A stretch of DNA of 64,000 nucleotides from Candidatus Aquabacterium excrementipullorum (GTDB lineage: Bacteria; Pseudomonadota; Gammaproteobacteria; Burkholderiales; Burkholderiaceae_C). Under the pieces are notes generated by a model that saw only the letters and a list, made by a program, of their open reading frames with translations, made no database searches and was not told the DNA's origin. Made by a program: the position numbers and the translations under genes. The DNA lies in contig DXIO01000109.1 of the NCBI GenBank assembly GCA_019112875.1, forward strand, positions 1 to 64,000, given 5' to 3'. Positions 1-64,000 of the stretch are shown here, one piece after another (position 1 is the stretch's first letter; each line of letters begins with the position of its first letter).

Positions 1-947
1 GCCTTGAACACGTCGACGAACAGGCCGCCGATGATCTTGCGCTTCTTCTCGGGGTCGGACACGCCGGCCAGTTGGCCCAGGAACAGCTCGCTCGCATCCA
101 CGCGGATCACCTTGGCGTGCAGCTTGCCCGCGAACATGTCCATGACCGCATCGCCCTCGTTCAGGCGCAGCAGGCCGTGGTCCACGAACACGCAGGTCAG
201 CTGGTCGCCGATGGCGCGGTGGATCAGGGCCGCGGCCACGCTGGAATCGACACCGCCGGACAGGCCCAGGATCACTTCCTCGTCGCCCACCTGCTCGCGG
301 ATCTTGGCAACGGCCTCTTCGATGTAGTCGCCCATGATCCAGTCGCCCTTGCAGCCGCTGATCTCGCGCACGAAGCGCGTAAGCATGGCGTGGCCCTGAA
401 GGGTGTGCGTGACTTCGGGGTGGAACTGCACGGCGTAGTAGCGCTTGTCTTCGTTGGCCATGCCGGCGATCGGGCAACTGGGTGTCGAGGCCATCAGCTT
501 GAAGCCCGGTGGCAACGCCGTGACCTTGTCGCCATGGCTCATCCACACCTTCAGCATGCCGTGGCCTTCGGCCGTGGCGAAGTCTTCGATGCCGTCGAAC
601 AGCTTGGTGTGGCCATGGGCGCGCACCTCTGCGTAGCCGAACTCACGCGTGTCGCTCCAGCTCACCTCGCCGCCCAATTGCACGGCCATGGTCTGCATGC
701 CGTAGCAGATGCCCAGCACGGGCACGCCCAGGTCCCACACGGCCTGCGGGGCGCGCAGTTGGTGGTCTTCATAGGTGGATGCATGGCTGCCCGACAGGAT
801 GATGCCCTTGGGGTTGAACGACTTGATGAAGTCGTCGGACACATCGTTGGGATGGATCTCGCAGTACACCTGCGCCTCGCGCACGCGGCGCGCGATCAGC
901 TGGGTGACCTGGGAGCCGAAATCGAGGATGAGGATCTTGTCATGCAT
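1..947 (-). CDS. guaA: GMP synthase (glutamine-hydrolysing), 3' end missing
   Basis: Converts XMP to GMP with glutamine and ATP, the last step of guanine nucleotide synthesis in the cytosol. The visible 315 residues begin [20 protein letters not shown]. They contain a class I glutamine amidotransferase domain with nucleophile Cys81 (GICYGMQ) and His176/Glu178 (QFHPEV), then the start of the ATP pyrophosphatase domain with its PP-loop ([10 protein letters not shown]). The family is about 540 residues, so roughly the last 40% lies left of the window. It follows an MFS gene and guaB on the same strand. The start is supported by the canonical N-terminus. Confidence 0.97.
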
Positions 948-985
948 GGTGGAATCTCTGGAATCGAATGGGGTGGCGGCAGGGC

Positions 986-2236
986 TCAGACCGCGGTGCC
1001 TTTGAGCTCGGTGGCAGCGGGGCTGCGCTGCTGCGTGAAGTAGCGCACGCCGATGATGGCGGCCACACCCTGGATGGCCGCGCACAGGTAGAACGGCGCG
1101 CCGACGCGCCAATCGCCCTGAGGGTAATGAGAGACAGCGGCCAGCAGCGGCGTGCCCAGCACCGGGCCCAGCACCGCGGCCACGCTGTTGATGGAAGATA
1201 CCGCGCCCATGCTTTCGCCCTGGCGGGTGGGGTCGACCGCGTTGGCCACCAGGCTCTGCAGGCCGGGCTGCACCATGTAGCCGAACACATTGGCCACCAC
1301 GATCACGAAGATCATCCAGCCCACCGGCACGGCACCATAGGCCGCGAAGGCGATGGTGGACGAGATCAGCCCGATGATGACCAGCTTGTGCAGCGCGATG
1401 TGCTTCTGGAACTGGCGCAGCAGGCCGCCCTGCACCAGCACCGCCATGCCGCCCACGGCCAGCAGCGACAGGCCGTTGTCGCGCGGCGTCCAGCCGAACT
1501 TGAACTCGGTGTACAGGAACCAGCAGGTGTGCAGGCAGAACTGGGCCAGGATGGACAGGCCCATGATCCACATCAGGGTCTCGACGCCCTTGAGTTCGCG
1601 CAGGCGCGCCAGCGAGCTGAAGGGGTTGGTGCGGGCCAGGTTGAACTCGCGGCGCTTGTCCTGCGGCAGCGATTCGGGCAGCACGAAGTAACCGTACACG
1701 CAGTTGAGCAGGCACAGGCTGCCCGCCAGGAAGAAGGGCCAGTGCAGATCGTGCTCGCCCAGCAGGCCCCCCATCACGGGTCCCATGATGAAGCCCAGTC
1801 CGAACATGGCGCCGAGCAGTCCGTAGTTTTTGGCTCGGTCTTCCGGCTTGCTGATGTCGGCCACGTAGGCATTGGCCACGGCGATGTTGGCGCACACCGC
1901 ACCGCCCATCACGCGCACGGCCAGCAGCATCCAGAACGCGGAGGCCAGCGCTGTGACGAAGAAGTTGATGCCCATGCCCAGCAGGCCGAGTAACAGAATG
2001 GGCCGTCGCCCATAGCGGTCGGACAAGGCCCCCAGCACCGGGGCGCTGAAGAACTGCGCGATGGCGAAGGCGGCCTGCGCGGCCCCGTAGCCCATCGAGG
2101 TGTCCGCGCCCGAGTGCATGAACGAGCCGATGAGCTTGGGCAGCACCGGCGCGATGATGCCGATCGACATCATGTCGAGCAGCACCGTCACCATGATGAA
2201 AGGCATGGCCGCCTGGCGGCCGGTGGCAGAACCCAT
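986..2236 (-). CDS. MFS transporter, TCR/Tet-like drug:H+ antiporter family
   Basis: A 416-residue polytopic inner-membrane protein with about 12 hydrophobic segments. The major facilitator motif A is visible after the second helix ([14 protein letters not shown]), and a motif C-like [10 protein letters not shown] occurs in helix 5. The overall pattern resembles tetracycline-resistance-like (TetA/TCR) proton antiporters. The substrate cannot be read from sequence; antibiotic or metabolite efflux is possible. It sits between guaB and guaA on the same strand, 38 bp before guaA, so it may be co-transcribed with them and could export a purine-related compound, but that is inference from position only. 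Confidence 0.85.
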
Positions 2237-2324
2237 CGCTGTCCTGTCGGTCGTCGTTGTCAGACCCGGCGGGTAGGCACTACTTCAAGCACCCTACCCG
2301 GCGTCGTTCCTCAAGGGGCACCTA

Positions 2325-2399
2325 CGAAAACGCCGGGCCGCCCCAAGTTTTCGTCCCCCTTGGGGGGCGGGCTGGGCAAGCCCAGCCCTGGGGGCCAAC
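2325..2399. repeat. Intergenic palindromic element, copy A (behind guaB)
   Basis: About 75 bp of nested inverted repeats lie directly against the guaB stop codon. They include an outer arm CGAAAAC...GTTTTCG, a central CCCCCTTGGGGG, and GGGCTGGGC/GCCCAGCCC. A clearly related copy in the same orientation lies at 29302-29391 behind ohr. The strong stems could terminate or stabilise the guaB transcript. It does not encode a protein. Confidence 0.75.
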
Positions 2400-3872
<1,473 letters not shown>

Positions 3873-3897
3873 GAACAGGCTCCAGACGCAAAAGCGG

Positions 3898-3926
3898 ATT
3901 ATAGACGTGTCGGGCGCTTCTGTCCG
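3898..3926 (-). promoter_or_regulatory. Promoter of guaB
   Basis: On the minus strand a perfect -10 TATAAT (3898-3903) follows a 17-bp spacer after CGGACA (3921-3926, four of six matches to TTGACA). Transcription would start near 3890, giving a short leader before the guaB ATG at 3872. Confidence 0.7.
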
Positions 3927-4011
3927 TTGCGGGTTTTCCGGGCGCGATTTGCCGGCAACTCGTCACATCTGCGGCCTGCTGCACCGATGGCGCGGCGCTA
4001 CACTGCAAAAC

Positions 4012-4533
4012 ATGCGCACGAACCGAATCGCCTCCCTTGCCCTGGCCGCCGCGCCGGTGATCCTGGCCGCGTTGGCGGCCCTGCCCTCCCAGGCCGCCAC
4101 CCAGTGGAAATGGCGCGATGCCCAGGGTCAGGTGCAGTACAGCGACCGTCCGCCGCCCCCTGGCGTGCTGGACAAGGACATCCTGGCGCGCCCCAGCGGC
4201 GCGGCCCGTGCCGCCCAGGCCCTGCCGAGCGCCCCGCCCGTGGCGGCGTCTGCAGCTCCCCTGCCCGGCCTGAAGGCCTCGGATCCGGAACTGGAAGCCC
4301 GCAAGCGCAAGGCCGACGCCGAGAAGGACGCCGCCAAGAAGGCCGAGGAAGCCCAGCAAGCGAAGGCCAAGGCCGAGAACTGTGAACGTGCCCGCAGCTA
4401 CCAGCGTTCGCTGGACAGCGGCATGCGCATCGCCCGCACCAACGCCAAGGGCGAACGCGAGATCCTGGACGATGCCGCACGGGCACAAGAGAACTCGCGC
4501 AACCGCGACACGATCAACAACAACTGCAAGTGA
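4012..4533 (+). CDS. DUF4124 domain protein, exported
   Basis: A 173-residue protein starting MRTNRIASLALAAAPVILAA. A typical signal peptide ends at about SQAA. The DUF4124 motif follows (QWKWRDAQGQVQYSDRPPP), and then a lysine/alanine/glutamate-rich helical stretch at about residues 95-125. DUF4124 proteins are common in Beta- and Gammaproteobacteria; their role is unknown and they are thought to be periplasmic. The start was placed at 4012 because the signal peptide begins there; an upstream in-frame extension lacks family features. It is divergent from guaB. Confidence 0.82.
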   Translation: MRTNRIASLALAAAPVILAALAALPSQAATQWKWRDAQGQVQYSDRPPPPGVLDKDILARPSGAARAAQALPSAPPVAASAAPLPGLKASDPELEARKRKADAEKDAAKKAEEAQQAKAKAENCERARSYQRSLDSGMRIARTNAKGEREILDDAARAQENSRNRDTINNNCK

Positions 4534-4554
4534 GCCTGGCTCGGCCCGGCAAGC

Positions 4555-4965
4555 TCAATCAGCCGGGTCGTTTCGGCGCTGCTCGGGCGCCTGGGTCATG
4601 TCCGCCACGCGGTCGCGCGGCCTGTGAATGCCTTTGGGCAGCTTTTCACCATGCGCGCGATAACGTGTCCGGCGGGCTTCCTTGGGGTCGACCTTGAGGC
4701 CACGGTAGCACTCCACGCGATCGCCTTCGCGCAACGCGGTGTCCAGCGCGGCCTTGCGCCCCCAGATGCCCACATGCAGTTGGCCGAGGGCGGCGTCATC
4801 GCCGGGCGAGTTGACCAGGCCACTGGCTTTCAAGGCGTCCCGCACCGTGGCGCCTGGCGGCAACGCCAGCACCACCAGTTGCACCTGGCGCGGCCCAGGG
4901 CTCAGCGCCACCTCGATGTTCACGCTCAACACCGCGGCTTTCGGATCACCCTCAGCGGGGGCCAT
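4555..4965 (-). CDS. rnfH: RnfH family ubiquitin-fold protein
   Basis: A small 136-residue protein of the RnfH/YfjF family (beta-grasp, ubiquitin-like). Family hallmarks visible are IEVALSPGPRQVQLVVLALPPGATVRDALKAS near the N-terminus, VGIWGR in the middle and DRVECYRGLKVDPKEARR near the C-terminus. Biochemical function is unsettled. It overlaps the 3' end of ratA by 14 bp, the usual ratA-rnfH pairing, implying translational coupling. The ATG at 4965 is used; longer in-frame sequence upstream only mirrors ratA. Confidence 0.9.
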   Translation of the reverse strand: MAPAEGDPKAAVLSVNIEVALSPGPRQVQLVVLALPPGATVRDALKASGLVNSPGDDAALGQLHVGIWGRKAALDTALREGDRVECYRGLKVDPKEARRTRYRAHGEKLPKGIHRPRDRVADMTQAPEQRRNDPAD

Positions 4966-5431
4966 ACACCTGCTCCGCGCGCTTGACGAAGGCATCGACA
5001 AAGGTGTTGGCGATGCGGTCGAACACGGGGCTGACCACCAACTCCAGCGGCCGGTTGGCGAAGGCGTACTGCAGCGAGAACTCGACCTTGCAGGCGGTGG
5101 GCTGCACGGCGGCACCTTCGCCTTGCGTGGGCTGGCCGGGCGCCTGCAACGGGATGAACTTCCACACGCCCTCGAGGCTGGAGAAAGGCCCCTCCACCAG
5201 CTTCATGGTGAGCTGTTCGCCCTCGACATGGATGTTGCGGGTGGTGAAGGCCTGGCGCACGCCCGCGAAAGCGATGTGCAGCCGCGCCGTGACACCGTCG
5301 TCGTGCGTCTGCAGCACCTCGGCCTTGTCGCACCAGGGCAGGAACTTGGGGTAGTCTTGCACGTTGGTCACCAACGCGTACATCTCGCGGGGTGAATACC
5401 AGAGCAGGACAGACTTTTGGACATGCTTCAT
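4952..5431 (-). CDS. ratA: RatA-type START/polyketide-cyclase-fold protein
   Basis: A 159-residue protein starting MKHVQKSVLLWYSPREMYAL, with the family stretch VQDYPKFLPWCDKAEVL and a C-terminal SPVFDRIANTFVDAFVKRAEQVYG. In E. coli RatA was reported to hinder 70S ribosome association, and homologues in mitochondria (Coq10) bind ubiquinone, so two roles are possible. It is divergent from smpB across 35 bp and is followed by rnfH, a conserved beta/gammaproteobacterial arrangement. The start at 5431 fits the family better than an upstream ATG. Confidence 0.9.
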   Translation of the reverse strand: MKHVQKSVLLWYSPREMYALVTNVQDYPKFLPWCDKAEVLQTHDDGVTARLHIAFAGVRQAFTTRNIHVEGEQLTMKLVEGPFSSLEGVWKFIPLQAPGQPTQGEGAAVQPTACKVEFSLQYAFANRPLELVVSPVFDRIANTFVDAFVKRAEQVYGPR

Positions 5432-5466
5432 AGAATGTCGCCATTTTAGAGACGCCACGCCTTTCC

Positions 5467-5931
5467 ATGTCGATCGCCGAGAACAGAAAAGCCCTTTTCA
5501 ACTACCACATCGAGGAACGCTTCGAGGCGGGCATCGTGCTGGAAGGCTGGGAAGTCAAGGCCATCCGCGAAGGACAGGTGCAGCTGACCGACGGCTACGT
5601 GGTCGTCAAGGACGGCGAACTCTTTCTGATCGGCCTGCGCATCAACGCGCTGCGTTCGGCCTCCACGCACATCAAGCCCGAGGCCGACCGCACCAAGAAG
5701 CTGCTGATGCACCGCAAGGAGATCCGCCGCCTGATCGGCAAGACCGAGCAGAAAGGCTACACCCTGGTGCCGCTGAACCTGCACTACAAGGGCGGCCGCG
5801 TGAAGGCGGACATCGCCCTGGCCAAGGGTAAGGCCGAACACGACAAGCGCAACACCATCAAGGACCGGGATTGGGAGCGCGAGAAGGGCCGCCTGATGCG
5901 GCACAAGGTCTCGTCCAGCGGCAAGGAATAA
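5467..5931 (+). CDS. smpB: SsrA-binding protein SmpB
   Basis: Binds tmRNA and brings it to stalled ribosomes for trans-translation. The 154-residue protein shows the expected N-terminus ([19 protein letters not shown]), the oligonucleotide-binding core ([19 protein letters not shown]) and the basic C-terminal tail ([19 protein letters not shown]) that mimics mRNA in the decoding site. Full length. tmRNA itself was not found in the window. It is divergent from ratA, as in many relatives. Confidence 0.97.
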
Positions 5932-5959
5932 GAGCGCCCTGCGGCCTCCTCCAGGCCGT

Positions 5960-7207
5960 TCAGGCAGGCTTGCCCAGCGCTTGCAGAGCCCGCGTCAGAT
6001 CGCCGATCAAGTCGTCGACCTGCTCCAGCCCGATGGCGAAGCGCACCAGCGTACCCTGCTGCCTGGCGAACGGCCCATGGCGCCGCATGCCCTGCAGTTC
6101 ATAAGGCACGACCAGGCTCACAGGCCCGCCCCAGGAGTAGCCTATCTTGAACAGTTGCAGCGCGTCCACGAAGGCATCGACCTGCTGCGCGCTGTAGCGG
6201 GCGCCATCGAACACCACGGACACCAGGCCCGCGGCCGCTCGGCAACTTGCTGCCCAGTGTGCATGGCCTGGCGATTTGGGCAAGGCCGGGTGCAGCACCT
6301 GCGCGAACTCATGGCGGCCTTCACACCACCCGGCAATGCGTCGAGCAGCCGCGTCCTGCGCCGCATAGCGCAAGGGCATGCTGGCCAGTCCGCGCAGGAT
6401 CCCTTCGACATCGTTGGCGCCCACGCCCAGGCCCAGGCGCATGTGCGTCATGTTGAGCTGGTGGTGCATGGCCGGATCGCGCGTGGTGATCGCGCCCATC
6501 AGTACATCGCCGCCGCCCGAGGGGTATTTGGTCAGCGCGTGGATGGAGATGTCCACGGCTTTCGCGCCATCAGGCGTCGGGATCGCGAAGGCGTTGAACG
6601 CGAGCCCCGCGCCCCAGGTGTTGTCCAGCGCCACGGTGATGCGGGGATGGCGCCGTGCCACGGCCAGCAAGCCAGCCAGGTCAGGGAACTCCAGCGTCAC
6701 GGAGCCTGCCGCTTCCAGCCAGACCAGGCGCGTGCGCTCGTTGATCACCCCTTCCAGCGAAGCGGCGTCTTGCGAATCGTAGAAGTGGTGTTCGATGCCC
6801 CACTGCTTGAGTTCGCCGCGCGCGAAATCCTTGTTGGGACCGTAGGCGTTGTCGGGGATCAGCACCTCGTCGCCCGGGCGCAGCAGTGACAGCCCGACCA
6901 CGCCGATGGCGGCCAGGCCGGAGGGCACGAGCAAGGTGCGCGTGCCGCCCTCCAGCGTGGACAGGCGCTCTTCCAGCGTGAAGGTGCTGGGCGTGCCGTG
7001 CAGGCCGTAGGTGTAGCCGCTCTTGTCCTTCCACTGGCGCGAGCGCAGGGCCGCCGTGTTCTCGAAGATCACGGTGGAGGCCTTGAAGATGCCCGGCACC
7101 ACGGATTTGAAGCCACCCGGCGGCTCGTAGCCGTGGTGGATCAGGTCGGTGGCGGTAACCCGGGGGACCGGCTGTACGGGCTGGCCCGTGTCGTCGTTGC
7201 TTGCCAT
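5960..7207 (-). CDS. metC: Cystathionine beta-lyase-like PLP enzyme (Cys/Met metabolism family)
   Basis: A 415-residue fold-type I PLP enzyme of the trans-sulfuration family. The PLP lysine is Lys227 in SIHALTKYPSGGGDVL, Asp195 is in VALDNTWGAG, and the tyrosine motif is SGYTYGLHGTPS. It most resembles MetC-type cystathionine beta-lyases of Proteobacteria, which convert cystathionine to homocysteine, pyruvate and ammonia. A related C-S lyase or gamma-synthase activity cannot be excluded from sequence. It is 26 bp upstream of the rimO stop on the same strand, so co-transcription is possible. Confidence 0.85.
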   Translation of the reverse strand: MASNDDTGQPVQPVPRVTATDLIHHGYEPPGGFKSVVPGIFKASTVIFENTAALRSRQWKDKSGYTYGLHGTPSTFTLEERLSTLEGGTRTLLVPSGLAAIGVVGLSLLRPGDEVLIPDNAYGPNKDFARGELKQWGIEHHFYDSQDAASLEGVINERTRLVWLEAAGSVTLEFPDLAGLLAVARRHPRITVALDNTWGAGLAFNAFAIPTPDGAKAVDISIHALTKYPSGGGDVLMGAITTRDPAMHHQLNMTHMRLGLGVGANDVEGILRGLASMPLRYAAQDAAARRIAGWCEGRHEFAQVLHPALPKSPGHAHWAASCRAAAGLVSVVFDGARYSAQQVDAFVDALQLFKIGYSWGGPVSLVVPYELQGMRRHGPFARQQGTLVRFAIGLEQVDDLIGDLTRALQALGKPA

Positions 7208-7232
7208 GCGCCCAGAGGATACAGGCGCAGGA

Positions 7233-8654
7233 TCAGATCGGCATGCCGATCAGGTCATGCCCCTCGGCAGCCACGATCTTGGCGCGGGTGAACTCACCCA
7301 CCTTGAGCGTCTTGCTGGCCTTTTGCGGGGGCAGCAGGCGCACGGTGCCGTCGATCTCGGGCGCATCGGCGTAAGTGCGCCCCACGCCGCCCTTGCGGCC
7401 CAGCGCCGGAGCGCTGTCGACCAGCACCTGCATGTCGGCGCCGACGCGGCTGCGCAGTTTGGCGATGGACACCTCTTCGGCCACGGCCATGAAGCGCGCG
7501 CGGCGCTCCTCGCGCACCTCGTCGGGCAAGGCACCGGGCAGTTCGTTGGCCGGCGCGCCGTCGATAGGCGAATAGGCGAAGCAGCCAGCGCGGTCGATGC
7601 GGGCCTCACGCAGGAAATCGAGCAAGTAGTCGAACTCTTCTTCCGTCTCGCCCGGGAAGCCCGCGATGAAGGTGCTGCGCACCACGATCTCGGGGCAGAT
7701 CTCGCGCCAGCGGCGCAGGCGGTCCAGGTTCTTCTCGCCGTTGGCAGGGCGCTTCATGCGCTTGAGCATGTCCGGGTGGGCGTGCTGGAAAGGTACGTCC
7801 AGGTAGGGCAGCACCAGGCCCTGGGCCATCAGCGGCACGATCTCGTCGACGTGCGGATACGGGTAGACGTAGTGCAGGCGCACCCAGGCGCCGTGCTGCT
7901 GGGCCAGCGCGCCGAGCTGCTCGACCAGGTCGTACATCTTGGTCTTGACGGGCTTGCCGTCCCAGAAGCCGGTGCGGTACTTCACGTCCACGCCGTAGGC
8001 GCTGGTGTCCTGGCTGATGACCAGCAGTTCCTTCACGCCGGATTCGAACAGCGCGCGGGCCTCGCTCAGCACCTCGCCGATGGGGCGCGACACCAGATCG
8101 CCGCGCATGCTGGGGATGATGCAGAAGCTGCAGCGGTGGTTGCAGCCTTCGCTGATCTTCAGGTAGGCGTAGTGCTTGGGCGTGAGCTTGATGCCGGCCA
8201 CGCCGCGCGCTTCGGGCACCAGGTCGATGAACGGGTCGTGCGGCTTGGGCACGTGCACATGCACGGCGTCCATCACCTCTTGCGTGGCGTGCGGGCCGGT
8301 CACGGCCAGCACCTTGGGGTGCACCTGGCGGATCAGGTTGTCGCCGCCCTCGCCCGTGCGGGCGCCCAGGCAGCCAGTCACGATGACCTTGCCGTTCTCG
8401 GCCAGGGCCTCGCCGATGGTGTCCAGGCTCTCCTTGACGGCATCGTCGATGAAGCCGCAGGTGTTCACGATGACCAGATCGGCACCGTTGAAGGTCTTGC
8501 TGGTGTCGTAGCCTTCGGCGCGCAGTTGGGTCAGGATCAGTTCGGAGTCCGTGAGCGCCTTGGGGCAGCCCAGGCTCACAAAACCGATTTTGGGCGCAGG
8601 GGCGCCAGGAGATACCGGGGGGACGGCGGAGGAAATGGTCTGGTCGAACGTCAT
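7233..8654 (-). CDS. rimO: Ribosomal protein S12 methylthiotransferase RimO
   Basis: A radical-SAM enzyme that adds a methylthio group to an aspartate of ribosomal protein S12. The 473-residue protein carries the auxiliary-cluster cysteines 30, 66 and 95 of the UPF0004 domain. The radical-SAM motif CNHRCSFC has cysteines 171, 175 and 178, and the C-terminus is a TRAM-like domain. The [12 protein letters not shown] signature distinguishes RimO from MiaB. The start at 8654 is chosen because an upstream extension lacks family sequence. Confidence 0.96.
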
Positions 8655-8861
8655 GGGGGTGGATTGTCGGGGAAATCGGCCGGGCTGAGAACGGAAAGGC
8701 CGTCGCCACCCTGCTGAAACCGGCCATATTCGGGGGGTCAAGTGGCTGAATGGAGGCTGTCGGTGCCTCCCGGAGCAGTTACAGTCTCGCTGGCGCGCTC
8801 AGGCCGACCTTCGGGACACCCCGCGCCAACCACCCACTCGAACGAATTTGAAGGAGCCTCC

Positions 8862-9821
8862 GTGGCCGCCAGCAGTCTGCTTGCCCTGATCGATGACATC
8901 GCCACCGTGCTGGACGATGTGTCCGTGATGACCAAGGTCGCCGCCAAGAAGACGGCCGGTGTGCTGGGCGACGACCTGGCGCTCAACGCCCAGCAGGTCA
9001 CGGGCGTCACGGCCGACCGCGAACTGCCCGTGGTGTGGGCCGTGGCCCTGGGCTCGCTGCGCAACAAGGTGATCCTGGTGCCGGCCGCGCTGGCGATCAG
9101 CGCCTTCGCGCCCTGGGCCGTCACGCCACTGCTGATGGTGGGTGGCGCCTACCTGTGCTTCGAGGGCTTCGAAAAGCTGGCACACAAGTTTCTGCACAGC
9201 CATGAAGATGACGAGGCGCACAAGGCAGACCACATCCAGGCCCTGAGCAATCCGGCCGTGGACATCGTGGCCTACGAGAAGGACAAGGTCAAAGGCGCCA
9301 TCCGCACCGATTTCATCCTGTCGGCCGAGATCATCGCGATCACGCTGGGCACGGTGGCCGATGCCCCCTTCACGCAGCAGGTGACGGTGCTCAGCGGCAT
9401 CGCGCTGATCATGACGATCGGCGTCTATGGCCTGGTGGCCGGCATCGTGAAGCTGGACGACGCGGGCCTGTACCTGAGCCGCCGCCAGGGCAGCGGCGCC
9501 CCGATGGACGCGCTGCGCGCCTTCGGCCGGGGCCTGCTGGGCGCCGCGCCCTACCTGATGAAGACGCTGTCCGTGGTGGGCACGGCCGCAATGTTCATGG
9601 TCGGCGGCGGCATCCTGACGCACGGCATCCCCGTGGCGCACGACACCATCCACCACATCGCCGAGGGCGCAGGCGGCGTGGCCGGCATCGGCGGGCTGCT
9701 CAAGCTGGTGACGCCCACGACGCTGGACGCGCTGTTCGGCGTGCTGGCGGGGGCCGTGGTGCTGGCGGGTGTGACGCTGGTGTCGCGCCTGCGTGGCAAG
9801 AAGGATTCGGCCGCGGCCTGA
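8862..9821 (+). CDS. DUF808 family inner-membrane protein (YedI-like)
   Basis: A 319-residue membrane protein with the DUF808 hallmark N-terminus ([18 protein letters not shown], then [24 protein letters not shown]) and several hydrophobic helices from about residue 70 to the end. Function is unknown; the E. coli relative is YedI. The start is a GTG at 8862, preceded by a perfect AAGGAG at 8851-8856 with a five-base gap, which decides it over upstream in-frame ATGs. Confidence 0.9.
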
Positions 9822-9851
9822 TCCGCTGGGCAGGCAGGCAAAGGCCCCCAA

Positions 9852-10427
9852 ATGCCCGACACTTCAGGCATGGACCTCACCTCTCCGAACTACACCATCC
9901 GCCGGGCCACGCCCGAGGACGCCGCAGGCATCGCCGCCATCTACAACGGCTATGTCGAGACCACGATCATCTCGTTCGAAACCGCGCCCGTGTCGGTCGA
10001 GGAAATGGGCCGCCGGATCCAGGACCGCCTCGCCAGCTACGACTGGCTGGTGGCCGAGCGCCAGGGCCAGTTGATCGGCTACGCCTACTACGGGCAGTTC
10101 CGCGCCCGCGCCGCCTACGACCACGTGGTCGAGAGCACGGTCTACATCGCCAAAGACGCCGTGGGCCAAGGCGTGGGCCGCCGCCTGTACGCCGACATCA
10201 TCGAATCGGCCCAGGCCAAGGGCTTTCGCGAGATCCTGGGCGTGATCGCCCTGCCCAACGACGCCAGCGAGCAACTGCACGCGCGCATGGGCTTCGTGCT
10301 GGTGGGCCGCCTGCCCCGGGTAGGCTACAAGTTCGGACGCTACATCGACGTGAGCTTCTGGCAATGGTCGCTGCCCGAGGCGATCGACAACGACACCCCC
10401 ACAACCCGTTCCGAGGAGACGAACTGA
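9852..10427 (+). CDS. GNAT acetyltransferase, phosphinothricin-acetyltransferase-like
   Basis: A 191-residue GNAT-fold protein. The N-terminal motif IRRATPEDAAGIAAIYNGYV, the FETAPVSVEEMGRRI segment and the acetyl-CoA loop (KDAVGQGVGRRLYADII) match the Pat/Bar-like group that acetylates the amino group of phosphinothricin or of related amino acids such as methionine sulfone. The real substrate here is unknown. A second in-frame ATG at 9870 is also a plausible start. The stop overlaps the start of the next gene (TGATG), implying translational coupling. Confidence 0.85.
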   Translation: MPDTSGMDLTSPNYTIRRATPEDAAGIAAIYNGYVETTIISFETAPVSVEEMGRRIQDRLASYDWLVAERQGQLIGYAYYGQFRARAAYDHVVESTVYIAKDAVGQGVGRRLYADIIESAQAKGFREILGVIALPNDASEQLHARMGFVLVGRLPRVGYKFGRYIDVSFWQWSLPEAIDNDTPTTRSEETN

Positions 10428-10789
10428 TGCTTGCCACGCTGGGCCTGATCCTGACCGCGGTGGTCGCCGCGCTGCACCTGTACTTCCTGGTGCTCGAGAT
10501 GTTCCTGTGGGACAAGCCCATGGGCCGCAAGGTCTTCGGCCTGACCAGGGAGTTCGCCACGGCCAGCAAAGGCCTGGCCGCCAACCAGGGGCTGTACAAC
10601 GGCTTCCTGGTGGCCGGGCTGGTGTGGGGACTGCTGCTCGGGCCGGTGGCTGGTCGGCCCATCGTGTTCTTCTTCCTGGGCTGCGTGGTGGTGGCCGGCG
10701 TGTTCGGCGCGGCCACGGTGAGCAAGAAGATCTTCTTCGTGCAGGCGCTGCCGGCCCTGATCGCCGAGGCGCTGCTCTGGCTGGCTTGA
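10427..10789 (+). CDS. DUF1304 family membrane protein
   Basis: A 120-residue protein with four predicted membrane helices, starting MLATLGLILTAVVAALHLYF. Family features are HLYFLVLEMFLWDKPMGRKVF and the NQGLYNGFLVAGL segment. Function is unknown. It overlaps the preceding GNAT gene by one base, so both are probably made together. Confidence 0.88.
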   Translation: MLATLGLILTAVVAALHLYFLVLEMFLWDKPMGRKVFGLTREFATASKGLAANQGLYNGFLVAGLVWGLLLGPVAGRPIVFFFLGCVVVAGVFGAATVSKKIFFVQALPALIAEALLWLA

Positions 10790-10901
10790 TCCCGCCTGGC
10801 CCCGTTTTGCCCCTTTCAGCGCTGCTGATTAAGCCGAGGCGGATGCCATTTCGCGACGGCTGAACCATGATCGGCGCACCCCAACAAGAAGGAGACAAGC
10901 C

Positions 10902-11534
10902 ATGAGCGACACGCGTCACATCACCTTGTTCCACGCACCCCAAACGCGCTCCGCCGGCGTGCTGGCGCTGGTCTACGAACTGCAGGCCGACCACGAACTG
11001 CACGTGCTGAACCTGCGAGCGGGCGAGCAGCGCCAGGAAGCTTATCTGGCCATCAACCCGATGGGCAAGGTGCCTGCGCTGCGCCATGGCGATGCGCTGA
11101 TCACGGAGCAACCTGCCGTTTACCAGTACCTGGCTGATCTGTACCCGGAGTCTGGCCTGGCTCCGCAGATGGGCGACCCGCTGCGCGGCCCCTTCCTGCG
11201 CTGGCTGGCCTTCTACGGCAGCAGCTTCGAGCCCGCCGTGGTCGACCGCGCCCAGAAGCGCGAGCCCACGCCGCCCTCCACCTGCCCCTATGGCGATTTC
11301 GACACCATGCTGCGCACGCTGACGGACCAACTGGCGCGCGGCCCTTACATCCTGGGCGACAAGTTCACCGCCGCCGACATGCTGTGGGGCAGTGCGCTGC
11401 GCTGGACGACGATGTTCAACCTGGTGCCGGAATCGCCGCTGATCAAGGACTACATCGAGCGCGTGTGTTCACGCCCGTCGTTCGCGCAGGCCAACGCCAA
11501 GGACACGGAACTGCTGGCCGCGCGCGGCGGCTGA
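10902..11534 (+). CDS. Glutathione S-transferase family protein
   Basis: A 210-residue cytosolic GST. The thioredoxin-like N-terminal domain (about residues 5-80) has the cis-proline motif GKVPAL and the glutathione gamma-glutamyl contact region ITEQPAVYQYL. An all-helical C-terminal domain includes GDKFTAADMLWG, the usual folding motif. Class and substrate are not evident; it could serve detoxification or be a reductase. A good AAGGAG ribosome-binding site lies just before the ATG. Confidence 0.9.
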   Translation: MSDTRHITLFHAPQTRSAGVLALVYELQADHELHVLNLRAGEQRQEAYLAINPMGKVPALRHGDALITEQPAVYQYLADLYPESGLAPQMGDPLRGPFLRWLAFYGSSFEPAVVDRAQKREPTPPSTCPYGDFDTMLRTLTDQLARGPYILGDKFTAADMLWGSALRWTTMFNLVPESPLIKDYIERVCSRPSFAQANAKDTELLAARGG

Positions 11535-11548
11535 GGCACGCGGCTGGG

Positions 11549-12217
11549 TCAGTCCTTTGATTCGTCCGAGCCGAAGGCGTGCTCGGGCATCTCGGGCAGC
11601 CAGTCGATGTGGTGCCCGAGCTTGAGGGCCTTGGTGGCCAGGTAGTGCTCGTTCTCGGCCTGCGGCTGGCTGCGCACGGGCACGCGCTCGACCACCTTCA
11701 CGCCATGCTTTTCCAGCGTGGCGACCTTGCGCGGGTTGTTCGTCATCAGGCGCACTTCCTTGATGCCCAGTTGATCGAGCATGCAGGCCGCGATGTCGAA
11801 ATTGCGCAGATCGGCCGCGAAGCCCAGGCGGAGGTTGGCCTCGACCGTGTCCAGGCCCTCATCCTGCAGGGCGTAGGCCTTGAGCTTGTTGATCAGGCCG
11901 ATGCCGCGGCCTTCCTGGCGCAGGTAGAGCACCGCGCCCCGCCCTTCTTCGCCGATCTGGCGCAGCGCGAAATGCAGTTGGGGGCCGCAATCGCAACGCA
12001 GGGAGCCGAAGACGTCGCCCGTCATGCACTCGCTGTGCACGCGCACCAGGGCGCTGCCCGCCACGTCGCCCATGACCATGGCCACGTGCTCCAGGCCGGA
12101 AGGCTCTTCCTTGAAGAGCTTCATCGTGAAGGTGCCGTAGTCCGTGGGCACACGGGCCTGCGCCACCAGCGTGAGCTGGGTTGCGGGTTGGTTCGAAGGG
12201 GTCTGCGGCGAAATCAT
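11549..12217 (-). CDS. ribA: GTP cyclohydrolase II
   Basis: Opens and hydrolyses GTP to a pyrimidine phosphate, the first step of riboflavin synthesis. The 222-residue protein has the zinc ligands Cys64, Cys75 and Cys77 ([14 protein letters not shown]), the QEGRGIGL motif and LMTNNPRKV. It is a stand-alone RibA, not fused to a RibB domain. The gene converges with the GST gene, whose stop is 14 bp away. No FMN riboswitch is recognisable upstream. Confidence 0.96.
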
Positions 12218-12372
12218 GGAACTTCAGCGAGGCGTCAGGCGATCTTGTCCTTCTATTCTCGCAGGTCGGTCAAGCCCCTGGGGGACGCGCGTACGTCAGC
12301 CCTGGGCGATGTTGGGAGATGCTGCACTACGGCCGGCGTTGCACGATGCGGCAACCGCGGCTCAAACAGCCC

Positions 12373-13005
12373 TCAGCCATGGGCCAGCAAGGTGGCCAGT
12401 TCAGCCGCCGAGCGCACGCCCAGCTTGGAGAACACCCGGGCGCGGTGCACCTCCACCGTCCGCACGGCGATGTGCAGTTCATCGGCGATGACCTTGTTGA
12501 GTTTGCCGGCCGCCACGCGCTGCATCACCTCACGCTCGCGCTCGCTCAGGCTGGCCAGGCGGGCATCGCGCTCGGCGTGGCGGGTGTCGTCGGCCAGCAT
12601 CGCGGACTCCACCGCCAACGCCTGCTCGATGCGGTCGACCAGGGTGTTGTCACTGTAGGGCTTCTCCAGGAAATCGAACGCGCCTTTCTTGAGCGCCTCG
12701 ACCACCATGGGGATGTCGCCATGGCCGCTCAGGAAGAGCAAGGGGTTGCGCAGGCCCTGCGCGATCAGCGCCTCGTGCAGTTGCAGGCCGGACATGGGCT
12801 CCATGCGCACATCCACCACGAACACGCCGCGCACCGGCCGCACCGGCACCTCGGCGAGGTGCGTCAGCAGCTCCGGCCCGCTGGCAAAGCCGTAGACCAG
12901 CAAGCCGCGCGAACCGAGCAGGAAGGTCAGGGCATCGCGCACCACGGCCTCATCGTCCACCAGGTAGACGATGCCTTTGTCGATGGGGGCTGGCGCGGTG
13001 CTCAT
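12373..13005 (-). CDS. dctR: FixJ/DctR-type response regulator
   Basis: A 210-residue two-component regulator. The receiver domain (about residues 10-125) has acidic residues Asp17/Asp18 and phospho-acceptor Asp65 (VVDVRMEPMSG). A LuxR-type helix-turn-helix follows at about residues 145-205 (LSEREREVMQRVAAGKLNK). It overlaps the sensor kinase gene by 4 bp (ATGA) and lies divergent from a dctPQM TRAP transporter, which points to control of C4-dicarboxylate uptake. The ligand is inferred from this context. Confidence 0.9.
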   Translation of the reverse strand: MSTAPAPIDKGIVYLVDDEAVVRDALTFLLGSRGLLVYGFASGPELLTHLAEVPVRPVRGVFVVDVRMEPMSGLQLHEALIAQGLRNPLLFLSGHGDIPMVVEALKKGAFDFLEKPYSDNTLVDRIEQALAVESAMLADDTRHAERDARLASLSEREREVMQRVAAGKLNKVIADELHIAVRTVEVHRARVFSKLGVRSAAELATLLAHG

Positions 13006-15032
13006 GGGCTGCCTTTCTGGCTTGTGGGCTCGTCATCGCCAGCGAGTTCATCGCTGTCATGGTGGCCGCTGTCGTGGTGATCGTTTTCCTGCCAGCAGGG
13101 TACCGTGAACGAGAACACGGCGCCGCCGCCCGGTGCCTCCTCCGCATCCAGCGCGCCGTAGTGCAGCTCGACGATGGAGCGGCAGATGGCCAGGCCCATG
13201 CCCATGCCCTCGGCCTTGGTGGAGAAGAACGGCGCGCACAGCGTCTCGATGGTCTGGCCGCCCAGGCCCGGGCCGTTGTCGCTGACCTGCACCTTCACGA
13301 AGCGCCCATCCGGCGCCAGGGCGGTCATCACCTGCAGCAGGCGCACCCCGGGCTTGGTGCCCAACGCATCACAGGCATTGCGCACCAGGTTCGCGGCCAC
13401 CTGCTCGATCAGGATCGGATCGACCAGCACCGGTGGCAAGGAACTGTCCAGCTGCAAGGCCAGAGAGACGCCATGGCGGGTCATGTCGCGACGCTGCAGA
13501 TCGACCGCCGCGCGCACGATCTGGTTGATGTCGCCCTGCTCGCGCTGGGGCTCCCGCCGGGTCAGGAACTCACGGATGCGCTTGACGATGCGCCCGGCGT
13601 GCGCGGCCTGCTCGCCCAGGCGCTGCAGCGCGCCCAGCAGCAGCGGATCCGGCTCGGCATGGCGCTGCAGCGCGTTGAGCACGCCGGCGTTGTAGCTGGT
13701 GATGGCCGACAGCGGCTGGTTCAGCTCGTGCGCCAGCGTGGAGGCCACCTCGCCCAGCATGGTCAGGCGCGAGTGGTGCGCCATGGTGTCGGCCTGGCGC
13801 CGTTCGCGCTCTTCCAGGCGCTTGCGCTCGGTGATGTTGAGCACCGAGGCCATCCAGCCGATGTGGCGGCCTTGCGCGTCCACCAGGCGAGCCTCGAAAA
13901 TCATCACCTCCAGCACATGGCCGTCGCGGTGCTGCCAGCGCGATTCGTAGCCTTCGCGCGGGGCCTGGCCGGCCATGTTGCGCAGGTGGCGGCGCATGGA
14001 CTGGTCGATCTCGTCCGGCAGCCAGTAGGGCATGGGCGGCATCACGCCGATCAGCTCTTCGGGCTGGTACCCCAGCATGTCGGCCATGGTCTTGTTGACG
14101 TAGACCAGGCGGCCTTCCAGATCCCGGGCGCGCAGGCCCACGGCCAGCGAGTCTTCCATGGCCGTGCGCCAGGCGGCCTCGGTGCGCCAGGCCTCTTCGG
14201 CGCGCTCCACGGCCAGCATCTGGCGGCGCAGCATCCACGAGGCGCCCGCCACCAGCAGCAAAAAGCCGCCCATCAGCGCCATGGGCAGCGTGCGCCACCA
14301 GGGCACCAGCCGCTCACGCGAGGCCAGCTCCAGCCAGCCCTGCGCCATCGACGGGCCCATGGCCTTGCGGTACCAGAGCTGGTCGAAGGCGCGCTCGCCA
14401 TCCACGGTGGACGCGATGATGTCATCCGACGTGTCCACCAGGCGCACGTCGTACTTGCGGGCCAGCCACCAGGGCACCCGCTGGCGCAGCAGGTTCACGG
14501 ACGAGTAACGCGCGATCAGCAAACCGCCCCGGTTGGGCAGCGCCACGCTGAGATGGCCCGCGATGCCACGCTCGCTGTTACCCGCACGCAGCGGCGCATT
14601 GGGCGGCAAGGCGTCGTCAGGCACCTGGGCCACGATGCGGCCCTGCGCATTCACCCAGGTCACGCTGACCCAGAAGCGGCGCAGGCCGTCCAGCACCAGG
14701 GCATGGCGGGCGAAGGCATCCGGCGTGATGCGATGAGCGCCCATGTCGTCGGCCAGGGCTTTGAGGCGCGCGGTTTCGACATCCAGCGCGCCGCTGAGCT
14801 GGGATTCCAGCGTCAGCGCATCGGTGATCAGCTCGGCGCGACGAGCCTCGCGGTCATCGGCATCAGACCGGATCATCCAGGCCAGCACCCCCGCCACGAA
14901 CACCAGCGACAGCAGCAACGGCCAGGCCCACAGGCTGCGCGGCCCGCCGATGCGCCGGCCCAGCAGCTTGAAGCGCGGGCGCGGGGGCACGGCCAGTTCG
15001 GGCCGGGGTGGCACTGACAGCGGAGAGCTCAT
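13002..15032 (-). CDS. dctS: DctS-type sensor histidine kinase
   Basis: A 676-residue membrane kinase. It has a cytoplasmic proline-rich start, TM1 at about residues 36-54, a periplasmic sensor region to about 247, TM2 at about 248-267 and a PAS domain at about 285-403. The dimerisation/phospho-acceptor motif GEVASTLAHELNQPL carries His435, and a C-terminal HATPase has NACDAL and DNGPGLG. It is the partner of the overlapping dctR. Position next to dctPQM suggests it senses an extracellular dicarboxylate and switches on the transporter. Confidence 0.9.
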   Translation of the reverse strand: MSSPLSVPPRPELAVPPRPRFKLLGRRIGGPRSLWAWPLLLSLVFVAGVLAWMIRSDADDREARRAELITDALTLESQLSGALDVETARLKALADDMGAHRITPDAFARHALVLDGLRRFWVSVTWVNAQGRIVAQVPDDALPPNAPLRAGNSERGIAGHLSVALPNRGGLLIARYSSVNLLRQRVPWWLARKYDVRLVDTSDDIIASTVDGERAFDQLWYRKAMGPSMAQGWLELASRERLVPWWRTLPMALMGGFLLLVAGASWMLRRQMLAVERAEEAWRTEAAWRTAMEDSLAVGLRARDLEGRLVYVNKTMADMLGYQPEELIGVMPPMPYWLPDEIDQSMRRHLRNMAGQAPREGYESRWQHRDGHVLEVMIFEARLVDAQGRHIGWMASVLNITERKRLEERERRQADTMAHHSRLTMLGEVASTLAHELNQPLSAITSYNAGVLNALQRHAEPDPLLLGALQRLGEQAAHAGRIVKRIREFLTRREPQREQGDINQIVRAAVDLQRRDMTRHGVSLALQLDSSLPPVLVDPILIEQVAANLVRNACDALGTKPGVRLLQVMTALAPDGRFVKVQVSDNGPGLGGQTIETLCAPFFSTKAEGMGMGLAICRSIVELHYGALDAEEAPGGGAVFSFTVPCWQENDHHDSGHHDSDELAGDDEPTSQKGSP

Positions 15033-15079
15033 GCGGGCAAAGTCTAGTGGCTCGGGCGCCAGCCTTATACGGGGTTACC

Positions 15080-15122
15080 CGCAGAAAGCAACACCCTGCG
15101 CGCAGAAATGTGGAACTCCACA
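15080..15122. promoter_or_regulatory. Candidate DctR binding region upstream of dctP
   Basis: Between divergent dctS and dctP there are two identical CGCAGAAA boxes (15080-15087 and 15101-15108) exactly 21 bp apart, two helical turns. They are followed at once by a palindrome TGTGGA-AC-TCCACA (15109-15122). Spacing and location suit an activator site; the assignment to DctR is inference. Confidence 0.4.
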
Positions 15123-15182
15123 ATTCCCCCGCGAACCGGGGGGACCAAGAATGGCCGCACCCCATTCCCTCGGAGACACAAC

Positions 15183-16214
15183 ATGACTCGTTCGCTGAGC
15201 GCGCCCTCCTTCCTGCGTCGCGGCTTGGTGGCCATTGGTGCCGCCCTGGCGCTGGCGCCCGCCGCCTTCGCCCAGGCCCCCATCGTCATCAAGTTCAGCC
15301 ACGTGGTGGCCAACGACACGCCCAAGGGCAAGGCCGCCGACTTCTTCGCCAAGCGCGCCGCCGAGCTGACCAAGGGCCGCGTCAAGGTCGAGGTCTACCC
15401 CAACAGCCAGCTCTACAAGGACAAGGAAGAGATGGAGGCCCTGCAATTGGGCTCCGTGCAGATGCTGGCCCCATCGCTCTCCAAGTTCGCGCCACTGGGT
15501 GTGAAAGAGTTCGAGGTGTTCGACCTGCCCTTCATCTTCGATGACTACAACGACCTGCACAAGGTGACGGCCGGCCCCGTGGGCGCCAAGCTGCTCAAGA
15601 AGCTGGAATCGCGCGGCATCACCGGCCTGGCCTACTGGGACAACGGCTTCAAGGTGATGTCGGCCAACAAGCCGCTCAAGAACGTCGAGGACTACAAGGG
15701 CCTGAAGATGCGCATCCAGTCGTCCAAGGTGCTGGACGCGCAGATGCGCGCCCTGGGCGCCCTGCCCCAGGTGCTGGCCTTCTCCGAGACCTACCAGGCC
15801 CTGCAGACCGGCGTGGTCGATGGCACCGAGAACCCGCCGTCCAACCTGTACACGCAGAAGATGCACGAGGTGCAGAAGTACGTGAGCGTGACCAACCACG
15901 GCTACCTGGGTTACGCCGTCGTGGTCAACAAGAAGTTCTGGGACGGCCTGCCCGCCGACATCCGCGCCGCGCTGACCAAGGCCATGGCCGAGTCCACCAA
16001 GGTGGCCAACGACACCGCCTTCAACGACAACCAGGACGCCCTGGCCAAGGTCAAGGCCAGTGGCAAGACCACGGTCTACGCGCCCACCATCGGCGAGCGC
16101 TTCCTGCTCAAGAAGGCCCTGGTGCCCGTGCACAAGCAACTGGCTTCGCGCGTCGGCGACGAGACCATCCAGGACATCTACAAGGCCACCGGCTTCGATC
16201 CCGCCAAGCTCTGA
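15183..16214 (+). CDS. dctP: TRAP transporter periplasmic solute-binding protein DctP
   Basis: A 343-residue secreted binding protein of the DctP/TAXI-type TRAP family. The signal peptide ends at about AAFAQ. Mature sequence begins with the typical IKFSHVVANDTPKGKAADFFA. It contains the conserved MRIQSSKVLDAQMRALGA segment, which holds the arginine that usually binds the ligand carboxylate, and TGVVDGTENPPSNLY. Captures C4-dicarboxylates or related organic acids for DctQM. The start at 15183 is set by the signal peptide. A terminator hairpin follows, probably lowering expression of the membrane genes relative to dctP. Confidence 0.93.
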   Translation: MTRSLSAPSFLRRGLVAIGAALALAPAAFAQAPIVIKFSHVVANDTPKGKAADFFAKRAAELTKGRVKVEVYPNSQLYKDKEEMEALQLGSVQMLAPSLSKFAPLGVKEFEVFDLPFIFDDYNDLHKVTAGPVGAKLLKKLESRGITGLAYWDNGFKVMSANKPLKNVEDYKGLKMRIQSSKVLDAQMRALGALPQVLAFSETYQALQTGVVDGTENPPSNLYTQKMHEVQKYVSVTNHGYLGYAVVVNKKFWDGLPADIRAALTKAMAESTKVANDTAFNDNQDALAKVKASGKTTVYAPTIGERFLLKKALVPVHKQLASRVGDETIQDIYKATGFDPAKL

Positions 16215-16237
16215 GGCCTGCGCTGGCAAGTCCCCAC

Positions 16238-16268
16238 AGCCCACGCCAGTCCAGCGTGGGCTTTTTTT
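16238..16268 (+). terminator. Intrinsic terminator after dctP
   Basis: A perfect 9-bp stem AGCCCACGC/GCGTGGGCT with a 7-base loop is followed by a run of T. It lies between dctP and dctQ, so it likely acts as a partial terminator that leaves more binding protein than permease, common in transport operons. Confidence 0.85.
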
Positions 16269-16311
16269 GAGCCCTCAACGAAGGGCAGACAACCACCGAG
16301 GAGAGTCCACC

Positions 16312-16926
16312 ATGAAGTGGCTTGACCGTCTCGAGGAAACGCTGATCGCCAGTTTCATGGCATTGGCCACCCTCATCATTTTCGTCTCCGTCGTGCACCG
16401 CTACGCGGTCGGCTTCGACACCCCGCTGCGCGACTGGCTGCTCACCCTGAACCTGGCCTGGGCTCAGGAAGCCACCATTTACCTGTTCGTGTGGATGGCC
16501 AAGTTCGGCGCGGCCTATGGCGTGCGCACCGGCATCCACGTGGGGGTGGACGTGCTGATCAACCGCCTTCAGCCCGACAACCGCCGCAAGTTCGTGCTGT
16601 TCGGCCTGCTGGCCGGGGCACTCTTCACCGGCTCCATCGCGTTCATGGGCGCGGGCTTCGTGTGGCACAACGGCGCCGACTACGCCTTCCACCACGCCTT
16701 CGGCCTGGACATGACCGACCTGATCGAAGGCCCGACCACGCCCGATCTGGAATGGCAGACCTGGGTGATCTACCTGGCGATCCCGCTGGGCTCTTCGCTG
16801 ATGTGCTTCCGCTTCCTGCAGGTGGCCTGGAACTTCGCCAGGACCGGTGAACTGCCGCACCACGACCACGGCCATGTCGATGGCCTGGACGAAGACGACG
16901 ACACCACCGCCCCCGCCAAGTCCTGA
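16312..16926 (+). CDS. dctQ: TRAP transporter small permease DctQ
   Basis: A 204-residue inner-membrane subunit with about four helices, starting MKWLDRLEETLIASFMALAT. It pairs with DctM to form the sodium-dependent tripartite carrier. The segment WAQEATIYLFVWMAKFGAAYGVR is the family signature. The C-terminus is histidine/aspartate-rich (HHDHGHVDGLDEDDD), which is unusual but may be only a flexible tail. The ATG at 16312 follows a GAGGAGA ribosome-binding site. Confidence 0.92.
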   Translation: MKWLDRLEETLIASFMALATLIIFVSVVHRYAVGFDTPLRDWLLTLNLAWAQEATIYLFVWMAKFGAAYGVRTGIHVGVDVLINRLQPDNRRKFVLFGLLAGALFTGSIAFMGAGFVWHNGADYAFHHAFGLDMTDLIEGPTTPDLEWQTWVIYLAIPLGSSLMCFRFLQVAWNFARTGELPHHDHGHVDGLDEDDDTTAPAKS

Positions 16927-16940
16927 AGGAGCCTGCAATC

Positions 16941-18221
16941 ATGAGTGGAATCATTATTTTCGGGCTGCTGATGGTGCTGATGCTCACCGGCATGCCCATC
17001 TCCATCGCCCTGGGCCTGACGGTGCTCACCTTCATCTTCGGGTTCACCGAGGTGCCGGTCGCATCGGTCGCGCTCAAGCTGTTCACCGGCATCGAGAAGT
17101 TCGAGATCATGGCGATCCCGTTCTTCATCCTGGCCGGCAATTTCCTGACGCACGGCGGCGTGGCCCGGCGGATGATCAACTTCGCCACCAGCATGGTCGG
17201 CCACTGGCACGGCGGACTGGGCCTGGCCGGCGTGCTGGCCTGTGCGTTGTTCGCGGCGGTGTCCGGTTCGTCGCCTGCGACGGTGGTGGCCATCGGCTCC
17301 ATCCTGCTGCCGGCGATGGTGAAGGCGGGCTTCCCGAACAAGTTCGGCGCCGGCATCATCACCACCTCGGGCGCTTTAGGCATCCTGATCCCGCCCTCCA
17401 TCGTGATGGTGATGTACTCCGTGTCGACCAACACCTCGGTGGGCGCCCTGTTCATGGCCGGCGTGATCCCCGGGCTGCTGCTGGCCTTCCTGCTGGGCTT
17501 CACGGCCTGGTGGCGCGCCCGCAAGTTCGGCTACCCGCGCATGCCCAAGGCCAGTTTCGGCCAGCGCATCAAGGCCTTCCGCGAATCGTTCTGGGGCCTG
17601 GCGCTGATCGTGATCGTGATGGGCGGCATCTACACCGGCATCTTCACGCCGACGGAAGCCGCCGCCATGAGCGCGGTGTACGCCTTCATCATCGCCGTGT
17701 TCGTCTACAAAGACATGACGCTCAAGGACGTGCCGAAGGTGCTGCTGAGTTCGGCCAACATGAGCGCGATGCTGCTGTACATCATCACCAACGCGGTGCT
17801 GTTCAGCTTCGTGCTGGCCAACGAGAACATCCCGCAGCACCTGGCCGACTGGCTGATCGGCATGGGCCTGGGCCCGATCGCCTTCCTGCTGGTGGTCAAC
17901 ATCCTGCTGCTGGTGGCCGGCAACTTCATGGAGCCGTCGTCGATCGTGCTGATCATGGCGCCGATCCTGTTCCCGGTGGCGATGAAGCTGGGGATCGATC
18001 CGATCCACTTCGGCATCCTGATCGTGGTGAACATGGAAGTGGGGATGTGCCATCCGCCGGTGGGGCTGAATCTGTACGTGGCATCGGGGATCACGAAGAT
18101 GGGTATCACGGAGCTGACGATCGCGGTGTGGCCTTGGCTGCTGACGATGCTGGGCTTCCTGGTGCTGGTGACCTACTGGCCGCCGCTGTCGCTGTGGTTG
18201 CCGAATCTCCTGATGAAGTGA
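16941..18221 (+). CDS. dctM: TRAP transporter large permease DctM
   Basis: A 426-residue membrane protein with about 12 helices, the ion-coupled channel subunit of the TRAP carrier. Family motifs include IPFFILAGNFLTHGGVARRM, the ASGSSPAT-like FAAVSGSSPATVVAIGSI, and GILIPPSIVMVMYS. It lies 14 bp after dctQ with a good ribosome-binding site. A strong terminator closes the operon. Confidence 0.95.
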   Translation: MSGIIIFGLLMVLMLTGMPISIALGLTVLTFIFGFTEVPVASVALKLFTGIEKFEIMAIPFFILAGNFLTHGGVARRMINFATSMVGHWHGGLGLAGVLACALFAAVSGSSPATVVAIGSILLPAMVKAGFPNKFGAGIITTSGALGILIPPSIVMVMYSVSTNTSVGALFMAGVIPGLLLAFLLGFTAWWRARKFGYPRMPKASFGQRIKAFRESFWGLALIVIVMGGIYTGIFTPTEAAAMSAVYAFIIAVFVYKDMTLKDVPKVLLSSANMSAMLLYIITNAVLFSFVLANENIPQHLADWLIGMGLGPIAFLLVVNILLLVAGNFMEPSSIVLIMAPILFPVAMKLGIDPIHFGILIVVNMEVGMCHPPVGLNLYVASGITKMGITELTIAVWPWLLTMLGFLVLVTYWPPLSLWLPNLLMK

Positions 18222-18265
18222 TGTGAGCAGGAGCGTGACGCTGCTTTGATGCGGCGTCACCTTTG

Positions 18266-18301
18266 AGCCGCGATGAGCCTTTCGGCTGTCGCGGCTTTTT
18301 T
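18266..18301 (+). terminator. Intrinsic terminator of dctPQM
   Basis: A two-part stem, AGCCGCGA/TCGCGGCT enclosing AGCC/GGCT with a TTTC loop, is followed by T-rich sequence 45 bp after the dctM stop. Confidence 0.85.
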
Positions 18302-18357
18302 CTTTGCGCTTTTTTTGTTGATTTGGTGCTGCGGGCTGTTTTCTTGCGTGGGGTTTG

Positions 18358-18500
18358 GCGCTTTGTCGTAGCGGCGCGGGGCGCGGGATGTGGAGGCCGC
18401 CGGCCGGGCTTCTTTGTTGTCGGTCCTGCCTTCGGCAGGACTGCCCTGTGCTGCTCGCGGCGAGGTGGCGCTGTCCAACTCACTGCGCGCCCAAGGGCGC
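18358..18500 (+). repeat. Long inverted repeat element, left copy (L)
   Basis: About 140 bp that reappear inverted at 19092-19233. Shared blocks include GCGCTTTGTCG, GGCCGGGCTTCTTTGTTG and GCTGCTCGCGG. Inside is a hairpin GTCCTGCC-TTC-GGCAGGAC at 18423-18441. In the right copy the same hairpin has a T-A pair replaced by C-G, a compensatory change that argues for selection on the folded form. Confidence 0.7.
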
Positions 18501-18628
18501 CCCGCCAGCAGCCCCCACATCCCTTTTTGCGCCCCGCTGGTGGCGTGCGGAGAGGCTTGTGGCGTGCGGCGGGTGACGCGTCCAGGATTTGGCTTGGCCT
18601 GATTGCCGCCTATGGCGGCATGCCGGGT

Positions 18629-18903
18629 TCTGAGGCTGTGGCGCCGAGCCTTTTGCTCGGTGCGCCGAGTTCCGAACCCGGCACGCGATGTGAAAAGCTC
18701 GGGCCGCCAGGTGTTGGAGCTCGGAAGGCCGAGCCCAGAGTTCGGTGCGTCGGGATTGGAACTCGGCTCTCGCGGTTCTGAGTATCGTGCGCCAGGCTTT
18801 TGGGAGGAAGCGTCGTCCTGAAAGCCTGACGCGCCGACATCCTGGACTCGGCGCGTAAGGCTCGGAGCTTTGCGCACAAGGCAAAAAGGCTTGCACGCCG
18901 AGC
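18629..18903. repeat. Degenerate 21-bp tandem repeat, about 13 units
   Basis: Consecutive units of 21 (twice 22) bases can be laid out head to tail. They share a consensus close to TTGGAGCTCGGTGCGCCGAGC; clear units begin at 18650, 18714, 18735, 18756, 18777 and 18840. Units are diverged, as in an old minisatellite. The 21-base period leaves reading frames open as a 7-residue repeat, but no start with a ribosome-binding site or known domain supports a gene. Confidence 0.7.
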
Positions 18904-18979
18904 CAAACGGGTGGCGTGCCGAACCCGGCAGCCGAAGCGCCAGAACACACCATCCGCCTGTGCAAAGCGGGGTACCAAG

Positions 18980-19060
18980 GGCTGAGCCGGTCTCTGGCCG
19001 GGCGCCTTGTTGGCGCCGAGCAGCGCAGCGGCGAGGTGGGCGCGCGCAGCGCGCTTCGTT
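18980..19060 (+). repeat. Partial third copy of the repeat element (M)
   Basis: Starts with a 24-bp block (18980-19003) that is a perfect inverted match of 19183-19206. It continues with GCCTTGTTGGCG and GGCGAGGTGGGCGC, diverged versions of blocks in copies L and R. Together with copy R it could form a large stem of 24 bp with a 179-bp loop. Confidence 0.65.
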
Positions 19061-19091
19061 GACTGACTGGCCGCAGTTGTCTGAGCGCAGC

Positions 19092-19233
19092 GGCCAGGGG
19101 CCGCGTAGCGAGTTCTGCGGCCCCACCTTGCCGCGAGCAGCGCAGGGGCAGTCCCGCCTTTGGCGGGACCGCCAACAAAGAAGCCCGGCCAGAGACCGGC
19201 TCAGCCCCGCCCCGCGCTGCCCCGACAAAGCGC
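19092..19233 (-). repeat. Long inverted repeat element, right copy (R)
   Basis: Inverted relative to copy L. It contains hairpin GTCCCGCC-TTT-GGCGGGAC at 19151-19169 and the 24-bp block shared with copy M. L and R thus bracket the tandem array with arms of about 140 bp, at moderate identity judged by eye. Confidence 0.7.
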
Positions 19234-19408
19234 ACCGACCGCCGCAGGCAAAGAAAGCAACCCGTCCCCCAAAGCAACAAGCCCTTTTTTCGTCCAATCC
19301 GACGCTGGCGCAACACCCTGGCACGATGTTTGATGCATCCTTGCAAATACACCTGCCGCCACAAGCCGCAGGCATCCCACCCAGGAACACCCAACCCCGA
19401 CTTCCCTC

Positions 19409-22282
<2,874 letters not shown>

Positions 22283-22364
22283 GCGACATGAGCTGATCGG
22301 CACAGGCCCCTCGGTCTCGCCAGATTTCAGTGGCCTGATCGGCAGGCGCTGGCATACAATCGCG

Positions 22365-22642
22365 CCCTGCCAGGAGAGAACCCGGCCGACGCCTTCAACC
22401 GCGCCGGACACGGGTCGCCGAAGGCGCAGGGCAAGGCGGTGAAACGCCTCGCCCGAACGCTCAGGCAAAAGGACTGGCAAGCACCTTGGCAACAAGGTGA
22501 TCCTCACTGGAGAGAGGCTGGAGACGGCGCACCGCCACACGCGAGCGCACCGTGAGCCAGCCCACCGAAGGGGCAAGCCCGAACCGCCGCGACAACGGTC
22601 GCCGCGATGGGTCAATCTCTCAGGTAAAGCGGACAGCGGGGG
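22365..22642 (+). ncRNA. Tandem glycine riboswitch
   Basis: Two adjacent aptamers precede gcvT. The first spans about 22367-22479, with GGAGAG, CGCCGAAGGCGCAGGGCAA-type core and CAGGCAAAAGGAC. The second spans about 22505-22642, with TGGAGAG, CACCGAAGGGGCAAG and CAGGTAAAGCGGACAG. These are the conserved elements of the gcvT riboswitch, which turns on glycine cleavage when glycine is high. A -10-like TACAAT at 22355-22360 may mark its promoter. Confidence 0.93.
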
Positions 22643-22650
22643 CAGCACCA

Positions 22651-22745
22651 GGGCATGGGTTGGCTGAAAAGTCGGCACGCGCGCTGGATCGAACCGACAC
22701 TCGATTGCCCCAGTCCGGCTTCATGGCCGGCGCCTGCCCATGTCC
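22651..22745 (+). promoter_or_regulatory. Possible expression platform of the glycine riboswitch
   Basis: GGGCATGGG at 22651-22659 can pair without gaps (one G-U) with 22737-22745, which contains the gcvT start codon (CCCATGTCC). No T-tract terminator lies here. The arrangement suggests translational control by hiding the start; this is inference from base pairing. Confidence 0.45.
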
Positions 22746-23864
22746 CAAGCTGCCCAAGACCTGCTCACCACGCCCCTGCACGCCCTGCACATCGAACTGG
22801 GCGCCAAGATGGTGCCTTTCGGCGGCTACGACATGCCCGTGCAGTACGCCACCGGCATCCTGGCCGAACACCGCCACACCCGTGCCGCCGCCGGCCTGTT
22901 CGACGTCTCGCACATGGGCCAGGTGCTGCTCAAGGGCGATGGCGCCGATGCAGCGCTCGAAACCCTGGTGCCCGTGGACATCGTCGGCCTAGCGCCCTTC
23001 AAGCAGCGCTACGCCCTGTTCACCAACGAGCAAGGCGGCATCCTCGACGACCTGATGGTCACGCGCCGCGCCGATGACCTGTTCGTGGTGGTCAATGCCG
23101 CCTGCAAGGCACAGGACATCGCCCACCTGCAACAGCACATCGGCCAGCGCTGCACCGTGCAGCCCTTGCCTGACCAGGCCCTGCTGGCGCTGCAAGGCCC
23201 GCAGGCCGTCGATGCCCTGGCGCGCCTGAATCCAGGCGTCAAGCAACTCGTCTTCATGACCGGCGGCCACTTCGCGCTCGACGGCACCGAGTGCTTCGTC
23301 ACCCGCTCCGGCTACACGGGCGAGGACGGCTTCGAGATCTCCGTGCCCGCCGCCCGCGCCGAATCCCTGGCCCGCGCCCTGCTGGCCCAGCCCGAGGTCA
23401 AGCCCATCGGCCTGGGCGCGCGCGACACGCTGCGCCTGGAAGCCGGCCTGTGCCTGTACGGCCACGACATCGACACCACGACCACCCCGGTGGAGGGCGC
23501 CCTGACCTGGGCGATCCAGAAGGTGCGCCGTGCCGGTGGCGACCGTGCCGGCGGCTACCCTGGCGCCAGCGTGATCGATGCGCAGTTCGCGCAAGGCGCC
23601 GCCCGCAAGCGCGTCGGCCTGATCAGTACCGAACGCATGCCCGTGCGCGAAGGCGCCCAGGTGATCGCCGAGGACGGCACGCCGCTGGGCACCGTCACCA
23701 GCGGCTCGCTGGGCCCCAGCCTCAATCAGCCGGTGGCCCTGGCCTACGTGGGCCCCAATCACGCCGCCATCGGCACCCAGGTGTTCGCGCTGGTGCGCGA
23801 CAAGCGCGTGCCCATGACCGTGACCACCCTGCCCTTCGTGCCCAACCGCTATTACCGGGGCTGA
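22740..23864 (+). CDS. gcvT: Aminomethyltransferase (glycine cleavage T protein)
   Basis: Moves the aminomethyl carbon from lipoyl GcvH to tetrahydrofolate, releasing ammonia. The 374-residue protein begins with LLTTPLHALHIELGAKMVPFGGYDMPVQY and contains FDVSHMGQV, GARDTLRLEAGLCLYGHDI and the terminal VPNRYYRG, all typical. It is the first gene of the gcvTHP set, directly controlled by the glycine riboswitch. Confidence 0.97.
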   Translation: MSQAAQDLLTTPLHALHIELGAKMVPFGGYDMPVQYATGILAEHRHTRAAAGLFDVSHMGQVLLKGDGADAALETLVPVDIVGLAPFKQRYALFTNEQGGILDDLMVTRRADDLFVVVNAACKAQDIAHLQQHIGQRCTVQPLPDQALLALQGPQAVDALARLNPGVKQLVFMTGGHFALDGTECFVTRSGYTGEDGFEISVPAARAESLARALLAQPEVKPIGLGARDTLRLEAGLCLYGHDIDTTTTPVEGALTWAIQKVRRAGGDRAGGYPGASVIDAQFAQGAARKRVGLISTERMPVREGAQVIAEDGTPLGTVTSGSLGPSLNQPVALAYVGPNHAAIGTQVFALVRDKRVPMTVTTLPFVPNRYYRG

Positions 23865-24026
23865 GCGCGGCGCGGAGCCCAGGCACGGCCCCTGCTGGGT
23901 CACGGGTTGCGGCCCATCCGCCACAGCGGACGACATCCCCGCCAGCAGCCCCAAGCCCTGCGATACTCCGCCCGTTCGGCACTGTTCACCCTGATTGACT
24001 GACCCGTTTTTCCCAAGGATCCATCC

Positions 24027-24401
24027 ATGACCATCAAGTACACACCCGACCACGAGTGGCTCCAGATCGAAGCCGACGGCACCGCCACGGTGGGCATCAC
24101 CGAGCACGCCCAGGACGCCCTGGGTGACGTGGTCTTCGTCGACCTGCCCGCCGTGGGCACCACCTTCAACGCCAAGGACATCGCCGGCGTGGTCGAGTCC
24201 GTCAAGGCCGCCGCCGACGTCTACATGCCCCTGACCGGCGAGATCACCGAAGTCAACGAAGCCCTGCGCGACGACCCCGCCCTGGCCAACACCGACCCGC
24301 TGGGCGCCGGCTGGTTCTTCAAGGTCAAGCTGGCCAACCCGGCCGATGCCGACGCCCTGCTGGACAAGACCGGCTACGACGACTTCGTCAAGAACGCCTG
24401 A
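24027..24401 (+). CDS. gcvH: Glycine cleavage system H protein
   Basis: A lipoyl carrier of 124 residues that shuttles the aminomethyl group between GcvP and GcvT. The lipoylated lysine is Lys60 in [15 protein letters not shown]. Full length, with typical N-terminus YTPDHEWL. It is 162 bp after gcvT and 58 bp before gcvP; the AAGGATCC region precedes its ATG. Confidence 0.97.
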
Positions 24402-24459
24402 TCGATTGACGGACGCCTTTTGCGCGTCCTCCCCGTGCCCCGCCGAACAAAGCCCCGCC

Positions 24460-27369
<2,910 letters not shown>

Positions 27370-27399
27370 CCTGACACGCGCGAGCAGTTCAGCCCAGGC

Positions 27400-28278
27400 T
27401 CAATACTGCCCGCGTGTCTCGAACGCCGACATGTCTGCCGCCTGGTTCTTCACGAACGGTGTGTAGCGCGTGTCGCCATCGACGAAGCGCTTGAGCCACG
27501 CGATCGAGTACTTCGCCAGCGAGGTCTTGCACTTCTCGGCGCTGATCTGGATACCGCACAGGTGGTCGGCGCCCGCCAGTTCGATGTAGGCGCTGGGCAG
27601 CGCCGCGTTGAAGCTCTGGTAGAACGGGATCGAGTGCGTGTCGTTGGGCGCGATGTTGTCCTTCTCGTCGGCGATCACCAACGTCGGCACCTGCACCGTC
27701 GACCAGTTCTTCGTGGTGTGCCAAGGCGCCAGCGCCACAGCGGCCTTCAAGGAAGGGTTGTCACGCGAGGCGGCCAGCGTGCCGCCGCCGCCCATCGAGT
27801 GGCCCATGGCCGCCTGGCGGTTCACGTCGAGCACACCGTAGTAAGGCGTCGTCATCGTCTTGCTGAGCGACACCACCTGCTGCAGCGCCTTGCCCATCTG
27901 CGTGCCGCGCGATTCGGGCTGGTCGAACACGCTGTTGAAGTTCACGGTGACCACCACGAAGCCATGCGAGGCCACGCGCTCGGCCAGCCACTTGTAGTAG
28001 TTCTGGATGGCCAGAAAGCCCGGCGCCAGCACCACCACGCCGAACTGGCCTTCGGTGCGCACCGTGGGGTAATAGACGGTGGCCGCGCCATAGCCGCTGG
28101 GCGAGCCCACCTTCGCATTGGTCACGGCGTAAGGGCCGGCAGCCGCTTCCAGCGACTTCACGGTGGGATCGGGGCCGTGCACCTGGGCCTGTGCCAGGCC
28201 GGCAATGCAAGCCAACGCAGCCACGCTCAGCGAGCGGGCCTTGAATGCAGAACGGAGCGCAAGAGGAAAGAGCGACAT
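27400..28278 (-). CDS. Secreted alpha/beta-hydrolase, PETase/cutinase-like polyester hydrolase
   Basis: A 292-residue protein with a signal peptide cut at about residue 31 (LAQA|QVHG). Aligned by memory with Ideonella PETase it shares GPDPTVKSLEAAAGPY, GYGAATVYYPT, ASHGFVVVTV, NPSLKAA, APW and AWLKRFVDGDTRY. The triad is Ser161 (GHSMGGGG), Asp207 and His239. Oxyanion residues are Phe88 and Met162, and Trp186 matches the mobile PETase tryptophan. His160 is at the PETase Trp159 position, as in actinobacterial cutinases. The Cys203 equivalent is Asp204 and the C-terminal disulfide is absent. Instead Cys241 and Cys250 lie in a lengthened loop after His239. Secretion and fold are well supported; activity on PET is untested, and it may prefer aliphatic polyesters or other esters. 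Confidence 0.9.
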   Translation of the reverse strand: MSLFPLALRSAFKARSLSVAALACIAGLAQAQVHGPDPTVKSLEAAAGPYAVTNAKVGSPSGYGAATVYYPTVRTEGQFGVVVLAPGFLAIQNYYKWLAERVASHGFVVVTVNFNSVFDQPESRGTQMGKALQQVVSLSKTMTTPYYGVLDVNRQAAMGHSMGGGGTLAASRDNPSLKAAVALAPWHTTKNWSTVQVPTLVIADEKDNIAPNDTHSIPFYQSFNAALPSAYIELAGADHLCGIQISAEKCKTSLAKYSIAWLKRFVDGDTRYTPFVKNQAADMSAFETRGQY

Positions 28279-28423
28279 GGGGATGACCTTGTGTGATTGG
28301 ATGCGATCCGTTCACTCTACGAAGATCACCCGTGCGCCCCTGCTCCGCACATACCCGCCACATCCCCTGAACGAGCGTCGTGCAAGCCCCAATGCACACC
28401 AGGGCCGCGGCGCCATCAGTGGA

Positions 28424-29242
28424 TCAATAGATCAACCGGTCCGGCCGGATGTCCCGCAGGATCGTCGTGGCGATCTCTTCGATCGACTTGTGCGTGGACG
28501 ACAGCCACGCGATGCCCTCGCGGCGCATCATCGATTCGGCCTGCTGCACCTCGAAGCGGCAGTTCTCGATGCTCGCGTACTTGCTGTTCGGGCGCCTCTC
28601 ATTGCGGATCTGCGACAGGCGCGCCGGATCGATCGTCAGGCCGAAGCACTTCTTTTTGAAGGGCTTGAGCATGGGCGGCAGGAAGCCGCGGTCGAAATCT
28701 TCCGGGATCAAGGGCACGTTGGCCGCTTTCACGCCGTGCTGCATCGCCAGGTAGAGCGACGTCGGCGTCTTGCCGCTGCGGCTCACGCCCACCAGCACCA
28801 CGTCGGCCACTTCCAGGTTGCGCGCGGACTGGCCGTCGTCGTGCTCCAGCGTGAAGTTGATCGCCTCGATGCGGTCGTTGTACTCGCTGTCCACCGCCAC
28901 GTCGGAGAAACGCCCCACGCGGTGATTGGACTTCATGCCCAGCTCGTGCTCCAACGGTTCGACGAAGGTCTTGATCATGTCGAAGACCTTGCCGCGGCAC
29001 GGGCGGATGATGTTGAGGATGTCCTCGTCCACCAGCGTCATGAAGACAATGGGCCGCTTGCCCTCGCGGTCGGCCACGGCGTTGATCTCGCGCACCACCT
29101 GGTAGGCCTTGTCCGCCGTGTCGATGAAGGGTCGGCGCACGTGGCGCGGCTTCACGGCGAACTGCGCCATGATGGAATTGCCGAAGGTCTCGGCGGTGAT
29201 GCCGGTGCCGTCGGAAATGAAGAAAACGCTGCAATCGGTCAT
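28424..29242 (-). CDS. ppsR: PEP synthase regulatory protein (bifunctional kinase/pyrophosphorylase, DUF299)
   Basis: Turns PEP synthase off by ADP-dependent phosphorylation of a threonine near its catalytic His, and on again by phosphate-dependent dephosphorylation. The 272-residue protein starts MTDCSVFFISDGTGITAETF and has the P-loop GVSRSGKT (residues 152-159). Its target ppsA lies about 1.4 kb away on the opposite strand, with ohr and ohrR between. The start at 29242 is set by the family N-terminus; the open upstream sequence is the palindromic repeat. Confidence 0.95.
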   Translation of the reverse strand: MTDCSVFFISDGTGITAETFGNSIMAQFAVKPRHVRRPFIDTADKAYQVVREINAVADREGKRPIVFMTLVDEDILNIIRPCRGKVFDMIKTFVEPLEHELGMKSNHRVGRFSDVAVDSEYNDRIEAINFTLEHDDGQSARNLEVADVVLVGVSRSGKTPTSLYLAMQHGVKAANVPLIPEDFDRGFLPPMLKPFKKKCFGLTIDPARLSQIRNERRPNSKYASIENCRFEVQQAESMMRREGIAWLSSTHKSIEEIATTILRDIRPDRLIY

Positions 29243-29301
29243 GGGTGACAAGGCGGCCAGCCGGCCGCATGAGCCGCGAAGGGTCGCATTGTCACCCGAG
29301 A

Positions 29302-29391
29302 CCGGGGCGGCCGGGGAAACGCAGGGCCGCCCCAATTCCCCCTCCCTTCGGGGGACGGGCTGGGCATCGCCCAACCCGGGGGGCGCAACAC
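29302..29391. repeat. Intergenic palindromic element, copy B (behind ohr)
   Basis: Related to copy A at 2325-2399 in the same orientation. Shared pieces are GGGCCGCCCCAA, a C-run/G-run palindrome, GGGCTGGGCA and a G-run followed by CAAC. As with copy A it starts right behind the stop codon of a minus-strand gene. Confidence 0.75.
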
Positions 29392-29392
29392 T

Positions 29393-29818
29393 TCAGACCA
29401 CGTTGAGCGTGACGGAAATGTTGCCGCGCGTGGCGTTGGAATACGGGCACACCTGATGGGCTGCGTGCACCAGCGCTTCGGCTTCTTCACGGGCCAGGCC
29501 GGGCAGCGTGATGTTCAGCACCACGGCGATGCCGAAGCCATTGGGGATCGGGCCGATGGAGACATCACCTGCGATCTGCGTGCCGTTGGGCAGGCCCTTC
29601 TTCTGCTGGCCAGCCACGAAACCCATGGCACCCAGGAAGCAGGCGGAGTAGCCAGCCGCGAACAGCTGCTCGGGGTTGGTGCCATCGCCTTTGCCGCCCA
29701 TCTCGACCGGGCGGGCCAGCGCGATGTCCAGGATGCCATCGGACGAGACAGCCTTGCCATCACGGCCCCCGGTGGCGGTGGCGTGGGCGGTGTAAAGGAC
29801 TTTGTCGAGTGCTTGCAT
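29393..29818 (-). CDS. ohr: Organic hydroperoxide resistance protein Ohr
   Basis: A thiol peroxidase that reduces organic peroxides with help from lipoylated proteins. The 141-residue protein has both catalytic cysteines, Cys60 (GYSACFLGAM) and Cys124 (HQVCPYSNATRGN). Start at 29818 with MQALDKVLYTAHATATGGRDG. It is preceded by a promoter with a perfect inverted repeat typical of OhrR control, and the regulator gene lies just upstream. Confidence 0.96.
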   Translation of the reverse strand: MQALDKVLYTAHATATGGRDGKAVSSDGILDIALARPVEMGGKGDGTNPEQLFAAGYSACFLGAMGFVAGQQKKGLPNGTQIAGDVSIGPIPNGFGIAVVLNITLPGLAREEAEALVHAAHQVCPYSNATRGNISVTLNVV

Positions 29819-29874
29819 GGCGGATTCTCCTGCGCCGGACGTGGCGCGTGTGATCAGGGGTGGGATGACTCTGA

Positions 29875-29898
29875 AATTCAATTGCGCACAATTGAATT
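29875..29898. promoter_or_regulatory. OhrR operator upstream of ohr
   Basis: Perfect inverted repeat AATTCAATTG-CGCA-CAATTGAATT, resembling known CAATT/AATTG OhrR sites. It lies just downstream of the -10 of the ohr promoter, where a bound repressor would block transcription. Confidence 0.85.
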
Positions 29899-29905
29899 GC
29901 GTGTA

Positions 29906-29934
29906 AATTTATACCCGGGACCCTGCTTTGACAA
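29906..29934 (-). promoter_or_regulatory. Promoter of ohr
   Basis: On the minus strand TTGTCA (29929-29934), a 17-bp spacer and TAAATT (29906-29911) precede the operator and the ohr ATG at 29818. Confidence 0.65.
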
Positions 29935-29987
29935 GCCAAGGCCTCAATCCCCGCCCTCGGCAAGGGTTACTTCAAGGGGTCCGGCTG

Positions 29988-30524
29988 TCAACCCGGCTCG
30001 GGGGCATCGGCCAGACGCTGCTTCAGCGACTGCATCGACGCCCGCAAGGCAGCAAAATCATCGTCGTCGCCGCCAATCAGGCAACGCATCGCCTGCGGCA
30101 CGGCACGCGCCTGGATCTTGAGCTGCCGGCCCTCATCGGTCAGGCGCACGCGCACCCGGCGCTCGTCGTCCGCATCCCGCTGGCGCTGGATCAAGCCATG
30201 CGCCTCCATCCGCTTGAGCAGTGGCGTCAGGGTGCCGGAATCCAGGCCCAGACGGTCACCCACCTCGTGTACCACCTGGTCGTCGTGCTCCCACAGCACC
30301 AGCATCACCAGGTACTGCGGATAGGTCAGCCCCAGCCTGTCCAGGTGCGGTTTGTACAGCTTGGTCAACAGCAAGGAACTGGAATACAGGGCAAAGCACA
30401 GCTGCTGGTCCAGCAACAGCGCACGGTCCGCGTCCATCTCTGCGCGGGCCGCATGAGCGACAAGTGATGTGTCCGCAATACGTCCGGCGGCATGTCCAGA
30501 AGGGGCTTGCGTGGGGCTGTTCAT
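29988..30524 (-). CDS. ohrR: MarR-family peroxide sensor OhrR
   Basis: Represses ohr until its N-terminal cysteine is oxidised. The 178-residue reading has the sensing cysteine Cys43 in QQLCFALYSSSLLLTKLYKP, the LGLTYPQYLVMLVLWE segment and the winged helix (LDSGTLTPLLKRMEAHGLIQR). Family members are about 150 residues, so an internal ATG at 30437 may be the true start. It is immediately upstream of ohr on the same strand. Confidence 0.92.
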   Translation of the reverse strand: MNSPTQAPSGHAAGRIADTSLVAHAARAEMDADRALLLDQQLCFALYSSSLLLTKLYKPHLDRLGLTYPQYLVMLVLWEHDDQVVHEVGDRLGLDSGTLTPLLKRMEAHGLIQRQRDADDERRVRVRLTDEGRQLKIQARAVPQAMRCLIGGDDDDFAALRASMQSLKQRLADAPEPG

Positions 30525-30578
30525 GCCCGCATGGTAAGCCCACTCGAATATTTCCTGCAGAGCCCCTGGGTCCAACCC

Positions 30579-30584
30579 TAAAAT
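30579..30584 (+). promoter_or_regulatory. Possible -10 of ppsA
   Basis: TAAAAT (five of six matches to TATAAT) about 100 bp before the ppsA ATG. The -35 is weak, so an activator may be needed. Confidence 0.35.
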
Positions 30585-30683
30585 GCGCGGCATCTCGTCT
30601 TGCTGATCGGTGCGTCACCATCAAGAACCACAAAGTGCGCGCCCTCGGCCAGACCACCGGTTTTTTTACCATCTGGAGTTTTT

Positions 30684-33092
30684 ATGTCCAACCTTTTCGA
30701 GCCGACCGCGCTGGTCGTCCCGTTCGAACAACTGCGGATGACCGATGTTGAATCGGTCGGCGGCAAGAACGCCTCGCTGGGCGAGATGATCTCCCAGTTG
30801 CCTGACGGCGTGCGCGTGCCCACGGGCTTCGCCACCACGGCCCACGCCTTTCGTGAGTTCCTCAAGCACGACGGCTTGACCGACCGCATCAGCAAGCGCC
30901 TGGCGGCCCTGGACACCGACGACGTCAAGGCCCTGGCCGAAGCCGGCGCCGAGATCCGTGGCTGGGTCGAATCCCAGCCCTTCCCCGCCGACCTCGAAAA
31001 GGCCATCCGCGACGCCTTCGTCACCCTGGCGGGCGACAACCTGCAGGCTTCGTTCGCCGTGCGTTCTTCCGCCACCGCGGAAGACCTGCCCGACGCCTCT
31101 TTCGCCGGCCAGCAGGAAACCTTCCTGAACGTGGTCGGCATCGAGGACATCCTGCACAAGATGAAGGAAGTCTTCGCCTCGCTGTACAACGACCGCGCCA
31201 TCTCCTACCGCGTGCACAAGGGCTTTGCCCACGACGTGGTGGCCCTGTCGGCCGGCGTGCAGCGCATGGTGCGCTCCGACCTGGGCGCCGCCGGCGTGAT
31301 GTTCACGATGGACACCGAATCGGGCTTCCCCGACGTGGTCTTCATCACCTCCAGCTACGGCCTGGGCGAAACCGTGGTGCAAGGCGCCGTGAACCCCGAC
31401 GAGTTCTACGTGCACAAGCCCACGCTCAAGGCCGGCAAGCGCGCGCTGATCCGCCGCAACCTGGGCTCCAAGCTGATCAAGATGGAGTTCGCCACGCCCG
31501 AGGAGAAGGCCGCCAGCGGCAAGCTCGTGAAGACGGTCGATTGCGCGCCCGAGCAGCGCAACCGCTACAGCCTGACCGACGATGACGTGCTGGAACTGGC
31601 CCGCTACGCCCTGGTGATCGAGCAGCACTACGGCCGCCCCATGGACATCGAATGGGGCAAGGACGGCGGCGACGGCAAGCTCTACATCCTGCAGGCCCGC
31701 CCCGAGACGGTGAAGAGCCAGCAGGCCGGCAAGACCGAGCAGCGCTACAAGCTCAAGAGCACCGGCACCGTGCTGGCCGAAGGCCGCGCGATCGGCCAGA
31801 AGATCGGCACCGGCCCCGTGCGCATCGTGCACAGCCTGTCCGAGATGGACAAGGTCAAGCCCGGCGATGTGCTGGTCACCGACATGACCGACCCCAACTG
31901 GGAACCGGTGATGAAGCGCGCCAGCGCCATCGTGACCAACCGTGGCGGTCGCACCTGCCACGCCGCCATCATCGCCCGTGAACTAGGCATCCCGGCCGTG
32001 GTCGGTTGCGGCAACGCCACCGAGCGCCTGAAGGACGGCGCCCTGGTCACCGTGGCCTGCTCCGAAGGCGACACCGGCCACATCTACGACGGCCTGCTCG
32101 AGACCGAAATCTCCGAGGTCACGCGTGGCGAGATGCCCCACATCGGCATCAAGATCATGATGAACGTGGGCAACCCTCAGCTGGCCTTCGACTTCGCGCA
32201 GATGCCCAACGGCGGCGTGGGCCTGGCCCGCCTCGAGTTCATCATCAACAACAACATCGGCGTCCACCCCAAGGCCATCCTCGACTATCCCAACATCGAC
32301 ATGGACCTGAAGAAGGCCGTGGAGTCGGTGGCCCGTGGCCACGCCAGCCCGCGTGCCTTCTATGTGGACAAGCTGGCCGAAGGCATCGCCACCATCGCCG
32401 CTGCGTTCTTCCCGAAGCCCGTCATCGTGCGCCTGTCGGACTTCAAGTCCAACGAGTACAAGAAGCTGATCGGTGGCAGCCGCTACGAGCCGGAAGAAGA
32501 AAACCCGATGCTGGGCTTCCGCGGTGCCTCACGCTACATCAGCGAGGAGTTCGGCGAGGCCTTCGCGATGGAGTGCGAAGCCCTCAAGCGCGTGCGCAAC
32601 GACATGGGCCTGACCAACGTCGAGATCATGGTGCCCTTCGTGCGCACCCTGAAGCAGGCCGAGCGCGTCACCAACATGCTGGCCGACCAGGGCCTGGTGC
32701 GCGAATCCAAGGGTGGCAAGGACGGCCTGCGCGTCATCATGATGTGCGAAGTGCCCTCCAACGCCATCCTGGCCGAGCAGTTCCTGGAGTACTTCGACGG
32801 CATGTCCATCGGCTCGAACGACCTGACCCAGCTCACCCTGGGCCTGGACCGCGATTCCGGCCTGGAACTGCTCGCGCACGATTTCGACGAGCGCGATCCG
32901 GCCGTGAAGGCCATGATCTCGCGCGCCATCGCCGCCTGCCGCGCCCACGGCAAGTACATCGGCATCTGCGGCCAGGGCCCCAGCGACCACCCGGACTTCG
33001 CCGACTGGCTGGCCGCCGAAGGCATCGTGTCCATGTCGCTGAACCCGGACACCGTGGTCGAGACCTGGCAGCGCCTGGCCACCCAGCGCTGA
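30684..33092 (+). CDS. ppsA: Phosphoenolpyruvate synthase
   Basis: Makes PEP from pyruvate, ATP and water for gluconeogenesis. The 802-residue protein begins [20 protein letters not shown]. It has the ATP-grasp-like nucleotide domain, the phospho-His motif [14 protein letters not shown] with His426, and the C-terminal TIM-barrel with [16 protein letters not shown] and the cysteine motif [12 protein letters not shown]. PpsR, encoded nearby, is its regulator. With Ppc it controls flux around PEP. The start at 30684 follows CTGGAG. Confidence 0.97.
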
Positions 33093-33121
33093 GCGTGAGA
33101 CGCAGCAGCGTCACAACACAG

Positions 33122-33151
33122 AAAGGGAACGTGTTTCACGTTCCCTTTTTT
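33122..33151 (+). terminator. Intrinsic terminator of ppsA
   Basis: A 12-bp perfect stem AAAGGGAACGTG/CACGTTCCCTTT with a TTT loop, followed by a T run, 30 bp after the ppsA stop. Confidence 0.92.
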
Positions 33152-33234
33152 ATTGGCTATCCAGCCCTGGGCTAATGTGCCCGCCACCCCTGGCTGGAGG
33201 TTTACCCTCAGCGTGTCCTGATTTCAAGCTAGGT

Positions 33235-33287
33235 ATCGACCCTGAGTTCGGTCGATGCGGCAAATGAATGGGTGGATATGGCAAATG
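33235..33287. promoter_or_regulatory. Candidate regulatory sites upstream of the secreted lipase
   Basis: An inverted repeat ATCGACC/GGTCGAT (33235-33256, 8-base loop) is followed by two direct GGCAAATG boxes (33259-33266 and 33280-33287) exactly 21 bp apart. The spacing suits a dimeric regulator on one DNA face. The cognate protein is unknown. Confidence 0.4.
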
Positions 33288-33352
33288 CACGTGACTTTCC
33301 GTCAACTAGCATGAGGCCATCCAGCCCACATCATTCGAGGAGCGCCTCCTTC

Positions 33353-34669
33353 ATGTCCCGCATCTCACCTCTCACCACGGCCACGCTGCTGGCGATCGCA
33401 TCCCTCGCAGCCGGCGCCTCGGCCCAGGCGCAGACCACCACACCGGATCCCTTCTACCAGTACACGGGCAGCACGCCGCTGGCCGACATCGCACCTGGCA
33501 CGGTCCTCAAGACACGCACCATCTCGTACTACGTCGTCGGCATCAAGACCAGGATCCCGGCCACGCAAGTGGTGTACCGCTCGACCAATGCCCTGCTCGA
33601 GCCGGCCGCGAACGTCACCACCATCTTCACGCCCGATTGCGCCTCCGCCGACTGCACGAACAAGAACAAGGTGCTGTCCTACCAGTCGTTCTACGACTCG
33701 CTGAACCCGGAAGACGCGCCGTCGCGCGCATTCGCTGGCGGCAAGCGGATCCCTGACGTGCTGCCGGCCGTCGAGACGATTCTGTTCGGCACCTACCGCA
33801 AGAAGGGCTACACCGTCGTCATCTCCGACACCCAAGGGCAGAAAGCCGCCTTCGCGGCCGGCCCCGAGTACGGCTACAACACGCTCGATTCGATCCGCGC
33901 TGCCTTCAATACGCCGCAGATCGGCCTGGCCAAGAATGCCAAGGTAGCCCTGCTGGGCTACTCCGGCGGCGCGATCGCCACGGAATGGGCCGCCGAGCTG
34001 GCACCGACCTACGCCCCGGATCTGACGCCGAACCTGATCGGCGCCGCGTTTGGCGGCACCCTGGTGAGCCCCGAGCACAACCTCACCTACGTGGAAGGCG
34101 CCCCCATCTGGGGCGGTGTGATGCCCATGGCCGTCATCGGCGTCTCGCGCTCCTATGGCATCGACATCCAGAAGTACCTCACCCCTCGCGGCCTGGAGGT
34201 CTACGACAGGATGCAGAAGGCCTCGATCGCCTACGTGCTGGGCCAGTACAGCAAGGTGACCTGGAAGGACCTCGTCAAGCCCGAATACCAGGACCGCACC
34301 AAGATTGCCGAGTACGTCGCGGCCGTCAACAAGGTCATCATGGGCACGGGTGGCACCCCCACCATCCCGCTGCAGATCGGTCAAGGCACCGGCGGCACCC
34401 TGGAGCTCACCAAGACCTCGCCGCTCTGGGGCAAGGGCGACGGCGTGATGCTGGCCGGCGATGTGCGTACGCTCGCTCGCCAATACTGCGCCCAGGGCGT
34501 GAAGGTCGAGCACAAGGAATTCGGCACCAGCCACTTCGTGACCATGATCAGCTGGCTGCCCTGGGCAACCGACTGGATCGATGACCGATTCGCCGGCAAG
34601 GCCGCGCCTGAGAACTGCGCCAGCATCGCCCCGGGCAATTCGCTCGCGCCGCTGGTCTACGCGCCCTGA
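33353..34669 (+). CDS. Secreted lipase, LIP family (CAL-A-like alpha/beta-hydrolase)
   Basis: A 438-residue protein with a signal peptide cut at about residue 26 (ASAQA). The nucleophile is Ser204 in LLGYSGGAIATEW; His394 (TSHF) and probably Asp363 (GKGDGVM) complete a triad. The fold pattern matches the secretory lipase family known from fungi (Candida lipase A) and found in some bacteria. Four cysteines (96, 101, 377, 421) may form disulfides. It probably hydrolyses extracellular lipids or other esters. The start at 33353 is set by the signal peptide and a GAGGAG site. Confidence 0.87.
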   Translation: MSRISPLTTATLLAIASLAAGASAQAQTTTPDPFYQYTGSTPLADIAPGTVLKTRTISYYVVGIKTRIPATQVVYRSTNALLEPAANVTTIFTPDCASADCTNKNKVLSYQSFYDSLNPEDAPSRAFAGGKRIPDVLPAVETILFGTYRKKGYTVVISDTQGQKAAFAAGPEYGYNTLDSIRAAFNTPQIGLAKNAKVALLGYSGGAIATEWAAELAPTYAPDLTPNLIGAAFGGTLVSPEHNLTYVEGAPIWGGVMPMAVIGVSRSYGIDIQKYLTPRGLEVYDRMQKASIAYVLGQYSKVTWKDLVKPEYQDRTKIAEYVAAVNKVIMGTGGTPTIPLQIGQGTGGTLELTKTSPLWGKGDGVMLAGDVRTLARQYCAQGVKVEHKEFGTSHFVTMISWLPWATDWIDDRFAGKAAPENCASIAPGNSLAPLVYAP

Positions 34670-34670
34670 C

Positions 34671-34710
34671 GGGCGAGGCCTTGGGCGATGACCTCGGCGG
34701 GGCCTCGCCC
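34671..34710 (+). terminator. Stem-loop after the lipase gene
   Basis: GGGCGAGGCC and GGCCTCGCCC form a perfect 10-bp stem with a 20-base loop directly after the stop codon. There is no T run, so termination would be weak or Rho-assisted. Confidence 0.5.
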
Positions 34711-34753
34711 AAATAGGCATAATCGATGCAGCTTAAGAACAGCCCGCTGATCG

Positions 34754-35938
34754 ATGCTCCGCCTTTCGACCTCTGACCGCCTGGACTCCTGGCTGGCGGC
34801 CTTGCGCCCTGCCCCTCTCACCGTCGATCACCGCGAACGCTGGCGCGCGGCACTGGGGGGCTTCATCGGCATCCTGTTCACCGCCCTGCTGTGCCGCTGG
34901 GGCCACGGTGCCTGGCTGAGCAGCAGCACCCTTCCCTGGCTGGCGGCACCGTTGGGCGCCAGCGCCGTGCTGGTGTTCGCCGTGCCCGGCAGCCCGCTGG
35001 CGCAGCCCTGGTCGGTGGTCGGCGGCAACACGCTGTCGGCGCTGGTAGGCATCACCTGTGCCAACCTGATCCCAGATCCGGCCTGGGCTTCTGCCGCCGC
35101 GGTCGGCTTGGCCATCGCCGTGATGTTCGCCGGCCGTTGCCTGCACCCGCCCGGTGGCGCCATGGCCCTGCTGACCAGCATGGGCCACGTCACGCACTTC
35201 TCGTTCGCCGCCTTCCCTGCCTGCATCGACTCGACCATGCTGGTGCTGGCCGGCATGGCCTACAACCAGCTCACGGGCAAGCGCTACCCGCACGCCCAGC
35301 AGCGCGCCGCCGCACCCGTGCCAGGCGAGCCGCCCCCGCGCTTTTCCGCCCAGGATCTGGACGCCGTGCTGCGCCGCCACAACGAGGTGCTGGACGTCAG
35401 CCGCGACGACCTTGAATCCCTGCTGCGTGAGACCGAAGCCCAGTCCTACCAGCGCCTGCTGGGCGATCTGCGCTGCGACGAGGTCATGAGCCGCGATCCC
35501 GTCACCGTGCAGTTCGGCGATTCGCTGCAGACCGCCTGGCGCCAGATGCGCGAGCACAAGGTCAAGGCCCTGCCCGTGGTGGACCGCTGGAACAAGCTGG
35601 TCGGCATCGTCACGCTGGCCGATTTCATGCGCCACGCCGACCTGGACCTGCACGAAGGCTTTGCCGAGCGCCTGCGCGGCTTCGTGCGCCGCGTCACCAC
35701 CGTGCACGCCGACAAGCCCGACGTGGTCGGCCAGATCATGACGCGCCACGTGCGCGTGGCCAGTGCAAGCCGCCCGGTTCTGGACCTGGCGGCCGTGTTC
35801 TCCGAGGGTGGCCACCACCACATCCCCATCATCGACGAGCGCAAGCAACTGGTGGGCATCCTCACCCAGACGGACTTCGTCCGCGCCCTGTACCGGGCAG
35901 TCGATGGGCGCACCTTGGGCGCCGCCGTTGGCAACTGA
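34754..35938 (+). CDS. HPP family membrane protein with two CBS domains
   Basis: A 394-residue protein. Residues about 30-175 form the HPP domain: several helices with the namesake motif in GRCLHPPGGAMALL. A cytosolic part follows with a CBS-domain pair at about 235-295 (VMSRDPVTVQFGDSLQTAWR) and 320-385 (IMTRHVRVASASRPVLDL). HPP proteins in cyanobacteria and plants have been linked to nitrite transport; CBS pairs usually sense adenine nucleotides. The substrate here is unknown. The promoter of the next operon overlaps its 3' end. Confidence 0.88.
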   Translation: MLRLSTSDRLDSWLAALRPAPLTVDHRERWRAALGGFIGILFTALLCRWGHGAWLSSSTLPWLAAPLGASAVLVFAVPGSPLAQPWSVVGGNTLSALVGITCANLIPDPAWASAAAVGLAIAVMFAGRCLHPPGGAMALLTSMGHVTHFSFAAFPACIDSTMLVLAGMAYNQLTGKRYPHAQQRAAAPVPGEPPPRFSAQDLDAVLRRHNEVLDVSRDDLESLLRETEAQSYQRLLGDLRCDEVMSRDPVTVQFGDSLQTAWRQMREHKVKALPVVDRWNKLVGIVTLADFMRHADLDLHEGFAERLRGFVRRVTTVHADKPDVVGQIMTRHVRVASASRPVLDLAAVFSEGGHHHIPIIDERKQLVGILTQTDFVRALYRAVDGRTLGAAVGN

Positions 35939-35956
35939 GCGTTTTCGCGCTACAAT
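35928..35956 (+). promoter_or_regulatory. Promoter of the rpsF-priB-rpsR-rplI operon
   Basis: TTGGCA (35928-35933), a 17-bp spacer and TACAAT (35951-35956) overlap the last codons of the HPP-CBS gene. A leader of about 125 bases to rpsF is predicted. Confidence 0.8.
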
Positions 35957-35975
35957 CGCCGGCTTTTCGTCTGTT

Positions 35976-36036
35976 GCCTTCCTGAAACCTCAGGTGGCAG
36001 CCCTTGCCGTCGTTGGGTTTGACGCTTCACGACGGC
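35976..36036 (+). promoter_or_regulatory. Structured leader of rpsF
   Basis: Two hairpins: TGCC/GGCA enclosing CCTGA/TCAGG (35976-36000) and perfect GCCGTCGT/ACGACGGC (36006-36036). Ribosomal S6-S18 operons are often autoregulated through such leaders; the specific S6:S18 motif is not proven here. Confidence 0.4.
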
Positions 36037-36087
36037 TTCCGCCCGGCCCCGGGATCTTCCAGGGCGGGGAATCCACAAGGAGCATTC

Positions 36088-36459
36088 ATGCGTCACTATG
36101 AAATCGTGCTGCTGATCCACCCGGATCAAAGCGAACAAGTTCCGGCCATGCTGGAGCGTTACAAGGGTTCGATCACCGCTGCCGGTGGCCAGATCCACCG
36201 CGTCGAAGACTGGGGCCGTCGTCAGCTGGCTTACCAGATCAACAAGCTGGCCAAGGCGCACTACCTGTGCTTGAACATCGAAACCAGCAAGGAAACCCTG
36301 GCTGAGCTCGAGACCGCCTTCCGCTTCAACGACGCCGTGCTGCGCCACTTGACCGTGGTCCAGGACAAGGCCCACACCGGCCCGTCCGTGATGATGAAGC
36401 AGGTCGAGCGCGAAGAGGCCCGCAAGGCCGCTCAAGACCAGCAGCAAGCCGCAGCCTGA
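36088..36459 (+). CDS. rpsF: 30S ribosomal protein S6
   Basis: A 123-residue ribosomal protein starting [19 protein letters not shown], with [20 protein letters not shown] and [10 protein letters not shown]. It binds S18 on the platform of the small subunit. It heads a four-gene operon with priB, rpsR and rplI. The strong ACAAGGAGCA site decides the start at 36088. Confidence 0.97.
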
Positions 36460-36497
36460 TGCCTTGAGCATCAGGGCGTGACGTCGGGCTTTTCGCC

Positions 36498-36821
36498 TTG
36501 GTCGATGCAGTCAACGCGCCAGTCAGCCCCCGCTTCAATGAAGTGGTCCTGACCGCCAGCATCGTCGAGAGAAAAGCACTGCGCTACACCCCCGCCGGTT
36601 TGCCCGCCCTGGACATCGGCCTCCACCACGAATCAGACGTGGTCGAAGCCCAGCAGCCCCGCAAGGTGGTCTGCGACATCCGGGCCGTGGCAATAGGCAC
36701 CTTGGCCGAACAGCTCAACCGCACCGACATCGGTGCCGAGCTCAAGATCAAGGGGTTCCTGGGGATGACGCGCAACAAGCGCGCGCTGCTGCTGCACATC
36801 ATCGAGCTCCTACCCAATTAA
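36498..36821 (+). CDS. priB: Primosomal replication protein N (PriB)
   Basis: A single-stranded-DNA-binding OB-fold protein that helps PriA reload the DnaB helicase at stalled forks. The 107-residue reading contains [25 protein letters not shown] and ends [11 protein letters not shown], as in the family. The only sensible in-frame start is a TTG at 36498, with poor ribosome-binding sequence. Translation probably depends on coupling to rpsF 39 bp upstream. Position between rpsF and rpsR is diagnostic. Confidence 0.92.
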
Positions 36822-36847
36822 CGTTTCAGTACACAGAGGTCCCTACC

Positions 36848-37138
36848 ATGGCTTTCACTCGTGGCAAAGGCAAGTTCTCCAAAGACCGCAAGGGCAAGCG
36901 CAACACGCAATCCCTGCTGTTCCGTCGCAAGCGTTTCTGCCGCTTCACCGTGGCCGGCGTCGAACAGATCGACTACAAGGATGTCGACACCCTGCGTGAC
37001 TTCATCGCCGAAAACGGCAAGATCATCCCCGCTCGCCTGACCGGCACGCGCGCCATCTACCAGCGTCAGCTGACGACCGCCATCAAGCGTTCGCGTTTCC
37101 TGGCCATGCTGCCCTACAGCGACCAGCACAAGGCTTAA
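36848..37138 (+). CDS. rpsR: 30S ribosomal protein S18
   Basis: A 96-residue ribosomal protein with [25 protein letters not shown] and the C-terminal [26 protein letters not shown]. It partners S6. The N-terminal 20 residues are basic ([15 protein letters not shown]), longer than in E. coli. Confidence 0.97.
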
Positions 37139-37150
37139 GGAGTCACTGAC

Positions 37151-37603
37151 ATGCAAATCATCCTCCTCGAAAAAGTCGGCAACCTGGGCAACCTGGGTGA
37201 CGTGGTCAAGGTCAAGGACGGCTTCGCCCGTAACTTCCTGATCCCCACGGGCCAAGCCCGTCGCGCCACCGCTTCCGCAATCAAGGAATTCGAAGCTCGC
37301 CGCGCCGAACTCGAAAAGGTGCAAGCCGACAAGCTGGCCGCCGCTCAAGCCCTCGGCGAGAAGCTCAACGGCAAGACCGTGTCGCTGACCCAGAAGGCTG
37401 GCGTGGACGGCCGTCTGTTCGGTTCCGTCACCAACGCCGACATCGCCGAAGCCCTGAAGGCTGCTGGCTTCGACGTGGCCAAGCAGCAGGTTCGCCTGCC
37501 CAACGGCCCGCTGAAGACGACCGGCGAACACGCCGTGTCCGTGGCCCTGCACACCGACGTCGTCGTCGATGTGACCGTCACCGTGATTGGCGAGACCGTC
37601 TGA
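37151..37603 (+). CDS. rplI: 50S ribosomal protein L9
   Basis: A 150-residue protein with the L9 signature ([24 protein letters not shown]), a long connecting helix (about residues 40-75) and the C-terminal domain ending VTVIGETV. It is last in the rpsF operon; a strong terminator follows. Confidence 0.97.
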
Positions 37604-37640
37604 TCTCGCTGCCCTGGGCACCTTCGGGCGCCCGGCCTGC

Positions 37641-37666
37641 AAAAGCCGCCCTCGGGCGGCTTTTTT
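37641..37666 (+). terminator. Intrinsic terminator of the rpsF operon
   Basis: AAAAGCCGCC-CTC-GGGCGGCTTTT followed by T. The A-rich 5' side could also end the convergent ankyrin gene from the other strand. Confidence 0.92.
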
Positions 37667-37681
37667 CATGCGCGAGGCATT

Positions 37682-39340
37682 TCAGGACGGGGCACCAGCG
37701 CTCAGAAGGTAGTCCGCGACCTCGTCGGAGAAACGCATGCGGACACCGTCGACAAGCACGGTGCTCGCATCCACCGGATCAGGGCGCGCCGTCGGCAGGC
37801 CATGCTCGACCAGCGCCTGCGCGCACCCCAGCCAATCGCCACCCGGGTGAGGCTCGTTGCAGGAACCCCAGGACAGGCTGCCCAGCAGGTTGCTGCCGTA
37901 GGCGTGCTCCTCGGTCCATTGGGCACCATGCGCCAACAGGAAGCGCGCCAGCGGCGCATCCCCCCGGAACACAGCCTGGTTCAGGGCCGAGGCATCCCAA
38001 TCGCCTCCTTTGGCCGCGATGGGCCAACCCAGCTCGACCATCAGGCGCACGGCTGCGTCGCACCCCTGCGAGGCCAGTTCAGACATCAGGCTCAACTGCG
38101 GTGCAGTCAGCTCGCTGATCAGCCCGGGGTGCGCACTCAGCAGCGCGCGTGCGGCAGGCTCGTCGCAACGTGCGCACGCCGCGATGAAATCCTCGCCCAC
38201 AGGCAATGGCTGGCCCTCGTCATGGGCCGGCGCCAGCAGGCGGGCCACATCGGTCAAGCCGAAGCGCAAGGCCAGCAGGTGCGCGCTCGTGCCGTCGCCC
38301 GTTTGCGCGCGGGGGTTCGCGCCAGCGGCCAGCAAGGCCTCGATGTGCGCCACGGACCGGCGCCGGCGGATGCCCCAGAGCAAAGGCGTCTGCCACGCCA
38401 CCAGATACGGATCGCCGGTGACCTCATTCGGATCGGCACCATGAGACAGCAGCAGACGCAAGGCCTCGATGTCATCGCGGTCCAGCACGCGGAACAGCGC
38501 ATTCGTGCCGGCGATGCGCGCGCCGGCCTCCAGCAGCAGTTGCAGGCATGCCGTGTTGTCGCTGTCCAGCGCGTGGTACAGCGATTCGCCATCGTCGGGA
38601 TCGGCCCCCGCATCCAGCAGCAGCTTGGTGATGACGGCATCGTGGCTTCGTCCCGCCGCGCCGTACAGGGCCGAGAGACGCTCGGTGGCCGACGGCTGCG
38701 CCAGGGAAGCCGGCGGCCAGCGGTTGCCAACCGACTGGTTCGGATCGGCGCCCGCGTCGAGCAGCAGCTTGGTGCACGCTCGCAGCCCATCACGGTAAGC
38801 AGGCAGCCTGGCCAGACCCGATTGGGTCACGGCCACGAGCGGCGGTAATTGCAGTGGCCCGCCCGCGCGGTGAACCCAAGAAGGATCGTGCTCGATCGTG
38901 CGGCGCAACAAGGCTTCATCGCCCACCGCGCAAGCGAGATAGGGATCATCGCCCAGCAGGCCTGGATGCTCTTGAAGCAGACGCTCGGCCACCGTGGGCC
39001 TGGCATTGTCCGTCCCGCCCGCAACATCGCCCGCGTAGACCAGACGCAGCCAGTTGAACACCGTCTTGGCCGGATCATCGGCATGCGCACGTCGCGCCGA
39101 GACAAAGCCTTGCAGATCGGCCCACGAAACGAAACCGTATTCACGCGCCAAGCAGGATTGGGCATCGTGAAGGCGCAAGGCCATCTGGGTGATCGCGAGA
39201 TCGGACTGGCCTGCGGCCGCGGGCAGGAAAGCGCGAAAGCGCGCCATGGCGGCAGGCTCACCATCCCGGTACTGGGACAGCAACGCCTTGGCTTGTTTCT
39301 TGAGATGGCCCAGGTCGGGCCGGGCGGGCAAGCGTTTCAT
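37682..39340 (-). CDS. Ankyrin-repeat protein
   Basis: A 552-residue protein with no signal peptide. After a helical N-terminal region (MKRLPARPDLGHLKKQAKALL, a pattern seen in other bacterial ankyrin proteins) it carries many ankyrin repeats. Clear units include LLLDAGADPNQS, LLLDAGADPDDG, LLLEAGARIAG, LLLSHGADPNEV and LLAAGANPRAQ, and weaker ones near the end. It is likely a protein-binding scaffold in the cytosol; the partner is unknown. It sits opposite the rpsF operon and interrupts the common rplI-dnaB adjacency. Confidence 0.88.
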   Translation of the reverse strand: MKRLPARPDLGHLKKQAKALLSQYRDGEPAAMARFRAFLPAAAGQSDLAITQMALRLHDAQSCLAREYGFVSWADLQGFVSARRAHADDPAKTVFNWLRLVYAGDVAGGTDNARPTVAERLLQEHPGLLGDDPYLACAVGDEALLRRTIEHDPSWVHRAGGPLQLPPLVAVTQSGLARLPAYRDGLRACTKLLLDAGADPNQSVGNRWPPASLAQPSATERLSALYGAAGRSHDAVITKLLLDAGADPDDGESLYHALDSDNTACLQLLLEAGARIAGTNALFRVLDRDDIEALRLLLSHGADPNEVTGDPYLVAWQTPLLWGIRRRRSVAHIEALLAAGANPRAQTGDGTSAHLLALRFGLTDVARLLAPAHDEGQPLPVGEDFIAACARCDEPAARALLSAHPGLISELTAPQLSLMSELASQGCDAAVRLMVELGWPIAAKGGDWDASALNQAVFRGDAPLARFLLAHGAQWTEEHAYGSNLLGSLSWGSCNEPHPGGDWLGCAQALVEHGLPTARPDPVDASTVLVDGVRMRFSDEVADYLLSAGAPS

Positions 39341-39485
39341 GCGGACCTCCGTGCATCAGCGCCGATGGTCCGCAATCCGGCTGCACAAAGGCTGTGGCAC
39401 AAGGCCGTGGTCAGCACATGAAGGCAAGTGGGTTCAACCCTTCCCGCGGACCCGGGTGCGGCTTGCACCGCCCGCGGATATTAGC

Positions 39486-41111
39486 TCAACCGCCCGCGGT
39501 CTGTTTGAAGGCCATCACCGCCTGGTTGCGCAGGGTGCGCAGCAGCGACAGTTCCTTCTCGGTGATGAGCAGGCTCTCGGCCTGGCCCTTGTCGGCATAG
39601 ATCAGGCCCAGCACCATGTCCTGGCCCTGGCGCTTCATGGCCATCGGCAGCAGCAGGAAGGTGGGCGCCTGGCCATGCGCCTTGAACCAGTCCGGCAGGC
39701 GCGAGGCTACAGCCGGCACGCTGGCATCGGCGATGAGCGTGTCCACGCCCTTGACGCACACGGCTGAGAACAGGTCGACAGGGGCACCTTCGGCGGCCTT
39801 CAGGGGCACCTTGAACAGGTTCTTGAAGGCTTCGCCGCCATCACCCAACCCGATGCGCCCCACCAGTTGGGCGCTGCGGGCATCGCGCAGGCAGAAGATC
39901 ACGCGGCGGCAATCGAAAGCCCGGTACACCGTCTCCAGGATCATCTGCAGCACGTCGTTGAGCTTGAAGCTGTCGACCATGCTGTTGGCGATGTCCTGGA
40001 TGCCGCTGGTCAGGATGCCGGCGGAATCCACAGGCGGCGGCTCGGCGCCCAGCACGATCAGTGCGCCATCCTCATCAGGCGTGGCCAGGCCCAGCGCCTC
40101 GGCGGACGGGCCGGCCTCGGCACCGGCATTGGGCGCATCGACGTAATAGGCCTCCAGCAGCCGCTCGGCGGGCGAATCGCGCGGCACATCCAGCTTGATT
40201 ACCTGTGTGAGTTCGGTCAGGCGTTTGCGGGCGCGGGCCGCGGCCTCCTGCAAGGCTTCGGGCGGCAGGTTCAGGGCCACGGCGTACTGCTTGGTCAGCG
40301 ATTGCAGGCGCGCGCCCAGTTCGGACGGCTCGCTCCACAGCATCGTGTCGGCGGCTTCATTGGCCAGGCTGGCCCACCACAAGGCGCGCTCAGGGCGCGC
40401 GGCCAGCGAGCGCGTCGGCACGCTGCCGGTGGGCGCGACCATCGCGTACAGCATGGTGTCCGGCAGGTTCCAGGTCTTGCCCACGGCCACGCCCAGCTGC
40501 TGCAGGCCCATGCCCAGCACCTTGCGGCTGGCATCGGCCTCGCTCATGGCGGCCTGGCCCTTGTCCTGACGGTCGATCAGGCGGCGGATCTCCTGCGCGT
40601 CTTCCGGCAGGTAGAACTCGACCAGCAGCCGGCCCAGGTTGCGAAACAGCGATTCGATGAAGGCCTGCTCAGCCTCGGCCGGGCTGCCGGCCAACTCGCT
40701 CGCCAGCGTGCCAGCCATCACCGTGCGCAGGAACTCTTCCTTGAGCTGCTGGGCGTGGAGCTTGTCCTCCATGTGCTCGACCAGCATCAGCGACAACGCC
40801 AGGTTGCGGATGCCCGCCACGCCGATCAGGGTGACGGCACGCGACACGGTGCTGATCGAGTCGCTGCCCGCGCGCCGGTAGTAGGCGGTGTTGACCACGC
40901 GCAGCAGCTTCTGCGTCAGGGCCACGTCCTTCAGGATCTCGTCGCACAGGCGCCCAAGGCTTTCGTTTTCGGCCTCGCTCATGGCCTGGATGCGGGACAC
41001 GGAGGCGCCGAGCGTGGGGAAATCGCTCTTCTGGCGCATGCGGCGCATCAGGAACTCCAGGGTGACGGCATCGTCACCGCGAACGGCGGAAGCAGCCTGG
41101 TCGACGGTCAT
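39486..41111 (-). CDS. HDOD domain signalling protein with C-terminal GAF-like domain
   Basis: A 541-residue cytosolic protein. The HDOD domain covers about residues 25-230 (SDFPTLGASVSRIQAMSEAENESLGRL, then LLRVVNTAYYRR), a degenerate HD-related module lacking the metal ligands. A middle linker follows, and a GAF-like domain lies at about 380-535 (LNDVLQMILETVYRAFDCRRVIFCLRD). HDOD proteins act in signalling and cell-cycle or chemotaxis control; the ligand is unknown. The start at 41111 matches family beginnings. It is divergent from dnaB. Confidence 0.88.
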   Translation of the reverse strand: MTVDQAASAVRGDDAVTLEFLMRRMRQKSDFPTLGASVSRIQAMSEAENESLGRLCDEILKDVALTQKLLRVVNTAYYRRAGSDSISTVSRAVTLIGVAGIRNLALSLMLVEHMEDKLHAQQLKEEFLRTVMAGTLASELAGSPAEAEQAFIESLFRNLGRLLVEFYLPEDAQEIRRLIDRQDKGQAAMSEADASRKVLGMGLQQLGVAVGKTWNLPDTMLYAMVAPTGSVPTRSLAARPERALWWASLANEAADTMLWSEPSELGARLQSLTKQYAVALNLPPEALQEAAARARKRLTELTQVIKLDVPRDSPAERLLEAYYVDAPNAGAEAGPSAEALGLATPDEDGALIVLGAEPPPVDSAGILTSGIQDIANSMVDSFKLNDVLQMILETVYRAFDCRRVIFCLRDARSAQLVGRIGLGDGGEAFKNLFKVPLKAAEGAPVDLFSAVCVKGVDTLIADASVPAVASRLPDWFKAHGQAPTFLLLPMAMKRQGQDMVLGLIYADKGQAESLLITEKELSLLRTLRNQAVMAFKQTAGG

Positions 41112-41278
41112 GGGTGGGGAAATCGGCAGAAGTGGAAATAACGCAGGGTCATTTGATCGCAAGTTGCCTGACCGAAAACCCAAAAGGTACGCCAGACAAC
41201 ACCTTTTTTCACGCCCTTTCGAGTTATCCCGCGCTGCCCACCGCATTTCCCCTGGATTTACAGAGGTGCTCCACAGAC

Positions 41279-41287
41279 TTATCCACA
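41279..41287 (+). promoter_or_regulatory. DnaA box upstream of dnaB
   Basis: TTATCCACA, a perfect high-affinity DnaA box, lies 33 bp before the dnaB ATG. A partial TTATCC at 41224-41229 may be a second weak site. It could couple helicase expression to DnaA level. Confidence 0.6.
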
Positions 41288-41319
41288 GGCTTCGTGGCGC
41301 GGCCTTTTATGATCTCAAG

Positions 41320-42744
41320 ATGGCCGCAGTCTTCCCCAAACCGTTTTCCGCCGATGGCGCATCCTCCAGCGACGAGATCGCGCGCCTGCGCGTGCCGCCA
41401 CACTCGATCGAGGCTGAACAAAGCGTGCTGGGCGGCCTGCTGCTGGACAACTCCGCCTGGGACCGCGCCTCCGACCTGCTGACCGACAGCGATTTCTACC
41501 GGCACGAGCACCAACTGATCTTCATGGCGATCCAGCAGTTGGTGAACGCCTCCAAACCGGCCGACGTGATCACCGTGTTCGAGCAATTGCAGATGCACGG
41601 CAAGGGCACCGAGGTGGGCGGTGTGGCCTACCTGAATGCCCTGGCGCAGAGCGTGCCCAGCGCGGCCAACATGCGCCGCTACGCCGAGATCGTGCGCGAG
41701 CGCGCGGTGCTGCGCAAGCTGGTGTCGGTCAGCGACGAGATCGCGACCAACGCCTTCAACCCCAACGGCCGCAACGTTTCCGACCTGCTCGACGAGGCCG
41801 AAGCCAAGATCATGAAGATCGGCGAGGAAGGCAACAAGAACAAGCAGGGCTTCCACGCCATGGACGGCCTGGTGGTCGACCTGCTCGACCGCGTGCAGGA
41901 GCTGGCCGACAACGGCTCGGAAGACGTGACCGGCGTGCGCACCGGCTTCTTCGAGATGGACAAGATGACGGCCGGCCTGCAAAAGGGCGACCTGATCATC
42001 CTGGCCGCGCGCCCCTCGATGGGGAAAACCGCCTTCGCGCTGAACATCGGCGAGAACGTGGCCGTGAACGAGGGCCTGCCAGTGGCCGTGTTCTCGATGG
42101 AAATGGGTGCTTCCCAGCTGGCGCTGCGGATGGTCGGCTCCATCGGCCGCATCAACCAGCAGAACCTGCGCACGGGCCGCCTGTCCGACGACGAATGGGG
42201 CCGCCTGAGCGAAACGGTCGAGAAGCTGCGCACGGCCAACGTGTTCATCGACGAGACCCCCGGCCTGTCGCCCAACGAACTGCGCGCCCGCGCACGCCGG
42301 CTGGCGCGCCAATTCGGCGGCACGCTGGGCCTGATCATCATCGACTACCTGCAACTGATGAGTGGCTCGGGCGGCAACGAAGAAAACCGCGCCACCGTGA
42401 TCGGCGAGATCTCGCGGGGACTGAAGGCGCTGGCCAAGGAGCTGCAGTGCCCGGTGATCGCGCTCTCACAGTTGAACCGTTCGGTGGAAACACGCCCCGA
42501 CAAGCGCCCGATGATGTCCGACCTGCGCGAATCCGGCGCCATCGAGCAGGATGCGGACGTGATCATGTTCATCTACCGCGACGAGTACTACAACAAGGAA
42601 TCGAAGATCCCGGGCACGGCCGAGATCATCATCGGCAAGCAGCGTAACGGCCCCGTGGGCAGCCTGCACCTGGCCTTCCTGAAATCGAACACGCGCTTCG
42701 AGAACCTGGCGCCGGGCACCTACATCGGCGGCGACGAATATTGA
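41320..42744 (+). CDS. dnaB: Replicative DNA helicase DnaB
   Basis: The hexameric 5'-3' helicase at the replication fork. The 474-residue protein has the N-terminal DnaG-interacting domain (RVPPHSIEAEQSVLGGLLLDN). The RecA-like domain has Walker A ARPSMGKTA (Lys236), Walker B IIDYLQLMSG and the arginine finger region. No intein is present. The ATG at 41320 gives a normal length; longer upstream reading has no family similarity. Confidence 0.97.
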   Translation: MAAVFPKPFSADGASSSDEIARLRVPPHSIEAEQSVLGGLLLDNSAWDRASDLLTDSDFYRHEHQLIFMAIQQLVNASKPADVITVFEQLQMHGKGTEVGGVAYLNALAQSVPSAANMRRYAEIVRERAVLRKLVSVSDEIATNAFNPNGRNVSDLLDEAEAKIMKIGEEGNKNKQGFHAMDGLVVDLLDRVQELADNGSEDVTGVRTGFFEMDKMTAGLQKGDLIILAARPSMGKTAFALNIGENVAVNEGLPVAVFSMEMGASQLALRMVGSIGRINQQNLRTGRLSDDEWGRLSETVEKLRTANVFIDETPGLSPNELRARARRLARQFGGTLGLIIIDYLQLMSGSGGNEENRATVIGEISRGLKALAKELQCPVIALSQLNRSVETRPDKRPMMSDLRESGAIEQDADVIMFIYRDEYYNKESKIPGTAEIIIGKQRNGPVGSLHLAFLKSNTRFENLAPGTYIGGDEY

Positions 42745-42774
42745 CGCACCCGCGCCGCCGACCGGGACTCGGGC

Positions 42775-45252
42775 TCACTTGAACAGGCCGCGCAGCTTGT
42801 TCTTGATCTGCTCCTCGCGCGAGGGCTTGGGCGCGCTGGCGCCCGATGCGGCTGGCTCCACGGTTGCCCCGCCCAGCAGCTTCTTCTTGAGCTCGTCTTC
42901 CAGGCGGCTCTTCACGGTGTTCTGCAAGGCCCCCACGGCCACGCCGGACCACTGAATCTTCCAGTCCACCGCATCGAAGGGCCCACTCAGCTTGACGGGC
43001 ACCGTCAGGCCCTTGAGCGCATCGATCTCCGCCCCGCCCTGCCCCTTCACCGTGCCGGTGACGGTGGTGTTGAGAACGTAGTCGATGCGCTGGCGCACCA
43101 GGTCCACGCTGCCTTCGCCGCCCAGCCGCAGGAACGGGCTCTTGGCCGACAGGTCCTTGCTGCGGGCCACGCCATCGGTGATCTGGAAGCTGGCGGACAT
43201 CTCGGTGAAATCGGTTTTCTCGGCCTGGCTGGAACGCTGCACGTCGTCGCCCTTGCCGCCCAGGCGCGCCTTGGCATCGCGCAGGGACTTGGCCAGGTTG
43301 ATGCCCTTCACAGCGCCGTCGCGCAGCAGCACGGAGGCCGTGCCGTCCAGCCCCGCCGTGAGCTGCTGCACCGTGCGGCCTGTGGTGCTCACGTCCGCCT
43401 TGACCTGGCCCCGCCCTTCCAGCACATCCTTGCCGGCCACGTCCTTGAGCAGCGCCTGGATGTCGACGCCTTCGGCCGATCCTTGCAAGGCCAGCTTCTG
43501 GTTCGCCCCCGCCTGCGCGCTGCCCTTGGCCTGGAAGCGTCCACCCCAGGCCGCGCCGGACAAGTTCTGCAAGGCCAGCTTGCCGTGCGCCAGCTCGGCC
43601 AGCAGCTGGGCATCGCTCACGCGGTATTGCCGCACGGCCAGTTGACCGGCGGTGAACTCGAAGCGGCCGTCCACCAACGACAGGGCCGACAGGTCCACCT
43701 GGCCGGCGGGCGAAGCGCCGGGCTTCGTGGTGCCGCCGCCCGACGCGGGCACGGCCGGGGTGGCAGGCGCCGATGCGGAGGCGGTGGGCGCAGGCAGCAG
43801 ACGGTTGAGGTCCAGCGAAGTGAAATGCGCGCTGGCCTGCATACGCGGCACGCCGTCGCCCAGCTTGGCCGTGCCTTTGCTCTCAAAGGGATTGCTGTTG
43901 ATCTGGCCTTGCAGGCCCCATTCAGCCTGGGCGGGGGCCTTATCCGTGGCACCCTGTGCAGTGGCTTGGCCGGTCGCCTTGATCTGAACGGGCTGCAATG
44001 AAGGCTCCTGCACGCGCGCGTCCAGCGCCAGTGCCTGCAGGGCCAGCTTGCGGGCCTGCGGCTGCACGTCCAGGTCGGCGCGGGTGCTGCCCTTGATCTC
44101 CCGCGTACCGCCCTCGCCCGCCATGCGCACGTTGAACTCAAGAACCAGAGCGGGCACCTTGAACTGCTGGAACCCACCGGTGGGCGCGTCGCTCTTGAAG
44201 GTGGCCTCCACCGCCGTGGGGCCGGCCAGTGCCACCTGCCCATCGAGCGTGCTGCCCTTGATCTCGTTGCCCTTGACCGCCAGTTCAGGCCAGTTCAACT
44301 CGGCGTTCAAGGGCTGGCCACCCTGGCGTGCCGCCACCTTGCTCGCCAGCTTGAACAATTGCAAGGACTGGGCGGTGGGATCGTATTCAAAACGATCCAG
44401 GTTGATGGTCGCGTTTTCCACCGACAGGCCCGCCAGTTGGGCGCCGCCCTGCAGGGACACATCCTGGGCCTCGGCCGCGCCACGCGCGCCATCCCAGCGC
44501 AAGGCACCAGCCTTCAAGGCGGCCTTGAGCTGTTTCACGCCGGGCGCATCGCCCTCCACATCCAGGGCCAGCTTGTCGATCAGCAGGCTCTTCTGCGCGA
44601 GTTGCGGCGTCAACGACAGACTGCCCTGCACATGCGCACTCACTGGCGATGGCTTGGTGAGCGTGGCCTGCGCCTTGAGCGTGATGTCGGACTTCAACCC
44701 ATCCGCCAGGCGGCCGCTGTCGAAGGACTGCAGTGCGACCTTGCCGTGCGTGCCGGTCTGGCGATCATCCACATCGAGCGAGACATCCTTGAGCTGGATG
44801 CCGGCCACCTCGAAGGCGAGTGGCTCGCCCGGCGCTTCATCGGGCTTGGGCTCGTCGGGCTTCTTGAGCAGATCGTCGATGTTGCTGCGGCCCTGGGCAT
44901 CACGCAGGTAGCGCACCGACACGCCATGGGCTTCGACCCTGTTCACCCGCAATTGCTTGTGCAGCAGCGGCAAGGCCTGCACCGACAACTCCAGCCCCTC
45001 GGCCGAGGCGAACACGTCTTCGCGCTGGTGCTCGCTCAGCCGCACCTGGCTGAGCTTGACATGCAGGCTGGGCCACAGCCCCAGGCTGATCGGACCTTGC
45101 AGCACGAGCGTGCGCTGGTAATCCGTGCGCACCTTGTCGATGAGCACGTCCTTGTAGCGGTTCGGATCGAACGTGGCCAGCAGGTAGGCGATGACCGCCA
45201 CGCCCACGAGCGCCACGCCTCCCAGGATCCATGCCAACCTGCGCAACCACAT
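42775..45252 (-). CDS. AsmA family protein
   Basis: About 825 residues: one N-terminal membrane helix (WLRRLAWILGGVALVGVAVIAYLLA) then a large periplasmic beta-rich domain with the AsmA N-terminal signature DPNRYKDVLIDKV. The C-terminal AsmA_2 part has GEGSVDLVRQRIDYVLNTTVTG and the DAVDWKIQWSGV segment. AsmA-like proteins are thought to bridge inner and outer membranes and help phospholipid transport. An ATG at 45297 would add 15 residues; 45252 fits the family better. Confidence 0.88.
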   Translation of the reverse strand: MWLRRLAWILGGVALVGVAVIAYLLATFDPNRYKDVLIDKVRTDYQRTLVLQGPISLGLWPSLHVKLSQVRLSEHQREDVFASAEGLELSVQALPLLHKQLRVNRVEAHGVSVRYLRDAQGRSNIDDLLKKPDEPKPDEAPGEPLAFEVAGIQLKDVSLDVDDRQTGTHGKVALQSFDSGRLADGLKSDITLKAQATLTKPSPVSAHVQGSLSLTPQLAQKSLLIDKLALDVEGDAPGVKQLKAALKAGALRWDGARGAAEAQDVSLQGGAQLAGLSVENATINLDRFEYDPTAQSLQLFKLASKVAARQGGQPLNAELNWPELAVKGNEIKGSTLDGQVALAGPTAVEATFKSDAPTGGFQQFKVPALVLEFNVRMAGEGGTREIKGSTRADLDVQPQARKLALQALALDARVQEPSLQPVQIKATGQATAQGATDKAPAQAEWGLQGQINSNPFESKGTAKLGDGVPRMQASAHFTSLDLNRLLPAPTASASAPATPAVPASGGGTTKPGASPAGQVDLSALSLVDGRFEFTAGQLAVRQYRVSDAQLLAELAHGKLALQNLSGAAWGGRFQAKGSAQAGANQKLALQGSAEGVDIQALLKDVAGKDVLEGRGQVKADVSTTGRTVQQLTAGLDGTASVLLRDGAVKGINLAKSLRDAKARLGGKGDDVQRSSQAEKTDFTEMSASFQITDGVARSKDLSAKSPFLRLGGEGSVDLVRQRIDYVLNTTVTGTVKGQGGAEIDALKGLTVPVKLSGPFDAVDWKIQWSGVAVGALQNTVKSRLEDELKKKLLGGATVEPAASGASAPKPSREEQIKNKLRGLFK

Positions 45253-45295
45253 GACGGCCAGCCCTTCTCGGCATTGTTGTTGCACACCTTGTACC

Positions 45296-45324
45296 AAAGA
45301 AAAAGGGACCCCGCAGGGCCCCTT
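45296..45324 (-). terminator. Intrinsic terminator of the BI-1 family gene
   Basis: On the minus strand a 9-bp stem (AAGGGGCCC/GGGGTCCCTT with one G-U) closes with a TGCG loop and is followed by TTTTTCTTT. A second perfect stem (GGGCCTGCG/CGCAGGCCC) lies at 45331-45351. Confidence 0.85.
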
Positions 45325-45371
45325 GCCGATGGGCCTGCGAGGCGCAGGCCCGGTGTCCGCTGGCGTCGACC

Positions 45372-46067
45372 TCAGTCGTCGCTGCCGCCGAAGATGCCCA
45401 GCAGGCTCAACAGCGACTGGAACACGTTGTAGACGCTCAGGTACACATGCAGCGTGGCAGTGACGTAATTGGTTTCACCGCCGTCGACCACTTGCTTCAG
45501 GTCGTACAGGATGAAGGCCGAGAAGATCGCCACGGCCAGGGCCGAGATGGTCAGCATCAGCGCCGGCAACTGCAGGAAGATGTTGGCCACGATGGCCAGC
45601 AGCAACACGATGGCGCCCACCGTCAGCCACTTGCCCATGCCGCTGATGTCGCGCTTGATGGTGCTGGCCAGCGTGGCCATGGTCACGAAGACCAAACCCG
45701 TGCCGCCGAAGGCCAGCGCGATCAGTTGCGCGCCATTGGAGAAGCCCAGCACGCGGCCGATCATGCGCGACAGCATCAGGCCCATGAAGAAAGTGAAGCC
45801 CAGCAGCAGGATGACACCCAGGCCGGAGTTCTTGTTCTTCTCGATGGCATAGAAGAAGCCGAAGGCCACCGCCATGAAGACGACGAAGCCGATCAGCGGG
45901 CTGCCCGCGAAGAAGCTGAAGTTCAGCGCCACGCCCATCCAGGCGCCCAGCACCGTGGGCACCATCGACAGGGCCAGCAGGGCATAGGTGTTGCGCAGCA
46001 CGCGCTGACGTTCGCCGCTCAGGGCGCCGCCATAGGCCACGTCAAGGGGTTTGAGGGATCGGTCCAT
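45372..46067 (-). CDS. Bax inhibitor-1/YccA family membrane protein
   Basis: A 231-residue protein with about seven membrane helices, belonging to the BI-1 (TMBIM) family. The N-terminus DRSLKPLDVAYGGALSGERQRVLRNTYALLALS is typical of proteobacterial YccA/YbhL types. E. coli YccA modulates the FtsH protease, and other members act as pH-gated calcium channels; the role here is open. Confidence 0.92.
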   Translation of the reverse strand: MDRSLKPLDVAYGGALSGERQRVLRNTYALLALSMVPTVLGAWMGVALNFSFFAGSPLIGFVVFMAVAFGFFYAIEKNKNSGLGVILLLGFTFFMGLMLSRMIGRVLGFSNGAQLIALAFGGTGLVFVTMATLASTIKRDISGMGKWLTVGAIVLLLAIVANIFLQLPALMLTISALAVAIFSAFILYDLKQVVDGGETNYVTATLHVYLSVYNVFQSLLSLLGIFGGSDD

Positions 46068-46159
46068 GTGTGCTCCGTAATGCGAAATTCGCGAGATCGC
46101 CGAATGAACAGGTCAGCCGCACCATGCAGCGCCGTTCGTTCATTTGACATTCAGGTTCC

Positions 46160-46165
46160 ATTCTA
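46160..46165 (-). promoter_or_regulatory. Possible -10 of the BI-1 family gene
   Basis: TAGAAT on the minus strand about 95 bp before the ATG, with TGCACA 18 bp further upstream as a poor -35. Confidence 0.4.
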
Positions 46166-46236
46166 GTTCCCTGAAACGCGTTTTGTGCAGCCCTGATGCC
46201 CGTGGGGGCGATACAACTTTTCACATCGCAGCAAGC

Positions 46237-47043
46237 TCAACGCCGACGCAGGGATTCGTACAGGCAGATGGAGGCGGCCATGGCCACATTCAAGGACTCC
46301 TCCCCGCCGGGCTGAGGGATGCTGACCGTCATCGCGCAACGGCGCATCAACTCAGGCGCAACGCCCTGCCCTTCGTGCCCCAGCACCCAGGCGCAAGGAT
46401 CCGGCAAGGGCGCCACAGGCAGGCTGTGGTCGGCGTGGGAGCTGGTGGCCACCAGGGGCACCGCCAAGGCCTCCAGATCGTCCATGGTGGCGTTTTCGAC
46501 CAGGTGCAGGCCCCAATGGGCGCCCATGGCCGCACGGAGCACCTTGGACGACCACAGCGCGGCCGTGCCCTTGAGCGCAACCACTTGCCGTGCTCCCAGC
46601 GCTGATGCCGCGCGCAGGATGGTGCCCACGTTGCCGGCATCCTGCAGGCGGTCCAGCACCACCGTGGGCAAGCCGGGCTGGATGGCCTGCGCAGCCTCAT
46701 GCTTCAGCACGAAACCGAGACGTGCCGGAGATTCCAGGCCGGTGAAGCTCTTCCACAACGCCTCGGGAACCACCACCACCTTGTTCGCCTGAGTCGCCAG
46801 CGCGGTCAGCCGGTCGGCCTGGGTGTCGTTGCGCAATGCGTGGCCTTCAGGGCCTGTCCAGGCGGTATCAGCGATCACCGCCAGATGCACATCGACACCA
46901 CGGTCCACGCAGGCCGAGCACAGGTGGTCGCCCTCCAGCCAGACTTCACCGAGCTTGCGGTACGCCCCCGGGTCGGCGGCCAGCTTGCGCAGGCGCTGCA
47001 GCAGGGGGTTGTCGCGCGAGGTGATCAGTTGGACGGCAGGCAT
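46237..47043 (-). CDS. TrmH/SpoU-family RNA methyltransferase
   Basis: A 268-residue SPOUT enzyme. An N-terminal substrate-binding domain (TSRDNPLLQRLRKLAADPGAYRKLGEVWLEGDHL) precedes the knotted SAM domain. The three motifs are LDRLQDAGNVGTILRAA, VLGHEGQGVAPEL and SIPQPGGEESLNVAMAASI. It likely 2'-O-methylates a ribose in rRNA or tRNA; the target is not evident. It lies at the end of the envelope cluster after rnhB. Confidence 0.92.
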   Translation of the reverse strand: MPAVQLITSRDNPLLQRLRKLAADPGAYRKLGEVWLEGDHLCSACVDRGVDVHLAVIADTAWTGPEGHALRNDTQADRLTALATQANKVVVVPEALWKSFTGLESPARLGFVLKHEAAQAIQPGLPTVVLDRLQDAGNVGTILRAASALGARQVVALKGTAALWSSKVLRAAMGAHWGLHLVENATMDDLEALAVPLVATSSHADHSLPVAPLPDPCAWVLGHEGQGVAPELMRRCAMTVSIPQPGGEESLNVAMAASICLYESLRRR

Positions 47044-47076
47044 GGGGATGGTTCGAAAGGTCCGCGCGGACCAGGC

Positions 47077-47748
47077 TCACAGCGGCAGCGGCGGGCGCAG
47101 CTCCAGCGATTCGCGCACGGGCGAAAAGCTGCGGCGATGCTCCGGGCAGGCGCCATGCATGGCCAGGGCGGCCAGGTGCTCGGCCGTGCCGTAGCCCTTG
47201 TGGCCGTCGAAGCCATAGAGCGGATAACGCTCGTGCAGTTGCTGACACAGCCGGTCGCGGTGCACCTTGGCCAGGATCGACGCCGCCGCGATGGCCGTGA
47301 CCTTGGCATCGCCCTTGACGATGGCCTCGGCGGGCACCTTGAGCACCGGCAGGCGGTTGCCATCGACCAGCACTTGGGCGGGCTTCAGGCGCAAGCCTTC
47401 GACAGCGCGTTTCATGGCCAGCATCGTGGCCTGCAGGATGTTGATCTGGTCGATCTCTTCCACCGTGGCTTCCGCGATGCACAGGCACAGCGCCTTCGCG
47501 CGGATCTCGTCGAACAGGCGATCGCGCGTGGCCGGCGTGAGCTTCTTGGAATCATTCAGGCCCTTGATGGGTTGCTGGTCGTCCAGGATGACGGCTGCGG
47601 CCACCACCGGGCCGGCCAGCGGGCCGCGGCCGGCCTCGTCCACGCCGGCCACCAGGCCGACGGGCGTCCACAGCAGATCGAGCTGCTGCGGCACGATGAT
47701 GGGCGCGTCACCGCGCTTCGAGGACTTGGGCGATGGCATCGCTGGCAC
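47077..47748 (-). CDS. rnhB: Ribonuclease HII
   Basis: Removes ribonucleotides from DNA. The 223-residue protein has Asp37-Glu38 in [26 protein letters not shown], and [19 protein letters not shown]. It shares 41 bp with the end of lpxB in another frame, so the true start may be one of the ATGs a few codons inside; the first catalytic motif is at residue 36, leaving room. Confidence 0.95.
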
Positions 47749-48871
47749 AGCGGGCGGTGTCCCGCTTCAAAAGGTGGTGCATCTCGGTGAAACGCTGGCG
47801 CACGGCGTCCGCCTTGGCAGGATTGTCCAGCCAATCGAGCACATCCTGGGCCAGGCGCTCGGGCGTGGCGTCGTGCTGCACGCGCTCGGGCACCAGGAAC
47901 TCGCGCGCCAGGATGTTGGGCAGACCGATCCACGGCAGGTAGCCCATGTTCTTCATCAGGTGCCAGTTCAGCGCGTTCAGCCGGTAGGCGATGACCATGG
48001 GCGTCTTGAAGAGCGCGGCCTCCAGCGTGGCGGTGCCGCTGGCGATCAGCGTCACATCGCAGGCGGCCAGGGCCTCGTGGCTCTGGCCATCGAGCAGCGT
48101 GAGCGGTGCATCGGGCGCATGCTCGGCCACCAGCGGTTCGATCATGGTGCGCAGGCTGGGCACCATGGGCAGCACGAAGCGCAACTCCGGCCTCAGCCGC
48201 GCCAGACGGGCCACCGTCTGCAGGAAGGTCGGCGCGATGTACTTGATCTCGGAGCGGCGGCTGCCCGGCAGCACGGCCACCACGGTGTCGCGCTCGCCCA
48301 GGCCCAGCGCCTGCCGTGCCGCAGCGCGTGGCACCTCCAAGGGGATCTTGTCGGCCAACGGATGCCCCACGTAGCTGGCCGGGATGCCGGCGCGCTCGTA
48401 GATCTCCGGCTCGAACGGGAACAGGCACAGCATGTGGTCCACCGACTGGTGGATCTTGTGGATGCGCTTGCCGCGCCAGGCCCAGATCGACGGGCTGACG
48501 AAGTGCACCGACTTGATGCCCCCCGCCTTCAGCCGGGCCTCCAGGCCCAGGTTGAAATCCGGCGCGTCCACACCGATGAACAGGCTGGGAGGATCGACCA
48601 GCAGGCGATCACCCAGCTGCGTGCGGATGCCGGAGAGCTCGCGGTAGTGCCGCAGCACCTCCACGAAGCCGTTGACGGCCAGCTTCTCGTGCGGCCACCA
48701 GGCCTCGAAGCCCTGGGCGGCCATCTTCGGCCCGCCGATGCCAGCCGAGGGCAGCCCCGGCCAGCGCTCGCGCAGGCCGCTCAGCAGCAGGCCCGCGAGC
48801 AGATCGCCCGAGGTCTCGCCCGCCACCATCGCGATGCGCGGCGCGCCGTTCGGTTCTGCCCAAGTCGCCAT
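47708..48871 (-). CDS. lpxB: Lipid-A-disaccharide synthase
   Basis: Joins UDP-diacylglucosamine and lipid X into the lipid A disaccharide at the inner membrane. A GT-B type enzyme of 387 residues with [35 protein letters not shown] and [17 protein letters not shown]. It follows lpxA by one base and overlaps rnhB by 41 bp. Confidence 0.97.
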
Positions 48872-48872
48872 G

Positions 48873-49661
48873 TCAGCGCACGATGCCTCGGGTTGATGAA
48901 GCCAGGAAAGACAGCATCAGATCGACGTCGGCCACAGCTTCGGGATGCGAGCTCTTGAGTGTATCGATCTGGCCTTTGGCCTGCTCCAGCGTCAGGCCCT
49001 GGCGGTACAGCGCCTTGTGCATCTGCTTGACGGCCGACAGGCGCTCGGCGCTGAAGCCGCGGCGGCGCAGGCCTTCCAGGTTCACGCCATGGGCCGACGC
49101 CATGTTGCCCTGCGCCATCACGAAAGGCGGCAGATCCTGGCCCAGCGCGGTGCACATGCCGGTCATGGCGTGCGCGCCGATCTTGACGAACTGGTGCACG
49201 CCGCTCATGCCGCCCACGATCGCCCAGTCGCCCACGTGCACGTGGCCGGCCAGCTGCACGCTGTTGGCCAGGATGATCTTGTTGCCCACGCGGCAGTCAT
49301 GCGCCACGTGCACATAGGCCATGATCCAGTTGTCATCGCCCACGCGCGTGATGCCTTCGTCCTGCACCGTGCCGGTGTTGAAGGTGCAGCACTCGCGGAT
49401 GGTGTTGCGGTGACCAATCTCCAGGCGGGTGGGCTCGCCCGCGTACTTCTTGTCCTGCGGATCGCCGCCGACGGCCACATTCGAGTAGAAGCGGTTGTCG
49501 CGGCCGATGGTGGTGTGCCCTTCGATCACGCAGTGGGCGCCCACGGTCGTGCCCTCGTCGATGCGCACGTTCGGGCCGACGATGCTGAAGGCGCCGATGG
49601 TGACGTTCTCGCCCAGCTGGGCCTTGGGGTCGACCAGCGCGGTGGGATGGATGTTGGCCAT
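48873..49661 (-). CDS. lpxA: UDP-N-acetylglucosamine acyltransferase
   Basis: First acylation of lipid A synthesis. The 262-residue left-handed beta-helix protein has hexapeptide repeats from residue 5 and catalytic His121 in [12 protein letters not shown] helical C-terminus ([23 protein letters not shown]) follows. Gene order lpxD-fabZ-lpxA-lpxB is the classic one. Confidence 0.97.
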
Positions 49662-49674
49662 CGCGTCGCTCCCG

Positions 49675-50124
49675 TCAGTCGATGCGGCGCATCGTGCACA
49701 TCAGTTCGGCATCGACGGCCACTTCGCCATCGACCAGGCCCTGAGCCTTGAACTTGTAGATGCCGGCCTTGGCCCGCAGCACGGTCACATCCAGGATCAG
49801 TTGGTCACCCGGCTCCACCGGGCGCTTGAAGCGCGCGTTGTCGATGCCAACGAAGTAGTAGACCGTCTTGTCGTCCGTCTTCACGCCCTGGCTGGCGAAG
49901 GACAGCAGCGCAGCCGCCTGGGCCAGCGCCTCCAGCATCATCACGCCGGGCATCACCGGGCGGTGCGGGAAGTGGCCGGTGAAGTACGGCTCGTTGATGG
50001 TGACGTTCTTGACGGCGCGGATGCGCTTGTTCTCTTCGAGCTCGACCACGCGGTCCACCAGCAGGATGGGGTAGCGGTGCGGCAGCAGCTCGAGGATCTT
50101 GTGGATGTCCATCTTCACGGTCAT
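49675..50124 (-). CDS. fabZ: 3-hydroxyacyl-ACP dehydratase FabZ
   Basis: Dehydrates 3-hydroxyacyl-ACP in fatty acid elongation and so competes with LpxA/LpxD for the same substrate. The 149-residue hot-dog enzyme has His51 and Glu65 in [20 protein letters not shown]. It overlaps lpxD by 4 bp (ATGA), which couples translation. Confidence 0.97.
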
Positions 50125-51179
50125 GGGGATTTTCTTTCTAGCGCGCGAAGTCGCTCGCGCAGCGAATGGAGTTGGCGCAGCGTGGCGGCGTTCTTTTCCC
50201 AGGACGCGTTGTCGTCCGACGGGAAGATGCCGGTGTACTGACCTGGCTTGTGGATGGAGCGCGAAATCAGCGTGCCTGCCGAGACGTGGACGTGGTCGGC
50301 CAAGGTGAGGTGGCCCAGGATCATGCCGCTGCCGCCCACGGTGCAGTGCTTGCCGATGGTGGTGCTGCCGGCCACGCCGACGCAGCCGGCCATGGCGGTG
50401 TGGGCGCCGACCCGCACGTTATGCGCGATCTGCACCAGGTTGTCCAGCTTGACGCCATCTTCCAGGATGGTGTCATCGAGGGCCCCGCGGTCCACGCAGG
50501 TGTTGGCGCCCAGCTCCACATCGTTGCCGATGCGCACGGCGCCGAGCTGTTCGATTTTTTCCCAGCGGCCCTGCACGGGCGCGAAGCCGAAGCCATCGGC
50601 ACCGATCACCACGCCGCTGTGCAGGATGCAGCGCTCGCCGATCACGCAATCGAAGCCGATCGTCACCCGGGCCGCCAGACGCGTGTCCGCGCCGATGCGG
50701 GCCTGGGCGCCAACGACCGTGTGCGGACCGATGATTGCGCCATCGCCGATCTCGGCGCCCTCTTCGATCACGGCCAGCGGACCGACATCGACGTCCTGGC
50801 CCAGCCGGGCCGACGGATGCACGACCGCCGAGGGATGCACGGAAGGAACGGCACGAGGCCGCACCTGCTTCGCCCACCACTGGCTCAGGCGTGCGAAATA
50901 CAGGTAAGGGTCATCGGTGACGATGGCGGCGCCACGCGAGGCGGCTTCATCGCGCACGGCCGGCGACACGATCACGCAGCCCGTCTGCGTGGTCTGCAGT
51001 TGAGCGCGGTATTTCGGGTTGGCCAGAAACGAAATGCAGCCGGGGTCGGCTGCATCGAGGGGAGCGATCCGCGAAATCAACAGCCCCGGTGGCCCCAGCA
51101 ATTCACCACCGAGGTCCCGGACCAGATCGCCCAGCGCCACCTGGAAAGGCTGGCCGGGCCTGACAGACGTCGACGTCAC
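50121..51179 (-). CDS. lpxD: UDP-3-O-acylglucosamine N-acyltransferase
   Basis: Adds the N-linked hydroxyacyl chain in lipid A synthesis. The 352-residue protein has an N-terminal uridine-binding domain (to about residue 110) and a long hexapeptide-repeat helix with catalytic His253 ([14 protein letters not shown]). It ends in a helical tail. It overlaps its neighbours on both sides by 4 bp. Confidence 0.97.
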
Positions 51180-51709
51180 TTGCCTGGTCCGTTGAGCGCC
51201 TTGATCACCTTGTCGGTGATGTCCACGCGCGGGCCGGCGAACACGGCTTCCTGCACGATCAGGTCGTACTTTTCGCTGTCGAAAATCTGCTTGACCACGC
51301 GGTTGGCGCGATCGAGCACCCCGGCGAGCTCTTCGTTCTTGCGCTGGTTCAGGTCTTCCTGGAACTCGCGGCGCTTGCGCTGGAATTCGCGGTCCTGCTC
51401 GACCAGATCACGCTGACGACGGCTGCGCTCGCTCTCGGCCAGCGTCGGCGCGTCCTTCTCGAACTTGTCCGAAGCGGCCTTGAGACGCGCCGCCACATCG
51501 GTCAGGTCCTTCTCACGGCGGCTGAACTCGCCTTCCAGCTTGGACTGGGCCGCCTTGGCCGGGCCGGCATCACGCAGCACCCGGTCGAGGTTGACATACC
51601 CGATCTTGATCTCCTGGGCGTGCACGGCCAAGGCCCCTGCCGCCAGAGCGCACAGGGCCAGACCGCGGGCCAGGGGTGTGACAAGGGATTTCATGGTCTG
51701 CAGGGACAT
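51176..51709 (-). CDS. skp: OmpH/Skp periplasmic chaperone
   Basis: A 177-residue secreted protein with a signal peptide ending at about VHAQ, then [23 protein letters not shown] and a long charged coiled coil (about residues 60-130). It captures unfolded outer-membrane proteins on their way to BamA, encoded just upstream. An ATG five codons in ([11 protein letters not shown]) may be the real start, since the first one touches the bamA stop. Confidence 0.93.
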
Positions 51710-54015
51710 CAGAAGGCGGTGCCGATCTGGAACTGGAGTTTCTGGATTTTATCGTGATCGAACTTGCGCACGGGCTCGCCATAGCTCAGCTTGAGCGGGC
51801 CCACGGGCGAGATCCAGCTGATGCCAATACCGACCGAGGCACGCAGGTCGCCGAAGGACACGGTCTCGTCCTCGCCCCAGACGTTACCGGCATCTGCGTA
51901 GCCGAAGATGCGCAGGGTGCGGTCATTGCCGGATCCCGGGAACGGCACGTACAGCTCGGAGTTCAGGTTGATGCGCTTGGTGCCGCCGATGTAGGCGCCC
52001 TGGATGTCGACCGGGCCCAGCGAGTTCTGGTCGAAGCCGCGCACCGTGCCCAGACCACCGCCGAAGAAGTTCTTGAAGATGGGGTACGGCTTGCCGTTCA
52101 GGCCCCTGCCCCAGCCCAGTTCACCGTTGATGCCCAGCGTGAAGGCCTTGCTCAGCGGCCAGTACTGCTGGTATTGCAGGTTGGACTTGAGGTAGCGGGT
52201 GTCACCGGCCACACCCCACTCCAGGTTGACGCGCTGGTAGCTGCCGGCGTTGGGCACCAGCGTGCTGTCGCGGCCGTCGCGGGCCCAGCCCAGCGTCAGC
52301 GGGATGCTCAGGCTGCGGTCGCCGAAGTTCTGGCGGTACAGGTAGTAGCTGACGGGCAGGCCGACGTCACCCTTGATCTGGGTCTGCTCGATGCCGATGC
52401 CGAAGAACACCGTGTCCAGTTCGGTGAAGGGCACACCGAAGCGGATGGACGCACCGGGAGTGATCAGCTCGTAGTCACCGCCCTGCGTGCTCAGCGGCTT
52501 GGTGGTGCGGTAGAAAAGGTCGACCGAGCGCGAGATGCCGATGTCCGTGAAGTACGGGTCGGTCGTGCTCAGCACGATGGTGCGGTTGGACTTGCTGGTG
52601 TTGAACTCCAGGCCAAGGTAGTTGCCGGAGCCGAACACGTTGTCCTGCTTGATCGAGGCCGACAGCGAGAGCTTGTCGGCGCTGGAAAAGCCCGCGCCCA
52701 GCATCAGGTTGCCGGTGGGCTTTTCCTCGACCGTCATGGTCAGATCGACCTGGTCCTGCGTGCCAGGCACCTCGGCCGTGTCGATGGAGACCTGCTTGAA
52801 GTAGCCCAGGCGGTCCACGCGGTCGCGCGAGAGCTTGATTTTCTGGCCGTCGTACCAGGCCGATTCGTATTGGCGGAACTCGCGGCGCACGACCTCGTCG
52901 CGGGTGCGCGAGTTGCCGGCCACATTGACGCGGCGCACATAGGCGCGGCGCTGCGGCTGGGCCTGGAACACGGCGGCCACGAGGCCCTTCTCACGATCGG
53001 CCTCGGGCTTGAATTCGACACGTGCGAAGGCATAGCCATAGGCCGCGAACTTGTCGGTGAAGGCCTTGGTGGTCGAGGCCACATCCTCGGCCTTGTAGGG
53101 CTCACCGGGCTTGACGGTGACCAGGGAGCGGAACTCCTCTTCCTTGCCCAGGAACTCGCCCTCCAGGCGCACCGAGGTCACGGTGTACTTGATGCCTTCG
53201 ACGACGTTGATGGTGATGGCGATGTCCTGCTTGTCCGGCGAGATCGACACCTGCGTCGATTCGATGCGGAAATCCAGGTAGCCACGGTTCTGGTAGTAGG
53301 CCTTGAGCGTTTCCAGGTCGGCATTGAGCTTGGCGCGCGAGTACTGGTCGGACTTGGTGTACCAGGTCAGCCAGCCGCCGGTGGTCAACTCCAGCTGCGA
53401 TTTCAGCGAACTTTCGCTGAAGGCCTGGTTGCCGGTGATGCGGATGTTCTTGATCTTGGCGACCTCGCCCTCGGTGACGGTGAAGGTCACGTTGACGCGG
53501 TTGCGCTCGACGGGGGTGATGGTGGTCACCACCTCGGCGCCGTACAGGCTGCGCGACAGGTACTGCCGCTTGAGTTCTTGCTCGGCGCGGTCGGCCAGGG
53601 CGCGGTCGAAAGGCTGGCCTTCACCGATGCCGATGTCCTTCAAGGCCTTGACCAGCACGTCCTTGTCGAATTCCTTGGTGCCGGTGAACTCGACCTTGGA
53701 GATGACCGGACGCTCCTCGACGACCACCACGACCACGCTGCCGTCGATCTGGATGCGCACGTCCTTGAACAGGCCCGTGGCGAACAGCGAACGCAGGCCG
53801 GCGGCGCCCTTGTCGTCGGTGTAGGTGTCGCCCACGCGGAACGGCAGCGAGCCGAACACCGTACCGGCGTCGGCGCGTTGCAGACCTTCCACCCGGATGT
53901 CCTTGAGGACGAAGGGTTCGACCGCGAAGGCCGGAAGGTGGGTCAGCGAAGCCGCCAGCAGCGCGGCCACGATGGTCGGCCGCAGCCGGGAAGGGGTCAG
54001 CACGGGAAATTGCAT
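51709..54015 (-). CDS. bamA: Outer membrane protein assembly factor BamA
   Basis: Core of the machine that inserts beta-barrel proteins in the outer membrane. The 768-residue precursor has a signal peptide to about AFA and five POTRA repeats from VLKDIRVEGLQRADAGTVF to about residue 420. A 16-strand barrel with the VRGF-type loop (GTVRGFDQNSLGP) follows, and the C-terminus is phenylalanine (FQIGTAF). The rseP-bamA-skp-lpxD order is conserved. Confidence 0.97.
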   Translation of the reverse strand: MQFPVLTPSRLRPTIVAALLAASLTHLPAFAVEPFVLKDIRVEGLQRADAGTVFGSLPFRVGDTYTDDKGAAGLRSLFATGLFKDVRIQIDGSVVVVVVEERPVISKVEFTGTKEFDKDVLVKALKDIGIGEGQPFDRALADRAEQELKRQYLSRSLYGAEVVTTITPVERNRVNVTFTVTEGEVAKIKNIRITGNQAFSESSLKSQLELTTGGWLTWYTKSDQYSRAKLNADLETLKAYYQNRGYLDFRIESTQVSISPDKQDIAITINVVEGIKYTVTSVRLEGEFLGKEEEFRSLVTVKPGEPYKAEDVASTTKAFTDKFAAYGYAFARVEFKPEADREKGLVAAVFQAQPQRRAYVRRVNVAGNSRTRDEVVRREFRQYESAWYDGQKIKLSRDRVDRLGYFKQVSIDTAEVPGTQDQVDLTMTVEEKPTGNLMLGAGFSSADKLSLSASIKQDNVFGSGNYLGLEFNTSKSNRTIVLSTTDPYFTDIGISRSVDLFYRTTKPLSTQGGDYELITPGASIRFGVPFTELDTVFFGIGIEQTQIKGDVGLPVSYYLYRQNFGDRSLSIPLTLGWARDGRDSTLVPNAGSYQRVNLEWGVAGDTRYLKSNLQYQQYWPLSKAFTLGINGELGWGRGLNGKPYPIFKNFFGGGLGTVRGFDQNSLGPVDIQGAYIGGTKRINLNSELYVPFPGSGNDRTLRIFGYADAGNVWGEDETVSFGDLRASVGIGISWISPVGPLKLSYGEPVRKFDHDKIQKLQFQIGTAF

Positions 54016-54021
54016 CGGGTG

Positions 54022-55416
54022 TCAGTGCATGCCCAGCAAGCGGGCGAAATCGTTGTAAAGGGCCAGTGACATCATCAAGAACATGACGGCCACGCCACCG
54101 CGCTGCAGCCGCTCGAGCCACGCGTCGGAAACGGGCCGTCCGGTCACGCCTTCGAAAAGATAATACATGAGGTGTCCGCCATCCAGAATCGGCAACGGCA
54201 GCAGGTTCAGCACGCCCAGGCTCACGCTGACCATGGCCAGGAAGCCGAGGTAATACGCCCAGCCCAGCTCGACCGAGCGACCGGCGTAATCCGCGATGGT
54301 GAGCGGGCCGCTGAGGTTCTTCAGCGAGGCCTGGCCCACGAGCATCTTGCCCAGCATGTCCAGCGTCAGTGTGGAGACGTCCCAGGTGCGTTGCGCGGCC
54401 TTGGTGAAGCCCTCCAGCGGGCCGTAATGCACCAGGACCATCTCGACCGGCGAGCCGATCTCGGCCACGATGCGGGGCACGCGCTGGTCGCCCTCGGTCT
54501 TGATCACCGGGGTGACGCTCAGGTTGAGCGTCTGGCCCTGGCGCTGCACCACCACCGACAGCGGGCGTGCCACGCCGCCAGTGGCGCTTTGCGAGATCCA
54601 CTGACGAAGCTGGCCGGCATCGCGCGGTTCGCGGCCGTCCAGGCTCAGCACCTTGTCGCCGGCCTTCAGGCCCGCGGCCTCGGCCGGTCCGCCTTCGATC
54701 ACGCGGCGGATCTCGGCACTGGCATAGGGGCCGGAAAAGCCCAGGCGGTCCATCAGCTTGGGATCGACATCGGCAGCGGACAGCTTGGAGGTGTCCAGCA
54801 GAAGCTCGACGGTGTCGCCGTCCGCCCTGCCCTGCACTGCGCGGCGCACCTGCAGGCGCAGGTCTTCGGACTGCAGCACGGCCTGCGTCAGATGCCACTG
54901 CAGATCGCTCATCGAGCGGATGGGCAGCCAGTCGGACGCCTGCGGCACACTGCCATCGACCGGCGCCAGGGCCACCACCTCGTCGCCCGACTGCATGCCC
55001 GCGTTGGCCGCCACGGAGGCCGGCACCGGCGCGGCCAGGCGCGCCTTGAGCTCCTGCACACCCGCCCAGTTCACGATGGCGTACAGCAGCACCGCCAGGG
55101 CCAGGTTGGCCGCCGGGCCCGCCGCCACGATGAAGGCGCGCTGCCACAGCGATTTGCGGTTGAAGGCACGAGGCTGGTCGACAGGCGGCACGGGGCCTTC
55201 ACGCTCGTCCACCATCTTGACGTAGCCGCCCAGCGGCAAGGCCGACACGACGAATTCGGTTTCGCCATGCTGGCGGCGCCACAGGACGCGGCCAAAGCCG
55301 ACGGAAAAGCGCAGCACCTTGACATCGCACGCCAGCGCGGCACGGTAGTGCCCGTATTCGTGGATCACCACGAGCACGCCAATCGTCACCAGAAAGGCCA
55401 GCACGGTGGTCAACAT
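54022..55416 (-). CDS. rseP: Site-2 zinc protease RseP
   Basis: An inner-membrane intramembrane protease that cleaves RseA-type anti-sigma factors in envelope stress. The 464-residue protein has the zinc motif HEYGH (His19-Glu20, His23), two periplasmic PDZ domains at about residues 120-310, and the C-terminal LLPLPILDGGHLMYY motif with the third metal ligand. It fits next to bamA, as misassembled barrels trigger this pathway. Confidence 0.96.
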   Translation of the reverse strand: MLTTVLAFLVTIGVLVVIHEYGHYRAALACDVKVLRFSVGFGRVLWRRQHGETEFVVSALPLGGYVKMVDEREGPVPPVDQPRAFNRKSLWQRAFIVAAGPAANLALAVLLYAIVNWAGVQELKARLAAPVPASVAANAGMQSGDEVVALAPVDGSVPQASDWLPIRSMSDLQWHLTQAVLQSEDLRLQVRRAVQGRADGDTVELLLDTSKLSAADVDPKLMDRLGFSGPYASAEIRRVIEGGPAEAAGLKAGDKVLSLDGREPRDAGQLRQWISQSATGGVARPLSVVVQRQGQTLNLSVTPVIKTEGDQRVPRIVAEIGSPVEMVLVHYGPLEGFTKAAQRTWDVSTLTLDMLGKMLVGQASLKNLSGPLTIADYAGRSVELGWAYYLGFLAMVSVSLGVLNLLPLPILDGGHLMYYLFEGVTGRPVSDAWLERLQRGGVAVMFLMMSLALYNDFARLLGMH

Positions 55417-55444
55417 CTTCCTGCTCCTTGAGGCCGGGGCTGCG

Positions 55445-56704
55445 TCATTGCTGCGCGATGGTACCCGAGGTCAGGGCCACCGCCGGCGTTGCGCAGCGCG
55501 CCACATGAACGCGCGCAGCCTCGCGGGCGCGCGCATCGAGCCCCAGCAGCGCCTCCACGCTGTCCGCATCGCCCCTGGCCAGCGCCACCTGCGACAAGGT
55601 GGCGTCGTTGACCGCGTGGATCTGATCGAAGCGGATCTGCCCTTGCAGAAAGGCTTCCACGGCGATTTCGTTGGCCGCGTTGAGCACGCAGGTGGCGCCA
55701 TCCTGCGCGCGCAGCGTCTGCCAGGCGAGTTGCAGGCCGGGGTATCGGTGCGCGCTGGGCTCGTTGAAAGTCAGCGATGTCAGCTGTGTGAAATCGAGTA
55801 AATCCGCTCCGGATTCGATGCGCTCGGGCCACGACAGGCCATAGGCGATGGGCACGCGCATGTCGGGCGTGCCCAGTTGGGCCAGCACGGAGCGGTCACG
55901 GCACACCACCATCGAGTGGATGATGCTTTGCGGGTGGATGACCACCTTGATGCGCTCCGGCGCCAGATCGAACAGCCAGCGGGCCTCGATCACCTCCAGC
56001 GCCTTGTTCATCATCGTGGCCGAATCCACCGAGATCTTGCGGCCCATGACCCAGTTCGGGTGCGCGCAGGCCTGGTCGGGCGTGATGTCGGCGAAGGTGG
56101 CCGGATCGCGCTGGCGGAACGGGCCACCCGACGCGGTCAGCACGATGTGATCGATACGCTCGGCCCAGGTGGCCGGGTCTTCGGGCAGGCACTGGAAGAT
56201 GGCCGAATGCTCGCTGTCGATGGGCAGCAAGGTGGCGCCACCGTCGCGCACGGCCTGCATGAAGAGCGCGCCGCCCACGACCAGGGCTTCCTTGTTGGCC
56301 AGCAGCAGGCGCTTGCCCGCGCGCGCGGCGGCCAGGCACGGCGGCAAACCGGCCGCGCCCACGATGGCGCCCATCACGATGTCCACATCGGGGTGCGAGG
56401 CGATCTCGCACAGGGCTTGTTCACCGCTGAACACTTCGGTGCGCAGGCCTGCCTGGCGCACCGCCTGACGCAGTTGCGCGGCCGGGGCCTCGCCGGGCAT
56501 CACAGCCCAGCGCGGCTTCCATTGGAGGCATTGAGCCAGCAGTTCATCGACACGGCGCCCGCCCGCCAGGGCCAGCACCTCGAAACGTTCCGGGTGGCGC
56601 GCGATCACATCCAGCGTATTGGTGCCGATGGAGCCCGTTGCCCCCAGCACGCAGACGCCTTGGCGGCGCTGCGCCGCAGAAACGTTAGTCACCGACTCAC
56701 CCAT
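55445..56704 (-). CDS. dxr: 1-deoxy-D-xylulose 5-phosphate reductoisomerase
   Basis: Makes MEP, the committed step of the non-mevalonate isoprenoid pathway, which supplies UppS. The 419-residue reading has the NADPH loop LGATGSIGTNTLDV (residues 20-33), ANKEALVVGG, the metal-binding LLPIDSEHSAIFQCL and MNKALEVIEARWLF. The start at 56704 overlaps cdsA by 8 bp and leaves about 15 extra residues, so a slightly later start is possible. Confidence 0.96.
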   Translation of the reverse strand: MGESVTNVSAAQRRQGVCVLGATGSIGTNTLDVIARHPERFEVLALAGGRRVDELLAQCLQWKPRWAVMPGEAPAAQLRQAVRQAGLRTEVFSGEQALCEIASHPDVDIVMGAIVGAAGLPPCLAAARAGKRLLLANKEALVVGGALFMQAVRDGGATLLPIDSEHSAIFQCLPEDPATWAERIDHIVLTASGGPFRQRDPATFADITPDQACAHPNWVMGRKISVDSATMMNKALEVIEARWLFDLAPERIKVVIHPQSIIHSMVVCRDRSVLAQLGTPDMRVPIAYGLSWPERIESGADLLDFTQLTSLTFNEPSAHRYPGLQLAWQTLRAQDGATCVLNAANEIAVEAFLQGQIRFDQIHAVNDATLSQVALARGDADSVEALLGLDARAREAARVHVARCATPAVALTSGTIAQQ

Positions 56705-57629
56705 GGCAGAGCGACACCAGGGCCAGCGACAGTGGCAGCACCGGCAGCAAGGCATCGATACGGTCCAGCACGCCGCCATGACCTGGCAACAGCTGGCTGC
56801 TGTCCTTCTGGCCGGCCTGGCGCTTGATGAGGGACTCGAACAGGTCGCCCACCACGCTCATGCCAGTCAAGGCCAGCACAGCGGCAACGAGGCCAGGCAC
56901 GCCCAGGCCCAGCAGCAGGCGGCTGTACAGGCTGGGAGAATCCACATGCCAATGCTGGTCGATCCAGATCCACAGGGCCGACAGCAGCAATGTGGCCACC
57001 ATGCCGGCGAAGACGCCCTCCCAGCTCTTGCCCGGACTGATGCTTGGCGCCAGCTTGCGCTTGCCGAAGGCACGGCCGCCGAAGTAGGCACCGATGTCGG
57101 CCGCCCACACCAGGCACAGCACCGACAGCAGGAAGTTCAGGCCCTGCAGCTTGGCCTCGGTCAAGGCCAGCCAAGCCAGGGCCGCCAGCAGCACACCCAG
57201 CACCAGGCGCAGCACCGAAGGCACCTTGCGCCACCAGACGCCGCCCCAGCGCAGCACAGCCGCACCGCCCAGCACCCACAACACAGTCGCCGCCCACCAC
57301 AAGGCCCCAGGCAACACGAAGCCCACAGGCACCAGCCCCGGCGTGTGCACATGGGGCACCGTGGACGCTGGCGGCTCTGCCACCAGATCCGCCTGCGACC
57401 AGACAGGCAAGGCGCCCGCATCGGCCACGAGCAGGCCCAGCACCGCCACGGCCAGCCCGATCAGCCAGGCGGTGACACCCGGGCCGCCATTGAGGCGCGA
57501 CCACTCCCAGCCCGCGGCAGACACGAAGGCCAGACTCAACAAGGCGAAGGGCCACAAGGCCTCGACCGCCAGCGAAGGCAGCAGCACGGCCACCAGGATC
57601 AGCGCGGTGATGACACGTTGTTTCAGCAT
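56697..57629 (-). CDS. cdsA: Phosphatidate cytidylyltransferase
   Basis: Makes CDP-diacylglycerol for all phospholipids. The 310-residue inner-membrane protein with about eight helices carries the C-terminal CDP-alcohol synthase signature (SLIKRQAGQKDSSQLLPGHG then GVLDRIDALL). A longer than usual variable segment at about residues 75-100 is present. It lies 6 bp after uppS. Confidence 0.95.
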   Translation of the reverse strand: MLKQRVITALILVAVLLPSLAVEALWPFALLSLAFVSAAGWEWSRLNGGPGVTAWLIGLAVAVLGLLVADAGALPVWSQADLVAEPPASTVPHVHTPGLVPVGFVLPGALWWAATVLWVLGGAAVLRWGGVWWRKVPSVLRLVLGVLLAALAWLALTEAKLQGLNFLLSVLCLVWAADIGAYFGGRAFGKRKLAPSISPGKSWEGVFAGMVATLLLSALWIWIDQHWHVDSPSLYSRLLLGLGVPGLVAAVLALTGMSVVGDLFESLIKRQAGQKDSSQLLPGHGGVLDRIDALLPVLPLSLALVSLCHG

Positions 57630-57635
57630 CGTGGG

Positions 57636-58409
57636 TCAGTTCCCCGAGGTGTTGACTGCAAGCCCTGCTTCGGGCGGTTCATCCTGGCCGACATCACCGA
57701 AGCGTCGTTCGCGTTGCCAGTAGGCGGCCAGGGCCTTGTCCAGTTCTGCACCATCGAAATCGGGCCACAGGCAATCCGTGAACACGAGTTCGGCATAGGC
57801 GCTTTGCCAGAGCAGGAAATTCGACAGCCGCACCTCGCCGCCTGTGCGGATGAAGAGGTCTGGATCCGGCGCATAGTTCATCGCCATGTAACGCGACACC
57901 GTGGCCTCGGTCACCTGATCCGCAGGCACGCCATCGGCCACGATGCGCTGACAGGCCTGCACCATGTCCCAGCGGCCACCATAGTTGAAAGCCACGGTCA
58001 GGACCAGCCGGTCATTGTGCGCCGTGGCCTCGCAAGCGTCCAGCAAGGCCTGGCGTACCTTGCTCGACACCGTGGTCAGGTCGCCGACGACGCGGATCTG
58101 CACACCATCGGATTCGAGCTTGGTCAGGTGCTTGGACAAGGCCACGATGAGCAAGCTCATCAGGCCCGAGACCTCTTCTTCAGGCCGCTTCCAGTTCTCG
58201 GACGAGAAGGCGAACACCGTGAGGTAGCCAATGCCTCGATCGGCCGCAGCCTGCACCACCTTGACCAGCGAGTCCACCCCGGCCTTGTGCCCCATGCCGC
58301 GCGGCATGAAACGGCGCTTGGCCCAGCGGCCATTGCCATCCATCACGATGGCCACGTGCCGCGGCACAGGCTGGTCGTTCGAGGCACGGGGAGTGGCGGC
58401 TGAAAACAT
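57636..58409 (-). CDS. uppS: Undecaprenyl diphosphate synthase
   Basis: Makes the C55 lipid carrier for peptidoglycan and polysaccharides. The 257-residue cis-prenyltransferase has catalytic Asp24 in VAIVMDGNGRWAKRR, LTVFAFSSENWKRP, and PDLFIRTGGEVRLSNFLLWQ. The start at 58409 is chosen over an upstream ATG because it gives the normal length. Confidence 0.96.
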   Translation of the reverse strand: MFSAATPRASNDQPVPRHVAIVMDGNGRWAKRRFMPRGMGHKAGVDSLVKVVQAAADRGIGYLTVFAFSSENWKRPEEEVSGLMSLLIVALSKHLTKLESDGVQIRVVGDLTTVSSKVRQALLDACEATAHNDRLVLTVAFNYGGRWDMVQACQRIVADGVPADQVTEATVSRYMAMNYAPDPDLFIRTGGEVRLSNFLLWQSAYAELVFTDCLWPDFDGAELDKALAAYWQRERRFGDVGQDEPPEAGLAVNTSGN

Positions 58410-58453
58410 GGAGAGGACTGCCTGTGATGTAGGAGGTGTGTTCTGAAACGCGA

Positions 58454-58474
58454 CGAGGCGGCACAGCCGCCTCG
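58454..58474 (-). other. Perfect stem-loop between frr and uppS
   Basis: CGAGGCGGC-ACA-GCCGCCTCG, a 9-bp stem with a three-base loop and no T run. It may be an mRNA processing or pausing site inside the operon. Confidence 0.45.
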
Positions 58475-58514
58475 CTCTCAAGCCGTTTGCATGGCACGCA
58501 AGACCATGGCGGCG

Positions 58515-59075
58515 TCAGACGGCCAGAACTTCGGCTTCCTTGCCCTGGACCAGCTTGTCGATCTCGGCGATGGTCTTGTCCGTCAGCTTCTGCACGTCGT
58601 CCTGCGAACGGCGGTCTTCGTCTTCCGTGATGGCCTTGTCCTTGAGCAGCTTCTTGGCCTGCTCGTTGGCGTCGCGGCGCAGGTTGCGCACGGCCACCTT
58701 CGCATCTTCACCGGCATTGCGGACGACCTTGGTCAGCTCCTTGCGGCGCTCTTCGGTCAGCGGGGGCATCGGCACGCGGATCAAGTCACCCTGGGCGGCG
58801 GGATTCAAGCCCAGGTCCGATTCGCGGATGGCCTTCTCGATCTTGGCGCCCATGCCTTTTTCCCAGGGCTGGACGCTGATCGTGCGCGCGTCAACCAGCG
58901 TCACGTTGGCGACCTGGCTCAGCGGCACCATCGAGCCGTAGTACTCGACATTCACCTGGTCCAGGATGCCGGGATGGGCGCGGCCCGTGCGGATCTTGCC
59001 CAGTTCGGTCTTGAAAGCCTCGATGGACTTGAGCATTTTCTGCTCGGCGTTCTTCTTGATGTCTGCGATGCTCAT
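58515..59075 (-). CDS. frr: Ribosome recycling factor
   Basis: With EF-G it splits the post-termination ribosome. The 186-residue protein has the three-helix-bundle signature [32 protein letters not shown] and [16 protein letters not shown]. Full length. It lies between pyrH and uppS in the conserved order. Confidence 0.97.
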
Positions 59076-59163
59076 GGAATGCTCCGTGCAAATACGTCTG
59101 ATGGCGACCTTGCCCTGCCAAGGTCAGAACGCATCAGAGAGGCGGCGGGACGACAGACGCCGG

Positions 59164-59874
59164 TCAGACGTGGACCAGTGTGCCCTCGTCCTCGCCCAGC
59201 ACGACGCGCTTGAGCGCGCCGGGCTTGAAAATGGAAAACACCTTCAAAGGCAGATTCTGGTCGCGGCACAACGCGAAGGCGGTGGCGTCCAGTACCTGCA
59301 GGTTCTTGATCAGGGCCTCGTCGAAGGTGATCGTGGAATAGCGCGTGGCCGACGGATCCTTCTTGGGGTCGGCGGTGTAGACACCATCGACCTTGGTGGC
59401 CTTGAGCATGATCTCCGCGCCGATCTCGGCACCGCGCAGCGCGGCGGCGGTGTCGGTCGTGAAGAAGGGGTTGCCCGTGCCGGCGGCGAAGACCACCACC
59501 TTGCCCTCTTCGAGGTACTGCAAGGCCTTGGGGCGCACGTAAGGCTCGACCACCTGCTCGATGTTGATGGCCGACATCACGCGCGCCGTCATGCCCTCCT
59601 GGCGCATCGTATCGGCCAGGGCCAGCGAGTTCATCACCGTGGCCAGCATGCCCATGTAGTCGGCCGTGGCACGGTCCATGCCCACGGAACCACCCGCGAC
59701 GCCGCGGAAGATGTTGCCGCCACCGATCACGACGGCCACCTCGCAACCCAGCGTGGTCACCTCCTGGACTTCCTTGACCATGCGCACGATGGTGGCACGG
59801 TTGATGCCAAAGGCATCGTCGCCCATGAGGGCTTCACCAGAAAGCTTCAGCAGGATGCGCTTGTAGGCGGGCAT
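59164..59874 (-). CDS. pyrH: UMP kinase
   Basis: Phosphorylates UMP to UDP; a hexameric amino-acid-kinase-fold enzyme. The 236-residue protein has [20 protein letters not shown] at the start, [13 protein letters not shown], and the ATP-binding [27 protein letters not shown]. Confidence 0.97.
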
Positions 59875-60017
59875 GCAATCGTCCTTGTCGTCGTCATGTG
59901 TGGAAGCTCGGCTGGAAGGTTACCGCAAACCGCCCGGCGAGCCTCGCTTTGGATTTAAAACCGCGCCGGTGGTTCCGGCGCTCGCGGCGGTTTCTCAAAC
60001 CGCCGCGCCAGGAGAAG

Positions 60018-60041
60018 CAAGGGGGCCCGTGAGCCCCCTTG
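60018..60041 (-). terminator. Stem-loop after tsf
   Basis: Perfect 9-bp stem CAAGGGGGC/GCCCCCTTG, six-base loop, just after the tsf stop. There is no T run on the minus strand, so it is at most a weak terminator or mRNA stabiliser before pyrH. Confidence 0.45.
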
Positions 60042-60047
60042 TCATCC

Positions 60048-60947
60048 TCAGGCCTGGCCCTTGGCGGCGGCCACCGTGGCGGCCACTTCGGCAGCGAAGT
60101 CGTCCTGCTTCTTCTCGATGCCTTCGCCCACGACGAACATCGTGAAGCCCTTGGCGGTCGTGTTGGTGGACTTCAGGTACTGCTCGACGGTCTGCTTGCC
60201 GTCGGCGGCCTTCACGAAGACCTGGTTCAGCAGCGAGACTTCCTTCAGGTACTTCTGAACGGCGCCTTCGATCATCTTGGCGGCGATGTCGGCGGGCTTG
60301 CCGGCTTCGGCGGCCTTGGCCGTGGCGACGCTGCGCTCGGTTTCGATCAGCGCGGCGGGCACGTCGGCGGACGACAGCGACACGGGCTTCATGGCGGCGA
60401 TGTGCATGGCCACGTCCTTGGCGGCGACGGCGTCACCGTCGAACTCCACCACGACACCGATGCGGGCACCGTGCAGGTAGGCGGCCAGGTTGCCACCGCC
60501 GGCGTAGCGCTGGAATCGACGGATGGACATGTTCTCGCCGATCTTGCCGATCAGGCCCTTGCGCACCTCTTCGACCGTGGGGCCGAAACCGTCTTGCGAC
60601 AGGGGCAGCTCGCCGATGGCGGCCACGTCGGCCGGGTTGTTCTTGGCGATCAGCTCGGCCACGGACTTGCCGAAGGCCAGGAACGAGTCGTTCTTCGACA
60701 CGAAGTCGGTTTCGCAGTTGATCTCGACCAGGGCACCGGTGGCGCCTTCGACATAGGCGGACACAACGCCTTCGGCGGTCACGCGGGAAGCGGCCTTGGA
60801 GGCCTTGCTGCCCAGCTTGACGCGCAGGATTTCTTCGGCCTTGGCGAAGTCGCCTTCGGCTTCGGTCAGGGCCTTCTTGCACTCCATCATGGGTGCGTCG
60901 GTCTTGGCGCGCAGGTCGGCAACCATGCTGGCGGTGATGGCGGGCAT
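60048..60947 (-). CDS. tsf: Elongation factor Ts
   Basis: Nucleotide exchange factor for EF-Tu. The 299-residue protein begins [20 protein letters not shown]. It contains [21 protein letters not shown] and [10 protein letters not shown], the two family signatures. The start at 60947 follows the expected N-terminus. Confidence 0.97.
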
Positions 60948-61017
60948 ATGCGTTCTCCGTAGGGGTTCCAGGCGCGACGATGCGGTTGTCATCGTCGCGT
61001 CACATCAGAATCAGTTT

Positions 61018-61042
61018 GAAAAAAAGGGGCTGAATCAGCCCC
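61018..61042 (-). terminator. Terminator-like hairpin between rpsB and tsf
   Basis: On the minus strand AAGGGGCTGA/TCAGCCCCTT is followed by a T run. It lies inside the rpsB-tsf unit, so partial termination would give more S2 than EF-Ts, as known for this operon in other bacteria. Confidence 0.75.
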
Positions 61043-61076
61043 TTCGGATCCGGTCCGAGGACCTGGACGTTGAAGC

Positions 61077-61823
61077 TCAGGCGGCTTCGTTGACTTCGAC
61101 GAATTCGTCGTCGCCGGCAGCAGCCGTTTGAACGATGTCGTTCACGGCGTTGGCCTTGCCTTCCAGCACGGCGTCAGCCACCGCCTTGGCATACAGGGCC
61201 ACAGCCTTGGAGGAGTCGTCGTTGCCGGGGATGACGTAGTCGATGCCTTCGGGCGAGTGATTGGTGTCCACCACGGCGATCACGGGGATGCCCAGCTTCT
61301 GGGCTTCGGCCACGGCGATCTTGTGGTAACCGACGTCGATCACGAACAGGGCGTCAGGCAGGGCAGCCATGTCCTGGATGCCGCCGATGTCCTTTTCCAG
61401 CTTGGCCAGATCACGTTGGAACAGCAGGCCTTCCTTCTTCTTCAGGTTGTCCAGACCGGCTTCGACCTGAACCTGGGCGTCCTTCAGCTTCTTGATGGAA
61501 CCCTTGACCGTCTTGAAGTTGGTCAGCATGCCACCCAGCCAACGCTGGTTCACGAAAGGCACGCCGGCGCGCTGGGCTTCAGCGGCGACGACATCACGGG
61601 CTTGGCGCTTGGTGCCGATCATCAGCACGGTGCCGCGACGGGCGGACAGCTGCTTGATGAACTTCAGAGCATCCTCGAACGCAGGTTGCGTCTTCTCGAG
61701 GTTGATGATGTGGATCTTGTTGCGATGGCCGAAGATGTACGGGGCCATCTTGGGGTTCCAGAAGCGGGTTTGGTGACCGAAGTGGACACCGGCTTCCAGC
61801 ATTTCGCGCATGGATACGGGCAT
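61077..61823 (-). CDS. rpsB: 30S ribosomal protein S2
   Basis: A 248-residue ribosomal protein starting [20 protein letters not shown], with [25 protein letters not shown] and [20 protein letters not shown]. The C-terminus is acidic. It heads the rpsB-tsf-pyrH-frr gene group. Confidence 0.97.
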
Positions 61824-61954
61824 GAGAGTGCTCCAGAGGTTGGGTCTAGAAACCGCCACAGATCACAAAACCTTTGAATAATCAACGGCTTGCGACACCT
61901 TGGTTGGACGGTTTCGCGATTACGTTTGCCGACCTATTTCGGACAAACCCCGAC

Positions 61955-61963
61955 ATTCTAGCA
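61955..61963 (-). promoter_or_regulatory. Extended -10 promoter of rpsB
   Basis: On the minus strand TGCTAGAAT (TGn extension plus TAGAAT) lies about 130 bp before the rpsB ATG. No good -35 is present, as usual for extended -10 promoters. The long leader could carry the S2 autoregulatory site known for rpsB genes. Confidence 0.6.
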
Positions 61964-61985
61964 CGACTCTCGCCCCCTTCTGCTC

Positions 61986-64000
61986 TCAACTCCTGCGCCG
62001 AACACTCTTGCGGCTGGGCGCCTTCTTGCCGGCAGCAGGCTTGGCGCCCTGCCCCTGCTGGGCACGCTGCTCGGCCCGCAATGAGGGCGCAGCGCCCTTC
62101 TTGCCGCCACGCCCACCACCTGACGATTTGCCGCCCCGCTTGACCTCTCGGTCGCGGCGCTGCACATCGGCCAGCTTGGCCTGGGCGGATTCGAACGCAT
62201 CACCCGAGGCGCCATCACGGCTCACGCCACCGCCACCGCCGCGGCGTTTGCGACCTGTCGCCTCACCCAGCGGGCCTTGCCCTTCCCTCACGATGCGGAA
62301 ATCGATCTTGCGGCTGTCCAGATCGACACGGCTGACCTGCACGCGCACGCGGTCGCCCGTGCTGTAGCGCACGCCGGTGCGTTCGCCACGCAGCTCCTGG
62401 CGCACTTCGTCGAACTTGAAGTAATCGCCCCCCAGTTCGGTGATGTGGATCAGGCCTTCCACATACAAGCCATCGAGCTGCACGAACAACCCGAAGCTCG
62501 TCACCGTGCTCACGGTGCCGCCGTAGTCCTCACCCAGGCGTTCGCGCATGAACATGCACTTCAGCCAGGCTTCGACATCGCGCGAAGCTTCGTCGGCACG
62601 GCGCTCGTTGGCACTGCAATGCACGCCAGCCACTTCCCAGGCCACACCCTCTTCGGCCGACATCTTGATCTTGGCGCGCTTGGCCGGCGGCTTGGGCAGG
62701 GGCGCGCCTGGCTTGCCCTTCTTGAAGTTGCCGACGGAAGACACCACAGGCGGGAGGATCAGGCCGTAGCGCTCGCTGCTCAGCAAAGCCTTGATCACAC
62801 GGTGCACCAGCAGATCCGGGTAACGGCGGATCGGGCTGGTGAAGTGCGTGTAAGCCTCGTAGGCCAGGCCGAAGTGCCCGCTGTTGATCGGGGTGTAGAT
62901 GGCCTGCTGCATCGAGCGCAGCAGCATGGTGTGGATCTGCAGCGCATCCGGCCGCTCCTTCGTGGCCTGCGCGATGGCCTGGAACTCGCCAGGCGTGGGC
63001 TCTTCGCCCACGCTCAAGCCCAGGCCCAGCGCCTTCAGGTAGTTCTTGAGCGTCTGGCGCTTTTCGGGCGTGGGTCCTTCGTGCACCCGATACAGCCCCG
63101 GATGCCTGCCCTTCTCGATGAACTCCGCCGAGCAGACGTTGGCCGCCAGCATGCACTCCTCGATCAGGCGATGGGCCTCGGTGCGCGTGCGCGGCACGAT
63201 CTTGGCGATGCGGCCGTTGTCGTCGCAGACGATCTGCGTCTCGGTGGTGTCGAAATCGATCGCGCCCCGCTCGCCACGCCCCTTGAGCAAGGCACGGTAC
63301 ACGTCGTACAGGTTCAGCAGGTGCGGCACCAGTTCGGCGCGACGCTGCGCCTCCGGGCCACGCGTGTTGCCGATGATCGCCGCCACCTCGTTGTAGGTGA
63401 AGCGCGCATGCGAGCAGATCACCGCCGGGAAGAACTGGTAGGCATGGATCTCGCCCTCGGCCGTGATGAGCATGTCGCACACCATCGACAGGCGCTCGAC
63501 CTCGGGGTTCAGCGAGCACAGGCCATTGGAAAGCTTCTCCGGCAGCATGGGGATCACGCGGCGCGGGAAGTACACGGAGGTGGCGCGCTCGTAGGCCTCG
63601 CGGTCCAGCGGCTCGCCTGGCTTGACGTAGTGGCTCACGTCGGCGATGGCCACCAGCACACGCCAGCCATTGGGCTTCTTGCTGCGACCCACGGCGGCAG
63701 GCTCGCAGTACACGGCATCGTCGAAATCGCGTGCGTCTTCACCGTCGATGGTGACCAGCGGCACGTCGGTCAGGTCGATGCGGTTCTTGCGGTCGGCGGG
63801 GCGCACCTTGTCTGGCAGCTTGGCAGTCTGGGCCAGCACGTCGTCGCCGAACTTGTGCGGCACCTCGTACTTGCGCACGGCGATCTCGATCTCCATGCCG
63901 GGGTCGTCGATGCCGCCAAGCACTTCGCTCACGCGCCCCACGGGCTGCGCCAGCAGCGAGGGCGCTTCGGTGAGCTCTACCGCCACCACCTGCCCTGCCT
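61986..64000 (-). CDS. rnr: Ribonuclease R (RNB-family 3'-5' exoribonuclease), 5' end missing
   Basis: Degrades structured RNA. About 670 residues are visible; the N-terminal RNA-binding part lies beyond the window. The RNB catalytic domain has the Asp-rich motif DGEDARDFDDAVY and HFTSPIRRYPDLLVHR. It is followed by an S1 domain (SFGLFVQLDGLYVEGLIHIT) and a long Lys/Arg/Gly-rich tail of about 90 residues (GRKRRGGGGG, KRGGKSSGGGRGGKKG). Such a basic tail helps RNase R unwind duplexes and engage ribosomes. It is upstream of rpsB on the same strand. Confidence 0.95.
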   Translation of the reverse strand, partial: AGQVVAVELTEAPSLLAQPVGRVSEVLGGIDDPGMEIEIAVRKYEVPHKFGDDVLAQTAKLPDKVRPADRKNRIDLTDVPLVTIDGEDARDFDDAVYCEPAAVGRSKKPNGWRVLVAIADVSHYVKPGEPLDREAYERATSVYFPRRVIPMLPEKLSNGLCSLNPEVERLSMVCDMLITAEGEIHAYQFFPAVICSHARFTYNEVAAIIGNTRGPEAQRRAELVPHLLNLYDVYRALLKGRGERGAIDFDTTETQIVCDDNGRIAKIVPRTRTEAHRLIEECMLAANVCSAEFIEKGRHPGLYRVHEGPTPEKRQTLKNYLKALGLGLSVGEEPTPGEFQAIAQATKERPDALQIHTMLLRSMQQAIYTPINSGHFGLAYEAYTHFTSPIRRYPDLLVHRVIKALLSSERYGLILPPVVSSVGNFKKGKPGAPLPKPPAKRAKIKMSAEEGVAWEVAGVHCSANERRADEASRDVEAWLKCMFMRERLGEDYGGTVSTVTSFGLFVQLDGLYVEGLIHITELGGDYFKFDEVRQELRGERTGVRYSTGDRVRVQVSRVDLDSRKIDFRIVREGQGPLGEATGRKRRGGGGGVSRDGASGDAFESAQAKLADVQRRDREVKRGGKSSGGGRGGKKGAAPSLRAEQRAQQGQGAKPAAGKKAPSRKSVRRRS

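Follow-up and report, generated by a model that had tools for sequence, protein, structure and literature searches.

We report that the window, a 64,000-nucleotide stretch of DNA from Candidatus Aquabacterium excrementipullorum, harbours a gene for a serine esterase that belongs to the PETase/bacterial cutinase family and is probably secreted. Judging from its sequence, this enzyme is part of a distinct Aquabacterium lineage and would act as a polyesterase or lipase, with aliphatic polyesters as its likely substrates.

Results

The open reading frame at 27400..28278 (minus strand) is intact, starts with ATG and encodes a protein of 292 amino acids; by inspection, the sequence AAGG is located 8 bases 5′ of the start codon. 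The Pfam PETase model (PF12740) matches residues 30-281 of this protein with 303.9 bits (E = 1.2e-90, cut-off 28), against 26.2 bits (E = 6.9e-6) for the dienelactone hydrolase model, and the PAF-acetylhydrolase and chlorophyllase models fall far below the PETase model. A generic dienelactone hydrolase, the placement that the initial annotation had opposed to its own reading, is ruled out by this difference in score. The top sequence match in the PDB is a PET hydrolase aligned over residues 32-285 (E = 2.3e-80). The similarity therefore covers the whole mature protein, as the initial annotation had claimed. The NCBIfam equivalog model for BHET hydrolases (NF051441) gives 288.4 bits, below its cut-off of 520. 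Residues 1-32 approximately (28183..28278, minus strand) correspond by inspection to a probable Sec-type signal peptide, ending near GLAQAQ, in a region where AlphaFold confidence is low. The evidence thus supports a serine hydrolase of the PETase/cutinase family that probably carries a signal peptide, in agreement with the initial annotation.

The AlphaFold model of the enzyme (65 rows) has a mean pLDDT of 89.5 and a pTM of 0.86. The 50 PDB matches listed by Foldseek are PETases or close relatives, with target-normalised TM values of 0.91-0.94 and rmsd of 1.2-1.9, and include the A. delafieldii PBS depolymerase 8c65; at the sequence level, these solved enzymes are only 43-48% identical to the window enzyme. 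The predicted fold of the hydrolase, an α/β-hydrolase fold with the GxSxG motif and Ser-Asp-His triad of the PF12740 family, closely matches those of solved PETases, and structure prediction, one of the checks proposed at the outset, agrees with the PETase-like reading.

The hydrolase gene is convergent with a gene located at 24346..27369 (plus strand), which from sequence resemblance we take to be gcvP, and its upstream neighbour at 28424..29374 (minus strand) is a PF03618 kinase/pyrophosphorylase gene, presumably ppsR. Orthologues of 79-88% identity were found in five other species, in all five flanked by gcvP and ppsR like the window gene, so that 6 of the 42 genus genomes carry the gene. 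In the host genome (4.75 Mb in 147 contigs), these housekeeping neighbours, conserved with the orthologues, point to the chromosomal location that had been proposed. Among the six orthologues, the 15 pairwise dN/dS values ranged from 0.063 to 0.217, with 0.144-0.217 in comparisons with the window gene. The hydrolase is under purifying selection.

In two species, G034 and G039, the orthologue is followed by a tandem copy that is about 55% identical (L036, 4679-5458, and L035, 4579-5358, respectively). These copies keep the catalytic triad, but Trp186 is replaced by Val and Met162 by Ala, and all mature cysteines have been lost. In G031, the gcvP-ppsR site is occupied by a decayed remnant with an internal stop (L175/L033). 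The ORF beside it presumably encodes a protein resembling spermidine-synthase-type methyltransferases, and G004 and G029 have similar ORFs in the interval between gcvP and ppsR. Among 30 ppsR loci examined, gcvP adjoins ppsR without any hydrolase gene in G015, G024, G004, G022 and G029; judged by ppsR (97-98%), the nearest relative is G015, whose genome is only 53% complete. For most of the remaining ppsR loci, gcvP was not present within the 1.5 kb flank. The hydrolase gene is thus dispensable and of patchy distribution, although inherited at a fixed site. A phage origin was rejected, as none of 89 pattern-matched viral stretches encodes a relative (tblastn), and so was a plasmid origin, the five plasmid records with a relative being all less than 60% identical (47.3% at most, in Piscinibacter gummiphilus). 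A scan for a promoter or terminator at the hydrolase gene, a weak one for which chance alone would have given none or few, found none. A second esterase-type gene, that of a PF03583 secretory lipase (E = 6e-39), is located about 5 kb from the PETase-family gene, at 33272-34669 (plus strand).

PET hydrolases have been sorted into types by their loop, disulfides and subsites (PMC5785972, PMC12442448), and the definitions used here are those given in excerpts of PMC5785972, PMC10546322 and PMC12442448. Type I enzymes have no extended β8-α6 loop, carry His where IsPETase has Trp159 and Phe/Tyr where it has Ser238 (Joo 2018, PMC5785972), and a single disulfide at a conserved C-terminal position, whereas type II enzymes have the extended loop and two conserved disulfides (PMC5785972, PMC12442448). 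Type III, represented by HaloPETase1, is described as having a GHSQG box, no aromatic clamp, and disulfides C64-C126 and C273-C276 (PMC12442448).

We aligned 150 rows, leaving out L024 (partial) and L033 (the remnant). The nucleophile Ser161 (codon 27796..27798), preceded by His160 in a GHSMG box, the triad residues Asp207 (27658..27660) and His239 (27562..27564), and Trp186 of subsite I (27721..27723), all on the minus strand, as well as Phe88, occupy the positions that the initial annotation had assigned to them. Trp186 had been read as PETase-type and Phe88 as cutinase-type. Both residues are present; however, Trp is carried by 77 of 78 actinobacterial rows, and Phe by 31 of these 78 and by the type IIa enzymes 6sbn, 7vmd and 8ais. 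Because of these counts they mark no type, and we dropped them as discriminating residues.

Subsite I (Phe88, Met162, Trp186, Ile209) is complete and identical in all six orthologues. Their subsite II is made of Leu89, Tyr94, Ala235 (Leu in one of them), Asp238, Leu240 and Ile243. Among the 13 type II rows, Tyr94 and Ile243 never occur, Leu240 occurs once (L039), Leu89 three times and Asp238 four times, and Tyr94 is found in none of the 79 type I rows (78 actinobacterial rows and 8ety). In the aligned sequences, subsite II as a combination of residues is unlike that of either type. The β8-α6 loop region (residues 240-260, 27499..27561, minus strand), counted from the residue after His239 to the residue before Trp261, includes Cys241 and Cys250 and is indeed lengthened as had been noticed: it has 21 residues in the six orthologues, compared to 16 in T. 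fusca and in 76 of 78 actinobacterial rows, and 19 in IsPETase, 6sbn (PE-H), 8ais, 7vmd (Ple628) and 7cwq (presumably BurPL). Type II enzymes differ among themselves in loop length, because L152 and L153, which are near IsPETase in the tree, have 16 residues.

Since the triad, subsite I and the predicted fold are intact, ester hydrolysis is very likely. We know of no assayed member of the Aquabacterium clade of 28 rows defined below, and the confidence that we give to the competing explanations of its substrate and origin overlaps. The enzyme could be a lipase or small-ester esterase devoid of relevant polyester activity, with a PETase label inherited from the family name. The family does hold deposited lipases, such as the S. 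exfoliatus lipase 1jfr, and it seems to be diversifying from one substrate, since genus paralogues have lost subsite I features such as Trp186 (the two tandem copies and four rows of the L011 group). We nevertheless consider this explanation rather unlikely, given that every subsite I residue is kept in the six orthologues and that an Aquabacterium PETase-like protein, Dh5, a possible member of this clade, is described as producing large clearing zones on polycaprolactone (PMC10547765). Aquabacterium has also been linked to polycaprolactone in a co-occurrence network (PMC10317964).

Somewhat less probable still is a genuine PET hydrolase, of type IIa/IIb-like character, letting the host use PET. 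Its triad and subsite I are those of IsPETase except for Phe replacing Tyr87, its loop is extended, and most of the fold matches listed are PETases; furthermore, IsPETase with the double mutation W159H/S238F (for example PDB 7osb) is reportedly active on PET. On the other hand, subsite II is replaced, with His160 for Trp159, Leu240 for Ser238 and Ile243 for Asn241. PF07519 (tannase/MHETase family) had no match in any of the four genomes tried (the host genome G000 and its relatives G025, G034 and G039), with eight matches in the positive control G133, a genome containing a sequence (L138) that we take to be IsPETase. The known route from PET to terephthalate is therefore not evident in the genomes tried, and the BHETase equivalog score of 288 bits against a cut-off of 520 also speaks against PET hydrolysis. 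In the mutagenesis results of PMC5785972, W159H and S238F sharply reduced hydrolysis of both BHET and PET by IsPETase, and activity on BHET was 8% for W159A, 18% for N241A and near wild type for S238A. Strong PET activity would thus be less likely, because His160 and Leu240 sit where W159H and S238F are harmful to IsPETase. His160 alone is no argument against it, since type I cutinases with His at the Trp159 position degrade PET (PMC5785972).

Cys241 (codon 27556..27558) and Cys250 (27529..27531), both on the minus strand, are the sole mature cysteines of the six orthologues. None of them has a cysteine beyond residue 250, the C-terminal pair being missing. Over the 150 rows, Cys241 is present in 40, of which 34 have Cys204 and the other six, the orthologues, have Cys250, a residue that is confined to them. 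No row carries Cys204, Cys241 or Cys250 without such a partner. The window enzyme has therefore lost Cys204, which lies beside the catalytic Asp and is the usual partner of Cys241, and gained Cys250 in the loop. Such a distribution is what a single partner change on one branch would leave, counting as one event and not six, and a Cys241-Cys250 bridge probably replaces the Cys204-Cys241 bridge. We tentatively suggest, holding it at a little short of an even chance, that Aquabacterium has its own structural type of PETase-family polyester hydrolase beyond types I, II and III, with a switch of the Cys241 partner and remodelled tandem copies.

The enzyme departs from type I by its loop (21 residues instead of 16) and by the absence of a C-terminal Cys pair, and only half of the type I residue pair is present, with His160 but Leu240 in place of Phe/Tyr. 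It has the extended loop of type II (two residues more than IsPETase) but not the two disulfides, Cys204 and the C-terminal pair being absent. Leu240 sets it apart from type IIa (Phe/Tyr at the Ser238 position), and His160 and Leu240 from type IIb (Trp159 and Ser238). Unlike type III, it has a GHSMG box, Phe88 and Trp186, and no mature cysteines other than 241 and 250.

A first tree was computed from 91 rows, including 19 of 76 actinobacterial rows and both T. fusca rows; L028 and L029, in which the nucleophile is missing, were left out of the trees. The six orthologues form one clade (100/98), which the two tandem copies join at 100/92. With the addition of 20 more Aquabacterium rows, a clade of 28 rows from 14 genomes is obtained (98/99). 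Support is 85/98 for the type I group and 83/87 for the type II group. In the free tree, the Aquabacterium clade joins type II at 55/91, and in AU tests, for which the groups were named once the first tree was known, neither its grouping with type I (p-AU 0.395) nor the union of types I and II (0.163) was rejected. For the second tree, both ends of the alignment were trimmed, the loop columns and those of residues 160 and 204 were removed, and twelve long-branch loci were dropped, four of them within the Aquabacterium clade. It recovered this clade (24 rows, 98/90), the orthologues (98/87) and type I (99/96), support for type II fell to only 79/50, and the grouping of orthologues with tandem copies dropped out of the starred sets. 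Again, neither the placement with type II (p-AU 0.128) nor that with type I (0.086) was rejected. The phylogenetic check thus yields an Aquabacterium clade of its own, with a position nearer to type I or type II neither shown nor rejected. The sequences support a lineage that is found only in Aquabacterium within these searches; because clade support holds and the p-AU values reject no placement, this lineage is supported and an intermediate position is not shown, a deep branching between the two types being likewise not rejected.

It is very doubtful that the window enzyme truly stands between type I and type II in evolution, as the natural intermediate imagined by the initial annotation: it does combine a type I-like His160 with a type II-like extended loop, its clade joins type II with other placements not rejected, and the Aquabacterium rows L037, L038 and L014 combine His160, a 21-residue loop, Cys204/Cys241 and two C-terminal cysteines, but the window enzyme lacks both canonical disulfide pairs, its loop exceeds those of IsPETase and of the actinobacterial rows, its subsite II matches neither type, and the p-AU values of both trees leave the branching unsettled. 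With this set of features, which includes His in the nucleophile box and the two canonical Cys pairs, L014, L037 and L038 are better candidates for a mixture of types I and II than the window gene. If anything is the intermediate, it may be the L037 group rather than the window gene.

PETase-family matches were found at E 0.001 in 29 of the 42 genus genomes, one of which (G031) has only the remnant, and at E 1e-30 in 28, with up to five matches per genome. Outside the genus, 8 genomes had a match at 1e-30 among 399 drawn from the family, and at class level two further genomes had one at 1e-25 among 369 searched. Aquabacterium thus looks unusually rich in such enzymes. The contig scan covered the best 80 of 240 relatives, and the restriction to Aquabacterium holds within these searches. 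Left out were the genus matches G013:C1:529002, G014:C106 and G002:C265, the short or weak matches G014:C79, G038:C1:3344140 and G091, and G066 (L034). The host genome contains a second family member (G000:C77), which is 47% identical and groups with type I. L028 (1210-2301) and L029 (1423-2514) are the sole PETase-family matches in G007 and G037. Their nucleophile Ser and triad His are apparently missing, so that these two species seem to have retained a dead enzyme. A second, more divergent Aquabacterium group (L025, L030-L032 and L051-L054), in which Trp precedes the nucleophile, the loop has 16 residues and the C-terminal Cys pair is absent, stands apart from types I and II in the 91-row tree (12 rows, 97/93). 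The L186 stretch, in a single guessed frame, gave no family match, to which we attach no weight. Neither the clade nor the cysteine pattern is described in the portions consulted of the literature on Aquabacterium polyesterases and cutinases and on PETase typing and sequence space, and a narrow search on disulfides gave no paper.

Discussion

We favour a polyesterase or lipase acting on aliphatic polyesters. In the corresponding mechanism, Ser161 would attack an ester bond clamped by Phe88 and Trp186, with an oxyanion hole provided by the backbone of Phe88 and Met162, and the acyl-enzyme would then be hydrolysed by water activated by His239/Asp207. With its rebuilt, more hydrophobic subsite II (Leu89, Tyr94, Leu240, Ile243) and long loop, probably pinned by the Cys241-Cys250 bridge, the enzyme would prefer chains of aliphatic polyesters or lipids to PET. 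It would work beside the type I-like paralogue of its host, providing the cell with fatty acids or with hydroxy- and dicarboxylic acids.

A lineage in which the aromatic clamp is retained and subsite II replaced would represent a natural experiment on the determinants of polymer preference and stability in PETases, of which the relocated active-site disulfide, if confirmed, would be a part. If the tandem copies have been remodelled, the loss of Trp186 in two species would show the family adapting to other substrates.

Among known systems, the window enzyme resembles IsPETase (type IIb) in its fold, triad, Met/Trp/Ile residues of subsite I, extended loop and cysteine beside the catalytic His. 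It is 44-45% identical to the wild-type IsPETase entries listed, and differs from them by four replacements (Trp159 to His, Ser238 to Leu, Asn241 to Ile and Tyr87 to Phe), by a loop two residues longer, by the absence of the C-terminal Cys pair and of a Cys203 equivalent, and by the new Cys250. With the actinobacterial type I cutinases such as that of T. fusca, it shares the fold, the GHSMG box, Trp186 and the His215/Phe219 pair (Ser214/Ile218 in IsPETase), whereas its loop is five residues longer, the C-terminal Cys pair is absent, Leu replaces Phe at the Ser238 position and Tyr94 replaces Ser. The type IIa-like enzymes PE-H (6sbn) and Ple628 (7vmd) have the extended loop, Phe88 and the cysteine next to the catalytic His in common with it; in contrast to them, it lacks Cys204 and the C-terminal Cys pair, and has His for the Trp of the nucleophile box and Leu for Tyr. 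The best sequence hits, which are also among the best fold hits, are the laboratory-made ancestral PETase reconstructions 8eu0 and 8cru. The related reconstruction 8ety has the same GHSMG box as the window enzyme, but keeps the C-terminal Cys pair and a loop of 16 residues.
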